The notes under the pieces are model-generated. The model worked only from the letters and a program-made list of their open reading frames with translations. It made no database searches and had not been told where the DNA came from. DNA of 64,000 nucleotides from Aliterella atlantica CENA595 (GTDB lineage Bacteria; Cyanobacteriota; Cyanobacteriia; Cyanobacteriales; Chroococcidiopsidaceae), in assembly GCF_000952155.1 (NCBI RefSeq), contig NZ_JYON01000010.1, positions 1-64,000 of the forward strand, given 5' to 3'. Of this stretch, positions 1 to 64,000 are shown piece by piece. Both the position numbers and the translations under genes were made by a program. How positions within the stretch are numbered: the stretch's first letter is position 1; each line of letters starts with the position of its first letter.

Positions 1-154
1 TTGTCCCTGTGAGCCATCCGCCCAAGGCTAGGTATGCGCAGGGAAATAGCAATATGCCGCTCCAGCCTACGAATACGAATCTGTCGCGCTTTAGCCAGTC
101 GTCTACGGTATCAAATATGCCGCGACTCGGTGCGCTGCCAACTGCAATTGTCAT
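1..154 (-). CDS. psbD: Photosystem II D2 protein, 5' end only
   Basis: Reading the minus strand from the CAT at 152-154 gives 51 codons that begin [20 protein letters not shown] and continue with [18 protein letters not shown] and ALGGWLTGT. This is the N-terminus of D2, the reaction-centre subunit that with D1 binds the P680 chlorophylls, pheophytin and quinones in the thylakoid membrane. The gene leaves the window at base 1, so the quinone- and iron-binding part cannot be checked. It is divergent from ycf4 across a 405-base gap, an arrangement common in cyanobacteria, where psbC normally follows psbD. Positions 13-17 (IFDTV) differ from the more usual WFDVL. Confidence 0.93.
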
Positions 155-559
155 TGAATCAAAATCCTCTCGTTTACTAAAAATTGCAACGTTTCTGAGG
201 AATTAGCACTTTGACATCCTCTAGTTGCCGAAGCTTTCGAGATTTATGAGAAAATTCCTAGCGATCGCCGCTAACTAATTATCTCACTGGGTATGTCAAC
301 TCGCCCTTGCCACTTGCTGGCAATCCAGCGATCGCTGCTTAATGTTTGTTAACTTATCACATTTTTCATGCTAAAGTCCCGATTCCACACTTGTGTTTTC
401 AGGACTTGAGCATTGCGTCTATTAATATAATAAATATCAGAAAAATTTACAATTTGACACAAGGTTAAAGCGCGATCGCCAAACTTAAGCCGCTAAACTT
501 GCATTGGATCGCCACATGAATCAACAATTTTTTTTAGCTTTAGCAAACAAGGTGTTTAT
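155..559. promoter_or_regulatory. psbD-ycf4 divergent intergenic region
   Basis: 405 bases without a gene lie between the divergent starts of psbD and ycf4, so both promoters must be here. The stretch is AT-rich with several GCGATCGC-type sites (near 258, 330, 471). I see no convincing -35/-10 pair or operator that I would assign to one gene. Confidence 0.5.
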
Positions 560-1153
560 ATGAGCGTATCAACCGCCGATAAAGGCAAATCTCCATCAGG
601 AGATAAATTAGCTTCGCCGATTCTCCATCAACCAATTTTAGGCTCGCGGCGATTGAGCAATTACTGGTGGGCAACAGTTGTCACGGTTGGAGCTAGCGGT
701 TTTTTACTAGCAGCGCTATCTAGCTACCTCAAAGTCAACTTACTGCCTTTTGCTAACCCCACCGAATTAATTTTTGTCCCTCAAGGCGTAGCAATGGGCT
801 TTTATGGTGTAGCTGGATTGCTCCTAGCTGCCTATCTATGGTTCGTTGTCGCTTTGGATGTCGGTGGCGGTTACAACGAATTTAATCAACAAACTGGACA
901 AGTAAAAATTTTTCGTTGGGGATTTTTAGGCAAAAATCGCCGCATTGAGATTAACTGCAAAACTCAAGACGTGCAAGCAGTGCGCGTAGATATTAAGGAA
1001 GGCATTAATCCCCGCAGAGCGCTGTATCTGCGCGTCAAAGGGCGCAGAGATATTCCCCTAACGCGAGTTGGTCAACCTTTATCTTTGACACAATTAGAAA
1101 ATCAAGCTGCCGAACTTGCTCGATTTTTGGGCGTGCAACTTGAAGGTTTATAA
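560..1153 (+). CDS. ycf4: Photosystem I assembly protein Ycf4
   Basis: The 197-residue product matches the Ycf4 family, thylakoid membrane proteins that help assemble photosystem I. Two hydrophobic segments sit near residues 35-58 and 75-98, followed by a soluble domain with the family's RIEINCKTQDVQAVRVDIKEG stretch and a basic LYLRVKGRRDIPLTR segment. The length is close to the usual 185-190 residues. Because the first methionine (MSVSTADKGK) precedes a polar leader, a slightly later start is possible. It lies divergent to psbD, the typical cyanobacterial neighbour, and is followed after 3 bases by a peptidylprolyl isomerase reading frame. Confidence 0.93.
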   Translation: MSVSTADKGKSPSGDKLASPILHQPILGSRRLSNYWWATVVTVGASGFLLAALSSYLKVNLLPFANPTELIFVPQGVAMGFYGVAGLLLAAYLWFVVALDVGGGYNEFNQQTGQVKIFRWGFLGKNRRIEINCKTQDVQAVRVDIKEGINPRRALYLRVKGRRDIPLTRVGQPLSLTQLENQAAELARFLGVQLEGL

Positions 1154-1156
1154 AAT

Positions 1157-1945
1157 ATGATGATGGACTGCGATCGCACAAAACTAACAATGCAGTTGAA
1201 AAAATGTTTGCTCTCGTTTGCGCTTTTAGTAGCGTTCATCGTCGGGGGATGTACGTCAAATGGAACCGCAACCGAAACTTCTACCCCCGCATCAGTCACC
1301 GAAACAACATCTGTACCTACTGAGGTAAGTAGCCCGCAAATGAAAGATTTACCAGTATTAGAAGGCAAAGCCACCGTAGTAATGACCGTAAATGGTGCGC
1401 CAATTACTATTGAAGTTGATGGCACAAATGCACCGATCACCGCTGGCAATTTTGTCGACCTAGTACAAAGAGGCGTATATGATGGTCTAGTATTTCACCG
1501 CGTTGTCCGCACGCCCGAACCTTTTGTCGTCCAAGGCGGCGACCCCCAAAGTAAAGATCCTAAAGTTCCACCGCAATTATTGGGTACAAGCGGTTTTAAA
1601 GACCCCAAAACAGGTAGAGAACGTACTATTCCTCTAGAAATTAAGCCAGAAGGGGCAAAAACGCCGCTCTACAGCCAAACATTTGAAAGCGAAGGAGTTT
1701 CTAGCCCTCCACAGCTAAGACATACTCGTGGCGCGGTGGCAATGGCGCGATCGCAATCTCCTGATTCTGCTTCGTCACAATTCTACTTTACCCTTACAGA
1801 TTTAGCCTTTTTAGATGGTAGTTATGCTGTCTTTGGCTATGTTACTAACGGCATGGATGTAGTTGACAAAATTCAACAAGGCGATCGTATTGAGACAGCC
1901 AAAGTTACCCAAGGTGCTGAAAACTTAAGAAACGGCGGCAAGTAG
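1157..1945 (+). CDS. Cyclophilin-type peptidylprolyl isomerase, lipoprotein
   Basis: The product carries a lipoprotein signal ([15 protein letters not shown]) followed by a threonine/serine-rich linker and a cyclophilin domain from about residue 70 ([20 protein letters not shown], then VVQGGD and [22 protein letters not shown]). It should catalyse cis-trans isomerisation of proline bonds in exported proteins on the periplasmic or lumenal side. The FHRV and QFYF segments contain the family's active-site arginine and aromatic residues. The reading frame opens at 1157, but the ATG at 1190 (MQLKKC) gives a more typical lipoprotein signal and may be the true start. It lies close behind ycf4 and 10 bases before the next gene, so the three may be co-transcribed. 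Confidence 0.88.
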
Positions 1946-1955
1946 TAAGTAATCT

Positions 1956-3080
1956 TTGGTAGAAGTTGTTGTTACTGGTATCGGTTTAGTTTCCCCTTTA
2001 GGTGACAGCTTAGAGGCTAGCTGGCGGCAACTATTAGCAGGCAAGTCGGCAATTAGATTGCAGCAGCCTTTTGCCGAACTAAAACAACTACCTTTAGCGC
2101 TAATTGGGCAGCAACCAGTCTATTTACAAGCCCTAACTAGGCTGGTTGTCAGTGCTGCTATTGCCGATGCAGGGCTAAAACTACCTCTGACTGATTGTGG
2201 CGTAGTCGTTGGCTCAAGTCGTAGCCAGCAAGCAACTTGGGAACGGCTAGCAAGAAGGCACGATAGGAGTGAGGAATGGCTAAATACATTGCCCCACATG
2301 AACGCGATCGCCTCAGCTAGGCAAATTGGCGCTTCCTTAGTACCAGTTCTTGCTCCAATGGCGGCTTGTGCGACTGGAATTTGGGCGCTTTTTCAAGGCT
2401 ACGAATTAATTAAAACTGGGCAATGTCAGCGAGCGATCGCTGGCGCAGCCGAAGCCCCCGTTACCCCTCTTACTCTTGCTGGCTTCGAGCGCATGGGCGC
2501 TTTAGCTCAAACTGGCTCTTATCCTTTCGATCTCCAGCGTCAAGGGTTGGTATTAGGGGAAGGTGCATCTGTATTGGTACTAGAATCTGCCGAATTAGCT
2601 AAACAGCGCTCTGCGCGAATTTACGGTCAAATCCTTAGTTTTGGCTTGAGCGCAGATGCTTATTATGCTACTAAACCAGATATTGAAGGCAAAAGTGCGA
2701 TCGCGGCTGTCAAGCAATGTTTGGATCGCGCCCAATTATCGCCCACAGATATAGACTACATCCACGCTCACGGTACAGCCACCCCAATAGGCGATCGCCA
2801 CGAAGCAGGGTTAATTAGCTATTTATTTCCTCAAGTTCCTGTCAGTTCGACAAAAGGAGCTACAGGGCATACTTTAGGAGCTTCTGGGGCGTTAGGGGCA
2901 GCATTTTGTCTCAAAGCATTGCAGCAGCAATTATTACCGCCTTGCGTGGGCTTAGAACGCTCGGAATTCGATATAAATTTAGTTACTACGGGCGATTGCA
3001 GTAAGATTAATCGAGCGCTGTGTTTTAGCTTTGGCTTTGGCGGTCAAAATGCAGTTATGGCTGTAGCTAAATATGAGTAG
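1956..3080 (+). CDS. Beta-ketoacyl-ACP synthase (KAS II-like)
   Basis: A thiolase-fold condensing enzyme of 374 residues with the full Cys-His-His triad of elongating ketoacyl synthases: Cys138 in MAACATG, His272 in HAHGTATPIGD and His305 in GATGHTLGASG. It should extend acyl-ACP chains with malonyl-ACP in fatty acid or related lipid synthesis. It is shorter than FabF (about 410 residues) and does not sit with acpP or fabD, so a specialised second KAS is more likely than the housekeeping FabF. The start is a TTG at 1956, because MVEVVVTGIGLVSPLG matches the family N-terminus and no nearby ATG fits. It is 10 bases downstream of the cyclophilin gene. Confidence 0.86.
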   Translation: MVEVVVTGIGLVSPLGDSLEASWRQLLAGKSAIRLQQPFAELKQLPLALIGQQPVYLQALTRLVVSAAIADAGLKLPLTDCGVVVGSSRSQQATWERLARRHDRSEEWLNTLPHMNAIASARQIGASLVPVLAPMAACATGIWALFQGYELIKTGQCQRAIAGAAEAPVTPLTLAGFERMGALAQTGSYPFDLQRQGLVLGEGASVLVLESAELAKQRSARIYGQILSFGLSADAYYATKPDIEGKSAIAAVKQCLDRAQLSPTDIDYIHAHGTATPIGDRHEAGLISYLFPQVPVSSTKGATGHTLGASGALGAAFCLKALQQQLLPPCVGLERSEFDINLVTTGDCSKINRALCFSFGFGGQNAVMAVAKYE

Positions 3081-3111
3081 ATCGCTATAAATACCCTAGG
3101 AGTCAAAGACA

Positions 3112-3351
3112 ATGCGCTGTGCTATTTCTAGTCGTGCTGGTCAAGTTTTAGCTAGAGGAAGTTTGATTATTCAAACAAATGAAGATGGACAGCAAACTCT
3201 AGTGTTTCAAACAGATCGAGGAAAGCTAATTCCAGGCGGTACAATTGACGCTGATGGCGACTTAACCCAAGCAAGTGAAGAACTATTTCGCCAATTTTAC
3301 AAAACTTGGGGAATGACTGAGATGACACTTACTGCTAAACCAAATATTTAG
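3112..3351 (+). CDS. Small conserved cyanobacterial protein, unknown function
   Basis: A 79-residue protein (MRCAISSRAGQVLARGSLII...) preceded by a strong ribosome-binding site (AGGAGT, 11 bases upstream). It is a compact, probably beta-rich polypeptide without signal peptide or membrane segment. It follows the ketoacyl synthase by 31 bases on the same strand and may share its transcript. I do not recognise a functional family. Good codon use, the ribosome-binding site and the absence of any competing frame support a real gene. Confidence 0.65.
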   Translation: MRCAISSRAGQVLARGSLIIQTNEDGQQTLVFQTDRGKLIPGGTIDADGDLTQASEELFRQFYKTWGMTEMTLTAKPNI

Positions 3352-3561
3352 ATTGGTAACCTAGCAATTGCCGTGAATATAAAGTTGCCTATACCAATTG
3401 GTCTATATTTATAGGTAATAATTGTTTTAATAAAGCTACAAAGCTTGCGTAGCACAGGTTGTAGCTGATAATTGTCTTGAGTGCAATTACACCATTGGAA
3501 AGATGCGATCGCATCTGTATTTCTTTAATCTACGTGTAGATAAGAAATAAGCCTGAAACCT

Positions 3562-3828
3562 ATGAATAATAATCAAGAACCGGAAGTTAATCGTGCAGTC
3601 AATCCTGGCGATGTAATTGATGAATCTAAAAGTGTTGAAGAAAAGTCAAAGCAAGTTGCCGTAGACTCACCTGATATTACAGGCGACCATATTACTGTCA
3701 ATACATACGTTATGGTTGAAGAACCAGACGGTGAAGAAAAAGCCTTGCACCACGTTAGAGATGCAGAAGAAATCTCAGATGTTATTCGTCAAGCCAGAGT
3801 AGACGAGAATGGAGAAAGAATCTGGTAA
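3562..3828 (+). CDS. Small acidic hypothetical protein
   Basis: An 88-residue, strongly acidic and polar protein (many Glu and Asp; MNNNQEPEVNRAVNPGD at the start) with no signal peptide, cysteine or membrane segment. It looks largely disordered apart from the segment around YVMVEEPDGEEKALHHVRDAEE. It has its own 210-base leader containing an inverted repeat (GCTACAA / TTGTAGC near 3436-3467) and an extended HIP1 palindrome near 3505. A hairpin terminator follows at 3875. Function unknown. Confidence 0.6.
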   Translation: MNNNQEPEVNRAVNPGDVIDESKSVEEKSKQVAVDSPDITGDHITVNTYVMVEEPDGEEKALHHVRDAEEISDVIRQARVDENGERIW

Positions 3829-3872
3829 TTTAGTCCAAAAGTCTTGAACTTTTCCGAGAATAAATCAATAAA

Positions 3873-3904
3873 AGTGGCAGCCTTAAAAGCTGCCATCAAC
3901 TTTA
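3873..3904. terminator. Hairpin terminator between convergent genes
   Basis: TGGCAGC (3875-3881) pairs with GCTGCCA (3889-3895) around a 7-base loop, flanked by AT-rich sequence on both sides. It sits between the end of the acidic protein gene and the convergent ndhM, so it can serve both. Confidence 0.6.
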
Positions 3905-3939
3905 TATTTAAGCCGAAATACATTTGTGCTACCTAATTA

Positions 3940-4287
3940 CTATTCGACAGCAACTTGAGGTACGCCCATACTGTAATTGATTACACGCCCATTAAGATTG
4001 TAGCCAATTTGACCGCTTTGCAATAGATTCCGCACCAAATGTTCTAACTCCGAACCGATCCGGCGCAAGTTATAGTCGGTTAAATCTGCTCCGCTATAAG
4101 CCTCTACCAGTTCGTCAAATTTACGGTACACCTTTTGTAAACTGTCTTCACTCCAACTAAATTCATTATCAGGATCGACATCCAAAGTTAAAACTTGGCT
4201 GCTAGGAACTAATTCCCCTTCCTTGTTAACTTCCGCAGAAAAGATCCGAATGTGGCGAGTTGTAGACTTGAGTAACTGCTCTTCCAT
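3940..4287 (-). CDS. ndhM: NAD(P)H-quinone oxidoreductase subunit M
   Basis: The 115-residue product matches NdhM, an oxygenic-photosynthesis-specific subunit of the NDH-1 complex that takes electrons from ferredoxin to plastoquinone in respiration and cyclic flow. Diagnostic stretches are [16 protein letters not shown] at the N-terminus, [12 protein letters not shown] in the middle and [19 protein letters not shown], with INYSMGVPQ near the end. Length is normal for the family. It lies 50 bases downstream of leuD on the same strand, so the two may be transcribed together. Confidence 0.93.
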
Positions 4288-4337
4288 GAATCAAAGATTT
4301 AGCTGAACTAGATCGCACTTTGAATTATCTTAAACCA

Positions 4338-4898
4338 TTACTTGGCTTTAGCAATCATGCCAGTCGCACGAGCATAAGCAAAAATCCCCCCAGCATCAAT
4401 TACAGGCTTAACTTCTCCTAGTGACTGCAATTGATAAACTTTGCCTAACGTATGGTTGGTAAGCTGATTTTGCTCGAAGTCTATTGTTACCTCTTGTCCT
4501 GTCTCAAACTTATCGCACAAGCGCTCTGGAGTTTCCCAAGGATAAAGTTCGCCAGTTGCCGTACAATTGCGAAAGAAGATCCGCGCGTAAGACTGGGCGA
4601 CTACTGCTTTTACACCTGCCGCACCCAACGCAATCGGGGCGTGTTCGCGCGATGAACCACAACCAAAGTTTTCGCCAGCAATGATAATCGGATAATTCGT
4701 TTTCATTGCGCCTGGGGCGATAAACTTACCATAGCGATCGGGTAGCCCAATTAAAGCATAGCTACCTAACTTTTCATACTCATCCGGTTTAGAGGGGACT
4801 AAAGTTAAATACTCTGCCGGAATAATTTGATCGGTATCGATATTATCATCAACAACAAAGATTGTGCCGCGAATTAGATTGCTCATGAGAAATTTCAC
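4338..4898 (-). CDS. leuD: 3-isopropylmalate dehydratase small subunit
   Basis: This is the swivel-domain small subunit of isopropylmalate isomerase, which with LeuC converts 2-isopropylmalate to 3-isopropylmalate in leucine synthesis. The sequence shows DDNIDTDQIIP near residues 17-27 and the substrate-loop motif GENFGCGSSREHAP near 75-88, both typical of LeuD. The cyanobacterial form is short, as here (about 180 residues). The ATG whose complement is 4884-4886 (MSNLIRGTIF) is likely the true start, four codons inside the longest frame. leuC is not adjacent. Confidence 0.92.
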   Translation of the reverse strand: MKFLMSNLIRGTIFVVDDNIDTDQIIPAEYLTLVPSKPDEYEKLGSYALIGLPDRYGKFIAPGAMKTNYPIIIAGENFGCGSSREHAPIALGAAGVKAVVAQSYARIFFRNCTATGELYPWETPERLCDKFETGQEVTIDFEQNQLTNHTLGKVYQLQSLGEVKPVIDAGGIFAYARATGMIAKAK

Positions 4899-5678
4899 TT
4901 AATAACAAATTAAGTATGTAGTAAATTAACTGTTTATCCTTGATGAACTTTAATCTTTAGGAGCGACCTTCATCAAATCAAACAGCTTACAGCTATAAAT
5001 TCTACAACATTCTAGATTGGCGAACGTTGGCGATCGCAGCTTATAGTAATTTAAAACACTTGTTAATTTACGTAAAAACACTGGCGAACAATTATAAAAC
5101 TTGCGGTTAAGTCACAAGATTCTAACCAAGCCTTTGCTTGTATTTGTCAGCTAGGTTTAGCTATTGATGCGATTTTAGTATATTTACAGCTAGTTTTTAA
5201 TAACTATTAATTGTACTGGGTATTTATAAAATACTGGCTCAATTAATATAGATAAATTGCAAATTACGTATTGCTGTAGCGCTGGAAATAGGTGGATAAT
5301 TTGCATACTTATAGTATCCGCAGCATCAATAGATACTAAAAATTAACTAAATATTTGTAATAACTGTAACTTCGGTGTATCCGTAAAAGTAAGTCTTTCA
5401 AAAAACCTTTTGAAAGACTTACAAACTCCTTACACAAACTTTACTATATCTGCTCTTAAAAGCTGAATAATAGAAGTCATATACATAAATAAGCGCGGCA
5501 AAAGTTGGTCGATCTTTTTACAAGATGAGGAGAAGTTTACAAATTTGAGCGCAATGCTATTAACCAGGAATAGATTGTGTCTTGCTTCCCTTTACCACAG
5601 CCATGAATAAACAGCAAATTTTTTTGCTGAAGTCGCAAATATCGCCTACCACTTTCTACCAAATCAGGATCGTTTGCA
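4899..5678. other. 780-base intergenic region with a strong hairpin
   Basis: No convincing gene is present between leuD and the small regulator gene. The region is AT-rich. The one clear structure is a perfect 15-bp inverted repeat at 5389-5422, listed separately. Much of the remainder may be leader and promoter for the downstream regulator. Confidence 0.5.
5389..5422. repeat. Perfect 15-bp inverted repeat (stable hairpin)
   Basis: GTAAGTCTTTCAAAA at 5389-5403 is exactly complementary to TTTTGAAAGACTTAC at 5408-5422 with a 4-base AACC loop. There is no T-run directly after it, so it is not a typical intrinsic terminator. It could be part of a non-coding RNA, a leader structure or a small mobile repeat. 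Confidence 0.75.
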
Positions 5679-5957
5679 ATGAAGTCAGACACCGCATCAC
5701 CACAACCCAAAAAAGTCGAAGTTGCTGTTTACGAGTGCGAAATCAAGTTAAAGTTTCGTCTCATTGAAGAAAAAGCTGTGTTATGCGATCGCGATAAGTT
5801 GTTAGATTTGTTGCTCGAAGCATTTACAATCGGTGCAGATGAATATCTAGAGCCTCTGCAAAGCTGCGTCAAAACTCAAGAAATTTCTGATTTAGAAGCT
5901 TCTCCGCAAATGCGCCGCCAACTCATGCGCCTACGGAACTCCTCAGACTTAGCATAA
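5679..5957 (+). CDS. Npun_R1517-like heterocyst differentiation regulator
   Basis: A 92-residue protein (MKSDTASPQPKKVEVAVYEC...) resembling the small family named after Npun_R1517 / asr1734, which affects heterocyst differentiation in Nostoc-type cyanobacteria. The matching features are the VEVAVYECEIKLKFRLIEEK stretch, the CDRDKLLDLLLEAFT helix and the conserved tail ASPQMRRQLMRLRN. This assignment is from memory of the family and not from a search. No other heterocyst gene is in the window, so presence here does not prove that the organism makes heterocysts. A long AT-rich leader with a stable hairpin precedes it. Confidence 0.72.
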   Translation: MKSDTASPQPKKVEVAVYECEIKLKFRLIEEKAVLCDRDKLLDLLLEAFTIGADEYLEPLQSCVKTQEISDLEASPQMRRQLMRLRNSSDLA

Positions 5958-6064
5958 AGTATACACATACTGGCAATCAACCCAGGCAGCACTATATTTT
6001 CTCTAACTCAGGTATTGACACCAGTTTATATATTCACTATATTAGTAAAAGTGCGACTTTAGAT

Positions 6065-6137
6065 GCCCCCATCGTCTAGAGGCCTAGGACACCTCCCTTT
6101 CACGGAGGCGACGGGGATTCGAATTCCCCTGGGGGTA
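6065..6137 (+). tRNA. trnE: tRNA-Glu(TTC), canonical copy
   Basis: A complete cloverleaf: acceptor GCCCCCA / TGGGGGT, D arm with AGAGGCCTAGGAC, anticodon stem CCTCC / GGAGG around loop CTTTCAC (anticodon TTC), T loop ATTCGAA and discriminator A137. CCA is not encoded. This is the normal glutamate tRNA, which in cyanobacteria also feeds tetrapyrrole synthesis through glutamyl-tRNA reductase. It is the reference for judging the damaged Glu-like gene in the array at 11593. Confidence 0.96.
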
Positions 6138-6298
6138 TAGAAAATTAGGGAAACAGGAAAAGAAAAGTTATTCTCTTTTCCGCTTTCAACCAATAGGTAT
6201 ATTAAAATGGCTGGCATACCGCAAATGTCAGCCCATAATCATATAAAAATAACTTTTAAGTAGCAGCGCCGAAGCAGATGTTGAAGATTAGGATGACT

Positions 6299-6877
6299 TC
6301 AACTTGCAGCAAACAACTCGTTTACTCGCTGGCGGACAGCCAAAAGGTTGATTCGCAAATCATTAGATAAGCGACGCTCAATAATTGCCACAGGCATAGT
6401 CCGTTTGGGGAGAACGCACACTGTATAGGAAAGATTAGTTGCAAATTGGTTTGATTGTGCGTCTGATTCTAACCGCCAAGCGCCAGAAAAATCTTTTAAA
6501 TCGCCCTCTACCAAATTGAAATTAATTTCGTGGGGAAATTTCTCTTCTAAATCCAAAACTACGCGGGCGGAGAAATTGAAGCGTAGCAACCTTTGCGTTC
6601 CAACTTGTTCGAGGCGAATACCTCCAGTTGGATGTTCTATCCGCCGACTAATAGCAAGATTAGGAATAAAGTCAGCCAAGGCTTCATAATTAGTCAGCAC
6701 TCGCCAAATAGGTTCAATTGGGTGAGGAATTAATAGTTTGGCAGATATCCGTCTTTTCCTCTGGGCTATTGGTTCAATTTGTACTTCTACAGTATCTAGT
6801 AAAGCTGGATCGATGCCAATATCTTCTGACTCGGCGAGGGTATTAAGTTCTAAATCGAGGTTGTTTTGTTCAGTCAC
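6299..6877 (-). CDS. START-like (SRPBCC, cyclase/dehydrase) family protein
   Basis: A 192-residue soluble protein. After a polar N-terminus of about 45 residues it has the START-like fold signature: PHPIEPIWRVLTNYEALADFIPNL, then a run of strands (GGIRLEQVGTQRLLRFNFSARVVLDL) and a C-terminal helix (IIERRLSNDLRINLLAVRQRVNE). Members bind hydrophobic ligands in a deep cavity; the ligand here is unknown. It lies 23 bases downstream of the histidine kinase gene on the same strand and may share its transcript. Confidence 0.8.
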   Translation of the reverse strand: MTEQNNLDLELNTLAESEDIGIDPALLDTVEVQIEPIAQRKRRISAKLLIPHPIEPIWRVLTNYEALADFIPNLAISRRIEHPTGGIRLEQVGTQRLLRFNFSARVVLDLEEKFPHEINFNLVEGDLKDFSGAWRLESDAQSNQFATNLSYTVCVLPKRTMPVAIIERRLSNDLRINLLAVRQRVNELFAAS

Positions 6878-6900
6878 AAAAATTAATAAGTTTGATTTTT

Positions 6901-9105
6901 TTAATTAGAAGCAGACAATTGAGGCAAAGTGAGAGTAAAGCAGACTTGAGCCGATGATGAATTTTCAATCGGCGTACTTACAACTTCAATAGTGCCATTT
7001 AAATGTTGTACCAAACTTTTTACCAGTGCTAGTCCCAAACCTGTACCTTTAATCGCTTGATCGGTAACTCCCTGTCCGCGACGGAATTTATCAAATATAT
7101 AGCTAGCATCCTCTGGGGGAATAGCCGGACCAATATTAGTAATGCTCAAGATGATTTGACTACCTTGTTGGCTAGCTTTTAAGATCGCATCAGTATCGGG
7201 ATTAGCGTATTTACCAGCATTAGTTAGTAGTTCGTGTAGTATGCGATCGAAACTATCGCTATCAGTTTGCAGGCTCAATAAATTTTCTGGTAAGTCTAAT
7301 ACCATGCCTACTTCTTTCTCTGACCATTGCTCGACAAACATCTGAGCTAGCTCATTTAGCTTTGTATTGATTGGAATGGTTTGTAAATTTAGGGGAGCTT
7401 GGTGAGACTCCAACTTTTGCAAAGTCAATAAATCGTTAATAAGATTAATTTCTTGGGTGCATTGTTCTTCTAAAATATCTAAATATTTTGCTTGACGTTC
7501 TGCTGGAATCCCTGGTTGACGCAACATCCGAATCGCTAGATTCATGCTAGTTAAAGGTGTCCGCAACTCATGACTAATAGTATTAATAAATTCGTCTTTT
7601 AATTGATTTAACTGCCGCAGTTGGTCGATTTGCTGGCGAGTTTTTTCAAACAACTTAGACTGAACATCTAGACTTCGCTGTAATTGCGCTGTACGTTCCT
7701 CAACTAAAGATTGAACTTGCCTTAATGTTTGATTTTGAATAATTGATGTACTAACTTGGGCGCTGACTAATTCTAATAACGATAAATCTTCGGATTGCCA
7801 AAGGCGAGCATGATTTTGTTGCAGCACTATAAACCCAAATATTGCATTTTGACTTTCTAAAGGAAACATCAAAACATTGGGAAAGTTAGCAAAATCAAAA
7901 ATTGACGCAACATCAGTTTGCGGATCGATCTCTCCTAGTTCCGCAACAGAATTGACGATCAGCGGCGGGTGAGAAGTAGTTAATGCTTGCTGACATAAAG
8001 AGCATTCAGCCAACCAAAATGATTGATTGACAACACTAGAATTATTAATATTGGCTGCGATCGCAGAATCGCTTGCCTCCACTGTTGACGCGTCTAACTG
8101 GGAGTTGCCGAACCATTCCGAGATTACCGTCACTTTGGCTTTGGGAATAGTTTGAGTAGGGCGGTGTCTAAATACAGGATCGGTGTATTTGATTGTAATA
8201 ATCAAGCCGCGCTCGACCTGCAATGCTTGAGAAGTTCCAGAAATCGCTAGCTGGAGAATATGATTTAAATCTGAGGAAGTGCGGCTTGCCATAATTAACC
8301 GATCGATCGCATTTTGGTATTGAGTGGAATTATCTACGTAACGTTCTAAAGAGGCGATCGTTTGAGTTTGTACTATTTGCAATATGGCAATTGCTACTGA
8401 TTCGGCAGCTATTTGGGCGCTTTCTCGTTCAGAATCGCTCCAGTGATGGCGTTGAAATCGCCCTAAAGCAATTACCCCATTTTGCCTGCCTTGAAAATAC
8501 GTGGGAATTTTTAAAACAGCCCTTAATGGTAGCGATAGTTCTTGCCATTGCCTTAAATTACCTGTCCTCGCAGTTGCCTGTACGTCATCGATTGCTAGTG
8601 GCTCAAAGTCAGCTTTTAACAATGATGCTAGTGCCTCCACCCCGCTTTTTTGCTGTGGTGGTACAACCTGAACAATGTCTTCATTGCTCCAATAACCAAT
8701 TTGCTCTTGAGACTGCTGCTTTTCTTCATTGGTAATGACGATCGCGCAGCTATCTACTGCAAAAGCTTCTCCTAATACCTGAGCAATCTGCTGTAACACT
8801 GATTTGGCATCAGAGCTATTCAGAATAATATGATTAATCTGTTGACCCAAAGCTAGGGACTCTTCTTGATGCTGCATCAGTCTGATTGGGTGGGTTTGCA
8901 AAGATTCTATTCGATTTAAGCAATCTGTTGGTGCTAGGGAAGGCTCTTTGATTGTTTGTACTTTGGACGATAATGCCCCTACATTTTTTGCAGGCACACT
9001 CTGCGTCTTACCTCTAGTTGAGTTTATTGTCGCAATTTCTCGATTGGCAACCAATTTTTTGCGAAAGCGCTTTATCACCTGTATTTGCCTCCTATTCGCC
9101 GACAA
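6901..9105 (-). CDS. GAF-domain sensor histidine kinase
   Basis: A 734-residue cytoplasmic kinase with no membrane segment. An N-terminal basic region is followed by two GAF-type modules (about residues 90-245 and 265-465), a short coiled coil and a HisKA/HATPase_c core. The H box is FINTISHELRTPLTS (phospho-accepting His near residue 513), the N box ELLTNAGKYANPD, the G1 box NIGPAIPPED and the G2 box GTGLGLALVKSL. It should autophosphorylate in response to an unknown cytoplasmic signal and pass phosphate to a response regulator not encoded next to it. Neither GAF shows an obvious bilin-binding Cys-His motif. Confidence 0.88.
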   Translation of the reverse strand: MSANRRQIQVIKRFRKKLVANREIATINSTRGKTQSVPAKNVGALSSKVQTIKEPSLAPTDCLNRIESLQTHPIRLMQHQEESLALGQQINHIILNSSDAKSVLQQIAQVLGEAFAVDSCAIVITNEEKQQSQEQIGYWSNEDIVQVVPPQQKSGVEALASLLKADFEPLAIDDVQATARTGNLRQWQELSLPLRAVLKIPTYFQGRQNGVIALGRFQRHHWSDSERESAQIAAESVAIAILQIVQTQTIASLERYVDNSTQYQNAIDRLIMASRTSSDLNHILQLAISGTSQALQVERGLIITIKYTDPVFRHRPTQTIPKAKVTVISEWFGNSQLDASTVEASDSAIAANINNSSVVNQSFWLAECSLCQQALTTSHPPLIVNSVAELGEIDPQTDVASIFDFANFPNVLMFPLESQNAIFGFIVLQQNHARLWQSEDLSLLELVSAQVSTSIIQNQTLRQVQSLVEERTAQLQRSLDVQSKLFEKTRQQIDQLRQLNQLKDEFINTISHELRTPLTSMNLAIRMLRQPGIPAERQAKYLDILEEQCTQEINLINDLLTLQKLESHQAPLNLQTIPINTKLNELAQMFVEQWSEKEVGMVLDLPENLLSLQTDSDSFDRILHELLTNAGKYANPDTDAILKASQQGSQIILSITNIGPAIPPEDASYIFDKFRRGQGVTDQAIKGTGLGLALVKSLVQHLNGTIEVVSTPIENSSSAQVCFTLTLPQLSASN

Positions 9106-9341
9106 TGTCTAAACTGATGAAAGTTTTATGACTTAAGCGCTGAAGTTAGACAAATATAGAGCGATTTTTGACTCAACATAACTTCAGTTACTGATAGCTC
9201 CAGATTATCCTGGATAGTAAACGCACAGAATCAGCAATATTACCGATTCTCATAGCTTTGATTCAACAATTTCCGTATAGTGACTGAGGTAAGCTTTTGT
9301 TCCCAATTACATTAATTTGGATTAGCAATTGCCCAAATAAT

Positions 9342-9380
9342 AAGGGCGTACTATTTAAGTACGCCCTTGTAATTTTTATG
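9342..9380. terminator. Bidirectional intrinsic terminator
   Basis: AAGGGCGTAC (342-351 of this kb) pairs perfectly with GTACGCCCTT (359-368) around a 7-base loop. AT-rich sequence with short T-runs lies on both sides. It directly follows the stop of the minus-strand gene at 9376. Confidence 0.75.
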
Positions 9381-9714
9381 CCATAGGTAAGCTTTCTGTA
9401 CGTAAAGGAACCAAATCGCCAGTAGTGGTAAGTCCTAGTAACATTGATTCTTGCGGTCGAATTATTTGTCCTGAAAGTACGCAACGTTCCTCTTTTTGGG
9501 CTGTAGCAGCAAAACTCGCTCGAATATCCTCACTGGAATATTGGGATTTGTAATCGCCAGATTTCTGCTGCACGTAGTTCCACAAAATATCTCTAATTAG
9601 AGCTTGATATCCAACATTGCCTGAAAGTTCTTTAAGTTTGTCTTTCAACTCCCTCTCTAGCCGGATGCTAGTGACTTCCATTTCTGTCGTAGTGGTGCGC
9701 GTGAGTGTATGCAT
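9376..9714 (-). CDS. Conserved hypothetical with ribbon-helix-helix-like N-terminus
   Basis: From the ATG at 9714 (complement) the product is 112 residues: MHTLTRTTTTEMEVTSIRLERELKDKLKELSG then GYQALIRDILWNYV. The EVTSIRLERELKDKLKEL pattern resembles the strand and first helix of ribbon-helix-helix DNA-binding proteins. The C-terminal half (SSEDIRASFAATAQKEERC...) is unrecognised. I prefer this start over the longer one at 9780 because a GGAG box stands just upstream and the extra residues look untranslated. A terminator follows. A role in transcription control is inference. Confidence 0.65.
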   Translation of the reverse strand: MHTLTRTTTTEMEVTSIRLERELKDKLKELSGNVGYQALIRDILWNYVQQKSGDYKSQYSSEDIRASFAATAQKEERCVLSGQIIRPQESMLLGLTTTGDLVPLRTESLPMA

Positions 9715-9760
9715 CTTTAATTTCTCCAATATCTGGACAGGATAGTAATACAAGTGTAGT

Positions 9761-10045
9761 ATGTTTAAAGGAATGTTCAAGTCGCTCTTTAACTTAGTGA
9801 AATTTTCTGTGAAACCTCAAACCTCTATTTCCAAACCGTCGCCCTCCGGCTCAATGCATTTGAGTTGGGAATTGGCAGCTTTGGGAGTGGAGTGTCTATT
9901 TACAGACGATCGCCTCAGTCGGCGACAGATCGCAGCAGGAAATCATGAAAATTTGGCATATATCGGCAGCGGTGCGCTAAACCAAGCACTGCCAAATAAG
10001 CAAAGAAGCGGGAGGTACAGGCACAGAGTCGCCGTACCAATATAA
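9761..10045 (+). CDS. Possible small hypothetical protein
   Basis: A 94-codon frame (MFKGMFKSLFNLVKFSVK...) with a basic start and a more globular centre (LSWELAALGVECLFTDDRLSRR). There is no clear ribosome-binding site and I do not recognise a family. It overlaps no other gene when the minus-strand neighbour starts at 9714, and a terminator follows at 10075. It may equally be spurious. Confidence 0.3.
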   Translation: MFKGMFKSLFNLVKFSVKPQTSISKPSPSGSMHLSWELAALGVECLFTDDRLSRRQIAAGNHENLAYIGSGALNQALPNKQRSGRYRHRVAVPI

Positions 10046-10074
10046 AAATAAAGACTTTTATTTAGTCATTGTCA

Positions 10075-10109
10075 GCCCCCGCCTCTAAATAGTAGAAGCG
10101 GGGGTTTTT
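10075..10109 (+). terminator. Intrinsic terminator
   Basis: CCCCCGC (10076-10082) pairs with GCGGGGG (10098-10104), followed by a T-run. It separates the small frame at 9761 from the HNH gene that starts at 10127. Confidence 0.75.
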
Positions 10110-10126
10110 CTATAAGGAGTAAAGTT

Positions 10127-10648
10127 GTGACGAGCGCTTTGGCTCAAGTGTTAGACCATTCTGTAGTGGTATTTTCCAAGAACTATTTGCCGATTAGCCG
10201 CGTCAATATCAAACGCGCGATCGCGCTGATGGTTACAGGTAAAGCTGAAGCACTAGACTTGACGGACGAAACGGCGTGGTTAGTGCGATCGCCTAATTTG
10301 GTAATTGCCGTACCGCAACATATCCGTCTAACGATTGCCAGCACCGAACGGATTTGGAAAGTACCCCCAGTAAATCGGCGCGAAGTCTTGAAGAGGGATA
10401 ACCACAGTTGCCAATACTGCGGTAGCAACAAACATTTGACGCTAGATCATGTCATTCCGGTATCAAAAGGCGGTCAGCATAAATGGGATAACGTCGTCAC
10501 AGCCTGCGAACCGTGCAACCAGCGCAAACGCGATCGCACGCCTAGTGAAGCTAATATGCCGCTACACACCAAACCAAAAGCGCCAATGCATCCCACTGTA
10601 GCTTTTGCCGAAAACTTCTGGCACAACGAAAATGCCTGCTCCCAATAG
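10127..10648 (+). CDS. HNH endonuclease family protein
   Basis: A 173-residue protein with a C-terminal HNH module: CQYCGSNKHLTLDHVIPVSKGG followed by NVVTACEPCNQRKRDR. The two CxxC pairs would bind structural zinc and DHVIP supplies the metal and catalytic histidine. The N-terminal half (VVFSKNYLPISRVNIKRAIALM) is the conserved leader of a chromosomal HNH family widespread in cyanobacteria, so this is probably not an intron or phage enzyme despite lying about 0.7 kb before the tRNA array. Start is GTG at 10127 with AAGGAG upstream. It is 14 bases before the next gene, so the two likely form an operon. Biological target unknown. Confidence 0.85.
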   Translation: MTSALAQVLDHSVVVFSKNYLPISRVNIKRAIALMVTGKAEALDLTDETAWLVRSPNLVIAVPQHIRLTIASTERIWKVPPVNRREVLKRDNHSCQYCGSNKHLTLDHVIPVSKGGQHKWDNVVTACEPCNQRKRDRTPSEANMPLHTKPKAPMHPTVAFAENFWHNENACSQ

Positions 10649-10662
10649 GAGGATTAAGGACA

Positions 10663-11052
10663 ATGCTGAAACTAACTTACATTGAGACTGGTTTTTATTT
10701 GGAATACATAGCTAAATCCTTAGAGGAGTGGGTACAAGGGCGAGTAATTTTGGCGCTAAGGGTTGGCGAGTGTTTGTGCATCGAACCTAGTACGGCTGCC
10801 TTTCTGCTCCCTGCGGATCTACCAGGTTTAGATACATTGGCTGTTGAAGTCAGACGGCAAGAGCCAGATGCTATTACTTTGAGTCTCTGCGATGCTGAGT
10901 ATGTTGAAGTCAGTATCAAAGGTACTTGGGTAAGTTCTGATACAGATAGCAATGAGGGCGTGTTTGTCGCCGCGATGTCTCACTCAATTGAGTTTTTCTT
11001 GCTCAAGTTGTGGCAAGCTTCTCAAGTTAGCGCTTCTGTTTTGAGCGAGTAG
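10663..11052 (+). CDS. alr0857-like conserved cyanobacterial protein
   Basis: A 129-residue soluble protein (MLKLTYIETGFYLEYIAKSLEEWVQGRVILALRVG...) that I take to be the family named after Anabaena alr0857, found throughout filamentous cyanobacteria with no known function. The SLEEWVQGRVILALR and EPSTAAFLLPADLPGL segments are the basis. A ribosome-binding site (AGGAGG) stands 10-15 bases upstream. It is probably co-transcribed with the HNH gene and ends at a terminator, so it does not belong to the tRNA array transcript. Confidence 0.65.
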   Translation: MLKLTYIETGFYLEYIAKSLEEWVQGRVILALRVGECLCIEPSTAAFLLPADLPGLDTLAVEVRRQEPDAITLSLCDAEYVEVSIKGTWVSSDTDSNEGVFVAAMSHSIEFFLLKLWQASQVSASVLSE

Positions 11053-11068
11053 GTACGGATGCGCGTAG

Positions 11069-11097
11069 TGGGGGCACAATCAGCGCCCCTATTTTTT
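11069..11097 (+). terminator. Intrinsic terminator before the tRNA island
   Basis: GGGGGC (11069-11074) can pair with the GCGCCCC block (11083-11089) and is followed by TATTTTTT. It ends the HNH/alr0857-like unit. A second palindrome (AAGGGCGCAAT / ATTGCGCCTTT, 11133-11156) follows. Confidence 0.65.
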
Positions 11098-11211
11098 GGG
11101 AATGCGCGATCGTATATATGGGCGCAATGGGTAAGGGCGCAATGCATTGCGCCTTTACGTGGTTTAACGCTACTACGGTGTAGCATTTTTAAAAATCTTT
11201 TCTCCTACCCC

Positions 11212-11240
11212 TTGACATTTTTGTAGTATTTTTGTAGTAT
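11212..11240 (+). promoter_or_regulatory. Promoter of the tRNA array
   Basis: A consensus-like -35 box TTGACA (11212-11217) and a -10 box TAGTAT (11235-11240) are separated by exactly 17 bases; TATAAA overlaps the -10 at 11238. The spacer is built from two copies of ATTTTTGTAGT in tandem (11217-11227 and 11228-11238), which could be an operator. Transcription would start near 11247, about 75 bases before the first tRNA. No other good promoter is visible inside the array, so a long polycistronic tRNA precursor is plausible. Confidence 0.75.
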
Positions 11241-11323
11241 AAATGTAAGGCAAGAGACAAAGAGCTAAAAACTTTGATCTCAAGCAATTGGAACCTTGAA
11301 AACTGAATAATTCCACGATTAAT

Positions 11324-11397
11324 CGCGGTGTAGCTCAATTGGTTAGAGCGTCCGGTTGTCTGCCGGAAAGTTGCGAGTTCGAGTCTCGTCACCGTGG
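11324..11397 (+). tRNA. tRNA-Asp(GTC)
   Basis: Acceptor CGCGGTG pairs with CACCGTG (one G-U). Anticodon stem TCCGG / CCGGA encloses TTGTCTG, anticodon GTC. T loop TTCGAGT is intact and the discriminator is G, as expected for Asp. First gene of the array. CCA is not encoded. Confidence 0.92.
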
Positions 11398-11400
11398 TAA

Positions 11401-11476
11401 AGACTGAGTACCCAAGCGGCTCAAGGGGGAAGATTGCAAACCTTCTATACGTGAGTTCAAATCTCACCTCAGTCTT
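11401..11476 (+). tRNA. tRNA-Cys(GCA)
   Basis: Acceptor AGACTGA is perfectly complementary to TCAGTCT. The anticodon loop TTGCAAA gives GCA; the stem has one A-C mismatch at its loop end. T arm GTGAG / CTCAC with loop TTCAAAT. Discriminator T fits cysteine. The 5' base is A instead of the usual G. Confidence 0.88.
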
Positions 11477-11480
11477 GAAT

Positions 11481-11509
11481 GCGTTAGCGAAGCTTACCGA
11501 AGGTATCGC
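11481..11509 (+). repeat. Dispersed palindromic cyanobacterial repeat
   Basis: GCGTTAGCGAAGCTTACCG followed by AAGGTATCGC is a small imperfect palindrome of the kind scattered through cyanobacterial genomes. Its right end forms the first bases of the acceptor stem of the next tRNA, so the repeat abuts or overlaps the tRNA 5' end. Confidence 0.55.
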
Positions 11510-11578
11510 AGCGTAGCTTAACAGTAGAGCGCCAAGCTCATAACTTGGTCGATGCGGGTGCAAATCCCACTGCTGTCA
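11507..11578 (+). tRNA. tRNA with anticodon CAT (Met or Ile2), divergent
   Basis: Anticodon stem CCAAG / CTTGG with loop CTCATAA is clean (CAT). The acceptor pairs except at position 1 (C-C), the T loop reads TGCAAAT instead of TTCAAAT, the T stem has one mismatch and the 7-base D loop lacks the usual GG. The 5' end lies in a dispersed repeat. Sequence cannot tell elongator Met from lysidine-modified Ile2. Function is less certain than for its neighbours. Confidence 0.72.
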
Positions 11579-11592
11579 CCTGTGCCTAATAT

Positions 11593-11683
11593 GGCTCTAT
11601 TGTCTAGCGGTCAAGGACATCCGACTTTCGGAGAACACGGGTACTCTACGAGAAGGCTTCGCCTACGAGTCCCGTTAGGGCTA
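11593..11683 (+). pseudogene. tRNA-Glu-like gene split by a repeat in the T loop
   Basis: Acceptor GGCTCTA pairs with TAGGGCT and the D arm (GTCTAGCGGTCAAGGAC) matches tRNA-Glu. The T stem ACGGG / CCCGT is intact, but its loop is 29 bases instead of 7 because a 22-base palindromic repeat (CTACGAGAAGGCTTCGCC core, 11647-11664) has entered, flanked by TAC on both sides. The anticodon arm is also broken: around CTTTC only three base pairs form. The normal copy at 6065 is intact. This gene is probably dead unless the insert is removed from the RNA. Confidence 0.75.
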
Positions 11684-11690
11684 CTGTATT

Positions 11691-11773
11691 GGGTTGGCTC
11701 ACCTATGGGTGCGGGTAGCGGTCTGTAAAACCGCCGCTTAATTGCTTTGCTGGTTCAAATCTAGCCCAACCCA
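11691..11773 (+). tRNA. tRNA-Tyr(GTA)
   Basis: Acceptor GGGTTGG / CCAACCC is perfect. Anticodon stem GCGGT / ACCGC encloses CTGTAAA (GTA). A long class II variable arm follows, as bacterial Tyr requires, and the discriminator is A. The D loop is unusually short. Confidence 0.9.
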
Positions 11774-11777
11774 TTGT

Positions 11778-11864
11778 GGAGAAGTGACTGAGAGGCTTAT
11801 AGTATCTTCCTGCTAAGAAGACACGGTTTAAAACCCGTCGGGGGTTCAAATCCCCCCTTCTCCG
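11778..11864 (+). tRNA. tRNA-Ser(GCT)
   Basis: Acceptor GGAGAAG / CTTCTCC is perfect. Anticodon stem TCTTC / GAAGA with loop CTGCTAA gives GCT. The long class II variable arm (around ACGGTTTAAAACCCGT) and discriminator G are normal for serine. Confidence 0.94.
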
Positions 11865-11895
11865 TGCAATTAGGGCGATCGCAAATCAAATTTGA

Positions 11896-11970
11896 TGCCT
11901 CATAGCTCAACGGCAGAGCGTCCCGCTGTTAACGGGAATGTTGTAGGTTCAAATCCTACTGAGGCAGCCA
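11896..11970 (+). tRNA. tRNA-Asn(GTT), CCA encoded
   Basis: Acceptor TGCCTCA / TGAGGCA is perfect and the D arm (AGCTCAACGGCAGAGC) is canonical. Stem TCCCG / CGGGA encloses CTGTTAA (GTT). Discriminator G967 is followed directly by CCA at 11968-11970, which most tRNAs of this array lack. Confidence 0.93.
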
Positions 11971-11975
11971 TTTAT

Positions 11976-12047
11976 TGCCGAGTGGACGAATGGCAAGTCG
12001 CATGGCTCTGAACCATGAGATTACAGGTTCAAACCCTGTCTCGGCAT
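11976..12047 (+). tRNA. tRNA-Gln(CTG)
   Basis: Acceptor TGCCGAG / CTCGGCA and anticodon stem CATGG / CCATG are both perfect. The loop CTCTGAA gives CTG. It reads CAG codons, which the TTG tRNA beside it could also read by wobble, so it is not strictly needed. The discriminator is T instead of the usual G. Confidence 0.88.
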
Positions 12048-12051
12048 CTAT

Positions 12052-12124
12052 AGCCCTGTGGTGTAATTGGCAACACATCTGAATTTGGCTCAGATGACTC
12101 CAGGTTCGAGTCCTGGCGGGGCTG
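12052..12124 (+). tRNA. tRNA-Gln(TTG)
   Basis: Acceptor AGCCCTG / CGGGGCT has one U-G pair. Anticodon stem TCTGA / TCAGA encloses ATTTGGC, anticodon TTG. Position 37 is G where A is usual, and position 32 is A. The D stem GTGT / ACAC and T loop TTCGAGT are intact, and discriminator G fits Gln. Confidence 0.85.
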
Positions 12125-12133
12125 TCAAATTCT

Positions 12134-12212
12134 ACTCCTGTAGCCCAATTGGTAGTAGGCGACTGTCTCAAAAACAGTTCATGTGTGGGTTCGACTCCCA
12201 CCAGGAGTACCA
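12134..12212 (+). tRNA. tRNA-Leu(CAA)-like with short variable arm, CCA encoded
   Basis: Acceptor ACTCCTG / CAGGAGT and anticodon stem ACTGT / ACAGT are perfect. Loop CTCAAAA gives CAA. Only six bases (12179-12184) separate the anticodon stem from the T stem, so this is a class I tRNA, whereas bacterial Leu tRNAs carry a long variable arm. Discriminator A fits Leu, and CCA follows at 12210-12212. It shares the TGTAGCCCAATTGG block with the next three Leu-type genes. Charging by LeuRS is uncertain. Confidence 0.85.
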
Positions 12213-12218
12213 AATTTG

Positions 12219-12294
12219 GCTCCTGTAGCCCAATTGGAAGAAGGCGACAGACTTAAAATCTGTTTATGTAAGGGTTCGAGTCCCTTCAGGAGCA
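12219..12294 (+). tRNA. tRNA-Leu(TAA)-like with short variable arm
   Basis: Acceptor GCTCCTG / CAGGAGC and anticodon stem ACAGA / TCTGT are perfect. Loop CTTAAAA gives TAA. The variable region is about six bases, so class I. Very similar to the preceding CAA gene in acceptor and D arm, implying duplication. Unlike the usual cyanobacterial tRNA-Leu(TAA) it has no group I intron. Confidence 0.86.
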
Positions 12295-12324
12295 TACAAG
12301 CGATCGGACTTTACATACGGACTC

Positions 12325-12367
12325 AAGAGTATTAACTGGTCGCTGGTCACTGGTTACTGGTCACTGT
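12325..12367. repeat. Dispersed CTGGTCACTGGT-type repeat
   Basis: Near-tandem units of CTGGTCACTGG and CTGGTTACTGG occupy the widest gap of the array (12295-12370). A related sequence in the opposite orientation occurs at 61118-61146 (ATCAGCGACCAGTGAC). Such units are common in cyanobacterial intergenic DNA. Confidence 0.6.
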
Positions 12368-12370
12368 CAA

Positions 12371-12442
12371 CGGGGTGTAGCTCAGGGGGAGAGCGCCTGC
12401 TTTGGGAGCAGAATGTCGTGGGTTCAAATCCTACCACTCCGA
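12371..12442 (+). tRNA. tRNA-Pro(TGG)
   Basis: Acceptor CGGGGTG / CACTCCG has one G-U pair. Anticodon loop TTTGGGA gives TGG; the stem CCTGC / GCAGA has one C-A mismatch at its outer end. D arm AGCTCAGGGGGAGAGC and T loop TTCAAAT are normal, discriminator A. Confidence 0.9.
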
Positions 12443-12450
12443 TTTGCCAT

Positions 12451-12525
12451 ACTCCCGTAGCCCAACTAGGCAGAGGCGTTAGGTCGAGAGCCTAATTAGT
12501 ACCAGTTCAAATCTGGTCGGGAGTA
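12451..12525 (+). tRNA. tRNA-Leu(GAG)-like with C33 and short variable arm
   Basis: Acceptor ACTCCCG / CGGGAGT and anticodon stem TTAGG / CCTAA are perfect. The loop TCGAGAG places GAG at 34-36 but C, not the near-universal T, at position 33. The variable region is about five bases (class I). Discriminator A. It belongs to the same family as the other short-armed Leu genes. Confidence 0.82.
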
Positions 12526-12533
12526 TCAAATTT

Positions 12534-12608
12534 ACCCCTGTAGCCCAATTGGCACGAGGCGCTGCGCTTAGAACGTAGATATTGCTGGTTCAAGTCCAGT
12601 CAGGGGTA
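12534..12608 (+). tRNA. tRNA-Leu(TAG)-like with short variable arm
   Basis: Acceptor ACCCCTG / CAGGGGT is perfect. Anticodon stem CTGCG / CGTAG (one G-U) encloses CTTAGAA, anticodon TAG. Short class I variable region, discriminator A. Fourth member of the Leu-type group; together they cover CAA, TAA, GAG and TAG. Confidence 0.85.
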
Positions 12609-12618
12609 TTGGTGATAA

Positions 12619-12695
12619 TGCGGGGATGAAGCAAAGGCGGCTTGCCAGGTTCATACCCTGGAAATCAGTAGGTTCGACTCCTACCCCCGCCACCA
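12619..12695 (+). tRNA. tRNA with anticodon CAT (Met/fMet/Ile2), CCA encoded
   Basis: Anticodon stem CCAGG / CCTGG with loop TTCATAC gives CAT. The acceptor GCGGGG pairs with CCCCGC while position 1-72 is T-C, an unpaired end reminiscent of initiator tRNA. The three G-C pairs of the anticodon stem of true initiators are not present, so the type is left open. D stem AAGC / GCTT, T arm GTAGG / CCTAC, discriminator A and CCA at 12693-12695. Confidence 0.82.
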
Positions 12696-12703
12696 AATCA
12701 CAC

Positions 12704-12777
12704 GGGTCTGTAGCTTAACTGGGAAAGCGTCTACCTTGCAAGTAGAAAGATGTGGGTTCGATTCCCATCAGTATCCA
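12704..12777 (+). tRNA. tRNA-Ala(TGC) with bulged acceptor
   Basis: Anticodon stem TCTAC / GTAGA with loop CTTGCAA gives TGC. The acceptor GGGTCTG pairs fully with the 3' strand only if T12772 is bulged; then G706-T774 forms the G3-U70 pair that AlaRS needs, and the discriminator is A777. Without the bulge two mismatches arise. T loop TTCGATT is normal. Confidence 0.82.
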
Positions 12778-12781
12778 CTGT

Positions 12782-12857
12782 GGTGTCTGAAGTCAAAGCG
12801 GTCGAGACGCTTGTTTGTGGAACAAGTAATTAGGGAGTTCAAGTCTCCTCAGACACC
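12782..12857 (+). tRNA. tRNA-His(GTG)
   Basis: Acceptor GTGTCTG / CAGACAC is perfect. An extra G at 12782 (G-1) faces discriminator C857, the histidine identity pair. Anticodon stem CTTGT / ACAAG encloses TTGTGGA (GTG). T loop TTCAAGT. Confidence 0.93.
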
Positions 12858-12860
12858 CTC

Positions 12861-12943
12861 GGAAGATGCCGCTAAATGGTCGGCAACTGGTCTTGAAAAT
12901 CAGGGTAGGGTAACACCTAGGGGTTCGATTCCTCCATCTTCCT
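12861..12943 (+). tRNA. tRNA-Ser(TGA)
   Basis: Acceptor GGAAGAT / ATCTTCC is perfect. Anticodon stem CTGGT / ATCAG encloses CTTGAAA, anticodon TGA. A class II variable arm of about 15 bases is present. The discriminator is T where serine normally has G, and the T stem has one mismatch, so charging efficiency is uncertain. Confidence 0.85.
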
Positions 12944-12948
12944 TATGA

Positions 12949-13021
12949 CCACTGAAGGCGGAAATAGTGACGCGCACAGCCGATAACTGTGTTGTAGGAG
13001 GGGCAGTACCTCCTCGGTGGA
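12949..13021 (+). tRNA. tRNA-Ile(GAT)-like, divergent, with C33
   Basis: Acceptor CCACTGA pairs with TCGGTGG (one U-G). D stem GCG / CGC, anticodon stem CACAG / CTGTG and T stem GGAGG / CCTCC are all intact. The anticodon loop CCGATAA gives GAT but with C at 33, and the T loop is GGCAGTA, lacking the TTC signature. Standard tRNA finders could miss it. A tRNA fold is clear; activity in translation is doubtful. Confidence 0.65.
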
Positions 13022-13028
13022 TACTTGT

Positions 13029-13290
13029 GGGGAGGTCGCCTAATGTGGAATGGCACCGCAAAAATGTTGTGAAGCGGCTCCTAAAACGACGGCTGAGTTT
13101 GTTAAGTAGGGTAATAAAGTTGCTTCGCGACGTTCCCCAAAAACGGCAAATTGGCGACAGGTTACAGAAGCACTGAAAGGAATTAATAGTCCGAGATGGG
13201 GGTAGTTCCCATTAACCTACGGGTTGTAAGAAAGCGCGTTTCCTAAAAGTTGCTGTCAGTACGATGCGGGTTCGAGTCCCGTCCTCTCCT
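13029..13290 (+). pseudogene. tRNA split by about 180 bases
   Basis: The 5' half has acceptor GGGGAGG (13029-13035) and a good D arm (GCC / GGC around TAATGTGGAAT). The 3' half has T arm GCGGG-TTCGAGT-CCCGT (13266-13282) and acceptor CCTCTCC (13283-13289), which pairs with GGGGAGG with one G-U. About 180 bases lie between the anticodon region and the T arm. A hairpin CCGC / GCGG containing TTGTGAA (13056-13077) may be the anticodon arm, but no clean 7-base loop forms. The insert contains a TTCGCGACGTTCCCC repeat-like piece and an ATGGG / CCCAT hairpin. I could not find the conserved cores of a group I intron. Confidence 0.5.
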
Positions 13291-13294
13291 TTTT

Positions 13295-13364
13295 CCCTTG
13301 GCTGCTGGATGCAGACTTATCTCTACGAAAGATTAGTAGCTAGGTTCAATTCCTAGACAAGGGG
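13295..13364 (+). tRNA. tRNA-Arg(ACG)
   Basis: Acceptor CCCTTG pairs with CAAGGG; the seventh pair is G-A. D stem CTGC / GCAG has a 5-base loop. The anticodon loop CTACGAA gives ACG (A34 usually becomes inosine), with a four-pair stem. T arm CTAGG / CCTAG, loop TTCAATT. Discriminator G. Somewhat reduced but recognisable. Confidence 0.78.
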
Positions 13365-13385
13365 TTAGTTTAGATGATGTTTTTT

Positions 13386-13458
13386 GGGGATATAGCTCAG
13401 TTGGTAGAGCAGGAAACTCTTAATTTCATGGTTGCAGGTTCGATCCCTGTTATCCCCA
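13386..13458 (+). tRNA. tRNA-Lys(CTT)
   Basis: Acceptor GGGGATA / TATCCCC is perfect and the D arm (AGCTCAGTTGGTAGAGC) is canonical. Anticodon loop CTCTTAA gives CTT with a stem of four pairs plus one G-A. T loop TTCGATC, discriminator A. A poly-T stretch stands just upstream. Confidence 0.92.
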
Positions 13459-13470
13459 TTTAATTTTATC

Positions 13471-13543
13471 GGGTGGTTGGCATAGCGGCTCGTGCAGCGA
13501 ACTTTTAATTCGCACTAGAGAGGTTCGACTCCTCTACCGCCCA
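13471..13543 (+). tRNA. tRNA-Lys(TTT)
   Basis: Acceptor GGGTGGT / ACCGCCC has one U-G pair. Anticodon stem GCGAA / TTCGC is perfect around CTTTTAA, anticodon TTT. T arm GAGAG-type with loop TTCGACT, discriminator A. Last gene of the array, 39 bases before the next reading frame's ATG. Confidence 0.92.
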
Positions 13544-13582
13544 TTTTATTTGAGAGGCGCGATCGCTTTTACTTATTCGTCT

Positions 13583-14044
13583 ATGACCTACAAAACATTA
13601 GCGGAAATTGAAAGTCTAGTTGGAGCTTTTGAAGATTGCGTGCTGCCTCGTTCCTGTTGGACTCATCAAGCTCATTTGACTGTTGCTTTATGGTATCTTA
13701 CGCATTTTTCAGAGGAACAAGCAATTAACTGTATGCGCGATCGCATTCGTAAATACAACGTTGCCACCGGAGTTGAAAACACAAAAAATAGCGGCTATCA
13801 CGAGACAATAACTTTATTTTGGCTGCGGGTTATTTCCAACTATCTTATTTCTGAAATTCAAGTCTATGAGCTTGTAGATATAGCTAATAAGTTACTCAAT
13901 ACATACAAAAATTCTGGACTTGTATTTGAATATTACAGTCGCAATTTATTGTTGTCTTTTGTGGCTCGTAGTAACTGGATCGAGCCAAATCTTAAGCCCT
14001 TATCATATCTGTTTGAAAATAGCAAGATAAATGAGCATATTTAA
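13583..14044 (+). CDS. Conserved hypothetical protein of the tRNA island
   Basis: From the ATG at 13583 (MTYKTLAEIESLVGAFED) the product is about 153 residues. I recognise only a widespread unnamed family with the pattern SCWTHQAHLTVALWYLTHF and a conserved GYHETITLFWLRVI segment; the invariant His and Glu residues suggest a binding or catalytic site, but no function is known to me. A longer start at 13550 is possible but lies almost against the last tRNA. Its stop overlaps the ATG of the RNA ligase gene by 14 bases, so the two are probably translationally coupled. Confidence 0.75.
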   Translation: MTYKTLAEIESLVGAFEDCVLPRSCWTHQAHLTVALWYLTHFSEEQAINCMRDRIRKYNVATGVENTKNSGYHETITLFWLRVISNYLISEIQVYELVDIANKLLNTYKNSGLVFEYYSRNLLLSFVARSNWIEPNLKPLSYLFENSKINEHI

Positions 14045-15020
14045 AGTAGAAGTAGTCCAAATTAATAGTGTCAATCCTCACCCTAATGCCGACCGCTTAG
14101 ATATTGTCACTATTAACGGTATGGCTTATCAAGTAATTACTGCTAAAGGAAATTTTCAAGTTAGTGACTTAGCTTTTTACTTTCCTATTGATAGTGTTAT
14201 TCCCGATGATTATTTAGACAAATTTGGTATCCGTTCTTACTACAGCAAGAAGTTACGGGCTGCTAAACTAAGAGGTATGTTTTCTGAAGGTTTGCTTATT
14301 CCTGTTGATGGAGATTTTAACGGCAATGTAGGAGACGACCTTACAGAGTATTTTGGCGTAAAAAAATACGAGTACCCTATACCTCAAAATATGAGTGGTG
14401 AGGTAGAATCTCATATTGGGCAATACAAGTTTCCTAGTCCCGAACATCTCAAGCGCTACCCCGATGTTTTACAAATAGGGGAAGAAGTAGTAGTTACAGA
14501 AAAAATTCATGGGACTAATTTTACAATTTTAGTTGATGAAAATGGTACTCATGTCAGTAGTCATAACTACTTTTGGAAAAATAATGTAATTAACAAAAAC
14601 TTAGTTTATGTTCGTGCCTACAACGAATTTAATTGTTTGCAAAATTTACCAATAAATACTCAAGTATTTGGAGAGATATATGGCGTTCAAGATATTAAGT
14701 ATGGATTATCTAACGGCAAAATAGGCATTGCTGTATTTGCTGTTAAAAATAACGGTAATTTTCTAGACTACGACGAATTTGTAGCATTTTGCGCTCGCTA
14801 TTCTTTACCTCAAGTACCTTTACTTTATCGAGGTGCTTACAGTCGGGAAGTAATATCGCAGTTTAACAATGCGAGTAGTGTTGTAGATGAAAACTCGATT
14901 ATGGAGGGTGTCATCATTCAGCCTGTGCGCGAAAGAACTCATCCTGAAATTGGTCGAGTGGTACTGAAGTTAATTAGCGATCGCTATTTGCTGCGTAGTG
15001 GCGGTACTGAACTACAATAA
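14031..15020 (+). CDS. RNA ligase, DRB0094 (Rnl5) type
   Basis: A 329-residue ATP-dependent RNA ligase. The nucleotidyltransferase motifs are complete: motif I EKIHGTN with the AMP-accepting Lys158, motif III VFGEIYG (Glu215), motif IV MEGVII (Glu292) and motif V VLKLI (Lys313). The N-terminal about 110 residues resemble the OB module of Deinococcus RNA ligase, with KLRGMFSEGLL at 80-90. They also contain HPNADRL at 17-23, a signature of tRNA-binding OB folds such as Trbp111 and the PheT N-terminus. Known relatives seal nicked RNA. Position directly behind 23 tRNA genes points to tRNA repair, which is inference. It is AT-rich compared with flanking housekeeping genes, suggesting transfer. Confidence 0.9.
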   Translation: MSIFKVEVVQINSVNPHPNADRLDIVTINGMAYQVITAKGNFQVSDLAFYFPIDSVIPDDYLDKFGIRSYYSKKLRAAKLRGMFSEGLLIPVDGDFNGNVGDDLTEYFGVKKYEYPIPQNMSGEVESHIGQYKFPSPEHLKRYPDVLQIGEEVVVTEKIHGTNFTILVDENGTHVSSHNYFWKNNVINKNLVYVRAYNEFNCLQNLPINTQVFGEIYGVQDIKYGLSNGKIGIAVFAVKNNGNFLDYDEFVAFCARYSLPQVPLLYRGAYSREVISQFNNASSVVDENSIMEGVIIQPVRERTHPEIGRVVLKLISDRYLLRSGGTELQ

Positions 15021-15030
15021 TAGAAGAATT

Positions 15031-16239
15031 ATGGGCATTAGACATTTTAGTAATTATCAGGGTAATCCTCAATACCGCGATCGCAAGGATAGCGATTTAC
15101 TAGGTGCAGGTTGGCAACCTAAGCGTCGAGAATTGGATTGGGGATATCTCTTCAATATCGTGCAAAACGATCCTGGCGAACTTACTCACAAAGCTGTAGA
15201 TTTGGCTAGCGATCTTGCAGATGCACTCACTCGTAAAGATTATAGCTGGTGGGCGAATATACTCAACGTTTTTTCTGATTATACGCGATCGGATATAGAT
15301 GAGTTTTGGGACTACATTACCCCCGAACCCAACGCACCAGACTATCAATACAAAGATGTATTGAGTACGGAAACACCTGTCAAGCAAGAAGTTAGCCGCG
15401 ACAGCATACCGATTGAATACGTACTCAATCGCTTGCAAGAAATTACTGTACTTAAAGTATTAGATATTTTAGGACGTCCTGACTCTATTACTCAATGCTT
15501 TCAAGATCGGTATTTTTATTACCCTGTAGAACGCTTTGTTGACTGGAAACGAATTGAAAATGTGGGGACTGTATTAGCTTATTGGTCTAAACATGAGATT
15601 TGGCTGCAAATTAATCATGCTAGCTTAACTCAACGCCGATATACTTTAATTGCTAAAGAATTAGGGCAAATAGTTAATAAAGCTACTTACAATTTGGCAG
15701 TAATGCTTAGTGGATATCAAAGCCGTGTCGGTAAGATTTTTAGCGAATTTCATATTCGCACTTTTCCTAGTGATATTCAAAGTTTTACTGATGTAGTGCA
15801 GCAAGCAATTTTAGATCGAAATCGAGTAGCTGTATTAGTTCAAGGCGATCCTGGTACTGGTAAAACTGCATGGACGCAAGCGGTAGCCAAAGAAGTTTTG
15901 ATACCTCTTGGATACGTAATTTTTATTTTAGACCACGACGCTGTAGAAAACTTTGTGCCACCTAGTTACTTAGAACGGATTTGTTTGATTATCAATGAGG
16001 CTGATAACTTAGCTCAAAATCGAGCAAATATTGCTGCTTAGTCTAATAACAAGACCGAGCATATTTTGAGTTTACTTGATGGCACATTGTATCAAAGCGT
16101 AGTTGACCAGGCAGGGATTCAAGCTCAACAAAGATTGGTTGTATTGATGACTTGCAATACTACAGAAAGATTAGATCCAGCTATTTTGCGTAAAGGAAGA
16201 GTAGATTTAATGTACGAATTTACTCAGCGTTTCGTTTAG
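15031..16239 (+). pseudogene. AAA+ ATPase interrupted by an in-frame TAG
   Basis: From the ATG at 15031 the frame runs 336 codons to a TAG at 16039-16041, then continues open in the same frame for 65 codons to a second TAG at 16237. The first part has an unrecognised N-terminal domain (about 250 residues), Walker A GDPGTGKT near 272-279 and Walker B CLIINEAD near 318. The second part supplies the missing half of the AAA module: HILSLLDGTLYQ, sensor-1 asparagine in VVLMTCNTTERLDPAI and the arginine of LRKGRVDLMYEF, a BCS1-like arrangement. So either the gene is broken by one nonsense change or the TAG is read through. It is 10 bases behind the ligase, on the same strand. Confidence 0.85.
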
Positions 16240-16377
16240 AAAAGGAGGAAAGTAATTGATTTAGGTTAAAAAAGCGCGATCGCATTTGGCAATTTAAGCT
16301 GATAATAACATCTCTACAGCAGAGAAGTTTAGGGGTTTAGCGAAGAAGTATCCTTGACCAAATTCACACCCCCAAGA

Positions 16378-18498
16378 TTACAATTTGGTTGATTGTTCGG
16401 ACTTTTCTACACCTTCTGCGATCGCCTCCATTCCTAAAGTATGGGCAAGGGTAATAATTGTTTTTACTACTGCACATTCTTCGCGTTCAGCACCAATCTT
16501 ATTGATAAAAGAGCGGTCTATCTTTAAAGTATCAATTGGGAATTGATGTAAATAGCTTAAAGATGAATATCCCGTGCCAAAATCATCAATACTTAACTTA
16601 ATCCGCATAGCTTTAAGCTGCAAAAGCGTATCAATAGTTTTAGGCAGATCCATCAGCATACTTTCAGTAAGTTCTAATTTTAGATAACTGCCATCTAAGC
16701 CAGTATCAGTCAAAATCTGCTCAATTCGAGCAATTAAATTAGGTTCTTGAAGTTGCCTGCTAGCTAAATTGACACTGATATTTAACGATGCAAAAGCTGG
16801 AAACTTTGTTTGCCAAGCTTGCAGTTGACGGCAAGCCTCGCGTAGCACCCATTCACCCAAAGGTACAATTAAGCCTGTATCTTCGGCAACGGGAATAAAT
16901 TTAGCAGGGGAAATCAAACCATGCTGGGGATGCAACCAACGCACTAATGCTTCAAAGCCAGTTAATTTACCAGTTGCTAGCGAAACTATTGGTTGATAGT
17001 GCAGACAAAACTCTTGGCGTTCTAGTGCTATGCGTAAATCGCTTTCTAGTTGCAGGAGTTCGCGCGTTTGTTCGTACATTGCTGCATCAAAAATTGCGTA
17101 ACGCGCTTTACCTTGCTCTTTGGCGCGATACATAGCAATGTCAGCATCGCGGAGTAAATCGGCGGCTTGCTGGTAGTGGGGAGAACTAAAGACAATCCCA
17201 ATACTGGCGCTAGTATGTACTTGGTAATTATCTAGCTCAAATGTGGATTTGAGTTCTTCTTGAAGCCTGTGGGCAACTCTAAGAGCATCTTGAATGTTTT
17301 TGATGCCATCTAATAAAACGGTAAATTCATCCCCTCCTAACCGCGCTATAGTATCTCCTGGACGCAGGCATTGCTGGAATACTTGAGCAATTTCGATTAG
17401 TAGGCGATCGCCCATTGCGTGTCCTAAGCTATCATTAATCAGCTTAAAGCGATCTAAATCGATAAACAGCACAGCAAATGAATAGTCTCTGCACTTTTTA
17501 GCTGTTTGCAATGCTTGTTCTACTCGTTCTATAAATAATGTACGATTGGGCAAATTTGTCAAATCGTCATGCAAAGCATCGTGAACCAATTGCGCTTCTA
17601 CTTGCTTGCGCTGGGTGATATCTTCAATAATTCCGTCTATGCGGTTGGCTGTACCCTGTTTGTTATATGTGACATGACTGCGTAAACTCAACCACCGCAC
17701 TTCGCCATCAGAGCGTAAAATTCTGTATTCTAATTTTGTTTGCCCTACATTTAGTAAGTTGTGGTGAAATAGGGTAAATTTTTGGCGATCGTCTGGATGT
17801 ACTAATTCTAGCCACAAGTGAGGATTATTGAAAAATGCTGTAGGCGGATGACCGTAAACTCTTTGCGCCGCAGGGTTAATATAAAGCAGTTCCTTGGTTG
17901 TAGCACAAATAGACCAAACTACCTCTTCTAAAGAACTTAAAATACCTTCTAGCTTTTCTTCGCTTTCTTGCAACAGATGTTCTGCTAATTTGCGATCGGC
18001 TACTTCTTTTTGCAATTCTTTGTTAGCGGTTGCTAGTTGCGCTGTACGTTGTTGGATTCGCAACTCAAGCGCTGCATTTAGTTGATGAATTTCTTTGTTC
18101 GCCGCTTGCAAAGCGAGTTGACTTTTGACGCGAGCTAAAACTTCTTCTACTTGAAAGGGTTTGGTAATGTAGTCTACCCCTCCCACCTCAAAAGCTTTGA
18201 CTTTATCTAAAACATCATCCAAAGCACTCATAAAAATTACTGGAATGTCTCTACTTGCAGGCATTGCTTTGAGGTGCTGACAAACTTGATAGCCATCCAT
18301 ATCCGGCATCTTGATATCCAGTAAAATTAAATCTGGGACAGCAGCTTGCACTCCCCGCAGCGCCATCGCTCCGTTTTTAGCGCACCGTACTTGATAGCCT
18401 TGCTTAGTTAACGTGCTAGATAAAACGCGCAAATTGTCTGGTAAGTCGTCAACGATTAAGATAATTTGCTCGGCGGCATTAAATTGATAGCTATTCAT
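16378..18498 (-). CDS. REC-PAS-GGDEF-EAL response regulator, slightly truncated
   Basis: 706 residues: receiver domain (about 10-130, DLILLDIKMPDMDG with the phospho-acceptor Asp), coiled coil, PAS/PAC (about 175-300), GGDEF (ARLGGDEFTVLL intact) and EAL (FEALVRW, LELTESML, DDFGTGYSSL intact). It should make or break cyclic di-GMP under control of the adjacent kinase, whose gene overlaps its ATG by 4 bases. The stop at 16378-16380 is premature: the same frame continues as SWGCEFGQGYFFAKP and 12 more residues to a TAA at 16294-16296. That lost tail holds the conserved end of EAL domains, so phosphodiesterase activity may be impaired. Confidence 0.9.
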   Translation of the reverse strand: MNSYQFNAAEQIILIVDDLPDNLRVLSSTLTKQGYQVRCAKNGAMALRGVQAAVPDLILLDIKMPDMDGYQVCQHLKAMPASRDIPVIFMSALDDVLDKVKAFEVGGVDYITKPFQVEEVLARVKSQLALQAANKEIHQLNAALELRIQQRTAQLATANKELQKEVADRKLAEHLLQESEEKLEGILSSLEEVVWSICATTKELLYINPAAQRVYGHPPTAFFNNPHLWLELVHPDDRQKFTLFHHNLLNVGQTKLEYRILRSDGEVRWLSLRSHVTYNKQGTANRIDGIIEDITQRKQVEAQLVHDALHDDLTNLPNRTLFIERVEQALQTAKKCRDYSFAVLFIDLDRFKLINDSLGHAMGDRLLIEIAQVFQQCLRPGDTIARLGGDEFTVLLDGIKNIQDALRVAHRLQEELKSTFELDNYQVHTSASIGIVFSSPHYQQAADLLRDADIAMYRAKEQGKARYAIFDAAMYEQTRELLQLESDLRIALERQEFCLHYQPIVSLATGKLTGFEALVRWLHPQHGLISPAKFIPVAEDTGLIVPLGEWVLREACRQLQAWQTKFPAFASLNISVNLASRQLQEPNLIARIEQILTDTGLDGSYLKLELTESMLMDLPKTIDTLLQLKAMRIKLSIDDFGTGYSSLSYLHQFPIDTLKIDRSFINKIGAEREECAVVKTIITLAHTLGMEAIAEGVEKSEQSTKL

Positions 18499-21191
18499 AC
18501 TGAGGGAATGCAGGCAGTAAGATGTACAATCTGGTCGAAATCAAAGTCATTAACCTTTTGCCGCAGCGCCGCAGCCAAAGTGTTATATGTTTTAGGAATT
18601 TGAGCAATTAGTTCTAATATTTGTTCGGCATCTAATTGGTTGGCAGCATAGTGGAGTTTTTCTATCCACTCACTAGACATGACTTCTAAGCTTGAAGGTT
18701 CGAGGATTAATTCCGAAACAGGTTGAGTGCTAATTTCTGCTTTTTGTGCGTAGATGTAACGCACTCCGAGATATTGAGCCATTTTTTCCCAAATTACTTC
18801 TTCCCGAAATGGCTTGCGAACAAAGTCATCGCAACCTGCGGCTAGAACGATCGCTTTTTCTTCCTCTAAAATGCTGGCTGTTAGCGCCAAAATCGCTGTT
18901 GCTTGTCCTTGCAGGTGCGATTTAATCTGCTTAGTTGCTTCGTATCCGTTCATTACTGGCATCCGCATATCCATCCAAATTAGATGCGGTTCCCAACTTT
19001 GCCAGAGAGCGATCGCATCTCGACCATTTTCGGCTTCGCGAACTTGAAAGCCAATTGGTGTTAATAGTTTTGTTAGCAGGCGGCGGTTTTCATAGCGATC
19101 GTCTACTACTAAAATGCGATATTCGCTTTGTCCAGGTTCCAAACCAATTACCTGTTGAGTGGGTGTAGATTTTGATTCAATGGCTGGGACAGTTTCTACC
19201 TGAGTATCAAAGCGAAAGATTGTGCCTTTACCTAACGTACTACTAACGGTAATGTCTCCACCCATTAGTTGGACGAATTTGCGACTAATAGGTAGACCTA
19301 AACCCGTACCTTGTCCGGAATTGCGTCCTGTTTCTGTCTGCACGAATGGCTCGAATAAACTTGTCAATTCTTGCTGGGCAATCCCATGTCCTGTATCTTC
19401 TACAGCAAAAGATAACGTGTAATGGCGATCGCTTCCTTTTTTCCCTTGTACGTGCAAGTTTACTTTGCCTGCATCGGTAAATTTAATCGCATTACTTAGT
19501 AGATTGAGAAGAATTTGCCTTAGTTTGCTTTCGTCTGTATATACATATTGAGGCAAGTTTGCATCGCACTCGATCTCAAGTTGTAGCCCTTTGGCGGCGG
19601 CTTTAAGCTTGAACATCTCATAAATTGTATTGAGCAGATCGTATAAGTCAAAGGCATTTTCAGTTAGCACGATCCGTCCTGCCTCAATTTTGGACATATC
19701 GAGAACGTCATTAATCAATGACAAAAGATGTTCGCCGCTGCGGTTGATAATACCTAAATTTTCTTGCTGCTGTGGCGGAAAGGATGAGTCGCGATTCATG
19801 ATTTGAGCAAAGCCTAGAATCGCATTCAAAGGAGTACGCAACTCGTGACTCATATTCGCTAAAAATTCACTTTTTGCCCGATTAGCGGCTTCAGCAAGCT
19901 GCTTAGATTGGTTAAGTTCAATAGTCCGTTGCTCAACTCTAGTTTCTAATTGCTCGAAGGACTCTTTTAACTGCCATGCCATGCGGTTAAAAGACTGCGA
20001 TAATACTCCTAACTCATTAACGCTTTTAACCTTCACATTTTGGTCTAAGTTGCCACTAGCGATCGCTTGACTAGCTGCGCTAAGGCGATGGATAGGGCGA
20101 ATAATCCAGCGCGAAATCGTCAAACCTAAGCTAGTTGAGGTAAATAAAGCTACTAAACCCAAAACAATAATTACTTGAGCATTGGCGTGGACTTGTGCCA
20201 TAAAGTCATTTTCAGGCACGACAACGACAACTAACCAATCTAAGCCATAGCGATCGCGCCAAGGTTCTACACGTACTACTTGCAAGTCATGTTCGCGCTC
20301 AAATTCAACTTTTTGGCTAGCTGTAATTGCGCTAAAATCGCCAAATTTTTGATGTATATATGCTGCTGTTGCTTGGATAGTGCGATCGCTACTATTTAGG
20401 GCATTAATTCGCTGGCTGCTTGTTATTAGCTTTTCGTTACTAGAACTTGCAACTAATGAGCCATCGCGTTCGATGATGAATACTTTTCCCGATTTGCTAA
20501 TTTCTAAGTCGCGGAGAAATTTACTAATATTTTCCAGTGCTAGTTCGCTGCTGGTTACGCCGACGATTTGGCGGTTGCGATCGTAGATAGGAGAATTGGC
20601 AGAGACTAATATATTTGGATTTCCTAGTTCTTTACTAGGATAAATTTGGCTCCAGTTAGGCTGACTATTTTTAACTGCATCTATTTCTAAATTGGGCTTG
20701 TATTTATTTACTTGTATAAGTTGACGGTTGTTGCCTTGGCTGTCTGTTTTGTATGTATAAAATTTATTTTTGTTATTGGCTTGGGTTGTTGTAACTGTAA
20801 TTTCTCCTGTTGATAGACGTTTAACTTCTACAAATTCATCTGTTGTTAGTTTGTAACTAATTTTGCTGGCATCAAAAATCTGCATCTGCTGCAACAATTG
20901 ATGCTCGGCATTATCTATATTTAAAGAACCTGATGCGATCGCATCGTTATTTAACTGATTGATTTGTAGAGGAGTTTTTACATAACTATCTAGGTGGCGT
21001 TCAATAGCATGGCTAACTTTATCTGTCAATTGGTTTGCAAGTTGGTCAACTGTATCTTGACAGTTTTTTAAAGAAAGATAGCCAACAATAACTACTGCTA
21101 CAAAGATGTGTAAAACGAAAGGCACTACAAGTAACGAACGTAATGATATACCTTTTGGTTTTAATACTTTTAGTAATCTACCTATATTCAT
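18495..21191 (-). CDS. Membrane-bound hybrid sensor histidine kinase
   Basis: 898 residues: membrane segment near 20-42, extracytoplasmic double-Cache-like sensor (about 45-325), second membrane segment near 335-358, HAMP, HisKA with NMSHELRTPLNAIL, HATPase_c with LLSNAIKF and GTGLGLPIS, and a receiver domain (about 690-805) with WMDMRMPVMNGYEA. The last about 80 residues are helical and may be a reduced Hpt or docking segment. It would sense a small extracellular ligand and signal to the REC-GGDEF-EAL protein, whose gene follows in the same operon with an ATGA overlap. Confidence 0.9.
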   Translation of the reverse strand: MNIGRLLKVLKPKGISLRSLLVVPFVLHIFVAVVIVGYLSLKNCQDTVDQLANQLTDKVSHAIERHLDSYVKTPLQINQLNNDAIASGSLNIDNAEHQLLQQMQIFDASKISYKLTTDEFVEVKRLSTGEITVTTTQANNKNKFYTYKTDSQGNNRQLIQVNKYKPNLEIDAVKNSQPNWSQIYPSKELGNPNILVSANSPIYDRNRQIVGVTSSELALENISKFLRDLEISKSGKVFIIERDGSLVASSSNEKLITSSQRINALNSSDRTIQATAAYIHQKFGDFSAITASQKVEFEREHDLQVVRVEPWRDRYGLDWLVVVVVPENDFMAQVHANAQVIIVLGLVALFTSTSLGLTISRWIIRPIHRLSAASQAIASGNLDQNVKVKSVNELGVLSQSFNRMAWQLKESFEQLETRVEQRTIELNQSKQLAEAANRAKSEFLANMSHELRTPLNAILGFAQIMNRDSSFPPQQQENLGIINRSGEHLLSLINDVLDMSKIEAGRIVLTENAFDLYDLLNTIYEMFKLKAAAKGLQLEIECDANLPQYVYTDESKLRQILLNLLSNAIKFTDAGKVNLHVQGKKGSDRHYTLSFAVEDTGHGIAQQELTSLFEPFVQTETGRNSGQGTGLGLPISRKFVQLMGGDITVSSTLGKGTIFRFDTQVETVPAIESKSTPTQQVIGLEPGQSEYRILVVDDRYENRRLLTKLLTPIGFQVREAENGRDAIALWQSWEPHLIWMDMRMPVMNGYEATKQIKSHLQGQATAILALTASILEEEKAIVLAAGCDDFVRKPFREEVIWEKMAQYLGVRYIYAQKAEISTQPVSELILEPSSLEVMSSEWIEKLHYAANQLDAEQILELIAQIPKTYNTLAAALRQKVNDFDFDQIVHLTACIPSV

Positions 21192-21566
21192 GAAATTTTT
21201 ACTAACAACCTATTTTGTTAAACTTGAATCAATTGCAAAATATTTTTATATCTAAAGGTATAGAATGTTGCATCAAATTGAGGTGCTTCCAGGTTGATAT
21301 TTATAAATAACTGTATCGTTCCTGGTATAACATAGGATATTTAGTTTTTAGTTAATTCTTGTCGCTAGCTTTATATTAAAGTTTCAGCGTCAGCATAGAT
21401 AATTTCTATTGGTTGCAAGTTATACAAAATTGCTTCTAGCTAGGCAAAAACTACTCATTTAGATAGATAAGTTGCTGCGTATTTTTACGGATATAAATGT
21501 AATGAGTTTAAGAAACTACGTAATTCTGCTGAATAAACTTACGTCAAAGTAAAAGGCAAATTCTAT
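21192..21566. other. Intergenic region upstream of the kinase operon
   Basis: 375 AT-rich bases between the kinase start and the rimM stop, both on the minus strand. It should contain the kinase operon promoter and the end of the rimM transcript. I see no strong hairpin or repeat. Confidence 0.4.
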
Positions 21567-22154
21567 TTATTCTTTACCAAGTTCTAACAAGCCTGGAGGC
21601 GGAACAATTTCGATCCGACCTATTTCTAAATCGACTACAGGCGCGATCGCATGAACGAAAGGAATTAGCACAGTTTTCGCCTGAGAATCTAACTGTACTT
21701 CCAATAAATCGTTACCCGCAGGAATAATATCTACAACCTTACCGACAACAGTCTGCGTTAGCTGGTTAAATACCTCTAAGCCAATTAAATCGAGAACGTG
21801 ATATTCATCTTCGCTTAAAGAAGTTGGGCGATCGCTTTCGGGAACTAGCAAAAACCAACCCCGCAGTGCTTCAGCGCGATCGCAATCATCAATACCAGCC
21901 AACTTTAGTACGTATAACCCCTTACCTTCAATATACCGACCGCTGACCAATTCAATCGGTTGTGGTTCTTCTCCACCGCGCCACAGCCAGCGAGTTCCAG
22001 GCGACTCAAACCGTTCGGGAAAATCAGAATCAGGATAAACGCGCACTTCACCGCGCAAGCCTTGAGGAGCAACAATTTTACCAATCTGCAACCAACCTGC
22101 GGGTAGTTTTGAGTTTTGAAGAGTGAGTTTTGAGCTAGGCTTAGATTTACTCAT
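21567..22154 (-). CDS. rimM: Ribosome maturation factor RimM
   Basis: 195 residues with an N-terminal RimM barrel ([30 protein letters not shown]) and a C-terminal PRC-barrel ([31 protein letters not shown] ... [31 protein letters not shown]). RimM binds ribosomal protein S19 and helps 30S maturation. A short serine/lysine-rich N-terminal extension (about 18 residues) precedes the core. It follows avtA by 16 bases on the same strand. Confidence 0.94.
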
Positions 22155-22170
22155 TAAAAACTAAAATAAC

Positions 22171-23454
22171 TCAAGATTTAACGCTAGTTAATTGATATAT
22201 TTGCTCGGTAAGTTTTGCTAACCTTTGCATTCCTGTAACAATTTCATCATCGCTGGCAGTTAAACTAATACGCAAACATTGGTGTTTGTGCGTCCATTCT
22301 TCCTGCAAGCCAGGGAAAAATGTTGAACCAGGAACAACTATCACACCTACTTGTTTGAGTTGTTGGTAAAATTCCCAATCAGTAATTGGTAAATCTTTCA
22401 ACCACAACCAAGCAAAAATTGCTCCTTCGCCGCGATGAAGCAACCAAGGCAAATCTTTAGACATCGCTTGGCTGAGGGTAGATTCTAGAACAGCAAATTT
22501 ATCTTTGTAAAATGGGCGAATAACAGCAGTAGAAATATCTGCAAGCTTACCAGAATTAATCGCACGAGATGCGATCGCTTGTCCGTAGCGCGACGGGTGG
22601 ATGCACATATTAGTCTGGAATGACTCTAGCACCTGAATAATTTGCTCGTCACCAATCGCAACTCCAATCCTTTCTCCTGGTAATCCGGCTTTTGATAAGC
22701 TCATGCAATGCAGAATATTATCGCCAAATACTGGTGTAAGTTCGGTAAAGTTCAAAGCTGGAAACGGCGGACCGTAGGCGGAATCAATTAGTACAGGTAC
22801 ATTGTAAGGTGCAGCCAAAGCAGCAATTTTTCTTACTTCGTCATCTGTCATCACGTTACCTGTAGGATTGCAAGGACGCGAAAAGATAACGCAGCCTGTA
22901 TCTTCTGTTATTTCTAGTTGGCTAAAGTCAGGGCGATATTTAAACTGATGGCTAGCTGCATCAATATCTAAAGTTGGTTTGTAAGCAATTAGCGATTCTG
23001 GAACTAAGCTGACACCACCGTAGCCAGTATAGTCAGGACTAAGCGGTAGAACGATCCGCTTGAGATTACCGCTAGCCGTGTAACCGCCAAAAGCATTAGC
23101 GGCATAAAAGTATAATGATTGACTGCCAGGAGTAATCAGGATATTGCGACTTGTTAAGTTGAGGTTGTAGCGGCGATTGAAGTCTGTTGCGATCGCGCTA
23201 ATTAGCGAACCATAACCTTGGCTTGAACCGTAACGACAAACTACATCGCCATATTCAGAGCCATCTAACAATTCTTGCGTACAATCGCGCCATAATTGCT
23301 CGACTTCTGGCAAAATTAACGGATTTCCCGCACTTAAGTTAATAAATTCTTGCCCGTTACCTGCTTGCAGCGTTTCAACAATGTCTTTCATAATTGCCCT
23401 GACACCAGTCAGGTTAGACATTTGCATACCAATTTGAGTAAGGGCAGGTTTCAT
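22171..23454 (-). CDS. avtA: Valine--pyruvate aminotransferase
   Basis: A 427-residue fold-type I PLP aminotransferase matching AvtA: INLSAGNPLILPEVE near the N-terminus, the Asn of CNPTGNVM, Asp-x-x-Tyr in VLIDSAYGPPFP, the Schiff-base lysine in MSLSKAGLPGERIG and a C-terminal RISLTASDDE substrate carboxylate arginine. It interconverts valine and pyruvate with 2-ketoisovalerate and alanine. It precedes rimM by 16 bases, probably in one transcript. Confidence 0.9.
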   Translation of the reverse strand: MKPALTQIGMQMSNLTGVRAIMKDIVETLQAGNGQEFINLSAGNPLILPEVEQLWRDCTQELLDGSEYGDVVCRYGSSQGYGSLISAIATDFNRRYNLNLTSRNILITPGSQSLYFYAANAFGGYTASGNLKRIVLPLSPDYTGYGGVSLVPESLIAYKPTLDIDAASHQFKYRPDFSQLEITEDTGCVIFSRPCNPTGNVMTDDEVRKIAALAAPYNVPVLIDSAYGPPFPALNFTELTPVFGDNILHCMSLSKAGLPGERIGVAIGDEQIIQVLESFQTNMCIHPSRYGQAIASRAINSGKLADISTAVIRPFYKDKFAVLESTLSQAMSKDLPWLLHRGEGAIFAWLWLKDLPITDWEFYQQLKQVGVIVVPGSTFFPGLQEEWTHKHQCLRISLTASDDEIVTGMQRLAKLTEQIYQLTSVKS

Positions 23455-23865
23455 AAGCAGTAAAATCTCGCTAATTAATTAAGTTAACAGATAGTCCCTG
23501 GCAAAAGCATCCTAGTTATTATGTTTGTTTTCGGTAGTTAAGTCGATCTAGCTCAAACTCTAAATAGCAATTCTAAATGCTTATGCTGGTAGCAAAGTCG
23601 CTAATATTTTTACAAAACTTATACTTGTAGGCTAAAAGGCGAGAATTTTTCCCTTAAGTTGTAAATTCTGGAAAAAATTGCCTGAATTGCCCCTTAGCTG
23701 TCAAGCTATATAGCAGTTATAGTAGAGAGCATTGTCGTCTAAACCAAGCCATCAAAATGCGCCAAGATCGGGAGACGACACGACAACGCTGCTATCACCT
23801 GAAGAACCAGCAGTTGAATTTGATTGCAAATAAACAGAGTAAAAAGCACGAGAGCATTAAAGTAT
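23455..23865. other. Divergent intergenic region avtA / alpha-glucan phosphorylase
   Basis: About 410 bases between divergent starts. AT-rich; it must hold promoters for both genes. I see no clear operator or small gene. Confidence 0.4.
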
Positions 23866-26079
23866 ATGGCGAATAATGGTGCAATGACCCCAGCGCAAAA
23901 TTTGCGTGAGAAATTACCGTTTCCACTCAAACGCTTGGCAGACTTAGCTTATAACTATTGGTGGAGTTGGACAGATAACCGGATTACGCTATTTAAAAGC
24001 ATCGATCCCCAAGCATGGGAACAGTGCGGACACAACCCCGTAGCAATTTTGGAATCTACTTCTTACGAGCGTTTGACTCAGCTTGCAACCGATCCCTTGT
24101 ATCTCAAACAATTGCAAAGTTTGGTTGCAGATTTTGATACCTACATGGCGCAGCAAGATACTTGGGTGAGCAAAGTAGCGCCACAAATTTCTAAAGACGC
24201 GCCGATCGCATATTTTTGTGCGGAATTTGGCATCCACGAGTCTTTACCTGTCTATTCTGGCGGTTTAGGTATCCTCGCTGGGGATCACCTCAAATCTGCC
24301 TCAGATTTGGGCGTACCGCTAGTAGGTGTAGGCTTGCTCTATCGTCAAGGATACTTTAGGCAGCGTTTAAATCGCGGTGGTTGGCAAGAAGAAGTCTATC
24401 TTGATAATCCCTTCCATCAAATGCCTTTGGAGTTGCTGAAAAATCAGCATGGCGAACCCTTGACGATTGAACTGGAAATTCGCCAGCGTGTTGTCAAAGT
24501 CCAAATTTGGCGAGTAAATGTTGGGCGCGTCAGCTTGTACTTATTGGATACAGATAGGCACGACAACGATCCCATCGATCGCTGGCTCACAGGACACCTC
24601 TACGGGGGCAACCAAGAAACGCGGATTGCTCAGGAAGTAGTATTAGGTATTGGCGGCGTAAGAGCGCTTAAAGCTGTGGGAATCGCGCCTTCTATCCATC
24701 ACCTCAATGAAGGTCATGCGGCTTTCTGTACTTTGGAAGTAGCCAAACAAAAAATTGAGCAAACTGGCAAATCTTTCTATGACGTAGAAGCAGAAGTACG
24801 TCAGACTTGCGTTTTTACCACGCATACACCCGTTCCTGCTGGTCACGATGTCTTTTCGCCAGATTTGATGGATTCTTACTTTGCCCACTATTGGTCGGGC
24901 TTAGGGCTATCGCGGGAACAGTTTTTAGCCTTGGGTGCAAGGAGATTGGGCGATCCTTGGGAGCCATTTGGCATGACTGTACTGGCATTGCGGATGTGTC
25001 GTGCGGCTAATGGTGTAAGTCAGTTACACGGTGAAGTTTCCCGCAAAATGTGGACGGTGATGTATCCAGAACGTCCCGAAAATAAAGTGCCAATTGGCTA
25101 CATTACTAATGGCGTTCACGCGCCTACGTGGACTGCTCCTTTGTTATCTGATTTGTACGCGCAGTATTTAGGCGCAGATTGGAAAACTCGCGCTATCGAT
25201 CCGGCAATGTGGGAAAAAGTAGACCAAATTCCTAATGAGGAATTGTGGTGGCGACATCAAGTGCTAAAGGAGCGGTTAATTGCTCATACACGCTATAAAG
25301 TTACAAAAGCGCGGGAGCAAAGAGGCGAAGATGGCGATCGCATTCACGCAGCCAAAACGCTATTAGATCCCCACGTACTGACAATTGGTTTTGCCAGACG
25401 GTTTAGCCCTTACAAGCGCGGCGACTTGATTTTGCGCGACGCAGAACGGGCGTTGAAGATATTTGGCAATAGCGATCGCCCCGTACAAATTGTGTTTGCA
25501 GGTAAGGCGCACCCAGCCGATGAGGAAGGTAAGCGAATTATTCAGCGCTTGATGGAATGGTGCAGGCATTCTGCTATTCAAAAGCGGGTAGCGTTGATTG
25601 AAGACTACGATATATACACTGGGCAGAAGTTAGTTCAAGGTGTAGACGTGTGGTTAAATAATCCCCGTCGCCCTCTAGAAGCTTCTGGAACTAGCGGACA
25701 GAAGGTTTGTTTTAATGGCGGAATTAATTGCAGCGTATTAGACGGCTGGTGGTGCGAAGGCTACAAAACTGGTGCTGATGGTAAGGGAATTAATGGTTGG
25801 GCGATCGGCGAAGATGCTCATACTAGCGATCAGGAAGTACAAGATCGGATCGATTCTCAATCTCTATACAAGTTATTGGAAGAGGAAATCGTACCCTTGT
25901 ACTACAACCAAGATGCTAATGGCGTTCCTCACGGTTGGATTGCGATGATGAAGGCTTCGATTAAAACGAATGCACCTTTATTTAACACAGATCGGATGAT
26001 TGCTGATTATGTGACGCAGGTTTACGCGCCTGGTTGTTCTCAGATATCTACACCAAGTTTGGCTCAAGTAATAGCTTAA
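23866..26079 (+). CDS. glgP: Alpha-glucan (glycogen) phosphorylase
   Basis: From the ATG at 23866 (MANNGAMTPAQNLREKLPFPLKRLADLAYNYWWSW) the protein has 737 residues. It belongs to the short alpha-glucan phosphorylase family with an N-terminal DUF3417-type segment, common in cyanobacteria alongside the classical GlgP. Conserved stretches include AYFCAEFGIHESLPVYSGGLGILAGDHLKSASDLG and the C-terminal PLP and phosphate region PRRPLEASGTSGQKVCFNGGINCSVLDGWW. It releases glucose-1-phosphate from glycogen. An earlier in-frame start at 23824 lacks the family sequence. A terminator follows. Confidence 0.9.
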   Translation: MANNGAMTPAQNLREKLPFPLKRLADLAYNYWWSWTDNRITLFKSIDPQAWEQCGHNPVAILESTSYERLTQLATDPLYLKQLQSLVADFDTYMAQQDTWVSKVAPQISKDAPIAYFCAEFGIHESLPVYSGGLGILAGDHLKSASDLGVPLVGVGLLYRQGYFRQRLNRGGWQEEVYLDNPFHQMPLELLKNQHGEPLTIELEIRQRVVKVQIWRVNVGRVSLYLLDTDRHDNDPIDRWLTGHLYGGNQETRIAQEVVLGIGGVRALKAVGIAPSIHHLNEGHAAFCTLEVAKQKIEQTGKSFYDVEAEVRQTCVFTTHTPVPAGHDVFSPDLMDSYFAHYWSGLGLSREQFLALGARRLGDPWEPFGMTVLALRMCRAANGVSQLHGEVSRKMWTVMYPERPENKVPIGYITNGVHAPTWTAPLLSDLYAQYLGADWKTRAIDPAMWEKVDQIPNEELWWRHQVLKERLIAHTRYKVTKAREQRGEDGDRIHAAKTLLDPHVLTIGFARRFSPYKRGDLILRDAERALKIFGNSDRPVQIVFAGKAHPADEEGKRIIQRLMEWCRHSAIQKRVALIEDYDIYTGQKLVQGVDVWLNNPRRPLEASGTSGQKVCFNGGINCSVLDGWWCEGYKTGADGKGINGWAIGEDAHTSDQEVQDRIDSQSLYKLLEEEIVPLYYNQDANGVPHGWIAMMKASIKTNAPLFNTDRMIADYVTQVYAPGCSQISTPSLAQVIA

Positions 26080-26098
26080 TAGGTGTCTTATTTTTGCG

Positions 26099-26131
26099 GA
26101 AAGGGCAATCTGAAAAGGTTGCCCTTTTTTA
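26099..26131 (+). terminator. Intrinsic terminator
   Basis: AAAGGGCAA (26100-26108) pairs with TTGCCCTTT (26119-26127), followed by more T. It ends the alpha-glucan phosphorylase transcript. Confidence 0.85.
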
Positions 26132-26420
26132 TTAGGAGTTAGGGCGTAAGCAGTGAATATATACTTAGAGTTAACATTATTTGCATTCGATTCATCTGCT
26201 AAAGATTCTGTTTTGTAGGTGTCTTCTCAGAGTTTTTTACCTTTGTTATGTAAAACAGCTTCAATTTAAGTAATTTTACGGTGTTACTTAAATTGAAGCA
26301 TTGATAAATTATATTTTAGCCGAGATAAATAATAAGTAAAGTTTTAATCTCTAAGCAGACATCAAAATCATAATATTTATTTTTCCACTCACTTCTTAGT
26401 AAAATTAAGGGGCTTCAGTC
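26132..26420. other. Intergenic region with a large perfect inverted repeat
   Basis: No gene seen. It contains the 16-bp inverted repeat at 26258-26299 and otherwise AT-rich sequence leading to the secreted-protein gene. Confidence 0.45.
26258..26299. repeat. Perfect 16-bp inverted repeat
   Basis: GCTTCAATTTAAGTAA at 26258-26273 is exactly complementary to TTACTTAAATTGAAGC at 26284-26299, with a 10-base loop (TTTTACGGTG). There is no T-run after it and a dedicated terminator already stands at 26099. A regulatory leader, a small RNA or a short mobile repeat are the options. Confidence 0.75.
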
Positions 26421-26846
26421 GTGCTATTTAATTATCTTCGCCCAGTTTTAACTATTGCACTTCCTACATTATTTTGTTCGTCTTTAACTTTACACTATAA
26501 CTCACCTATAGCTCTAGCAGGAGGAGGTAATGTTTGTGTTTTAGAAACAGAAAACCCCAATATAAAATTAAATTTTTTATCAGTTACTCCTTCATCTGTA
26601 AGTAGCGGAACTCAACCCAAAGGAGAGGTAAGGATATCTACACCAGCGCCAGCAGGAGGTATTACAATCATGGTTGGTAGCACTTTTCATGCAGCTAATC
26701 CTGGATATTGTGTAGTAATCCCGAAGGGAAAAGTAAGTCAATCATTTGATATTAGGACATACAAAGAAAGTACAACTACTAGCGGAAATATTTATGCTGG
26801 CTATGGTAGTACCTTCTTAACAGTTCCGTTAACAGTAAGACCTTAA
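26421..26846 (+). CDS. Secreted hypothetical protein
   Basis: A 141-residue protein starting with GTG (AAGGGG 10 bases upstream) and bearing a signal peptide (LRPVLTIALPTLFCSSLTL ... IALAG). The mature part is about 105 residues, rich in Ser, Thr and Gly with two cysteines (GNVCVLE, GYCVVIPKG) that could form a disulfide, and an alternating pattern typical of a small beta-sandwich (VRISTPAPAGGITIMVGS, LTVPLTVRP). Family unknown. Confidence 0.65.
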   Translation: MLFNYLRPVLTIALPTLFCSSLTLHYNSPIALAGGGNVCVLETENPNIKLNFLSVTPSSVSSGTQPKGEVRISTPAPAGGITIMVGSTFHAANPGYCVVIPKGKVSQSFDIRTYKESTTTSGNIYAGYGSTFLTVPLTVRP

Positions 26847-27209
26847 CCACTTGTAAAAACATTCATGCTTATCTGAGTGTTTTTAGAATATATATGTATT
26901 TATATAAATGGAAATAGTTCTACTATTTGTAAGACAAAAGGTAACTTTCTCAAAACTTATAAAATGAGAGAATTAAATTGTTGTATCTACTGTTTTTAAA
27001 ATTATCCATCACACAAGTCTCACTTAAGAAAATTCTGCGGTGCTTTAGCTCATACACTTGATAGCCAAGATATTTCAACCGAGCGGTTTTGCAGTAGAGG
27101 CTAGACAAAGTAGTAAAGCATACACAGAATTTATATAACTGACGAATGATTTATCTTTGTTAAGCGCTTCTTAACATCAGAAGTAGAGACCTTATCCTAA
27201 ATAATATCC
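26847..27209. promoter_or_regulatory. Upstream region of crtO
   Basis: 363 AT-rich bases. About 35 bases before crtO an inverted repeat GTTAAG / CTTAAC with a 5-base spacer (27159-27175) could be an operator or leader hairpin. No small gene was found. Confidence 0.35.
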
Positions 27210-28892
27210 ATGCAAGCGTATGATGTCGTCATTATTGGCGCTGGACATAACGGCTTAGTTTGTGCCGCCTATCTACTTAAAGCTGGCTATAGCGTCTTGT
27301 TACTCGAAAAACGTCCGATTCCTGGTGGTGGTTCGACAACTGAAGAAATTATGCCCCAAGAAGCACCAGGATTTAAATTTAACCCTTGTGCGATTAATCA
27401 TATATTCATTCATCTAGGGCAAGTAGTAGAAGAACTCGAATTGACAAAATATGGATTAGAGTATTTGTACTGCGACCCAGTAGTATTTTGTCCTCATCCC
27501 GATGGTAAGTATTTCTTAGCACATCGTTCTGTAGAAAAGACTTGTCAGGAAATTGCTCGATTTAGCGATCGCGATGCCCAACAATATGCTAAATACGTGG
27601 AATACTGGCAGCGCTTTGTCAACTCAATTGTTGCCTTTTTCAACTCTCCACCCAAGTCATTAGTTGATATTGCTGGCAACTACGACTTAAAAAGGTTGCA
27701 AGACTTATTTGGAATTATTGGTGGTGTAGACCCTACTTTAGACTTGCTGCGGACAATTTTGAGCAGCCCTTTAGATAATATCAACGAGTATTTTGATTCT
27801 GAATTTATCAAAGCACCGTTAGCACGCATATCTGCGGAATTGAGTTCGCCACCTTCGCAAAAAGCGATGGCATTTGGGGCGATGATGATGGTACTGCGTC
27901 ACAATCCAGGTATGGCAAGACCTCGCGGCGGTTCTGGAGGATTGGTGGATGCTTTGGTTAAGTTAGTTACAAGCAAGGGTGGGGTAATTTTAACCGAGCA
28001 AGATGTGGAGCAAGTCTTAGTTGATGATGGTAAAGCTGTAGGCGTAAGAGTAGCTGGAGGCAAGGAATACCGCGCAAATAAGGGTGTAATTTCCAATATT
28101 GATGCTAAACGGCTATTTTTGCAGCTTGTAGATGAAAACGATGTAGATCCGAGTTTGCGCGATCGCTTAGATCGTCGCATCGTCAACAACAATGAAACTA
28201 TCCTCAAAATCGACTGTGCTTTATCCGAACCACTGAAGTTTGAACATCACGAACATAGAAATGAATACTTGATGGGTTCGGTATTAATTGCTGATTCTGT
28301 CAATCATGTAGAAAAAGCACATACCGATTGCACAATTGGCAAAATACCTGACGAAGATCCGTCAATGTATCTAGTTATGCCTACTGCCCTCGATCCGTCA
28401 ATGGCTCCTGAAGGCAAACATACACTGTGGATTGAGTTTTTTGCTCCTTATCAAATTGCTGGTGCGGAAGGTACGGGGTTAAAAGGTACGGGCTGGACTG
28501 ACGAGCTTAAAAATAAAGTAGCAGACCGCGTAATCGCAAAACTAGCCCAGTATTCGCCTAATCTCAATCACTCTATAATTGCCCGTCATGTCGAAAGCCC
28601 AGCGGAACTAGGACAAAGGCTAGGTTCTTATAAAGGCAATTACTACCACATAGATATGACTTTAGACCAAATGCTTTGTTTCCGTCCTCTGCCAGAAATA
28701 GCTAATTACAAAACTCCTATCGATAACCTATTTCTCACAGGTGCAGGAACTCATCCTGGCGGTTCTATTTCAGGTTTACCTGGGCGCAATTGCGCGCGGG
28801 TATTTTTGCAAGCACAGCACCCCATTGCACAAACTCTTAAAGATGCAAAAGACACGATTAAATCAACAGTAGAGTCTGTATTTAAAAGTTAG
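27210..28892 (+). CDS. crtO: Beta-carotene ketolase, CrtO type
   Basis: A 560-residue FAD-dependent oxidoreductase of the phytoene-desaturase superfamily, closely resembling Synechocystis CrtO. It has the dinucleotide site DVVIIGAGHNGLVCAAYLL, EKRPIPGGGSTTEE, and the C-terminal motif LTGAGTHPGGSISGLPGRNCARV. CrtO introduces keto groups at C4/C4' of the beta-ionone ring to make echinenone and canthaxanthin, which bind the orange carotenoid protein. The family also contains related oxidases, so the exact product is inferred. Confidence 0.87.
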   Translation: MQAYDVVIIGAGHNGLVCAAYLLKAGYSVLLLEKRPIPGGGSTTEEIMPQEAPGFKFNPCAINHIFIHLGQVVEELELTKYGLEYLYCDPVVFCPHPDGKYFLAHRSVEKTCQEIARFSDRDAQQYAKYVEYWQRFVNSIVAFFNSPPKSLVDIAGNYDLKRLQDLFGIIGGVDPTLDLLRTILSSPLDNINEYFDSEFIKAPLARISAELSSPPSQKAMAFGAMMMVLRHNPGMARPRGGSGGLVDALVKLVTSKGGVILTEQDVEQVLVDDGKAVGVRVAGGKEYRANKGVISNIDAKRLFLQLVDENDVDPSLRDRLDRRIVNNNETILKIDCALSEPLKFEHHEHRNEYLMGSVLIADSVNHVEKAHTDCTIGKIPDEDPSMYLVMPTALDPSMAPEGKHTLWIEFFAPYQIAGAEGTGLKGTGWTDELKNKVADRVIAKLAQYSPNLNHSIIARHVESPAELGQRLGSYKGNYYHIDMTLDQMLCFRPLPEIANYKTPIDNLFLTGAGTHPGGSISGLPGRNCARVFLQAQHPIAQTLKDAKDTIKSTVESVFKS

Positions 28893-29268
28893 TAACTTTT
28901 TGAACTAAACAATACAGCAAGCTGTAGTAAGGTGCGATGTCTGAGCATCGCACCTTATACCTGATAATGGTGTGATGCGTATTATTAATAGTTTATTAAT
29001 CCTGCTGTAGTTGCTGCTGAGTAAATCTCAATTACTGAGACGCTCTATCTATTAATCATTATCGAAGTAGTTAAATAATCTAATGTTAGACCTTCTAAGT
29101 TTATTTTTAAAAAACTGCCTCTATTAATAGATATAAGTTTAATTAAAAGGCGCTTGACTATCGGCAAATTAAATATTTAAAATCAAAAATTTAAATCTAA
29201 ATTAACTTAAAATCAACATACAAACCTGTAAAGCTTGTTAAACTTGAAAAGTAAATTGTTTCAAAATA
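28893..29268. other. Intergenic region with hairpin terminator
   Basis: 376 AT-rich bases between crtO and a small gene. A perfect 11-bp inverted repeat (AAGGTGCGATG / CATCGCACCTT, 28929-28956) likely ends crtO transcription though it lacks a long T-run. The rest is featureless. Confidence 0.5.
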
Positions 29269-29583
29269 ATGGCACAGGCAGATCTCGATACAACTATTTC
29301 TGCGTTGCAAGGTGGTTTGACTTCACTTCCTCCTGAAGCAGCAGTAGCAAATATCGAAAGTTGGCAGCAGCAACTAAAAGATGCAGCACCGGAAGTCGCA
29401 AGTACCCTTGAAGAACTCAAGAGTGCTTTGACAGGTGGCGGAGCGTCTGGCTCTTCTGTCGGTCAATTATTAGCAAAACTTGGTAGCCAAGCTTCAAGCG
29501 CTGGTGCAAGTGCTGGTGGCGATGCAGGTACTAAGCTGCAACAGTTAGGCGAAATGCTAACTAAAGCTGGTGGTTCGCTCTAA
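29269..29583 (+). CDS. Small Ala/Gly/Ser-rich hypothetical protein
   Basis: 104 residues, alpha-helical at the start (ADLDTTISALQGGLTSLPPEAAVANIESWQQQLKDAAPEVASTLEELKSALT) and then Gly/Ser/Ala-rich before a second helix (GTKLQQLGEMLTKAGG). No signal, membrane segment or cysteine. It has its own long leader and terminator, so it is monocistronic. Family and function unknown to me; codon use and isolation support a real gene. Confidence 0.65.
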   Translation: MAQADLDTTISALQGGLTSLPPEAAVANIESWQQQLKDAAPEVASTLEELKSALTGGGASGSSVGQLLAKLGSQASSAGASAGGDAGTKLQQLGEMLTKAGGSL

Positions 29584-29701
29584 CTAGAGTCTGGACATTC
29601 TCCAAGTACGTAGAACAATTTTTCTACTTAGGTACATTTTGTATCTGAAACAGAAAATATTCCAATTTCAATCTAATAGCGTAAAACTACGATCAATTAA
29701 G

Positions 29702-29738
29702 TAAGAAGCTACCAACAATAGATAGCTTCTTACTTTTA
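29702..29738 (+). terminator. Intrinsic terminator
   Basis: TAAGAAGCTA (29702-29711) pairs with TAGCTTCTTA (29723-29732), followed by CTTTTAT. It lies between convergent genes. Confidence 0.75.
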
Positions 29739-29815
29739 TATATATAAACCTATGGCGCTATCTGAATGATTTTTGTTTTTAGAAGCACTTGAAATGTGCA
29801 TCTACATCATTTGAC

Positions 29816-31279
29816 TTAACTCACTGCAAGAATGCAACCACTGCGAGGTGGTAGGTGTAAAGTTAAGTGTGGGAAGCCTGCATCATCGCTCCAAACAGCT
29901 TCACCACTGCCATAAAGCATTTGACTTGGTTGAGATTTAAGCTTATCTACTGTAAATGTAGCTTTTGCCTCCTCTGTTCCTGCATTGACAGCGACAATCA
30001 ATTCTTGTGCGTCTTGGATTCGTGCAAAGACATACAACGCTCCTTGAGCGTGTAAAACTTCGTAACTACCCGTACTCAGTGCTGGGTAGTCGTGACGCAG
30101 ATAAATCAACTTGCGGTGATAATCTAACACCTCGCGTTCCCAGTGCGCTTCTAGGGGGAAACCGCGTCGAGAATCAGGGTCTAATTTTCCAGGTAAACCT
30201 ACTTCATCGCCGTAGTAGATACTAGGAGCGCCAGGAAAAGTAAGTAGAAGTAAATTTGCTAACTCTACGCTAGCGCGATCGCCCCCAGCAATCGAAATTA
30301 GCCTTGCCGTATCGTGGCTAGCTAATAAGTTAAGTTGGGTAAGCTGGATTTCCCAAGGATAAAGTTGGAGTAAATGCTGGATTTTTTCCGCATACTCATG
30401 GGCAAATAGAGGTGGATAGGGATGGTAGGAACGACCTTTAACTTGTTCCATATCCACGCGATCGCCTGTGGTAAAAGCGATGGTAGGCGCGGCAAATAGG
30501 TAATTCATCACGCCGTCAAATTGCGTGCCATCTAGCCACTCGCTGGAGTCTTCCCAGACTTCGCCAACAATGTATGCTTCGGGATTTATGGCTTTGACGC
30601 GATCGCGAAATTCTTGCCAAAAACCAGGAGTTTTGACTTCAAAAGGCACATCTAAGCGCCAGCCATCGATACCAAATTTAAGCCAATATTCAGCAATTTC
30701 CATGATATATTCCCGAACTTCAGGATTGTCATGGTTAAATACTGGTAGCGCCCGATTGTCATCCCAGCCGTCATAGTTAGCTGGAAAGTCGCCATTATAA
30801 GCAGATAAGGGCCAATCGTGAATTTTGAACCAATCTACCCAAGGCGAATGAGGACCGTTTTCTAATACGTCATGGAAAAAGAAAAAGCCGCGACTAGCAT
30901 GATTAAATACGCCATCTAAGACAACTTTCATGTCTCTTTGATGGCAAGCCTCAAGCAATTGCCTAAAAGCTTCATTTCCACCTAACATCGGATCTACTTG
31001 GTAGTAGTCGTGCGTGTGATAGCGGTGATTGCTAGCTGATTGAAATATCGGCGTGAAGTAAATTGCATTGATGCCAAGATTCTGCAAGTAGTCTAATTGT
31101 TCTAAAACTCCCCACAAATCTCCACCCTTGTAGCCTTGGAGTGTAGGCATATCATCCCACGCTTCCCAAGGTATAGTGCGTAAAACTTTTTTGTGCGGTT
31201 GCTTACTTTTGGCAAAACGGTCTGGAAAAATTTGATAGAAAACTGCGTGTTTTACCCAATCAGGGGTTTGGATCTGCAT
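29816..31279 (-). CDS. GH13 alpha-amylase / neopullulanase-type hydrolase
   Basis: A 487-residue glycoside hydrolase family 13 enzyme with a (beta/alpha)8 barrel. Conserved regions: DGVFNH (region I), GWRLDVP with the nucleophile Asp (II), IVGEVWE with the acid/base Glu (III) and LASHDTAR with the transition-state Asp (IV). It starts directly with WVKHAVFYQIFPDRF, so it is cytoplasmic, lacking a signal peptide and the N-terminal starch-binding domain of true neopullulanases. It probably trims maltodextrins from glycogen, complementing the phosphorylase at 23.9 kb. Confidence 0.88.
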   Translation of the reverse strand: MQIQTPDWVKHAVFYQIFPDRFAKSKQPHKKVLRTIPWEAWDDMPTLQGYKGGDLWGVLEQLDYLQNLGINAIYFTPIFQSASNHRYHTHDYYQVDPMLGGNEAFRQLLEACHQRDMKVVLDGVFNHASRGFFFFHDVLENGPHSPWVDWFKIHDWPLSAYNGDFPANYDGWDDNRALPVFNHDNPEVREYIMEIAEYWLKFGIDGWRLDVPFEVKTPGFWQEFRDRVKAINPEAYIVGEVWEDSSEWLDGTQFDGVMNYLFAAPTIAFTTGDRVDMEQVKGRSYHPYPPLFAHEYAEKIQHLLQLYPWEIQLTQLNLLASHDTARLISIAGGDRASVELANLLLLTFPGAPSIYYGDEVGLPGKLDPDSRRGFPLEAHWEREVLDYHRKLIYLRHDYPALSTGSYEVLHAQGALYVFARIQDAQELIVAVNAGTEEAKATFTVDKLKSQPSQMLYGSGEAVWSDDAGFPHLTLHLPPRSGCILAVS

Positions 31280-31354
31280 AGCTTGCTATTTACCTCTTCA
31301 CAGCTACGTTACAAGCACTTAATAAATTCTGGCTCCAACTTATGATAGAAAACT

Positions 31355-33892
31355 TTACTTTCCGACAATAATTATCCATAGGCTTGCAGCTAGGCTAACA
31401 GTTGCAAGATGTTGTGGTAAAAGACTTCGCAACGGTTGACGAGCAATTTTCTGTGTTAATACTACTGTCAAGAAAACTGCAAAAATCAGCGTTACTCCTT
31501 GCAAAAATGCTGTGACTGCTGGATGTGCTACCAATACGGGCATGGATGCACCACTGTAACCAAAAGTTGCTAGAGTTACGGGTAATATGCGCCCTGCTTC
31601 TCCTAACCCCAAGCGCAAGTAGTGAGCTAAGTTTGCACCCAATACTAAAGGTAAGTAGCCGTAGGCTAACTCCACAAAACTACGCGGTTTGGTGTTTTTG
31701 AGTTTGTAAATTACTTGCATCAAGCTATAAGCAACTATTGGCACAATAATGGGAATAGTTAAAGCTAGTATAGATGCGCCTAAATGCGGTAGAAACGGTT
31801 TAATATCTATATTTTCTAGACTCATTGCTTGAATTTCAGGTAAGCGGTGCAAAAATACGCCGCCTAATAGCAAAAATAATAAAGCTACTTCATAGTGGTA
31901 AGCTACGTGCGTCGTCCATAGCTCAATTCCTGGCGGACGTAGGTTAAATTCAACAGAACGATGCGGACAAGCTTTCAGACAAGTCATGCACAGTACGCAA
32001 TCTCTGTTATCTTCTAGTTGCGCTGGATGAGAGTATAAGGGACATCCATCCGTTTCCATCCCCTCACCTTTTTGCGGTCCGCCTTTGTAGCATTGATAAG
32101 TAGTGCATTCAGCCGAACAAGTACCTTGCTGCGCCCGCAACTCAGTCATCGACAACTTGGCAAATAAACCGTTCATCCCGCCAATTGGACACAAATAGCG
32201 ACACCAAAACCGCCGCTCAAAAATTGCTGAGAAAATCATTGCTCCAGCAGTGATTAAAAGCAGCAAACAAGCAGAAAGATAAGCTGTATCTTCCAGATTC
32301 CACAGTTCTTCCCACAAGAAAATTAGGGCAAATAAGCCAAATAGGAACCATCCTCCCCATTGTTCTGCTTGCTGTCTGGGCCATCTTTTTAATTGTCTGG
32401 GAATTAGCCACAATGAAAGCTTTTGCGTGACTTCGCCGTAAATCATAAACGGACAAACAGCGCACCATACCCGTCCAACAAAAGGAAAGCCTAGCAGTAC
32501 CAAGGGCCACCACCAAGCCCAAAATAGATTGAGAGCTACATTTTCGCTGCGATGTTGAGGACCAATAAATAACATGACCACAACGATCGCAAATGCAGTC
32601 AATGTAAAACCATAATTAATTCTATCTGTCCACCAATCGCTGCGGAGAAATCGCCGTAAACCAGGATAAAGATTCAATAAATTAACGCGAAAGCGCTTTT
32701 TCTTGGCTTCGGCTGACCAAAAGATTTCTTCTGTAAGTTCTGGTGCGCCTCCAGATTGAACGATCGCACGTTCGACTAAATTTTGCAATTCTTTCAAGTT
32801 GCCAGGGAAATCATAAGCCTGCAAGCGGCGCAATGCTTCTGGTGTAACTTTGGGTTTACGCAAGCTTCTAGCTTGACAGTAGAGACTGATATAGTAATCT
32901 ACCTGAGCTTTAATATCAGTTTTTCGTACCCGTAAAGGAGGTACTTTAATTGTGTGACCAATACAACGGGCAATTTGCGGCTGCGAGGATTCTGCAACAA
33001 TTAAAATACGGGCATGAGAAACGCGCTCTTGTGCTGGCGATTCTTCCCCACGACTAACAGGAGTATATTTGCCTGTTTTGAGTAAGCTTGCTAAGGCTGG
33101 TAATAATTCTGGGGGTAAGTCTTGAATGTTGTTGAGAATTAACGTTCCTTCTCCTAGCCATTCTAATAAACCCGATTTGCCGTTGGCGCGTCCAAATAAG
33201 TCTGCACCGCTAGTTTGCAAGATACCGCAGTTGACCTTAATAATTGGTTCTCGTCTTTGCGGCGAACCAAAATGAATTAGTGCTGCGGCATTATCTTTTT
33301 CTAAACCAGGTTCCCCAAATATTAATACAGATTTGCGATCGCTTGCTGCTTGTCTAATTTCTTGGCGCAGGCGTACCGCATAACGACTAGCACCAACAAT
33401 TCCTCGTTGTGCTTTTGTAACTAAGTAAGGACGTAAGGCGACAGAACGCTCTTGCTCGTAATTTAAGGCGGATGATAGTTGTACTAACTCCTCAGCAAGT
33501 TGGCGAGAGAAGGTTTGACTAATTTCAGGGTATTGAGCTACGAGTTCCTGAAATTTTGCTGCTGGAACTGCCCATAAGTGACATTCTGTTAAAGTAGCGA
33601 TCGCGCATTGTGCTGGGCGATCTAATAATAGCTCTTGAAGATTGATAACTGCTCCTGGTAAAAGACCATAAGCTGCTACTTGCTTAGATTGGTTGCTACA
33701 TTCGCTTTCAACTTGCCCGCTAATTAAAATATAAAGCGCTGTCGGTGGCAAGTCTTCTTCAACTAAGCGACTATTTGCCGGTACTGTTTGTTCTTCAATA
33801 ACTTGAGCAATCGCTTCTAGTACCGTTGGGGAGAGACTACCTAAAGCTGTGCGTTCTTGTAGCCATACAAATAAATCTGGAGATGCAATCAT
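31355..33892 (-). CDS. cNMP-binding / NtrC-like AAA / polyferredoxin membrane fusion
   Basis: 845 residues with three parts. Residues about 1-145 are a CAP_ED cyclic-nucleotide-type domain. About 155-390 resemble the AAA module of sigma-54 activators, but Walker A is GEPGLEKDN (no GKT/S) and the GAFTGA loop is absent, so ATPase and sigma-54 functions are unlikely. About 410-845 form a NapH/NosR-like integral membrane polyferredoxin: several hydrophobic spans, CAVCP and CRYLCP cysteine motifs, a CSAECTTYQC region and a 4Fe-4S motif CVLCMTCLKACP. A membrane redox device with a regulatory head is the natural reading; electron partners are unknown. Cyanobacteria generally lack sigma-54, consistent with re-use of the AAA part. 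Confidence 0.85.
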   Translation of the reverse strand: MIASPDLFVWLQERTALGSLSPTVLEAIAQVIEEQTVPANSRLVEEDLPPTALYILISGQVESECSNQSKQVAAYGLLPGAVINLQELLLDRPAQCAIATLTECHLWAVPAAKFQELVAQYPEISQTFSRQLAEELVQLSSALNYEQERSVALRPYLVTKAQRGIVGASRYAVRLRQEIRQAASDRKSVLIFGEPGLEKDNAAALIHFGSPQRREPIIKVNCGILQTSGADLFGRANGKSGLLEWLGEGTLILNNIQDLPPELLPALASLLKTGKYTPVSRGEESPAQERVSHARILIVAESSQPQIARCIGHTIKVPPLRVRKTDIKAQVDYYISLYCQARSLRKPKVTPEALRRLQAYDFPGNLKELQNLVERAIVQSGGAPELTEEIFWSAEAKKKRFRVNLLNLYPGLRRFLRSDWWTDRINYGFTLTAFAIVVVMLFIGPQHRSENVALNLFWAWWWPLVLLGFPFVGRVWCAVCPFMIYGEVTQKLSLWLIPRQLKRWPRQQAEQWGGWFLFGLFALIFLWEELWNLEDTAYLSACLLLLITAGAMIFSAIFERRFWCRYLCPIGGMNGLFAKLSMTELRAQQGTCSAECTTYQCYKGGPQKGEGMETDGCPLYSHPAQLEDNRDCVLCMTCLKACPHRSVEFNLRPPGIELWTTHVAYHYEVALLFLLLGGVFLHRLPEIQAMSLENIDIKPFLPHLGASILALTIPIIVPIVAYSLMQVIYKLKNTKPRSFVELAYGYLPLVLGANLAHYLRLGLGEAGRILPVTLATFGYSGASMPVLVAHPAVTAFLQGVTLIFAVFLTVVLTQKIARQPLRSLLPQHLATVSLAASLWIIIVGK

Positions 33893-33952
33893 CTATTCTC
33901 CTTTCGAGCTACTTTATCTTTATGCATTCTAGAAAAATTTTAGCGATCGCTT

Positions 33953-34048
33953 GTGACTGCATCTGATTTGCCTAATCTTTGGGTTCCGTTGGCACTTTTA
34001 GGTTTAATTATTATGGCTGCTGTTTTTTTCAGCCGCAGCAAACAATAA
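33953..34048 (+). CDS. Possible 31-residue membrane peptide
   Basis: A GTG-initiated frame just after a GCGATCGC site encodes a leader TASDLPNLW, a hydrophobic span VPLALLGLIIMAAVFF and a basic end SRSKQ. This is the layout of small single-span thylakoid or membrane peptides. No ribosome-binding site is obvious and I do not match it to a known photosystem or cytochrome subunit. It precedes dnaK by about 100 bases. Confidence 0.35.
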   Translation: MTASDLPNLWVPLALLGLIIMAAVFFSRSKQ

Positions 34049-34152
34049 CTAACACTGCAAGAATGCATCCCCCAACAGCAAGATACAATAATCTTAATGA
34101 TTGGTTCGGTGGCTTTATTGAGTGACAAGATACGCGAGGAGAACGGTTACGC

Positions 34153-36168
34153 ATGAGCAAAGTAGTTGGCATAGATTTGGGGACAACTAACTCAGTCATC
34201 GCCGTGATGGAAGGCGGCAAACCCGTTGTAATTGCCAATGCAGAAGGAATGCGAACTACTCCCTCGGTAGTAGGTTTTAGCAAGGACGGAGAGCGCCTTG
34301 TCGGGCAGCTAGCACGCAGACAAAGCATCTCTAACCCTCAAAACACCTTTTATGCAATTAAACGGTTTATTGGGCGCAATTATGCAGAACTCAGTCCAGA
34401 GTCAAAGCGTGTAGCTTATACTATTCGCCGCGATGAAATGGGCAATATCAAAATTAGGTGTCCGCGTCTAGAAAAGGACTTTGCACCAGAAGAAATTAGT
34501 GCGATGGTGTTGAAGAAGTTAACGGACGATGCTAGCCGTTACCTAGGGGAAAAGGTAACAGAGGCAGTAATTACCGTCCCTGCTTATTTTAACGACTCGC
34601 AAAGGCAAGCTACGCGCGATGCTGGAAGAATTGCTGGGCTTGAAGTATTGCGGATTCTTAACGAACCAACCGCAGCTTCGTTAGCTTATGGCTTGGATCG
34701 TAAGGAAAGTCAAACGATCCTTGTATTTGACTTGGGTGGCGGTACGTTTGACGTATCGATTCTGGAAGTCGGCGATGGCGTATTTGAAGTTAAAGCGACA
34801 AGCGGCGATACGCAGTTAGGTGGTAATGATTTTGACAAAAAAATTGTCGATTGGCTAGCAGAGCAATTTTTGGAAGCAGAAGAGATAGACTTAAGACGCG
34901 ATCGCCAAGCGTTGCAACGCCTCACGGAAGCTGCAGAGAAAGCTAAAATTGAGCTATCTAGCGTCAGCATCACAGATATCAATTTACCGTTTATTACCGC
35001 TACTGCTGACGGACCCAAACACTTAGAAACTCGTTTTAACCGCACTCAATTTGAAGAACTGTGCGGCGACTTAGTAACTCGGCTGAGAAAACCAGTCAAA
35101 AGAGCGCTAGCTGATGCTAACCTCAGACCTGCTGATATTGATGAAATTGTATTAGTAGGCGGCGGTACGCGGATGCCTATGGTACAGCAATTAGTACGCG
35201 GTTTGATCGGTCGAGAACCTAATCAAAATGTGAATCCTGATGAAGTTGTTGCTGTTGGTGCGGCAATTCAAGCTGGTATTTTGGCAGGAGAACTTAAAGA
35301 TGTATTGCTGTTGGATGTTACGCCGTTGTCGGTAGGGTTGGAAACTGTAAGCGGGGTAATGAAGAAACTGATTCCTCGCAATACAACTATACCTGTTAGG
35401 CGATCGGACATTTTTTCTACAGGTCAAAATAACCAAACTTTAGTAGAAATTCATGTCCTCCAAGGCGAACGGGAAATGGCATCTGACAACAAATCTTTGG
35501 GTAAATTTAAGCTGACGGGGATTCCACCAGCGCCGCGTGGAGTACCGCAAATTCAGGTAGCCTTTGATGTTGATGCTAATGGCATTTTATTAGTTACAGC
35601 TTTGGATCGAACTACAGGTAGAGAGCAAAGCATTACAATTCAAGGTGCTTCTACTCTTAGCGAAGCCGAAGTTAACCGCATGGTGCAAGAAGCAGAACAA
35701 TATGCTAAATCAGACCGCCAGCGCAAGGAAAGAGTAGAAAAGCGCACTCGTTCGGAAGCTTTGACGTTGGAAGCAGAAAGAGAACTCAAGCAAGTAGCGT
35801 TAGATTTTGGGATGCAATTTGCTAGAAATCGCCGCCAAAGGATAGAAGTTTTGATTCGCCAACTGCGCGAATATCTCAGTCAAGATAACGATCGCGGTAT
35901 CGATCAATCATACGCCGATCTTAAGGATGCACTGTCAGAACTTAATCGCGAAGTGCGTCAGTATTACAGCGATGATGACGAAGATGAAGGCTTGTTCACT
36001 TCAATTAAGCGGATTTTTACTGATGATGACGATGATTTTGAACCGCCATCGCGGAGAACTTATCGTCCTTATGATAACGGTGGGGGTGGTAGCTATCCTC
36101 CCGCCCGCAGACCCCAACGCCCTAGTTATCAAGATAATTGGGATGACGATGACGATAACTGGCTGTAG
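34153..36168 (+). CDS. dnaK: Chaperone DnaK (Hsp70)
   Basis: 671 residues with the Hsp70 nucleotide-binding domain ([65 protein letters not shown]) and substrate-binding domain. The C-terminal lid ends in an unusual acidic and aromatic tail ([22 protein letters not shown] ... DDDDDNWL) instead of the EEVLPYE-like end, so this is one of the specialised cyanobacterial DnaK paralogues. A dnaJ follows on the same strand after 145 bases and is the probable partner. Confidence 0.94.
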
Positions 36169-36313
36169 CCTAAACAGCAGCTTTTGAGGTTATAGAGATA
36201 ATGGTGTGATAAAACAGATACCAAGTATGTCAGCAATAGGAAACTAAATATTACTTAGCTTCTGAAGTAGCACCATCCAAAACTAACCGCTTGTAGAGAA
36301 CGATAAATAGCAA

Positions 36314-37273
36314 ATGCAGAACTTGCAGAATTTTAAAGACTATTACGAAATTTTAGGAGTACCTAAAGAGGCTGACAATGATGAGATTAAACGAGTATTT
36401 CGGCGGTTAGCAAGACAGTATCACCCCGATTTAAATCCAGGCAATAAAGAAGCAGAGGAGAAATTTAAGGATATTGGCGAAGCTTACGAAGTTTTGTCCG
36501 ATCCTGGGAAGCGATCGCAATACGATCAATTTAGCGTATTTTGGAAGCAGCGTGGCTTTCGCGGCAAATCTGCTAAAGGTAGTCGTAATAACCGCGCTGG
36601 CGATAATGTCGATCTAGGCGAATATGCTGATTTCAACAGCTTTGTCGATCAAGTATTGGGACGCAAAACTAAAGAAAGTAGAGTCGGCGCAACTCAAACT
36701 GCCGATCCTTTTCGTCCAGGTACGACAAAATATTCAACTACAGTTAGTTCTCGTCCTAGTCGGCGCAATATTGAAGCGAGGCTAACTGTACCTCTAGAGA
36801 AAGCTTACGAAGGTGGCATAGAAAGAATCAGGTTAGAAGATGGGCGTAGTTTAGAAGTAAATATGCCACCAGGGATGTTTACAGGGCAAACTATTCGTTT
36901 GAGGGAACAAGGTGTAGGCGGCGGCGACTTGTTTTTGAAAATTACCGTACAGCCTCATGCTTACTTTCAAATCGAGGGTAATGATATAGCTGTCAGGTTG
37001 CCAATTACCCCTAGCGAAGCAGTTTTAGGCAATCCCGTCGAAGTACCGACTTTAGATGGGTTAGTAAAGATGAATTTACCTGCTGGAGTCAGGTCAGGGC
37101 AACGGTTACGGCTTGCAAATAAGGGTTATATTGACGAACAAGGTAGACGCGGCGATCAATTGGTAGAAATTCAGATAGTTATTCCCAGAAACATCAGTTC
37201 TCAAGAAAGGGAACTGTACGAACAACTGCGTAGAATCGAAACTTTTAATCCTCGTGCCGATCTGCCAGTTTAG
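36314..37273 (+). CDS. dnaJ: DnaJ-type co-chaperone (no zinc finger)
   Basis: 319 residues: J domain 8-75 with HPD in [16 protein letters not shown], a linker, then DnaJ C-terminal beta domains ([33 protein letters not shown] and [30 protein letters not shown]). The CxxCxGxG zinc region is absent, so it is a type B (CbpA-like) J protein. It stimulates the ATPase of DnaK and hands over substrates. Position behind dnaK implies co-function. Confidence 0.92.
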
Positions 37274-37306
37274 GGAACATAAAGGGCAAAGATATGAGCA
37301 ATTTAT

Positions 37307-37645
37307 TTAGATGCCATTTTCTAACTCTTCTATATCATTTATAGTTAGTGGTGCTTGGGCAGTATGGCGGACGTACAACACATAAACTGTGCTAGTTCGG
37401 ATTGTAAAAAGCACTTTATACGCATTTTTAGTTTTTCCAAATAGCAGTTGTCGTACTTCTTCTGAAAAAATTTCATTCTCAACAGCCAAGGCACAGCGCT
37501 GGGGCTTTTCTTGCAGAGTAGCAATAGCATTCATCAATCCTCGAAACCAACGGTCAGCAAACTCAGAATTGATTTCTCGATACCAACGATAGGCTTGTTC
37601 AATCTGAGCTTCTGCAATTGGAGTAATTTCAACTTGAAATACCAT
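37307..37645 (-). CDS. RelE/ParE-family toxin
   Basis: From the ATG at 37645 (complement) the product is about 112 residues: MVFQVEITPIAEAQIEQAYRWYREINSEFADRWFRGLMNAI, the typical ParE/RelE helix pair, then a beta sheet ending YKVLFTIRTSTVYVLYVRHTAQAPL. The family contains mRNA interferases and gyrase poisons; which applies cannot be said. The upstream antitoxin gene overlaps it by 17 bases, the classic toxin-antitoxin layout. Confidence 0.82.
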   Translation of the reverse strand: MVFQVEITPIAEAQIEQAYRWYREINSEFADRWFRGLMNAIATLQEKPQRCALAVENEIFSEEVRQLLFGKTKNAYKVLFTIRTSTVYVLYVRHTAQAPLTINDIEELENGI

Positions 37646-37892
37646 ACTTATGCTGCATTTCTTGCACGAAATCACCTATAGGGCGAGTTTGACCAGAGTT
37701 GAGTTCCTCAAAGCCTTGCCCAATCTCCTTAATTGTCTCTAACTGCTCTATTAATTGGCGTAGTTTAGTGGGATCGATTTTGCTAGAGTCAATAAAAGTG
37801 ACAATAACCTTGGATCTGTTGCTGACATCTTGTGGTGACTCGACAAGTTCAATTTGTCCATCCTGATAGATGCCTTCAATAGTTTTGAGCAT
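37629..37892 (-). CDS. Antitoxin of the RelE/ParE pair
   Basis: 87 residues (MLKTIEGIYQDGQIELVESPQDVSNRSKVIVTFID...), a start typical of small cyanobacterial antitoxins with an AbrB/DUF2281-like N-terminus, followed by a helical region that would wrap the toxin. The coding end overlaps the toxin start, so translation is coupled. Confidence 0.75.
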   Translation of the reverse strand: MLKTIEGIYQDGQIELVESPQDVSNRSKVIVTFIDSSKIDPTKLRQLIEQLETIKEIGQGFEELNSGQTRPIGDFVQEMQHKYGISS

Positions 37893-37938
37893 AGTTTGCT
37901 GCCCTAGTTAATATCTCCTTCAATTCTACCCACTTCAG

Positions 37939-38106
37939 CTAACGCGCATCCCCAATTAAGATAAATGGCAACTAATATAAAGGATGCTTGTCAATTAAAC
38001 TTAGTTTTGCCTGACGCAGTGCTTCTCCTTTAGTCATAACCTTTTTCAGATTTTGGTAGAACTTAATCGCTAAGTCTTTGACTTGTCTACAAGTAGCAAC
38101 TTGCAT
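37939..38106 (-). pseudogene. CHAT-domain C-terminal fragment
   Basis: The minus-strand frame reads VKDLAIKFYQNLKKVMTKGEALRQ, then AKLSLIDKHPLY, an in-frame TAG (37972-37974), then LPFILIGDAR and a stop. This is the terminal segment of CHAT peptidase-like domains (FY..L..G...AEALR.AQ ... HPYYWA.F.LIGD). The TAG stands where tryptophan (TGG) is expected. No catalytic His or Cys remains. With the TPR gene at 38851 it represents the two ends of one former TPR-CHAT gene. Confidence 0.75.
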
Positions 38107-38117
38107 AAACTAGCGAG

Positions 38118-38474
38118 TCAATCAAAGCCCAAAACAATATTCAAGGCTTGCTGGATTTGCTGCCAATATTGGGCTTCTAGCGTTCCTGCTAAATTACGTA
38201 ATCGCTGATAACTAACTGCACGTATCTGACCGACATCTAAAAACCGATCTCGATCTAGTCCGTTTACTGGAGAAGCTTTGACGTTGACAGCATAAGGAGC
38301 TTGTTTGCTCCCAGGACGAAAGGGCAAGATGATTGTAACGTCGCCGTACTGGTTCATGAGATTGTTTTGCAGGACTAAGCAGGAACGGGTCTTCTGTACT
38401 TCTGCTCCTACAGTGGGGTCCATTGTTACCCAATAGATGTCACCTCGGCGATATTCGAGCCTACCCTTCGGCAT
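38118..38474 (-). CDS. mazF: MazF/PemK-type endoribonuclease toxin
   Basis: 118 residues with the MazF beta-barrel pattern: RRGDIYWVTMDPTVGAEVQKTRSCLVLQNNLMNQYGDVTIILPF, then DRDRFLDVGQIRAVSYQRL. The Arg and Thr of the TRSCLV segment are the active-site residues of MazF enzymes that cut mRNA at short sequences. It is encoded behind a ribbon-helix-helix antitoxin with a 14-base overlap. The pair sits between the two remnants of the TPR-CHAT gene. Confidence 0.87.
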   Translation of the reverse strand: MPKGRLEYRRGDIYWVTMDPTVGAEVQKTRSCLVLQNNLMNQYGDVTIILPFRPGSKQAPYAVNVKASPVNGLDRDRFLDVGQIRAVSYQRLRNLAGTLEAQYWQQIQQALNIVLGFD

Positions 38475-38697
38475 CGTCTAACCCATCAGCAACTACAGCA
38501 TCCCAAAGTTGAACTTCCGCCAAATACTCTGGGTCAGCATAGTCTTCCTGAAGCGCTGCAATTGTTTGGGCTTCAATTGTCCGTTTGCGTTCTTGGGCAA
38601 GTAGTTGGTTTAAATACTCGCTACGATTACCACCAGCTTGCACATCGAGAAATGCTACCAGTTGCTCATCTAAAGTTACAGCTATTTTTTGTTTCAT
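38461..38697 (-). CDS. Ribbon-helix-helix antitoxin of the MazF pair
   Basis: 78 residues: KIAVTLDEQLVAFLDVQAGGNRSEYLNQLLAQER is a ribbon-helix-helix DNA-binding module, followed by an acidic C-terminus (PEYLAEVQLWDAVVADGLDDAEG) that would cover the MazF active site. It probably represses its own promoter. Overlaps the toxin gene. Confidence 0.83.
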   Translation of the reverse strand: MKQKIAVTLDEQLVAFLDVQAGGNRSEYLNQLLAQERKRTIEAQTIAALQEDYADPEYLAEVQLWDAVVADGLDDAEG

Positions 38698-38850
38698 CAG
38701 ACAACAGAGTTAATAGGATAAAATTATCATACCAAAGCACACGATAATTAAATATACCCAGCATTTTCAAGGCTAAAATGCAGCATTTGATGGCTGTTTT
38801 ATAGCTTTTTATTAGTAGACATGGCTAGCGACCGAACAGAACTATAGGGT

Positions 38851-39645
38851 CTAGTAAAAGTATTTCAGTGACTTTTGCTGCGGCTTAATTGGATCGTGGA
38901 CTGCACTGATATTATTCAGCGTTGTAGTTTCCCCTTCTTTGTCACCCACTGCTCTAAAAATTTGTAAAGCCTGATTAAAATAATCTAGTGACTTTCGTGT
39001 TTGCCCGATAGTGTTGTAAATTTCACTGATATTGTTGAGTGTCCAAGCTTCTCTTGAGCGATCGCGTACTTCTCGGCTAATTGCTAAAACTCGATCGTAA
39101 TAATTTAGTGACTTCTGCGGTTGCCCGATAGTGCTGTAGACTAAACCGATATTATGTAGTGTTATAGCTTCCCCTAAGCGGTAACGTATTTCTCTGAAAA
39201 TTGGTAAAGCTTGATTAAGGTACTCCAATGCCTTTTGAGGTTTCCCTACGCTAGCGTACAGTTCGCCAATATCATTGAGTATCCCAGCCTCTCCCAATCG
39301 ATAGCGTACTTCTCTTGAAATTAGTAAAGCTTGATTGTAATACTTTAGTGCCTGTCGCACTTGTCCAATATTTTTGTAGTTAAGACCAATACCGAGAAGT
39401 GCGCCTAATTCTATTTTTCTGTTTTTGAGTTGTTGCGCCAGTTTCAGAAGTTTTTGAAGTGTATAGAGGGCTTGTTGAGATTGCCCTTGTCGCGTTTGCT
39501 GTAATGCTTGCTGTTGCAGTTTTTCTATTTCTTGATGACTTAAATTTGGAGTCTGTGCTTGAATAGGTTGAGAAACAGGTAGCGCAGTCGCAATTATACT
39601 AAGACTGATCAATAAACCACTAAAAACCCTTCTTCCACTTAACAC
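38851..39645 (-). pseudogene. TPR protein, N-terminal remnant of a TPR-CHAT gene
   Basis: 264 residues: signal peptide (LLISLSIIATALPVSQPIQAQ), a linker, then five or six tetratricopeptide repeats of about 40 residues with recurring units such as GQVRQALKYYNQALLISREVRYRLGEA and LNNIGE. Secreted TPR proteins with this layout normally continue into a CHAT domain in cyanobacteria. Here the frame stops after the last repeat, and CHAT C-terminal sequence lies 745 bases further on the same strand with a MazF pair in between. The fragment could still be expressed as a small TPR protein. Confidence 0.75.
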
Positions 39646-39873
39646 TAAAGTTTTCCGTTACTAACTTATCTGGATCTAACCTATAAATTCACGATTGTCT
39701 CGATTTGGTAGACAGTTCTGTTGCAAAGGGTGTTTGGCTACACGAGCGATCGCCCTATGCTACCAAAACCAGCATATTTATAACCAGCAGAACAACAAAT
39801 AAATTGCCTGCTACGAATTTAGGAGCCTGATAGGATAAAAGAAAGTAAAAATAATGTCTAGATGTTATAAATC

Positions 39874-40347
39874 ATGGCTTTAAGCAACGTCCGCGACTTA
39901 TATCAACAAGTAATTTTAGAACACTATAAAAAGCCACGTCATAAGGGTAAAACTGACCCAGTGCATAGGCAACAGAAGGGACATAACCCTTCTTGTGGCG
40001 ATACGATTGAATTAACTGTGCAGCTAAATGAGACAGGTGATACTATCCAAGATGTTAAGTTTGAAGGTGAAGGCTGCGCGATCGCAATGGCTTCAGCAGA
40101 CTTGATGGCAGATGCACTACGCGGTAAACCAGTAGACGAAGCTCTGCAAATGGTACAACGCTTTCAACGCATGATGAAGGGTGAAGATGAGTTTCCCAAA
40201 GAATTGCGGAAACTGAACGTCATGCAAGGTGTAGCGCAATTTCCTGTCAGAATAAAATGTGCTAACCTCACTTGGCATACTTTGAAAGCAGCCTTAGAAA
40301 CTGCTAGCGACCCTGAAGATGAATTTGTGAGTAACGAAAACGAGTAA
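39874..40347 (+). CDS. sufU: SufU-type Fe-S cluster assembly protein
   Basis: 157 residues of the NifU-N/SufU family with the three conserved cysteines: GHNPSCGD (near 42), EGEGCAIAMASADLM (near 70) and RIKCANLTW (near 130). SufU accepts sulfur from SufS, or scaffolds a cluster, in the SUF pathway. The KKPRHKG start and the MMKGED insert are typical. No suf genes are adjacent. It is 9 bases before the ycf51 gene. Confidence 0.88.
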   Translation: MALSNVRDLYQQVILEHYKKPRHKGKTDPVHRQQKGHNPSCGDTIELTVQLNETGDTIQDVKFEGEGCAIAMASADLMADALRGKPVDEALQMVQRFQRMMKGEDEFPKELRKLNVMQGVAQFPVRIKCANLTWHTLKAALETASDPEDEFVSNENE

Positions 40348-40356
40348 ATTAACCTA

Positions 40357-40875
40357 ATGCCAACTACTGACGAATTTCTCACTTTTTCTAGCTGGGCAGG
40401 TATTATTACATTACTGTGTGCTGTTCTAGCAATATTAGGTTTTGTTTTTAAATGGGGTGCAAGATTCCAATTAGTCGGCGTGACTGGCTTTTTTGGCGTG
40501 CTGACAGGCGGATTGTTTGCGCTAGGGTTAGTACCGATTACACGCACGATTATTCCTGGCGCAGTTAAGTTTTCTAGAGTGTACGATACTGGTGCAGAGA
40601 TAGCAGTAATTGCTGTACCGCCCACAATTACCGAAAACGAACTAGAAGCAACTTTGCGTCAAGCAGCCAGCGATATGTACTCCAATGGGCGCTTGGGTAG
40701 AGAGGAAGATAAGCTAACTATTCGCGCTAGAACTATCATTCATCCCGAACCAGGAATGTCAAAACCCTTATATTTAGGACAAGTAAAGCGATCGCTTACT
40801 AAGCGCAATGACGAGCAAATGCAAATTGACATTTTTCCCGATAAACTCGCTCAATTACCCAAACCTACTGTTTAA
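40357..40875 (+). CDS. ycf51: Ycf51 family protein
   Basis: 172 residues with two N-terminal hydrophobic spans (WAGIITLLCAVLAILGFVF and LVGVTGFFGVLTGGLFALGLV) and a soluble remainder (RVYDTGAEIAVIAVPPTITENELEATLRQAASDMYSNGRLG), matching the Ycf51/DUF2518 family of cyanobacteria and some plastids. Function is unknown; localisation is presumably thylakoid or plasma membrane. It lies between sufU and a dehydrogenase gene in a tight same-strand run (40-43 kb). Confidence 0.82.
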   Translation: MPTTDEFLTFSSWAGIITLLCAVLAILGFVFKWGARFQLVGVTGFFGVLTGGLFALGLVPITRTIIPGAVKFSRVYDTGAEIAVIAVPPTITENELEATLRQAASDMYSNGRLGREEDKLTIRARTIIHPEPGMSKPLYLGQVKRSLTKRNDEQMQIDIFPDKLAQLPKPTV

Positions 40876-40895
40876 TTTCTGAGATAAACAACTCA

Positions 40896-42062
40896 TTGAT
40901 GAACCAAGCTCCTACTTATTCCCCAATTCTTTCTCTTAGTGTCGCTCCTGCTCAAGTATTACGCGGTTTCCAGGTGCTAGAACAAGCAGGAAGTGCGATC
41001 CCGCGTTTGGGTACTCGTCCCCTTGTTGTGGGTGGCGATCGCACTTTAGCGGTTACGCTACCGCGCTTGCAGCCGATTTTAGACGCGCAGCAACTACAAG
41101 TAAGCATTGCCAACTACGGCGCAGATTGCAGCGAAGCTAGTTTAGCCTCAATGCGCCAAGGAGTGACAGCACATCAAGCAGATTTAATTATTGGTGTAGG
41201 TGGGGGAAAAGCGCTAGATGCAGCAAAGTTACTTGCTTACCAGTGTCAGCTACCAGTAGTAACAATTCCTACTTCAGCAGCTACCTGCGCGGCGTGGACG
41301 GCGCTTTCTAACGTATATTCCGAGCAAGGGGCATTTCTATATGATGTCAGTTTAGATCGCTGCCCAGACTTACTCATCCTCGATTACGATTTGGTCGCAA
41401 CTGCACCTCAATATACATTAGTTGCAGGAATTGGCGATGCGATCGCTAAATGGTACGAAGCTTCTGTTAGTAGCGGCGATTCGGAGCAAACTTTAATTAT
41501 CTCTGCAGTGCAGCAAGCTAGGGTACTACGCGATATCTTATTCCAAAAGTCAGCAGCAGCTTTAAAAGAACCTGGCGGTAGCGCATGGAAGGAAGTTGTC
41601 GATGCAACAGTTTTACTAGCTGGGGTAATTGGCGGCTTAGGAGGAGCGCAATGTCGCACAGTAGCCGCTCATGCCGTTCATAATGGCTTAACGCATTTAC
41701 CAATACATAGCAGCATTCATGGGGAAAAAGTTGCCTATGGAATTTTGGTACAGTTGCGCTTAGAAGAAATGGTACAGGGAAACCAGTTAGCTGCTACAGC
41801 AAGACAACAGTTATTAAAGTTCTACAGCGAACTGGGATTGGCGCAAAAGTTAAGCGATTTGGGCTTAGGCGATATTACTTTAAAAGAATTAGAACAAGCA
41901 GCAGAAATTGCTTTAGCGCCAAAATCGGACATACATCGTTTACCATTTAAAGTTACCGTTGAACAACTAATGGCGGCGATGGTTTCAACTACAGCACCTA
42001 ATAATAGTAAAGACTCAGTTAACCGCGTCTCTAAGCTAGAAACAGACGAGGTAGTAAAATGA
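40896..42062 (+). CDS. Iron-containing alcohol dehydrogenase family protein
   Basis: 388 residues of the glycerol-dehydrogenase-like branch: Rossmann part with GVGGGKALDAAKLLAYQ, PTSAATCAAWTALSNVYSE, and metal-ligand histidines in AAHAVHNGLTHLP and HSSIHGEKVAYG. It reduces or oxidises a small hydroxy compound with NAD(P); substrate unknown. Its stop overlaps the ATG of the aminotransferase gene by 4 bases (ATGA), so the two are translationally coupled and may act in one pathway. Confidence 0.85.
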   Translation: MMNQAPTYSPILSLSVAPAQVLRGFQVLEQAGSAIPRLGTRPLVVGGDRTLAVTLPRLQPILDAQQLQVSIANYGADCSEASLASMRQGVTAHQADLIIGVGGGKALDAAKLLAYQCQLPVVTIPTSAATCAAWTALSNVYSEQGAFLYDVSLDRCPDLLILDYDLVATAPQYTLVAGIGDAIAKWYEASVSSGDSEQTLIISAVQQARVLRDILFQKSAAALKEPGGSAWKEVVDATVLLAGVIGGLGGAQCRTVAAHAVHNGLTHLPIHSSIHGEKVAYGILVQLRLEEMVQGNQLAATARQQLLKFYSELGLAQKLSDLGLGDITLKELEQAAEIALAPKSDIHRLPFKVTVEQLMAAMVSTTAPNNSKDSVNRVSKLETDEVVK

Positions 42063-43276
42063 GTTTAAGTTGGATTAGTCCAGCAGAGCGCATTCAAGCT
42101 TTGCCCCCCTATGTATTTGCGCGTTTAGATGAATTAAAAGCTAAAGCCAGAGAGCAAGGGCTAGATTTAATCGATTTGGGGATGGGAAACCCCGATGGCG
42201 CAACGCCTCAGCCTGTAGTAGAGGCTGCTGTTGCAGCAATGCAAAATTCATCAAATCATGGTTATCCCCCGTTTGAAGGCACTGCTAGTTTTCGCCGCGC
42301 GATTACTAATTGGTACAATCGCCGCTATGATGTCGAACTAGATCCTGACAGTGAAGCTTTGCCGTTAATTGGTTCTAAAGAAGGATTAACGCATTTAGCG
42401 ATCGCATATATCAACCCTGGAGATTTGGTTTTAGTCCCCAATCCTGCTTATCCGGCTCATTTTCGCGGTCCTTTAATTGCTGGTGGTAAAATACACAGTC
42501 TAATTCTCAAGCCAGAAAACGACTGGTTAATCGACTTAGCAGCAATTCCCGATGATGTGGCTAAAGCAGCCAAGATTCTTTACTTCAACTATCCGAGTAA
42601 TCCGACAGCGGCGACTGCACCGCGCGAGTTTTTTGAGGAAATTGTTGCTTTTGCCAAAAAGTACGAAATTCTCCTAGTTCATGACTTGTGTTATGCGGAG
42701 TTAGCTTTTGATGGTTATCAGCCGACAAGTTTATTAGAAATTCCTGGGGCGAAAGATATTAGTGTAGAGTTTCACACTTTATCTAAAACCTATAATATGG
42801 CTGGTTGGCGTGTAGGGTTTGTTGTAGGCAACCGCCATATTATTCAAGGGTTAAGGACTTTAAAGACTAATTTAGACTACGGCATTTTTGCCGCGTTGCA
42901 ATCAGCAGCAGAAACGGCGCTGCAGTTACCAGATATTTATTTGCACGAAGTCCAAAATCGCTATATTCGCCGTCGAGACTTTTTGATTCAAGGGTTGGGC
43001 GAATTAGGTTGGAATATTCCTAAAACTAAGGCAACTATGTATTTATGGGTTCCTTGTGCTGAGGGAATGGGTTCTACAGATTTCGCGCTTTCGGTATTGC
43101 AGCAAACAGGGGTAGTAGTAACACCTGGAAATGCTTTTGGTAGTGCAGGCGAGGGCTATGTACGCATTAGTTTAATTGCTGAATGCGATCGCTTGGCGGA
43201 AGTTCTGCAACGCTTTAAGCAAGCTAATATTTGTTACTCGCCAGACGCTATGTTGAGTAGCGCCGATATTACTTGA
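42059..43276 (+). CDS. Class I/II aminotransferase (AlaC/DapL-like)
   Basis: 405 residues, fold-type I PLP enzyme: DLGMGNPDGATPQPVVEA, FNYPSNPTAATAP, the Schiff-base lysine in HTLSKTYNMAGWRVGF and the carboxylate-binding arginine in YVRISLIAE. The N-terminus (ISPAERIQALPPYVFARLDELKAKARE) resembles AlaC-type and LL-diaminopimelate aminotransferases; substrate cannot be fixed from sequence. Translationally coupled to the dehydrogenase gene. Confidence 0.86.
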   Translation: MSLSWISPAERIQALPPYVFARLDELKAKAREQGLDLIDLGMGNPDGATPQPVVEAAVAAMQNSSNHGYPPFEGTASFRRAITNWYNRRYDVELDPDSEALPLIGSKEGLTHLAIAYINPGDLVLVPNPAYPAHFRGPLIAGGKIHSLILKPENDWLIDLAAIPDDVAKAAKILYFNYPSNPTAATAPREFFEEIVAFAKKYEILLVHDLCYAELAFDGYQPTSLLEIPGAKDISVEFHTLSKTYNMAGWRVGFVVGNRHIIQGLRTLKTNLDYGIFAALQSAAETALQLPDIYLHEVQNRYIRRRDFLIQGLGELGWNIPKTKATMYLWVPCAEGMGSTDFALSVLQQTGVVVTPGNAFGSAGEGYVRISLIAECDRLAEVLQRFKQANICYSPDAMLSSADIT

Positions 43277-43384
43277 AAAATTAGAGATGCGATCGCATCC
43301 CTCATTACAATAAGAAATTATCTTAGTCCGCCTAGACAGACTTCATTTGTGCAGAGGCAGTTTATAACCGCCCCGCACTTTTGC

Positions 43385-44974
43385 TCATGGCAGCAGAATT
43401 TCTTTGATATCTAATTTCGGTTCTAAATCGGACTGAGGTTCAGATTCCACAGGTTGCTCAGTAACTTCCGGTAAAGTTGGCGATAACTCAGGCGATGGTT
43501 TAGGAGTTGGGCGGCGGAAGCGATTAAAATAGCCTCCAAGTTTTTGAGATGGTTGGGTTGTTTCTATCTTTTCCTTAACTGCTTTTTCTTCTATCAATTC
43601 GTCTAAGTTTTCTGGTTCTTCAGGTATCGGACTAGGCGCAACTGTTGGCGTATCAATAATTTCTGGTAAAGTTGGTGGCTCAGGTGAGGGCTGAGGAACT
43701 GGGCGGCGGAAGCGATTAAAATAGCCTCCAGGTTTTTGAGTTGGTTGTACTGTTTCTACTTCTTCCTTGGCTGCTGTATCCTCCTCTAACGGTGCTTCTG
43801 GAGGTGTTGGTTCTACAGGTATAGGGCTAGGTGTGACTATGGGTGGTGTTATATCAGGTAGAGGCGAGGGCTGGTTATTTTGGCGACGGAAGCGATTGAA
43901 GTAGCCACCTGATTTCTGAGGCTGTTGCGTTGCTTCTTCTGGTGCTGTGGGTGTTTCTGTCGGAATTGGTGAAGGTTCTGGGGTTGTGCTGCTAGAAGGT
44001 GTAGGGCTAGGTGTTTCTATTGGGGAAGGTTCTGGGGTTGGTGTCTTAGCAGTGTAATTTTGATTGACTATGCCCCTGGCTGCGTCTGCTGATAGTTCGC
44101 CTCGAACTAACTTAGATAAAGTATCTTTACCTTTAGGTTCGTAGGTAATGATGCGGACTGTATTGTTAAAGACGTTTTTAACAGCATTGCCCTTTTCGTC
44201 GATAAATTCTAGCTGCACCCAGTTTTTACCTGGTTTGAAGCCTTGGAGATAAACTGGTTGCCAGCGGTCTAAAACAAAGCTGTTACCGTTAATTGTGCAG
44301 CGAATCCGCCAATCAGCAACATTGTCCTTAGCAGCAAGCCGCAGGGGAGCATTTGTGAGGTAAAAATCTAATAATATTGGTTCAGCCCCATAACTACCTT
44401 TAGGACGACTGTATGTTAAAAGTGGCTGGGCTGGGTCTGGGTTATTGTCTTGCGTTTTTGTAAATATATGGAATGTGGTTTGAGCATAAGCGCCAGCATT
44501 CTTAAAACTTTCATGCCAAGGACGCGAGGCGAAGACGCGCAAAGTATGCGTACCTGGTGCTAAGTCAGGAATTGTTAGTGGCTCATTTACGTCATAAACC
44601 GCTATATATGGCTGATTATCGACAATAACGTGCAAATGCGGACCTAGTTTTAGTTCGGGATTTTTAAATATTGGTAAATCCCGAACTTGCAACTGGACGT
44701 TTACTTTGTCATCTTGAAACACTTCATCAGCTTGGGGGCTGAGGATGTTGACTTGTGGTTGGTAAATTTCTAATGATTGGCGTAAAGTTTGAATCGCTTC
44801 TGGTGGGGAAACTTCGGCTATGTCTCCAGCTTGGGCAGTTTTGCTATTGCTAGGCGCAAGTAGTGTAGTGGCTTTAGTGCTGCCACAACTTGTCAAAATT
44901 ACTGTTAGTGCGATCGCAACTAGACTAATACTGCAAGTTTTAGTTATTTTCTGCCACCAGTTTTTAGCCAACAC
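43385..44974 (-). CDS. Lipoprotein with GGYFNRFRR repeats
   Basis: 529 residues. A lipoprotein signal (SISLVAIALTVILTSCGS) is followed by a folded part of about 260 residues (VNILSPQADEVFQDDKVNVQLQVRDLP ... HLHVIVDNQPYIAVYD ... LAPGTHTLRVFASRPWHESFKN) that looks like Ig-like beta domains. The last about 230 residues are Pro/Glu/Thr-rich and contain three copies of GGYFNRFRR about 70 residues apart, each followed by a P-x-PSP stretch. Function unknown; attachment to the cell envelope is likely. Confidence 0.8.
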   Translation of the reverse strand: MLAKNWWQKITKTCSISLVAIALTVILTSCGSTKATTLLAPSNSKTAQAGDIAEVSPPEAIQTLRQSLEIYQPQVNILSPQADEVFQDDKVNVQLQVRDLPIFKNPELKLGPHLHVIVDNQPYIAVYDVNEPLTIPDLAPGTHTLRVFASRPWHESFKNAGAYAQTTFHIFTKTQDNNPDPAQPLLTYSRPKGSYGAEPILLDFYLTNAPLRLAAKDNVADWRIRCTINGNSFVLDRWQPVYLQGFKPGKNWVQLEFIDEKGNAVKNVFNNTVRIITYEPKGKDTLSKLVRGELSADAARGIVNQNYTAKTPTPEPSPIETPSPTPSSSTTPEPSPIPTETPTAPEEATQQPQKSGGYFNRFRRQNNQPSPLPDITPPIVTPSPIPVEPTPPEAPLEEDTAAKEEVETVQPTQKPGGYFNRFRRPVPQPSPEPPTLPEIIDTPTVAPSPIPEEPENLDELIEEKAVKEKIETTQPSQKLGGYFNRFRRPTPKPSPELSPTLPEVTEQPVESEPQSDLEPKLDIKEILLP

Positions 44975-45376
44975 TTAGATCCAACTCCCATCAGGACACC
45001 ATTCAATTATCTTAGCTGCTGAAAACTTCCCGCAAACTGGAGCTAGAGATTTTCTCGGTAATGGCGATCGCTAATCGCGACAATTACTTTAAATAATGTA
45101 AATTTTTGTAATTTGTGTATAAACTCTCTTGACTTTTTTTAAAGTCTAGCTGCGCTTATAGTCCTAAATAACCCCGCCAGCAAGCAACTTTGAATTATTG
45201 TTAACAAACCCTTAATACCCCTACAGTCAAGACTCTATAATTCATCAGAAAGCAAGTTCACTTCCTTGCCTTCAAAGCAGCAAAGCTTAAGCCTCAATAT
45301 TGCGGTAGCATTGCGTTAGCTCTAAGGCAAATGGTGTTAACAATTCCTGGTTCCTTGTCTAGAGAGGAGAGTCTGA
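44975..45376. promoter_or_regulatory. psaA upstream region
   Basis: 402 bases between a divergent lipoprotein gene and psaA. An inverted repeat GACTTT-TTTT-AAAGTC lies at 45131-45146, and TATAGT-like -10 sequences follow near 45157. The TTTACATTA and ATTACAAAA pair read on the minus strand (45087-45106) weakly resembles an HLR1 (RpaB) site. A long leader is usual for psaA, whose ribosome-binding site is AGAGGAGAG just before 45377. Confidence 0.45.
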
Positions 45377-47635
45377 ATGACGATAAGTCCTCCTGAGCGA
45401 GAGGAGAAAAAGGCAAGGGTTGTAGTCGATGTAGATCCAGTACCTACTTCTTTCGAGAAGTGGGCAGAGCCGGGTCACTTTGACCGCACCTTATCTAGAG
45501 GTCCAAAAACCACTACTTGGATTTGGAACCTCCACGCCCTCGCCCATGATTTTGATACTCATACGAGCGATTTAGAAGACATATCCCGCAAAGTCTTCGC
45601 TGCCCACTTCGGTCACTTGGCAGTAGTTTTCTTGTGGATCAGCGGGATGGAGTTTCACGGCGCTCGCTTTTCAAATTATGAAGCGTGGTTGAGCGATCCG
45701 TTAAACATCAAACCTAGCGCTCAAGTTGTGTGGCCCATCGTGGGTCAAGACATCTTAAACGCTGATGTTGGCGGCGGCTTCCACGGAATTCAAATAACCT
45801 CTGGTTTATTCCATGTTTGGCGGGCTGCTGGTTTTACAAGCACATTTCAGCTTTACGTAACTGCTATCGGCGGTTTAGTTGCAGCAGCTTTAATGCTATT
45901 TGCTGGTTGGTTCCACTATCACAAACGCGCTCCTAAGTTGGAATGGTTCCAAAACGTGGAGTCGATGCTGAACCACCACCTAGCAGGCTTACTTGGTTTG
46001 GGATGCCTATCTTGGGCAGGTCATCAAATCCACGTAGCGCTGCCAACAAACAAGCTATTAGATGCAGGCGTAGCTCCTGGGGACATTCCCTTGCCCCACG
46101 AGTTTATTTTGAATAGTCGTTTAATGGCTGAGTTGTATCCTAGTTTCGCCAAAGGGTTAACACCTTTCTGGACGTTGAACTGGGGTCAGTATGCCGACTT
46201 CCTTACCTTCAAAGGCGGTTTAAACCCGCAAACTGGTGGTTTATGGCTGACAGATACAGCACACCATCACCTGGCTTTGGCTGTGTTGTTCATAGTTGCT
46301 GGTCATATGTACCGGACTAACTGGGGCATCGGACACAGCCTTCGGGAAATTTTAGAAAACCATAAAGGTCCGTTCACTGGCGACGGTCACAGAGGTCTGT
46401 ATGAAAACATGACAACCTCTTGGCACGCGCAGTTAGGGACAAACCTGGCAATGCTAGGCTCCTTGACAATTATTGTGGCGCACCATATGTACGCGATGCC
46501 TCCGTATCCGTACATGGCTACAGACTACGCGACTCAGCTATCGTTGTTCACCCACCATATGTGGATTGGCGCTTTCTTCATCGTTGGAGGAGCAGCCCAC
46601 GCTACGATCTTTATGGTGCGCGATTACGATCCGGTCGTAAACCGCAACAACGTACTAGATAGAGTGCTACGTCACCGCGACGCGATTATCTCCCACTTAA
46701 ACTGGGTATGTATGTTCTTGGGCTTCCATAGCTTCGGGTTGTATATTCATAACGACACGATGCAAGCTTTAGGTCGTCCTCAAGATATGTTCTCGGATAC
46801 AGCAATTCAATTGCAGCCTGTATTCGCTCAGTTCGTGCAAAACATTCAAACTTTAGCTCCAGGAACAACGGCTCCTAACCAGCTAGAACCTGTCAGCTAC
46901 GTCTGGGGCGGCGGAATTGTCGCGGTAGGTGGCAAAATTGCCATGATGCCGATGGCGTTGGGTACGGCGGACTTTATGATCCACCACATCCACGCATTCC
47001 AAATCCACGTCACAGTATTGATTTTGCTCAAGGGCTTCTTATTTGCCCGTAACTCCCGCTTGATTCCAGACAAGTCGAACTTGGGTTTCCGGTTCCCTTG
47101 CGACGGTCCAGGACGGGGCGGCACTTGCCAAGTATCCGGTTGGGACCACGTATTCTTAGGTCTGTTCTGGATGTTCAACACAATTGCGATCGCTGTTTAC
47201 CACTTCAGTTGGAAAATGCAGTCGGATGTATGGGGGACTATAGATCCAGATGGCAACATAGCGCATATCACTGGAGGCAACTTTGCCCAAAGTGCGATCA
47301 ACATCAATGGTTGGTTGCGCGACTACCAGTGGGCGCAAGCAGCACAAGTAATTCAGTCCTACGGTACGGCATTGTCAGCTTACGGGCTGTTATTCTTGGG
47401 CGCTCACTTTGTTTGGGCATTTAGTTTGATGTTCTTGTTCAGCGGTCGCGGCTACTGGCAAGAATTGATCGAGTCGATTGTTTGGGCGCACAATAAGCTG
47501 AATTTTGCCCCAGCAATCCAGCCTCGCGCTCTGAGTATTATTCAGGGTCGGGCTGTGGGAGTGGCACACTACCTCTTGGGAGCGATCGTCACTATTTGGG
47601 CATTCTTTGAAGCCCGAATAATTTCAGTAGGTTAG
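45377..47635 (+). CDS. psaA: Photosystem I P700 apoprotein A1
   Basis: 752 residues, full length, canonical. PsaA with PsaB forms the membrane heterodimer that carries P700, A0, A1 and the FX cluster. The FX loop [12 protein letters not shown] supplies two of the four cluster cysteines. The N-terminus [29 protein letters not shown] and multiple His-rich spans ([18 protein letters not shown]) match the family. psaB follows after 78 bases and the two share one transcript. Confidence 0.98.
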
Positions 47636-47713
47636 CGTTCGGTTGTTGGTAGCTAGCCAATCAGCACTAGCTAGCTACCGATAACTTTTTTGGGAAGCAA
47701 ATTCACTAAACCT

Positions 47714-49927
47714 ATGGCAACAAAATTTCCAAAATTTAGCCAGGACCTTGCCCAAGACCCGACCACGCGTCGGCTGTGGTACGGGATAGCTACAGGAAAC
47801 GACTTTGAAAGCCACGATGGCATGACAGAAGAGAATCTTTACCAAAAGATTTTCGCCACCCACTTCGGTCACGTAGCAATCATCTTCCTGTGGACATCGA
47901 GCCTCCTGTTCCACGTAGCTTGGCAAGGCAACTTTGAACAATGGATTAAAGATCCGCTCAACGTCCGTCCAATTGCTCATGCAATCTGGGACCCGCACTT
48001 CGGTAAAGCAGCAGTAGAAGCGTTTACACAAGCAGGGGCAACATACCCAGTAAATATTGCCTATTCTGGTGTATACCACTGGTGGTACACGATTGGGATG
48101 CGGACAAACAACGATTTGTACACAGGTGCGGTAGGTTTATTGCTATTAGCAGCAACATTCTTGTTTGCTGGCTGGCTGCACCTCCAACCCAAATTCCGCC
48201 CCAGCTTGTCATGGTTTAAGAGTGCAGAACCACGCTTGAACCACCACTTGGCAGGATTGTTTGGCGTAAGTTCTTTAGCATGGGCAGGACACCTAATCCA
48301 CGTTGCTATCCCCGAATCGCGCGGACAGCACGTAGGCTGGGACAACTTCTTAACAACATTGCCTCACCCCGCTGGTTTGCGCCCGTTCTTTACAGGTGAC
48401 TGGGGCGTGTATGCCCAGAATCCAGATACCGCAGATCATATCTTCGGAACTGCTACGGGTTCAGGCGATGCGATTTTGACCTTCTTAGGTGGCTTCCATC
48501 CTCAGACGCAATCTTTGTGGCTGACAGATATGGCGCACCACCATTTAGCGATCGCAGTCATCTTTATTATTGCTGGACACCAGTACCGTACCAACTTCGG
48601 TATCGGTCACAGCATCAAAGAAATGCTGAACGCCAAGAACTTCTTTGGCGCTAAAACAGAAGGTCAGTTCAACTTACCACACCAGGGTTTGTACGACACC
48701 TATAACAATTCGCTGCACTTCCAGTTGTCTATTCACTTGGCAGCTTTAGGTACAGCGCTCTCGTTAGTGGCGCAGCATATGTACGCCCTACCTCCCTATG
48801 CATTTATAGGGCAGGACTTCACAACACAAGCTGCTTTATATACCCATCACCAGTACATTGCTGGTTTCTTGATGGTAGGAGCATTCGCCCACGCTGGTAT
48901 TTTCTGGGTGCGCGACTATGACTCCGAACAAAATAAAGGCAACGTATTAGACCGCGTACTTAAGCACAAAGAAGCGATTATTTCGCACCTGAGTTGGGTT
49001 TCCTTATTCTTGGGTTTCCATACTTTGGGTTTGTACGTCCACAACGACGTAGTAGTTGCTTTTGGTACTCCTGAAAAGCAAATCTTGATCGAGCCAGTAT
49101 TTGCTCAGTTCGTTCAAGGCGCTCATGGTAAGGTACTGTACGGCTTCGACACGTTGCTTTCTAACCCTGATAGCGTAGCTTCAACTGCTGGCGCTGCTTG
49201 GTTGCCTGGTTGGTTAGATGCCATTAATAACGGTACTAACTCGCTGTTCTTGACAATTGGACCTGGTGACTTCTTAGTCCACCACGCTTTTGCCTTGGGT
49301 ATTCACACCACAGTCTTGATTTTGGTCAAGGGTGCTTTGGATGCGCGTGGTTCTAAGCTGATGCCGGATAAAAAAGACTTCGGTTACTCCTTCCCTTGCG
49401 ATGGTCCTGGTCGTGGCGGTACTTGCGATATCTCTGCTTGGGATGCGTTCTACCTTGCTATGTTCTGGATGCTCAATACTATTGGTTGGGTAACGTTCTA
49501 CTGGCACTGGAAGCATTTAGGTGTTTGGCAAGGTAACGTCGCTCAATTTAACGAGTCGTCAACTTACCTGATGGGTTGGTTGCGCGATTATCTCTGGTTG
49601 TACTCGGCGCAGTTGATCAATGGTTACAACCCGTATGGCATGAATAACTTGGCTGTCTGGTCTTGGATGTTCTTATTCGGACACCTAGTATGGGCAACTG
49701 GATTCATGTTCTTGATCTCCTGGAGAGGTTACTGGCAAGAGCTAATCGAAACTCTAGTTTGGGCGCACGAGCGTACACCGCTTGCTAACCTAATTCGCTG
49801 GAAAGATAAGCCTGTTGCTATGTCTATCGTTCAAGGTCGCTTGATTGGTCTAGCTCACTTCACGGTTGGCTATGTCTTGACCTACGCAGCGTTCTTGATT
49901 GCTTCTACTGCTGGTAAGTTTGGTTAA
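47714..49927 (+). CDS. psaB: Photosystem I P700 apoprotein A2
   Basis: 737 residues from the ATG at 47714 ([24 protein letters not shown]); the frame opens 8 codons earlier at a TTG, but this ATG matches the family start. The FX cysteines are in [18 protein letters not shown]. It pairs with PsaA and binds chlorophylls and phylloquinone. A strong intrinsic terminator follows. Confidence 0.98.
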
Positions 49928-49952
49928 TTAACTTAGTGGTAGTTGAATAAAT

Positions 49953-49984
49953 AAAATCCCCTGCCTAATGGTGGGGGATTTTTT
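49953..49984 (+). terminator. psaAB intrinsic terminator
   Basis: AAAATCCCC (49953-49961) pairs with GGGGATTTT (49974-49982), followed by further T. It stands 26 bases after the psaB stop. Confidence 0.88.
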
Positions 49985-50060
49985 GTAGAGTTATAGAGTT
50001 AGACGAATAAACTTAAAGACAAAGTTGATTTTGAGTTCAGATATCAAATCTGAGGTGTAT

Positions 50061-50681
50061 ATGACACAAGCTTTACCTAAAGTAGTAAGCTTTGAAGAAT
50101 TTGTAAATTGGAAACCTAGCAACGGTTGCTATGAACTACACAATGGGGTAATTGTTGAGATGTCACAACCATTAGGCGACCATGAAGATATTGTTGGGTT
50201 TTTAGTGGAAAAATTAGTCACTGAATATACCCGTTTAAATTTACCTTATCGAATACCAAAAACAGCTTTAATCAAACCACTTGAAAGTGAAACAGCATAC
50301 TCGCCAGATATCCTGTTGTTAAATCGTCCTAATTTAGCTACAGAACCGCGATGGAAGAATCAAGCAACAGTTAGTTATGCTGAATCAATTCCATTAGTAG
50401 TAGAAGTTGTAAGTACCAATTGGCGCGATGATTACCTAAATAAAGCTGGCGATTATGAGAAAATGGGTGTTCCCGAATATTGGATTGTCGATTATCTAGG
50501 GTTGGGTGGAAGGCGGTTTATTGGCAACCCCAAGCAGCCGACAATTTCAATTTATCAACTTGTGGAAGGCGAATATCAAGTCAGTCAGTTCAGGGAAAGC
50601 GATCGCATCCTATCACTAACATTCCCTGAACTGAATTTAACAGCACAAGAAATCTTTAACGCTGGCTTGCCAAGCTCATAA
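50061..50681 (+). CDS. Uma2 family endonuclease-like protein
   Basis: From the ATG at 50061 (MTQALPKVVSFEEFVNWKP) about 206 residues. The Uma2 family, greatly expanded in cyanobacteria, has a PD-(D/E)XK nuclease fold; here SPDILLLN and VVEVVSTNWRDDYLNKAGDYEKMGVPEYWIVD carry the conserved Asp, Glu and Lys. Biological role is unknown. An earlier ATG at 50025 adds 12 residues of unlikely sequence. Confidence 0.85.
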   Translation: MTQALPKVVSFEEFVNWKPSNGCYELHNGVIVEMSQPLGDHEDIVGFLVEKLVTEYTRLNLPYRIPKTALIKPLESETAYSPDILLLNRPNLATEPRWKNQATVSYAESIPLVVEVVSTNWRDDYLNKAGDYEKMGVPEYWIVDYLGLGGRRFIGNPKQPTISIYQLVEGEYQVSQFRESDRILSLTFPELNLTAQEIFNAGLPSS

Positions 50682-50837
50682 GTACAAAGTCCAAACAATA
50701 AACTGTTTACCATATGAATTGAAAACATTGTATATCTCTATTGCCAATTGATAACTAAGGTATCATTCGTACTCAAGAATGGCTTAATTTTGTATAACTC
50801 ACCTTGTATATTACATATAGTTATTTAGAGCTTATTT

Positions 50838-51749
50838 ATGGCATTGGTATTTTTTATACATGGTGTTGCTACTAAAGATGCAGGATATTCCAAAAAATTA
50901 GAATCTTTGATTAAACAAGAGCTTATCAAACAAGAGCAAATATTACCTCATTTTTACGCTAGTTTCTGGGGTAATGTTTTGAAGCAAATAGGTCAAATTT
51001 GGAACTGGATTCATCAAGATTTGCAGGACTTTAAAAAGTCTCACCCTAACGTTGATGTAAGAGACGTTTTTCGCTATCAAGAATTTAGACAAGATTTTAT
51101 TTCTGAGTTTTTTGGTGATATTCTTACTTACTTCAACACAGAGCGAGGTAGAAAGATTAGAGAACTAATTGCTCAAGCCTTATCTGATTTTGTAAAGAAC
51201 TTTCCCACAGATGAAGAGCTACATATTGTTACTCACTCTCTTGGTAGCGTTGTCTTGTGGGATGTTTTATTTTCTGACAAGTTTGCACCTGACGATCCAG
51301 CCTATGAAATTCGCGCAACGATCGATAGGAACGAGCAGCATACATATTTGAAGAGCATCACTACAATGGGTTCCCCTATTTTGTTTTTTAATATGATGCT
51401 CAATGTTAACTCTATAAAAATTAAGGATTTTACTGAAACATATAAATCTCAACCTCTTAGGTGGCTCAACATTATCCATTCTTCCGATATTATTGCTTAT
51501 CCACTCAAAGCCAGCTTGAATGCTAGTTTAATCCCAACTATCTTTTTTCGCGATAAATATATTTGGGCTGATGCTAATGCTGCAGAAAGAGGAGCGCGTA
51601 CTTTTGGTCAAGCTCACGCAGCAATGGGTATAGGAGTAGCTGACGGTCATGGTTACTACTGGAATAGTCGCGGTACAGCCCGTTTGGTTGCAGCTAACAT
51701 TTTAGGAGATTGCACTGCTATAGATTCAGCCCTAATTGATAATAACTGA
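50838..51749 (+). CDS. Alpha/beta-hydrolase-like protein
   Basis: 303 residues. VFFIHGVA at the N-terminus is the oxyanion-hole strand, and HIVTHSLGSVVLWDVL holds a GxSxG-like nucleophile elbow (HSLGS) with Ser near residue 137. A C-terminal histidine (around DGHGYYWNS) could complete the triad. A long helical insert lies between. Probably an esterase or lipase-like enzyme of unknown substrate. AT-rich compared with its neighbours. Confidence 0.72.
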   Translation: MALVFFIHGVATKDAGYSKKLESLIKQELIKQEQILPHFYASFWGNVLKQIGQIWNWIHQDLQDFKKSHPNVDVRDVFRYQEFRQDFISEFFGDILTYFNTERGRKIRELIAQALSDFVKNFPTDEELHIVTHSLGSVVLWDVLFSDKFAPDDPAYEIRATIDRNEQHTYLKSITTMGSPILFFNMMLNVNSIKIKDFTETYKSQPLRWLNIIHSSDIIAYPLKASLNASLIPTIFFRDKYIWADANAAERGARTFGQAHAAMGIGVADGHGYYWNSRGTARLVAANILGDCTAIDSALIDNN

Positions 51750-51872
51750 GCGATCGCCTAACTACTCTATTCTCCTCGTCAATCATAATCTACGGTTTGT
51801 CGCTCGGAATTTAGTTGATTCAAATGAGATATTCTGTTAGAATTTGCCCAACAGGAAAAAACACAGTGTGAC

Positions 51873-52460
51873 ATGAGCGTTCAAACTGGACATATTCAAG
51901 ACTATTTGGCATCCTATAATTCAACAAACAGAAATTTGAGGATGCACCAGCAGCAACAGAAAGAGCCGATGTTTTACTACTTTGCTTATGGTTCTTGTAT
52001 GTGTCCGGTGGATTTAAAGCGAAGTCTAGGGGAAAAAACCCATGTCTACGCACTTGGTCCAGCTACGCTTAAAGGCTACAGGCTAGGTTTCTACTGCTAT
52101 TCAGCTTTTCGCAACTGCGGCGTACTAGATATTATTGAAGATCCTAATAGTTGCGTTGAAGGCGTACTGTACTATCTACCCCAACGTCTCAGCTACGCCC
52201 TAGACGATCGCGAAGGCGTGCATCACAATTGGTACAGGCACGAACAAGTAGAAATTTCTAGTCGCGGTAAAACCTACAAAGACGTGCGTACTTATGTAGT
52301 TGTCGATAAACTAACCGAAGAACTAGCACCCAACGATTGGTATTTCAACGTAGTATTGCGCGGTGCGGTAACTTGCGGCTTACCAGAACAATATTGCTGG
52401 AATTTGTTTAACCATATGCACCAACTACAACAGCGCCACAGAGCTTTAAAATCAGCTTGA
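51873..52460 (+). CDS. Gamma-glutamylcyclotransferase family protein
   Basis: 195 residues. After a polar N-terminus of about 32 residues the GGCT fold begins with FYYFAYGSCMCP (substrate-binding YGS loop), and the catalytic glutamate is in LDDREGVHHNWYR. Enzymes of this fold form 5-oxoproline from gamma-glutamyl compounds. An internal ATG (MFYYFAYGS) near 51969 would give a minimal domain. The end overlaps the convergent transporter gene by 9 bases. Confidence 0.85.
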   Translation: MSVQTGHIQDYLASYNSTNRNLRMHQQQQKEPMFYYFAYGSCMCPVDLKRSLGEKTHVYALGPATLKGYRLGFYCYSAFRNCGVLDIIEDPNSCVEGVLYYLPQRLSYALDDREGVHHNWYRHEQVEISSRGKTYKDVRTYVVVDKLTEELAPNDWYFNVVLRGAVTCGLPEQYCWNLFNHMHQLQQRHRALKSA

Positions 52461-54158
52461 AAACAGACTTCGCCTCAAAGCAGCGCTCACCATATCTACA
52501 GCAAAAGTTAGGCAAATAAAACATAGCAAAGTAGCAACGACACTAGGATAGTCAAAGCTACTAATTTGTTCTGTTAGCACGCGCCCCAAACCACCTGCAC
52601 CAACCAAACCCACAATTACAGTAGCGCGGATGCAAGTTTCCCAGCGGTAGAGGATGTAAGCAATAAATTTCGGCATAGTAGCAGGTAAAACTCCATACAA
52701 AAAGACTTGAGCGCCACTAGCACCCAAAGCAGTCAGCGACTTAGACGGGCGATCGTCCAAATTTTCGGTAACTTCAGCCATCAACCGCCCCAAAATTCCT
52801 AAATTATGAACGCCAAGAGCGATCGCACCTGGTAATATTCCTGGAAACAGCACAAATAGAAAAATCAACGCCCAAATCGGCGCAGGAATAGCGCGAGTAA
52901 ACAATAAGAAAAATCTAGACAAAACTAAAATACCAATTCCCCACCAGCGATTATGATTCCTACCAGCAGCTAAAATTCCCCCAGCTAGCAACAAATTATT
53001 CGCCGCCAGGAAAGAAAAAATTATCCCCCCACAGCCAGCAAAAGCGATCGCCAAAATAGACATCGCCAAAGTTTGACTGCAAAGAATAAAAAGCTGACCT
53101 AATTGGCTAAAATCTGGTGGAAAAGCATCTTCTACAACTCCCAGTAATAATTCACCTGTGCGCGGCATCCAGAGTTTACTAAAATCAGCTTGAACGTACC
53201 AAAAAGAAAATAGTAGTAAAGCCGCAACAGCAAACAGCGAGAACTGAATAGCGCGATCGCCTGACAGCACCCGATCGCTATTTCCACCTTGCACGGACTT
53301 AACCTGTAAAACATTCAAATCCAGCCGACTAGGTGCGCCAATCCGCAGCCGCAGCAAGCCACTCCACAAATCCGTACAACCACTCAAAACCACCAAAGCA
53401 AACAACAGCGTCCACATCTCCTCATAGCGCAGAGATTGCAGACTGAGATAAATTTGATAACCCAAACCACCAGCGCCAATAATTCCTAACACTGCAGCCG
53501 CCCGAATCGAGCATTCAAAGCGATAAAAAGCATAAGCAAGCCAATTAGGAAAAGCTAGAGGAATCAAACCATAAAGAAAAGCACTAAGAGGCGGAACACC
53601 ACTACTTAGCAAAGCAAGCATTGGTTGACGGGGAGTTTCATCCAAAATTTCCGCAAACACCTTAGCCGTAATCGCCCCAAAAGGGATAGCGATCGCCAGC
53701 ACCGCAACCAGCGGATTGAGTCCAAAAATATTAATAAAAAACAGACCCCAAATCAACTCATGAATTGCTCTAGGAATCGCCAACAGCCCGCGTACAACCA
53801 ACCAAGGAACCCCAAACCCAACCCCTAAAACCGACTCCCACCAAACCTCAGAGCAAAAAATCCCCCCTACCAACCCCACAATCAGACTAAAAAAAGTTCC
53901 AACCGCAGCAAAAGCAAGAGTCTTCAGCGCCGCATCGCAAGTCAACAGCAAAAACTCAGCACCAACTTCAGGGCGAGTAGCAGCAGCCAAAAACTGTCCC
54001 ACCAAACCCCACCCACCAGCATTTACCAAGTCCCCTCGAAACACACCAGCAGCATATAGCGACCAACCAACCGCCCCCAACACAATCGCAAAGACCCTCC
54101 CAAACCTCCAATCTCTGCGTCTTTGCGGTTTAATTATCCCTCTTATACAACTCATCAA
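52452..54158 (-). CDS. phnE: Phosphonate-type ABC permease, two PhnE domains fused
   Basis: 568 residues, twice the normal PhnE length. Each half has the binding-protein-dependent permease pattern: first half FAAVGTFFSLIVGL ... AIPRAIHELIWGLFFINIFGLNPLVAVLAIAI ... FYRFECSIRAAAVLGIIGAGGLGYQIY; second half SQTLAMSILAIAFAGCGGIIFSF ... RAIPAPIWALIFLFVLFPGILPGAIALGVHNLG ... YRWETCIRATVIVGLVGAGGLG. One polypeptide can thus replace the permease dimer. It overlaps phnC by 29 bases. Substrate could be phosphonate, phosphite or another oxyanion; no C-P lyase genes are near. Confidence 0.88.
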   Translation of the reverse strand: MMSCIRGIIKPQRRRDWRFGRVFAIVLGAVGWSLYAAGVFRGDLVNAGGWGLVGQFLAAATRPEVGAEFLLLTCDAALKTLAFAAVGTFFSLIVGLVGGIFCSEVWWESVLGVGFGVPWLVVRGLLAIPRAIHELIWGLFFINIFGLNPLVAVLAIAIPFGAITAKVFAEILDETPRQPMLALLSSGVPPLSAFLYGLIPLAFPNWLAYAFYRFECSIRAAAVLGIIGAGGLGYQIYLSLQSLRYEEMWTLLFALVVLSGCTDLWSGLLRLRIGAPSRLDLNVLQVKSVQGGNSDRVLSGDRAIQFSLFAVAALLLFSFWYVQADFSKLWMPRTGELLLGVVEDAFPPDFSQLGQLFILCSQTLAMSILAIAFAGCGGIIFSFLAANNLLLAGGILAAGRNHNRWWGIGILVLSRFFLLFTRAIPAPIWALIFLFVLFPGILPGAIALGVHNLGILGRLMAEVTENLDDRPSKSLTALGASGAQVFLYGVLPATMPKFIAYILYRWETCIRATVIVGLVGAGGLGRVLTEQISSFDYPSVVATLLCFICLTFAVDMVSAALRRSLFSS

Positions 54159-54909
54159 CCATCTCTAAAGTCACAGCCTCAGCAGCACAATCAAACAGAA
54201 CCCTTCCTTGGCGCAAACCAACAATCCGATCGCAAAACCGCCGCGCCAACTCAAAATCGTGCAAACTTACAACTAAAGTTTTCCCCAACTCCGCCAATAA
54301 CTGCATAATTTCTCGACTAAGTTCCGGGTCTAAACTAGCAACAGGTTCATCAGCCAAAATAACCACCGGATCTTGCACCAACACCCGCGCGATCGCTACT
54401 CGTTGCTGCTGACCTCCCGAAAGGCGATCGCACCTCTGATAAACTTTCTCGGCAATTCCCACACGCTTTAAAGCCCCAACAGCAGTTTCCACTTCCAAAG
54501 GAAACATCAATGAAAACGCCGCTTGCAGAAACGACCACCGCCCCAAATGCCCAGCATTAACATTATGAATGACTTGCAGATTATTAACTAAATGAAATTG
54601 CTGGTAAATAGTACCGATTTGACTTTGCAGTTTTCTGACGGATTGGGGCTTTAACTGAGATAAATCTCTACCTAACACCCATACCTGCCCGTAAGTCGGG
54701 CGAATTGTGCCATTAAGCAAATTAATTAATGTACTTTTACCCGCACCGCTAGAACCAACTAAAGCAACTTTTTGCCCAGGGAAAATCTGTAAGGTAATTT
54801 CTTGAATAACTGGAAAATTATTAAACTGCTTAGTAACGTTTTTACACTCAAATATTGGATATTGGTTATTAGTTATAGCAGCAGTAATTTTACCTCGATT
54901 TTGCATCAC
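54130..54909 (-). CDS. phnC: Phosphonate-type ABC transporter ATPase
   Basis: 259 residues with Walker A GSSGAGKST, signature LSGGQQQRVAIARVL, Walker B VVILADEPVASLDP and the switch histidine in VSLHDF. It energises uptake with the fused permease and the PhnD-like binding protein. A short, weakly conserved N-terminus precedes the ABC domain. It lies between phnD and phnE on the same strand. Confidence 0.9.
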   Translation of the reverse strand: MMQNRGKITAAITNNQYPIFECKNVTKQFNNFPVIQEITLQIFPGQKVALVGSSGAGKSTLINLLNGTIRPTYGQVWVLGRDLSQLKPQSVRKLQSQIGTIYQQFHLVNNLQVIHNVNAGHLGRWSFLQAAFSLMFPLEVETAVGALKRVGIAEKVYQRCDRLSGGQQQRVAIARVLVQDPVVILADEPVASLDPELSREIMQLLAELGKTLVVSLHDFELARRFCDRIVGLRQGRVLFDCAAEAVTLEMVDELYKRDN

Positions 54910-55106
54910 CTGCTACTATTTTAAAATCTAAAAATTTCCGCGCAGAGGACATTGTCCTCTGCGCTCCAACTACCTACCTTTAACAAGCATTTAGTTAGAG
55001 AAATACACTTACTATAGTATGGCATTACCATGCAAAAAGCAATAGTTTTGAGCAAAAATATCTAGCTTTAATAGCTAAGTTATTTAAACTAAAATTTTTC
55101 AGGAGA

Positions 55107-56015
55107 TTATTTAATTTTGCCAATTTCTCTACCTACTTTCTCTATTTGAGAGTAGTTGGAGTTTTGCGTAGCAACAAACTTATTGGCATCTAAAAGATCG
55201 AGGATTTCTTTGTGTTCCGGTACGTTGGGATCTAACTTAAGTAAAGCTGTTTGTACCTTACTTACAAAATCTGCACCATAGCGCTGTTTGACTTGAGGAT
55301 TAATTACCCAGTGATAATCGTAATAAGCAGGCGATCGCCAAATTACAGCTACCTTATTTACATTCACTTCCTTAGCAGCTAACCTTTTGAGCCAAATTTT
55401 CTCATTTACCGCCCCAACATCGTAACTACCAGCTTCCACAAGCTTGATAGTTTTATCGTGATCGCCAGAAAAACCCACCTCACCTTTAAAATCGTTAAGT
55501 TTAATACCAGCTTGTTGGAGAAAGTATTGCGGCATCAAACGCCCTGACGTAGAGGATTCGCTACCAAAAGTAAAAGTATGCCCTTTTAATTCCTGGAAGT
55601 CGGGATTATTTTTTATTTGCTTTAAGCCACTATTTTTATTAGCAATAAATACGCTATGAAACTTAGCATCTACATCTCGTTGCGCGATCGCTTCTGCACC
55701 TTTAACTTGCAACCTTGCTTGTACTCCAGTTAAGCCGCCAAACCAGACTAAATCTAAATCGCCAACTTTAAACCCTGTCACTGCTGCTGTATAGTCAACA
55801 ACAGGTCTATATTCTACTGGTACGCCTAATTCCTTTTCTAAATAAGCACCTAATTTACTATATTGACGTTGCAATTTTTGCGGATCTTGGTCGGGAATTG
55901 CACCTGTTACCAATGGTTGCACTTGCACAGAAGTAGCAGCCTCTTTATTTGCACAAGCAGATAGTAGAAACGGTAATAGTAGCAACAAGCAAATAGCACT
56001 TCTAAACTTAGACAT
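55107..56015 (-). CDS. phnD: PhnD-like periplasmic binding lipoprotein
   Basis: 302 residues with a lipoprotein signal (ICLLLLLPFLLSAC) and the PhnD/PtxB solute-binding fold: VTGAIPDQDPQKLQRQYSKLGAYLEKELGVPVEYRPVVDYTAAVTGFKVGDLDLVWFGG and FTFGSESSTSGRLMPQYFL. It captures an oxyanion such as phosphonate or phosphite and delivers it to the permease. A 197-base AT-rich gap separates it from phnC. Confidence 0.88.
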   Translation of the reverse strand: MSKFRSAICLLLLLPFLLSACANKEAATSVQVQPLVTGAIPDQDPQKLQRQYSKLGAYLEKELGVPVEYRPVVDYTAAVTGFKVGDLDLVWFGGLTGVQARLQVKGAEAIAQRDVDAKFHSVFIANKNSGLKQIKNNPDFQELKGHTFTFGSESSTSGRLMPQYFLQQAGIKLNDFKGEVGFSGDHDKTIKLVEAGSYDVGAVNEKIWLKRLAAKEVNVNKVAVIWRSPAYYDYHWVINPQVKQRYGADFVSKVQTALLKLDPNVPEHKEILDLLDANKFVATQNSNYSQIEKVGREIGKIK

Positions 56016-56113
56016 TTGTAGCTGGGATCGAAATAATTAGCTTTAGCATTAAAACATATAACACAGTTAAATACTTAGACTTTAATAATTAATAGATAAT
56101 CTGCTTAATATGG

Positions 56114-57313
56114 TTAAAATTGAACCAAGTCAAACAAAGTATGAGCCATTTGCAACTTACTACAAGGCGGAATGTCTACTTGTCTTCCTTGGCTATCTAT
56201 AAATACAGCGCGGTTAGAATCGCTACCAAAACCACTATCAGGCAGATCGATCGGGTTGGCTACGATGCAATCTAACTTTTTGGTGCGTAACTTCTCCATA
56301 GCAGGGGAAACGATATCGCCTGTTTGTGCCGCAAAACCAATTAAATATTGATGCTGCTGTTTTAAACTTCCTAATTCTGCCACAATATCGGCTACAAATT
56401 CTAAAGGTAGTTCGGTAGGTAGCGATTTTTTGGGTAACTTGCGATCGCTAGAATTTGCTGGCTTGACATCCGCCACCGCCGCCGACATGACAATTACATC
56501 GGCTGTAGGGAAATTGTCTAACATCGCCTGTCGCATATCTTTGGCACTTACAACCGCAACTGATTTTACTCCTGACGGTACATTCCCACTAATTGGGGCA
56601 TGAACTAGCGTCACATTTGCCGCGCGATGCAATGCAGCTTGGGCTAAAGCTATACCCATTTTGCCTGTAGAGGGATTGCCAATAAATCGTACCGGATCTA
56701 AATATTCTCGCGTTCCCCCGGCACTAATTAAAACTTGCTTCCCTAACAAGTCTCGCCGCCCTCTGGTATGCAAAAGCGATCGCACGTGCGTAAATATCTC
56801 CCCAGGTTCCGCCATGCGCCCTGCACCCACGCGATCGCAAGCTAGCAACCCGTAACTCGTCTGCATTGGGTGATAGCGTTTATCTAGTAACAACTGCTGC
56901 CAATTGCGCTGCACTGCTACTTGCTCCCACATCTCAGTATTCATAGCTGGCGCTAGCAAGACCGGACAGTTGGAAGCTAATACTGTATTAGTTAGCAAAT
57001 TATCAGCCATACCGCAAGCCAATTTAGCTAGAGTATTAGCAGTCAAAGGCGCGATTGCCAAAACTTCCGCCCATTCCCCCAAGTCTATATGCAACGGACG
57101 GTTATGAGTTGGCTGCCAAAAATCTGCATCTGTATAAGCCGGATGGCGAGATAAAGTAGCTAAAGCTAAAGGAGTAACAAATTGTTGGGCTGAATCGGTC
57201 AAAATTACCTTAACTTCAGCCCCAGCCTTGAATAAAGTTGAAACCAATTCACAAACTTTGTAGGCAGCAATACCGCCACCTACACCTATTAAAACGCGCC
57301 TACCAGAGAGCAT
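56114..57313 (-). CDS. coaBC: Bifunctional CoaBC (coenzyme A synthesis)
   Basis: 399 residues. The N-terminal CoaC half is a flavin-dependent phosphopantothenoylcysteine decarboxylase ([36 protein letters not shown]). The C-terminal CoaB half from about residue 190 is the phosphopantothenate-cysteine ligase ([26 protein letters not shown]). Together they convert 4'-phosphopantothenate to phosphopantetheine. The DUF2555 gene ends one base before it, a conserved cyanobacterial pairing. Confidence 0.94.
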
Positions 57314-57538
57314 CTACGATTCGTCGTAAGGTTCTAAATCTAACAAGTAGACAAAAGGTTCTACCAATTCAGGGCGTTGAAAAGCGATCGCTCTGAGTAA
57401 ATGCCAATCATTCAACCCGTCAAAAGCATTAGTGTAATTATCTTGCTCTAGACGTGCGGCTAATTGGGTCACGTCAATCGCGGACATCGCAGCAATATCC
57501 TGTTTGGAAATGCTTAAAGTTTCTAGCATATCTTGCAC
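57314..57538 (-). CDS. DUF2555 family protein
   Basis: 74 residues (MQDMLETLSISKQDIAAMSAIDVTQLAARLEQDNYTNAFDGLNDWHLLRAIAFQRPELVEPFVYLLDLEPYDES), acidic, helical, without signal. Matches the small DUF2555 family of cyanobacteria, usually next to coaBC. The coaBC start abuts its stop, so they are co-translated. Function unknown. Confidence 0.85.
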   Translation of the reverse strand: MQDMLETLSISKQDIAAMSAIDVTQLAARLEQDNYTNAFDGLNDWHLLRAIAFQRPELVEPFVYLLDLEPYDES

Positions 57539-57667
57539 CTCCCTTGAGCAACACTAAAATGCAGCATCAGGTACAGCCGCATTACCGCGACTACCGTATC
57601 TATTCTAATGGCTGAAGCGATCTTGTGTAGCCTATAAGTAAATTATTGTCACACTTACACTGAAAAT

Positions 57668-58534
57668 TTACACAGAAGTTAGATGTTGGCTAATTGTACT
57701 GAGTTGATTTGCATCTAACTGACTGCAATACACTTCACAGGAATTATTTGGGCTTTCAATCAGCTTAATTTTGTGCAGTTCTGCTCCTAATTGCTGTACG
57801 GGCGATCGCAATAATTCGCCAATCCGCACGGCAATATTTTCTGCTGTCGGGACAACTTCAGCAAAGTAAGCAATATCTTTATTTAAAAAGGTGTGGTCGA
57901 ATGGCTCTAACACCTGCTCGTCAATTACTTGCTGCAACGCGCCCAAATCGACCAGCATCCCTGTTTTCGCATCAATTTCGCCTTTGACTGTCACTTCTAA
58001 ATGATAGTTATGACCGTGACCGTTAGGACGAGCGCATTTACCGTAAATTTCTACATTTTCCTCATAACTTAAGTCAGGATGGGCAAGACGATGAGCCGCG
58101 CTAAAGTGAGTGCTAACAGTTAAAAAAGCTTCCATACCGTTTCCTTGATAATCTGCCCAAAGTTGAGGATGTTCAAATAGCTGAATGTTAACTAAAGGTA
58201 AATGAGACTCCAGCTTTTGCCAAATTACCCTAGCAATATTTTCTGTAGTCGGTAAAGTTTGTTGAAATTCAACCCAAACGTCATTTAGGTAAGAAAAGTC
58301 TAATTGACTTGTAACTTCTTGCTTAATTACCTGCTTAACTTCCGACAAATTCATTACCATCCCGTATCGATCTAGTTCCCCCAAAATAGATACATACAAG
58401 ACATAATTATGTCCGTGTCCTGGATGGCGGGCGCAAAGATCGAAACGCTGGTAATTTTCAGCTTCGCTCAGTTCTGGCAACCAATAACGATGACTTGCCG
58501 AAAACTGAGCGCGGCGGTTGATGATACATTGCAT
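57668..58534 (-). CDS. Tandem 6-pyruvoyl-tetrahydropterin synthase / QueD-like protein
   Basis: 288 residues with two complete PTPS domains. Domain 1: FSASHRYWLPEL, LCARHPGHGHNYVLYV. Domain 2: FSAAHRLAHPDL, KCARPNGHGHNYHLEV. Both keep the catalytic Cys and the three zinc histidines. Family members make 6-carboxy- or 6-pyruvoyl-tetrahydropterin in queuosine or pterin synthesis. The fused form occurs in cyanobacteria; product unresolved. Confidence 0.87.
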   Translation of the reverse strand: MQCIINRRAQFSASHRYWLPELSEAENYQRFDLCARHPGHGHNYVLYVSILGELDRYGMVMNLSEVKQVIKQEVTSQLDFSYLNDVWVEFQQTLPTTENIARVIWQKLESHLPLVNIQLFEHPQLWADYQGNGMEAFLTVSTHFSAAHRLAHPDLSYEENVEIYGKCARPNGHGHNYHLEVTVKGEIDAKTGMLVDLGALQQVIDEQVLEPFDHTFLNKDIAYFAEVVPTAENIAVRIGELLRSPVQQLGAELHKIKLIESPNNSCEVYCSQLDANQLSTISQHLTSV

Positions 58535-58599
58535 GAGGACATTATCCGCAATACATATAATTTCTTAATCTAACTCTATTCCAGCATAAGCCAGATCGC

Positions 58600-58740
58600 A
58601 CACCTCCGCATTCATCTGCGTTCATCCGCGCGGCAGGTGCTACAAGTCGGCAAAGCCGACGACAGTCGCCTCAAGTCGGGAAACCCGTTCACAGCGCTGT
58701 CTCCCCAACGCACTGCCTTGTTCATCTGCGTTCCCCAACT
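58600..58740. repeat. Dispersed repeat patch
   Basis: Short imperfect repeats: CATTCATCTGCGTTCATCCG is echoed by TTCATCTGCGTTCCCCAAC 120 bases later, with an AAGTCGGCAAAGCCGAC hairpin and AAGTCGGGAAACCCG between. Intergenic repeats of this type are common in cyanobacteria; no gene seen. Confidence 0.55.
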
Positions 58741-58742
58741 AT

Positions 58743-59447
58743 TCAAACGATCGCTTCCAACGAAAATTGCACCTCGCAATGCAAACCAGCCGCAATTCTG
58801 AACAATTCTTGACCGATGTGCAAATAGCGATCGTCGTAGTTGAGCGGAAAATAGTCTAATTCATCCAATCCATCAGATAAATGATTCAAACAATAGTAGA
58901 GATGAACCGCAGCACCAGCTACGCTGGGCGGATTAGGCATAGAGCGGAAAATTCCTTGAGCTTGTTTGAGGATATCTCGGCAAGTTTTGAGATAGTCTTG
59001 AAATCCTTCAATCAATTCATCGTCAAAAGGATCGGCTGCTAGTTCTTCAATTTGGTCTTCTAGGGAATTAAGAATGCGACATAACAGGCGGTTAACAGGT
59101 TGGTAGACTTGTTGCAACCATTTTTCTAACTGCTCGTCGGCATTTCTACCCGTTTTGCGCAAGGGCTTTTGGGTAGTTTGCCTAGAGGGGGTGGTAGGCT
59201 CGTAACTGTAATGATTTTGAGTTTTACCAGAATTTAACGTGCGATCGTAAGAGCGCCGATTAGCTGTATCTTTTAATATCTCGTAAGCAGCATTAATCCG
59301 CACAATTTGGTCTAAGTCGGTTGCGTCCTGATGGCTATCGGGATGGTGCAGTTTCACCATGCGGCGATAAGCTTGCTTAATCTCCGCTGGCGTAGCATCA
59401 GGACTTACCTGTAAGGTGTCGTAGTGGGTGTAAGAAGCATTTACCAT
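58743..59447 (-). CDS. J-domain protein
   Basis: 234 residues. J domain 6-70 with HPD in RRMVKLHHPDSHQD. A Ser/Thr/Gln-rich linker (about 75-105) leads to a helical C-terminal domain (LEKWLQQVYQPVNRLLCRILNSLEDQIEELAADPFDDELIEGFQDYLK) found in cyanobacterial J proteins. No zinc finger or DnaJ-C domain, so a specialised Hsp70 co-chaperone. Confidence 0.86.
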   Translation of the reverse strand: MVNASYTHYDTLQVSPDATPAEIKQAYRRMVKLHHPDSHQDATDLDQIVRINAAYEILKDTANRRSYDRTLNSGKTQNHYSYEPTTPSRQTTQKPLRKTGRNADEQLEKWLQQVYQPVNRLLCRILNSLEDQIEELAADPFDDELIEGFQDYLKTCRDILKQAQGIFRSMPNPPSVAGAAVHLYYCLNHLSDGLDELDYFPLNYDDRYLHIGQELFRIAAGLHCEVQFSLEAIV

Positions 59448-59536
59448 TCCCCCACTTTAGCGTGCCGAGAAAGGTAGATTTAATTGTTAAATTTTAAGTT
59501 TTTATCAACTCAAAACTTAAAATTTAAAGCTCAAAA

Positions 59537-60496
59537 CTACACAGAGGCGGGTACTCGCGGCTCCAAATCTTGGAATAAGGGCGTACTTAAATAACGTTCG
59601 CCAAAACTCGGCTGCACCATTACAATTAAGCGTCCGGCATTTTCTGGACGTTGAGCAACAGTAATTGCTGCCTTTAAAGCCGCACCAGATGAAATACCAG
59701 AAAGCAAGCCTTCTTCGCGTGCTAAACGACGACCGTAGGCGATCGCTTCTTCATCACTAACAGTAATTACTTCATCGATCGCATCTACGTTCAAAACTTG
59801 AGGAACAAAACCCGCCCCAATACCTTGAATTTTATGCGGTCCAGGATTGCCACCTGACAAAATAGGGCTGTTAGCAGGTTCGACAGCGATCGCTTTAAAA
59901 CTCGGTTTTCTTGGTTTAATTACTTCTGCAACTCCCGTCAGCGTTCCTCCCGTGCCAATTCCCGCCACTATCATATCTACTTCGCCGTCGGTATCTTCCC
60001 AAATTTCCATTGCGGTAGTATCGCGGTGAATTTGAGCGTTAGCTGGATTGCGAAACTGCTGCAACATATAAGCATGAGGCGTTGTATCCACAATTGCTTG
60101 CGCCCGCCGAATTGCTCCGCTCATGCCTTCAATTCCTGGTGTTAGTTCTAATTCGGCTCCATAAGCCCGCAGCATCGCTCTACGTTCGCTGCTCATTGTA
60201 TCTGGCATAGTTAAGGTTAAGCGATAGCCTTTAGCTGCTGCTGCCATCGCTAAGGCAATGCCTGTATTTCCTGAAGTTGGCTCTACGAGGAGCGTTTTGC
60301 CAGGACTTATCAAATTTTCTTTTTCAGCAGCATTAATCATGGCGATGCCAATCCGGTCTTTAACTGAGGCAGAAGGATTCATGCTCTCTAGTTTGACGAC
60401 AATCCGCGCGACACAACCTTCAGCTTGAGGAATATGATTTAGCTGTACTAAAGGAGTACGACCGATCAATGCTGTAATATCTTGAGCAATACGCAT
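59537..60496 (-). CDS. cysK: Cysteine synthase A
   Basis: 319 residues, fold-type II PLP enzyme: Schiff-base lysine Lys46 in SASVKDRIG, phosphate loop [11 protein letters not shown], and [13 protein letters not shown]. It joins O-acetylserine and sulfide to cysteine. An Rrf2-type regulator gene lies 96 bases upstream on the same strand, fitting the known link between cysteine synthase and CymR-like regulators. Confidence 0.93.
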
Positions 60497-60592
60497 AACT
60501 ATGGTTGTTTGTAGTTGGTCAAAAATGCTAACTAGAACTCACAATTTTATAGATTAAATTTATGCATTAACTCTAGCCGCTTGTCTTGAGGC

Positions 60593-61042
60593 TTAGATGT
60601 AATACATTATATTCAACTGTTTTCTCGCTGCACGTTGTTCGCAAATATCTTGCAGCGTATAATTTTGCAAAACCAGGTTAGCTGCCTGCCTAGCTTCAGT
60701 CCAAATTTCTTGCACTACTGTACTTTCAACAGTTTTAGGTTTAGTTTCTTCCTCAGATAAATTAGAGTTTGAGCCTTCTAAACATCCCACCACCTCCAGT
60801 AGATTAATTTTCCAAGGTTCTCTTGCCAATACATAGCCGCCCTTAGCACCGCGTTGGCTTTTGACTATTCCCCCACGCCGCAAAGTTGCAAGTAGCTGTT
60901 CTAAGTAGCGATCGGGAATATTTTGTTCTGCGGCTATTTGGCGAATTTGCAGTGGTTCGCCACTATTGTAGTGAGTTGCCAACTCTAATAGGGCAAGCAA
61001 GGCGTATTCAGATTTACACGAAAGTTCCACAGGCAAAAGCAA
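60593..61042 (-). CDS. Rrf2 family transcriptional regulator
   Basis: 149 residues with the Rrf2 winged helix: CKSEYALLALLELATHY, IAAEQNIPDRYLEQLLATLRRGGIVKSQRGAKGGYVLA. The three-cysteine Fe-S site of IscR is not present (only isolated Cys in VVGCLEG and DICEQ), so it is closer to CymR-type regulators. The cysK gene follows on the same strand, suggesting control of cysteine synthesis. Confidence 0.87.
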   Translation of the reverse strand: MLLPVELSCKSEYALLALLELATHYNSGEPLQIRQIAAEQNIPDRYLEQLLATLRRGGIVKSQRGAKGGYVLAREPWKINLLEVVGCLEGSNSNLSEEETKPKTVESTVVQEIWTEARQAANLVLQNYTLQDICEQRAARKQLNIMYYI

Positions 61043-61193
61043 GCACGAAAGGTAATTTAAATCGTTATCGGCTTTACTCTTATTATACCCCAGTTCTCCA
61101 CTGGGGTTTGCCTAATTATCAGCGATCAGTAATCAGCGACCAGTGACTACTATACAGTGCAACTATTAATTAAATTGTTGCTAATTGCCTATG

Positions 61194-61222
61194 AAAAAAC
61201 CCCGCTGTACAGCGAGGTTTAA
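61194..61222 (-). terminator. Intrinsic terminator of the porin gene
   Basis: On the minus strand AACCTCGCTG pairs with CAGCGGGGTT and is followed by a run of T (AAAAAA at 61194 on the plus strand). It follows the porin stop by about 28 bases. Confidence 0.85.
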
Positions 61223-61249
61223 GCGAATAGAATCTATTACTTAGATAAC

Positions 61250-63070
61250 TTAGAAAGTGAATGTCGTTCTTAAAGTACCAATAACTGAGTCATTAGCCTC
61301 AGCCGTACTTTGACCTGGAGATGTCAACCAGATTACGCCAGGAGTGATTGAGATATTGTCTGTCAACTGATACTTATAGAAGCCCTCAATGTGGTAGCCG
61401 TAGTCGTTATCAAAGTCAACTGCGCCAGGAGCATCTACAGAGCGTAAAGTAGGTTGTACGCCAGCAATAATCCCCAATACGCTGCCTTCCTTGCCCAAAT
61501 CGGGGAAAGCAACTCCTAATGCATAACTCCAAACATCAGCGTCGCCAACATCAATGATTTCGATATCAGATTTCATTACCCAGCCGCTAATCGATACTCT
61601 ATCGCTGAGGCGGAGCGCCGCAGACAACCCGTAGGAGTCGGTAGATAGCCGAGAAGAGCCAAGTGCTCCATCTACTAAACTAGGATCGTTAGCTTCAGCC
61701 GAACCTTCAATCGGGAAATTGCTACCAAGATTTCTAGAAGCTGAACCACCTAGGTCAAAAATTCCATCTCCAGCGTTATGATAACCGCGTACGTAGGTTG
61801 CAGCTACAGCAAAGCGATCGCCTAAATTAAAGTTAAGCTGTGCCAAAGCGCTAAAGTCACCATTGGTAAAACCAAGACTGTCATCGGGCAAGTTAGGGTT
61901 GTCAGCCAAGTATCCTAACGATAAAGAGCTATTACCGAGGATTCCACCACCGCTACCTAAGGGAAAGTTAATACCACCACCAGCACCGCCACCAATGTTA
62001 TAAATTGGGCTGCGTTCAGCAAAAGCAGATAGCGCTCCACTACCGCCAGTAAACCCTTCAAAGTAAGGGTTTACTGTAGGTACGTAATCGGAGTGAAGTC
62101 CACCTACAGCCGCAAGATATACTTGTCCATTACCGAATAAGGGGAATTGATAAGCTGCCCAATCCAAAACCACGCTGTTGTCAGTGTCACCTTGATTAGA
62201 GACTTGGGTGCCTTCAAATGTGCCAGGTATCTCTGTGCCATCAGCTAGCGTTCTGCCGCCAGGTAGGTTAAATAAGTTCCCATTACCCATATTTAAACGG
62301 GTGTGGAGCGTGTCTCTACCCGTAAAGCTAGTTTGAAAATCTAAACGCGCCCGACTTTGCAAAACTGTGTTGTTGTTGACACCGTTATTGCCAAACTCGT
62401 CGGTAACTACGCCAATAACTTCACCAACTAACTTAGTAGTAGTTGAAAATTGATTTGCTTCTAATTCAGCGGTAGCAACTTCTAAGGTGTCTACTCTACC
62501 ACGTAAAGTAGCAAGTTCGGTCGCAAATTCTTCTTGCAGGCGTTGCAGTGTTGCTAAATCTTCCTTCGTTACCTTATCTGCGGTAGCTGTCGCGATTAAT
62601 TCGTTCACCCGATCTAAACAAGCATTCAAACCTGCCGCAAATTCGTATCTAGTCATTGCCCGATTTCCTCGGTACGTACCATCGGGATAACCAGCAATAC
62701 AGCCGTAGCGTTCCACCAATGATTGCAATGCTTGAAATGCCCAATCTGTAGGTTGAACGTCTGATAGCTGGGATACTGAGGTAACTTGAGCAATTGTATT
62801 AGCATCAGTAGGGCTGCTGCCTTTACCTTCATTGCTGTAGGTATTGACTTGGTTCATGGTGTCGTCAGCAGATGTATTTGCTGCTGGATTAGCTACACCT
62901 TCTTGAACTTGAGCTACAACTACTGGTCGCTCTACGTTTGCTTGCTTTTGCTCATCTTCAATAACTAAATCTGCTGCACCTGTACTAGCTACTGCGCTTT
63001 GGACGATCGCTAAGGCTGCTCCTAAAACTGCTGGACAGACAAGCAGAGATTTCCACAATATCTTAGACAT
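61250..63070 (-). CDS. SLH-domain iron-uptake porin (OprB type)
   Basis: 606 residues: signal peptide (LLVCPAVLGAALAIVQSAVAS), a low-complexity stretch, an SLH domain at about 105-165 (LSDVQPTDWAFQALQSLVERYGCIAGYPDGTYRGNRAMTRYEFAAGLN), a coiled coil (EDLATLQRLQEEFATELATLRGRVDTLEVATAELE) and a carbohydrate-selective-porin beta barrel ending in the aromatic terminus TLRTTFTF. This is the standard cyanobacterial outer-membrane porin that admits ions including iron. Its ribosome-binding region is complementary to the Yfr1 sRNA core. Confidence 0.93.
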   Translation of the reverse strand: MSKILWKSLLVCPAVLGAALAIVQSAVASTGAADLVIEDEQKQANVERPVVVAQVQEGVANPAANTSADDTMNQVNTYSNEGKGSSPTDANTIAQVTSVSQLSDVQPTDWAFQALQSLVERYGCIAGYPDGTYRGNRAMTRYEFAAGLNACLDRVNELIATATADKVTKEDLATLQRLQEEFATELATLRGRVDTLEVATAELEANQFSTTTKLVGEVIGVVTDEFGNNGVNNNTVLQSRARLDFQTSFTGRDTLHTRLNMGNGNLFNLPGGRTLADGTEIPGTFEGTQVSNQGDTDNSVVLDWAAYQFPLFGNGQVYLAAVGGLHSDYVPTVNPYFEGFTGGSGALSAFAERSPIYNIGGGAGGGINFPLGSGGGILGNSSLSLGYLADNPNLPDDSLGFTNGDFSALAQLNFNLGDRFAVAATYVRGYHNAGDGIFDLGGSASRNLGSNFPIEGSAEANDPSLVDGALGSSRLSTDSYGLSAALRLSDRVSISGWVMKSDIEIIDVGDADVWSYALGVAFPDLGKEGSVLGIIAGVQPTLRSVDAPGAVDFDNDYGYHIEGFYKYQLTDNISITPGVIWLTSPGQSTAEANDSVIGTLRTTFTF

Positions 63071-63367
63071 AGTTTTCCTTACTCCTCACACCATTTCTCT
63101 GAAAAATTGTCTCTCAAGTCCAGCAAAACTATCTGCTACCTAAGTGACACTTTTCCAAGAGTTACACTTAATATGAATCTTACCTCTAATCATTTGTTAC
63201 TGTAAAGCTTAATTAAGCTTTACTTAAGACCATTTATAATTAGCAATTTTTATTCAGTTAAATTTTCGCAGCATTTTGTAATTTTATTAACAGTTAAACT
63301 GGCAGATACTATGTTTCTAATCTGGAAATAGCCGTTTTTACAAGCTAGTTTGTGCCTAGTTTAGACA
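63071..63367. other. Porin leader and upstream intergenic region
   Basis: 297 bases, very AT-rich, between the porin start and the end of the next minus-strand gene. Apart from the Yfr1-complementary site and short palindromes such as AAGCTTAATTAAGCTT (near 63206) I see no feature. Confidence 0.5.
63081..63091 (-). promoter_or_regulatory. Putative Yfr1 sRNA target over the porin ribosome-binding site
   Basis: The porin mRNA carries GTGTGAGGAGT ending 11 bases before the ATG; it contains the GAGGAG ribosome-binding site. It is the exact complement of ACTCCTCACAC, the ultraconserved single-stranded core of the cyanobacterial small RNA Yfr1, which represses porin mRNAs in Prochlorococcus. Repression here is inference. 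Confidence 0.65.
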
Positions 63368-64000
63368 TCAACGCCCATAATAAACTCGCGCCTTGGTTAA
63401 GCCCGTACTAATCAAGTAGCGATTGTAACTTTCTGCCTTATCTCTTTCCGTAAATGGACCTACCCGTAAATGAGAGCCACGCGGTTCCTGTCTTTGGCTA
63501 ATGATAGCTGGCACTTTGTTGGGCAGTTGTTTGACTTGACGTTCAATTATCGGTAAATCTTCCGCACCCGCAGGAATAACTACAAAATAAAATTTAGAGA
63601 TTGCTCTTTGTAAAGCTACTTCTTGCCCCGTACTCAAATTAATGATGTGCGTAGCAATCCCTTGAGATTGTAGTTGTTTGGCTATATTAGTAGCATTTAG
63701 CTGTTGGCTAAAAACGCCAGCTTGAATTACCGATTTGCCCTGATATTGACGCAAAAAAGCGCCAGGTTCTAGCTGCTTGACTTGCTCTAACTGAGTTGAA
63801 TTAGGACTATTAACGTAAACTAAATAGCGATCGCTTTTTGGCGAACTAGGTGGCTGCGATCGCACGCGAAAATCAAGATCGCGCGGTACAAATACCTCAT
63901 CAGGTGGCTGTTGACTAGATTTACTCAAGTTCTCGGCTGGCAGTGTTTCTACTACCACTTGGGCAAAACTAGCATTAGTTAAAGTAAAGCATCCGGCGAT
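63368..64000 (-). CDS. SPOR-domain secreted protein, start outside the window
   Basis: At least 210 residues. The frame stays open through base 64000 with IAGCFTLTNASFAQ, the end of a signal peptide, upstream of the internal start MVVETLPAENL, so the true start lies beyond the edge. A Pro/Ser-rich region is followed by two SPOR-like halves: KSVIQAGVFSQQLNATNIAKQLQSQGIATHIINL and PRGSHLRVGPFTERDKAESYNRYLISTGLTKARVYYG. SPOR domains bind denuded peptidoglycan, so a periplasmic cell-wall role is likely. Confidence 0.82.
   Translation of the reverse strand: MAGCFTLTNASFAQVVVETLPAENLSKSSQQPPDEVFVPRDLDFRVRSQPPSSPKSDRYLVYVNSPNSTQLEQVKQLEPGAFLRQYQGKSVIQAGVFSQQLNATNIAKQLQSQGIATHIINLSTGQEVALQRAISKFYFVVIPAGAEDLPIIERQVKQLPNKVPAIISQRQEPRGSHLRVGPFTERDKAESYNRYLISTGLTKARVYYGR

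Follow-up and report, generated by a model that had tools for sequence, protein, structure and literature searches.

The window, a stretch of 64,000 nucleotides from Aliterella atlantica CENA595, contains a long array of tRNA genes followed on the same strand by genes for a small protein, an RNA ligase and an AAA ATPase (table 1). ARAGORN places 20 tRNA genes on the + strand between 11323 and 13543, and 17 of these also pass the Rfam gathering score; the 18th Rfam tRNA of the window is a tRNA-Glu at 6065, apart from the array. The first 17 genes run Asp, Cys, Met, Tyr, Ser, Asn, Gln (two), Leu (two), Pro, Leu (two), Met, Ala, His and Ser. Because three further stretches beside these 20 are tRNA-like (a Glu-like gene that carries an insert, an Ile-like remnant and the conserved RNA265 with its tRNA-like ends), the 23 tRNA or tRNA-like genes reported in the first-pass annotation are a fair count. 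RNA265, 265 nt in length, is found as seven copies in seven genomes, one diverged at its 5' end, with 77-86% identity to the window copy. A double change that keeps the pair is seen in 10 of its 71 predicted pairs, and the window copy alone folds no better than its shuffles (z -1.02). Membership of a known RNA family was rejected, the sole match being of a T-arm to tmRNA at 11.1 bits.

Table 1. Features of the locus, with strand and basis of identification
Feature	Position	Strand	Basis
trcR, ribbon-helix-helix repressor gene	9379..9717	-	gene order as in Anabaena 7120; homologues
Tandem TrcR-type operator, trcR / asr0855-like intergenic	9744..9762	+	AGTAATACAAGTGTAGTAT, 1 mismatch to TGTARTAYNNNTGTARTAY
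asr0855-like small ORF	9761..10045	+	kept here in L005, L006, L011, L016
HNH endonuclease gene, alr0856 type	10127..10648	+	PF14279/PF01844
alr0857-family gene	10663..11052	+	name and PF28246 of its relatives
Promoter with tandem TrcR-type operators	11212..11251	+	sequence; homologous promoter before ligase in array-less congeners
First 17 array tRNA genes	11323..12943	+	ARAGORN; 15/17 also at Rfam gathering score
tRNA-Glu-like gene carrying insert	~11593..11683	+	read by eye from sequence; missed by ARAGORN and Rfam
Ile-like tRNA remnant	~12960..13027	+	read by eye from sequence
RNA265, conserved insert between tRNA-like ends	13028..13292	+	copies in other genomes
Last three array tRNAs, Arg(ACG), Lys(CUU), Lys(UUU)	13294..13543	+	ARAGORN; both Lys also in Rfam
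Small helical protein, 153 aa, unknown family	13583..14044	+	homologues, AlphaFold2
Rnl5/DRB0094-type RNA ligase, 329 aa	14031..15020	+	TIGR02306, PF09414 and PF21189
AAA ATPase gene, amber-interrupted	15031..16239	+	Pfam; comparison with relatives

Rnl5 ligases are characterized by the nucleotidyltransferase motif set I, III, IV and V. The window's ligase has this set (KIHG158, FGEIYG213, EGV292 and LKL312) behind an N-terminal OB-type domain and scores 161.4 bits against TIGR02306 (curated cut-off 151.15), confirming its earlier identification as an Rnl5/DRB0094 ligase with all catalytic motifs; the nearest solved chain is the RNA ligase of Naegleria gruberi (5cot). The protein genes overlap or lie 10 bases apart, as first described, with the small ORF running over the ligase start and 10 nt between the ligase stop and the start codon of AAA. 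The small protein has 1034 homologues, and a Pfam domain occurs in 0 of the 120 listed. Residues W26, H28, H31, E74 and T75 are invariant among 35, and a PDB search with its fold (AlphaFold2 model, mean pLDDT 81.5) returned no convincing match, the best having an E value of 0.2. The third protein gene does encode an AAA ATPase, as annotated, but an amber stop at 16039-16041 closes its frame, which resumes only past the stop and runs to 16239. All nine relatives compared are open at this position; uninterrupted relatives are ~400 aa long with PF00004, and one gave a weak PADLOC match to TRIP13 (2.6e-09). Suppression of the amber stop was rejected as an explanation, as the array tRNAs have no CUA anticodon, and full-length AAA is probably not made in this genome.

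The extent originally proposed, 11212..16239, takes in the array and the protein genes and leaves out neighbours upstream: trcR on the minus strand, the HNH gene and the alr0857-type gene. trcR stands 1.5 kb upstream of the array promoter, and the order trcR / asr0855 / HNH / alr0857 is that of Anabaena 7120 (PMC10272220 Table 1). A TrcR homologue was found in 127 of 194 class genomes, and 28 of 30 homologues have the tandem box within 1.5 kb upstream of their own gene (control pattern 0/30); the operator at trcR in the window is the opposite-strand equivalent of the published trcR motif. The HNH gene matches HNH families in PADLOC, e.g. PtuB (1.5e-08), and the predicted structure of the alr0857-type protein has a mean pLDDT of 67.2.

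The array promoter has a -35 box TTGACA at 11212 and, after 17-nt spacing, a -10 box TAGTAT at 11235. Its operator, with 0 mismatches, consists of TGTAGTAT boxes in tandem at 11222-11229 and 11233-11240, covering the -10 region, with a degenerate third at 11244-11251. In Anabaena 7120, TGTAGTAT is the footprinted TrcR site; TrcR binds it over the trn promoter and silences the array and rtcB, and translation-blocking antibiotics relieve the silencing (PMC10272220). In sequence, the window promoter matches this TrcR-repressed tRNA operon promoter. Because the tandem site covers the -10 region, the array promoter is expected to be silent by default, so that the "strong promoter" of the first-pass annotation keeps its -35 and -10 boxes but is not simply strong. 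A dense, one-strand array of at least 20 tRNA genes (here 20 by ARAGORN, 17 by Rfam), TGTAGTAT overlapping a TAGTAT -10 box as at the published site (PMC10272220), and a trcR gene with its own box in the genome together mark the locus as a candidate TrcR-controlled tRNA L-array.

To place the locus among its relatives, we surveyed 44 cyanobacterial arrays with at least 8 tRNAs, drawn from the best matches of a search and from the ligase genomes. A TrcR-type operator lies within 700 nt of 33 of the 44 (reversed control 0/44), and 32 of these 33 have a TTGACA-like -35 box; 320 kb of control stretches gave two operator matches and one reversed. Upstream, an HNH gene on the same strand accompanies 34 arrays and an alr0857-family gene 30 (each 0/20 in control regions), and a TrcR-like gene is near 27. 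The usual partners of cyanobacterial arrays are TrcR, the HNH gene and the alr0857-family gene, not this ligase. Genes for RNA repair downstream, always on the array strand, comprise KptA (3/44), Rnl5 (2/44) and RtcB (1/44); strict RNA-repair enzymes near arrays amount to 6/44, one a weak match, versus 0/20 controls (p 0.094, not significant alone). An HD-Pnk query matched none of the 44 array loci, the window's included, so the window's ligase is not in a DRB0094-type repair operon with HD-Pnk beside it, and queries for RtcB and Ro60 found no Rtc operon (rtcB beside rsr/Y RNA) at the window locus (L019), both proteins being present elsewhere in the genome. A plasmid origin of the cassette was rejected, as TrcR and alr0857-type matches occur in one plasmid record only, from Kovacikia; so was a phage origin, as TrcR matches are half-length and confined to 9 Nodularia phage records, with none for alr0857. 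The ligase matches 208 phage records, none of them reaching 60% identity. Array-like DNA is present in cyanobacterial plasmids (among 30 of 59 records listed), and the 34 plasmid records matched by the ligase include none that is cyanobacterial by name.

The ligase is present in all six genomes of the window's genus, in 0 of 13 others of the family and in 3 of 388 class genomes. At the same site across the genus there are 20 tRNAs, remnants or none, and the ligase is always kept. The interval between operator and ligase holds three ARAGORN tRNAs and remnants in G388 (Synechocystis sp. PCC 7509, which has AAA at this site too; the match to the window array covers its first 214 nt at 85% identity), one tRNA and remnants in G391, and no tRNAs in G389, G390 and G392. 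An operator lies within 1.5 kb upstream of the ligase at 9 of 15 loci (reversed control 0/15). Adding G388, where it precedes the tRNAs, and the window, where it lies in front of the array and 2.8 kb from the ligase, brings to 11 of 17 the ligase genomes with an operator-like site ahead of the ligase or of its operon. The first-pass annotation proposed to count ligases that have more than 8 arrayed tRNAs inside 5 kb; the window's genome alone shows this (1/17, with less than 3 kb of upstream sequence covered in L006, L008 and L015), and an array of at least 8 tRNAs within ~10 kb is found in 2/17. General pairing of ligase and array is rejected on the counts for class genomes, arrays and plasmids. 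In the second case, G405, which belongs to another lineage, one ~18-kb island holds the array, small protein, ligase, KptA and AAA, with 10 kb between array and ligase. The proposal of a single island of array, ligase and AAA therefore survives in part: one TrcR-type promoter stands before them and G405 repeats the order, but the ligase is near 2 of 44 arrays only.

We consider it fairly probable that the 20 tRNA genes, the small protein, the Rnl5 ligase and the interrupted AAA form an operon-like stretch behind a TrcR-type promoter which would replace and reseal damaged tRNAs, or other translation RNAs, under translational stress. With TrcR-type operators before both spare tRNAs and ligase, the cell would likely couple the induction of tRNA replacement to that of RNA repair upon damage to its protein synthesis. 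TrcR would repress the array promoter and a single transcript would span array and protein genes; on release by stress the array would top up the tRNA pool, and the ligase would seal 3'-OH/5'-phosphate breaks after healing of the ends by other enzymes. Candidates for the latter are Pnkp/Hen1 and an HD-kinase, whose operons in this genome also have TrcR-type operators; AAA and the small protein are likely helpers. Against this model, array and ligase are seldom neighbours, as counted above, no operator was found within the range searched at 6 of the 15 ligase loci (1.5 kb) or at the G405 and G411 arrays (700 nt), and the locus has the signs of possible decay taken up below.

The same rarity bears on a different reading, in which array and ligase-AAA pair belong to the TrcR regulon independently of each other and came to share a promoter slot beside trcR, the ligase mending other RNAs with no special tie to the array tRNAs. 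The operator precedes the ligase without tRNAs in L010 and L018 as well as in G389, G390 and G392, 42 of 44 array loci have no ligase, and in Anabaena TrcR targets rtcB as well as the array, although the former is chromosomal and the latter on a megaplasmid. We nevertheless think separate jobs rather unlikely, given the repeated gene order in G405 and the different RNA-repair genes that follow the array on its strand in L239, L259 (both KptA) and L269 (RtcB).

The island may be decaying, because the AAA gene is interrupted and some tRNAs are degenerate, both by ARAGORN and on reading of the sequence. That array, AAA and possibly the operon in its entirety persist in this genome as weakly selected remnants would also fit the congeners with array remnants or no array, but is improbable, since the ligase and small ORF are open, the ligase is 80-84% identical across the genus, the array operator is intact and 17 array tRNAs pass the Rfam score. 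Slightly less probable again is an island for phage defence or against toxins, in which spare tRNAs and ligase would restore translation after attack by anticodon nucleases. Spare isoacceptors are present, and the general logic of T4-type tRNA repair is in keeping with the idea. Among the eight array tRNAs that could be paired with a housekeeping counterpart, four (Asp, Cys, Ser, Arg) differ from it in the anticodon loop, so some array tRNAs could escape a nuclease; the other four (Tyr, Asn, Pro, Lys), including Lys(UUU), are identical. Against defence, neither ligase nor small protein matches a PADLOC family, and the published inducers are translation-blocking antibiotics (PMC10272220).

The model of joint tRNA replacement and repair can be set in a wider frame. 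Further TrcR-type operators in the window's genome stand before Pnkp/Hen1, RtcB, a second RNA ligase, and Ro60 with its Y-RNA-like genes; the operator of the Hen1, RlaP, Pnkp operon, on a contig outside the window, has 0 mismatches. An operator stands before Hen1/Pnkp in 2 of 10 cases and before the second ligase in 2 of 5, the window's genome included in both, so these two operators may be peculiar to it. We tentatively suggest, as a possibility short of even chances, that TrcR is the master switch of cyanobacterial RNA damage control: one tandem operator with an 11-bp step would keep in check the tRNA reserve arrays and the Rnl5-AAA operon, along with RtcB, Pnkp/Hen1, the second RNA ligase with its HD-kinase, and Ro60 with a tandem Y-RNA-like array. 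TrcR-HNH-alr0857-array cassettes would collect RNA-repair genes behind tRNAs as portable translation-rescue islands. During normal growth the long Anabaena array stays silent, and work on the purpose of such arrays continues. Should a single repressor release spare tRNAs together with an RNA-sealing enzyme in one transcript, these arrays would be one arm of a response to translation damage, the first half of which mechanism is already established in Anabaena, and the tandem operator defines a testable regulon of all genes behind it.

The ligase resembles the Rnl5/DRB0094 ligases of N. gruberi (5cot) and Deinococcus in domain make-up, TIGR02306 assignment and nucleotidyltransferase motifs. Its partners are a tRNA array, the small protein and AAA, unlike those of Deinococcus DRB0094, namely HD-Pnk and macrodomain genes. 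The Pnkp/Hen1 bacterial RNA-repair system (PMC4411300) has its counterpart in this genome in the Hen1, RlaP, Pnkp operon. The rsr-yrlBA-rtcBA operon of Salmonella (PMC7790460) likewise combines stress-switched RNA repair with tRNA-like RNAs beside the repair module, but uses the activator RtcR and RtcB/RtcA where the window has operators of the repressor type, true tRNAs and an ATP-dependent Rnl5-type ligase. The trn operon (L-array) of Anabaena sp. PCC 7120, silenced by TrcR, is also a long array with TGTAGTAT over a TAGTAT -10 box in a genome with trcR, asr0855-, HNH- and alr0857-type genes (PMC10272220); an HNH gene (all8564) adjoins that array too (PMC9938897). As TrcR acts there on RtcB as well as on the array, a tRNA reserve and an RNA ligase share a regulator in Anabaena, where the ligase reported under TrcR is chromosomal RtcB and the array lies on a megaplasmid (PMC10272220), whereas the window's array occupies the trcR locus and has the small protein, the Rnl5 ligase and AAA behind it.

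By sequence, the promoter of the window's array (TTGACA at 11212, 17-nt spacing, TAGTAT at 11235) is of the TrcR type. The first-pass annotation had called it a strong promoter, but two TGTAGTAT boxes (11222-11229 and 11233-11240) lie over it, the box that TrcR uses to silence the Anabaena operon. PMC10272220 shows that in Anabaena 7120 a 26-gene tRNA operon is silenced by this ribbon-helix-helix (RHH) repressor, which binds TGTAGTAT over the operon's TAGTAT -10 box, that trcR deletion raises rtcB, the AAA gene all0263, asr0855, alr0856 (HNH) and alr0857, and that translation blockers relieve the repression and reduce TrcR protein. Because TGTAGTAT occurs five times in the whole window against 2.0 expected, a single box is weak evidence and it is the tandem arrangement that carries information. 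An additional tandem box stands before trcR, which lies left of the array together with an asr0855-like ORF, an HNH gene and an alr0857-family gene.

Features of the window, of other loci (L) and contigs (C) of its genome, and RNA265 copies at loci of other genomes
Feature	Position	Strand	Remarks
trcR	9379-9717	-	left of array
20 tRNA genes	11323-13543	+	ARAGORN
RNA265	13028-13292	+	among array genes
153-aa protein gene	13583-14044	+	
RNA ligase gene	14031-15020	+	
AAA ATPase frame	from 15031	+	
Hen1, DUF6717, RlaP, Pnkp operon	L081:365-5504, contig C38		behind mismatch-free tandem TrcR-type operator
Second RNA ligase (PF09414) and HD-plus-kinase protein	L082:2510-4606, contig C32		behind TrcR-type operator
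rtcB gene	L085:4418-5216, contig C48		behind TrcR-type operator; interrupted after first 86 codons; then HNH gene
Another RtcB gene, window genome	L092:2190-3626		
tRNA-like RNA run	L080:3740-5100, contig C59		behind TrcR-type operator, immediately before Ro60 gene
RNA265, other copies	L285:5972-6232; L287:5705-5965; L235:9315-9575; L240:8076-8341; L241:12735-12998; L242:6315-6539		

Seventeen of the 20 array tRNAs also reach the Rfam gathering score, and by our reading of the sequence the array further holds an insert-containing Glu-like gene as well as an Ile-like remnant. U33 is present in 19/20 anticodon loops. Eight loops could be compared with a housekeeping counterpart (24 of the genome's non-array tRNA loci plus five other stretches); four match it exactly (Tyr, Asn, Pro, Lys) and four do not (Asp, Cys, Ser, Arg), which fits replacement tRNAs, with nuclease escape possible for some. 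The tRNA-Asp (11323-11398) has the unusual loop TTGTCTG versus CTGTCAC in its housekeeping counterpart. RNA265 combines tRNA-like acceptor, D and T arms with a long conserved insert and matches no Rfam family; it was found in seven genomes inside or close to arrays, one copy being 5'-diverged and that of genome G003 (L241) lying ∼0.6 kb upstream of a Ro60 gene.

The ligase scores 161.4 bits against TIGR02306 (cut-off 151.15 bits) and comprises PF21189 and PF09414. Among solved structures it is closest to the Naegleria gruberi RNA ligase, founding member of Rnl5. The gene order agrees with the earlier proposal of array, small protein, ligase and AAA gene as one same-strand set, but an amber stop at 16039-16041 ends the AAA frame at a point where 9/9 compared relatives are open. 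In the two uninterrupted relatives scanned, the AAA domain (PF00004) is preceded by a long N-terminal part in which no family exceeds its cut-off.

The ligase is present in 6/6 genomes of the genus and in 0/13 other genomes of the family. The stretch from operator to ligase holds 20 tRNAs in the window genome, three plus remnants of a homologous array in Synechocystis sp. PCC 7509 (G388; 85% identity to the first 214 nt of the window array), one plus remnants in G391, and zero in the congeners G389, G390 and G392. In the G392 copy (L016), which lacks the array, part of the leader that precedes the first tRNA can be made out. We read this pattern as probable loss of the array with retention of ligase and operator, an order of events that we infer.

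The ligase was found in 3/388 class genomes at E 1e-10 and at 13 loci in a named genome collection. Among the 17 ligase genomes surveyed in total, some with loci truncated by contig edges, an array of at least eight tRNAs lies nearby in two, the window genome and G405 (10 kb away), with remnants in two more. A tandem operator (≤2 mismatches) occurs ≤1.5 kb upstream of the ligase in 9/15 cases (reversed control 0/15); the window operator lies 2.8 kb upstream, before the array, and that of G388 before its tRNAs. Array-like DNA (E < 1e-20) was matched in 11/14 ligase genomes (the window genome and 13 further genomes, G389, G390 and G392 not being among them) versus 36/193 others (Fisher p 6e-6, kinship ignored).

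Across the window's genome the tandem pattern gave 56 matches at ≤2 mismatches (reversed control 17). Nine sites have ≤1 mismatch; two are inside ORFs and seven precede genes, namely the array, trcR, Hen1/RlaP/Pnkp (no mismatch), an RNA ligase with an HD-kinase, rtcB, a relative of the 245-aa family (28% identity, E 1e-16), and a tRNA-like, Y-RNA-like run with Ro60. The repair operons, reached via the operator search only, are not an independent count. Within the Y-RNA-like run a common Y-module motif recurs seven times; five of the RNAs reach the Rfam tRNA score with long inserts, and YrlA matches stay below that family's cut-off. Comparison with other genomes shows the box conserved before trcR in 28/30, Ro60 in 17/30 (12 from one genus) and AAA in 10/30 (reversed control 0 each), but before Hen1 in 2/10 and the second ligase in 2/5, both including the window genome.

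To view arrays at large, we combined the window and G388 with 52 stretches hand-picked from the best array-DNA matches. Of the resulting 54 loci, 44 had a largest cluster of ≥8 ARAGORN tRNAs and were kept, and 10 were dropped; several genomes contribute more than one locus. Upstream, tblastn found HNH at 34, the alr0857 type at 30 and a divergent TrcR-like gene at 27 (33, 30 and 24 by ORF clustering), each 0/20 in 16-kb control stretches of the same genomes; PMC9938897 already reports HNH gene all8564 as adjoining the Anabaena array. An operator lies ≤700 nt from 33/44 arrays (reversed pattern 0/44), against two matches in 320 kb of control sequence (reversed pattern 1). Downstream, all on the array strand, tblastn found a vWA-like protein (9; vWA matches below Pfam cut-offs), the 245-aa family (7), KptA (3), Rnl5 ligase (2), RtcB (1) and one weak ligase match (28% identity); the 20 controls gave one each of vWA-like, 245-aa family and AAA. 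Strict repair enzymes occur near 6/44 arrays versus 0/20 controls (p 0.094), and with the vWA-like protein and Ro60 added the counts are 14/44 versus 1/20 (p 0.016).

Fuller islands exist elsewhere. In the uncultured cyanobacterium PMM_0008 (G405; L285, L286), ∼18 kb in one direction carry 29 tRNAs, RNA265, the 245-aa family, small protein, vWA-like protein, Rnl5 ligase, KptA, NUDIX and AAA; this array has no operator within 700 nt, and two tandem TrcR-type boxes lie between it and the protein genes. In Argonema antarcticum (G411) the parts are divided between two contigs, one with array, RNA265, 245-aa family, small protein and vWA-like protein, the other with ligase, KptA, NUDIX and AAA. In genome G161 (L269) a 9-tRNA array that has a TrcR-type operator is followed, after ∼160 nt, by the start of an RtcB match. 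Nodularia phage records (H85-H93) encode half-length TrcR-like proteins (41% identity over 56 residues).

We propose that TrcR likely keeps the operon off in the window organism, and that translational damage, shown to lower TrcR in Anabaena, would let spare tRNAs and ligase rise together. An array fused to an Rnl5-AAA operon, a combination that the first-pass annotation did not know as a described system, was not found in the openly licensed literature searched, nor were the remnants of an array at this site, the island of G405, or the operator before Pnkp/Hen1 and before Ro60 with Y-RNA-like genes. The TrcR-controlled tRNA array is itself already known.
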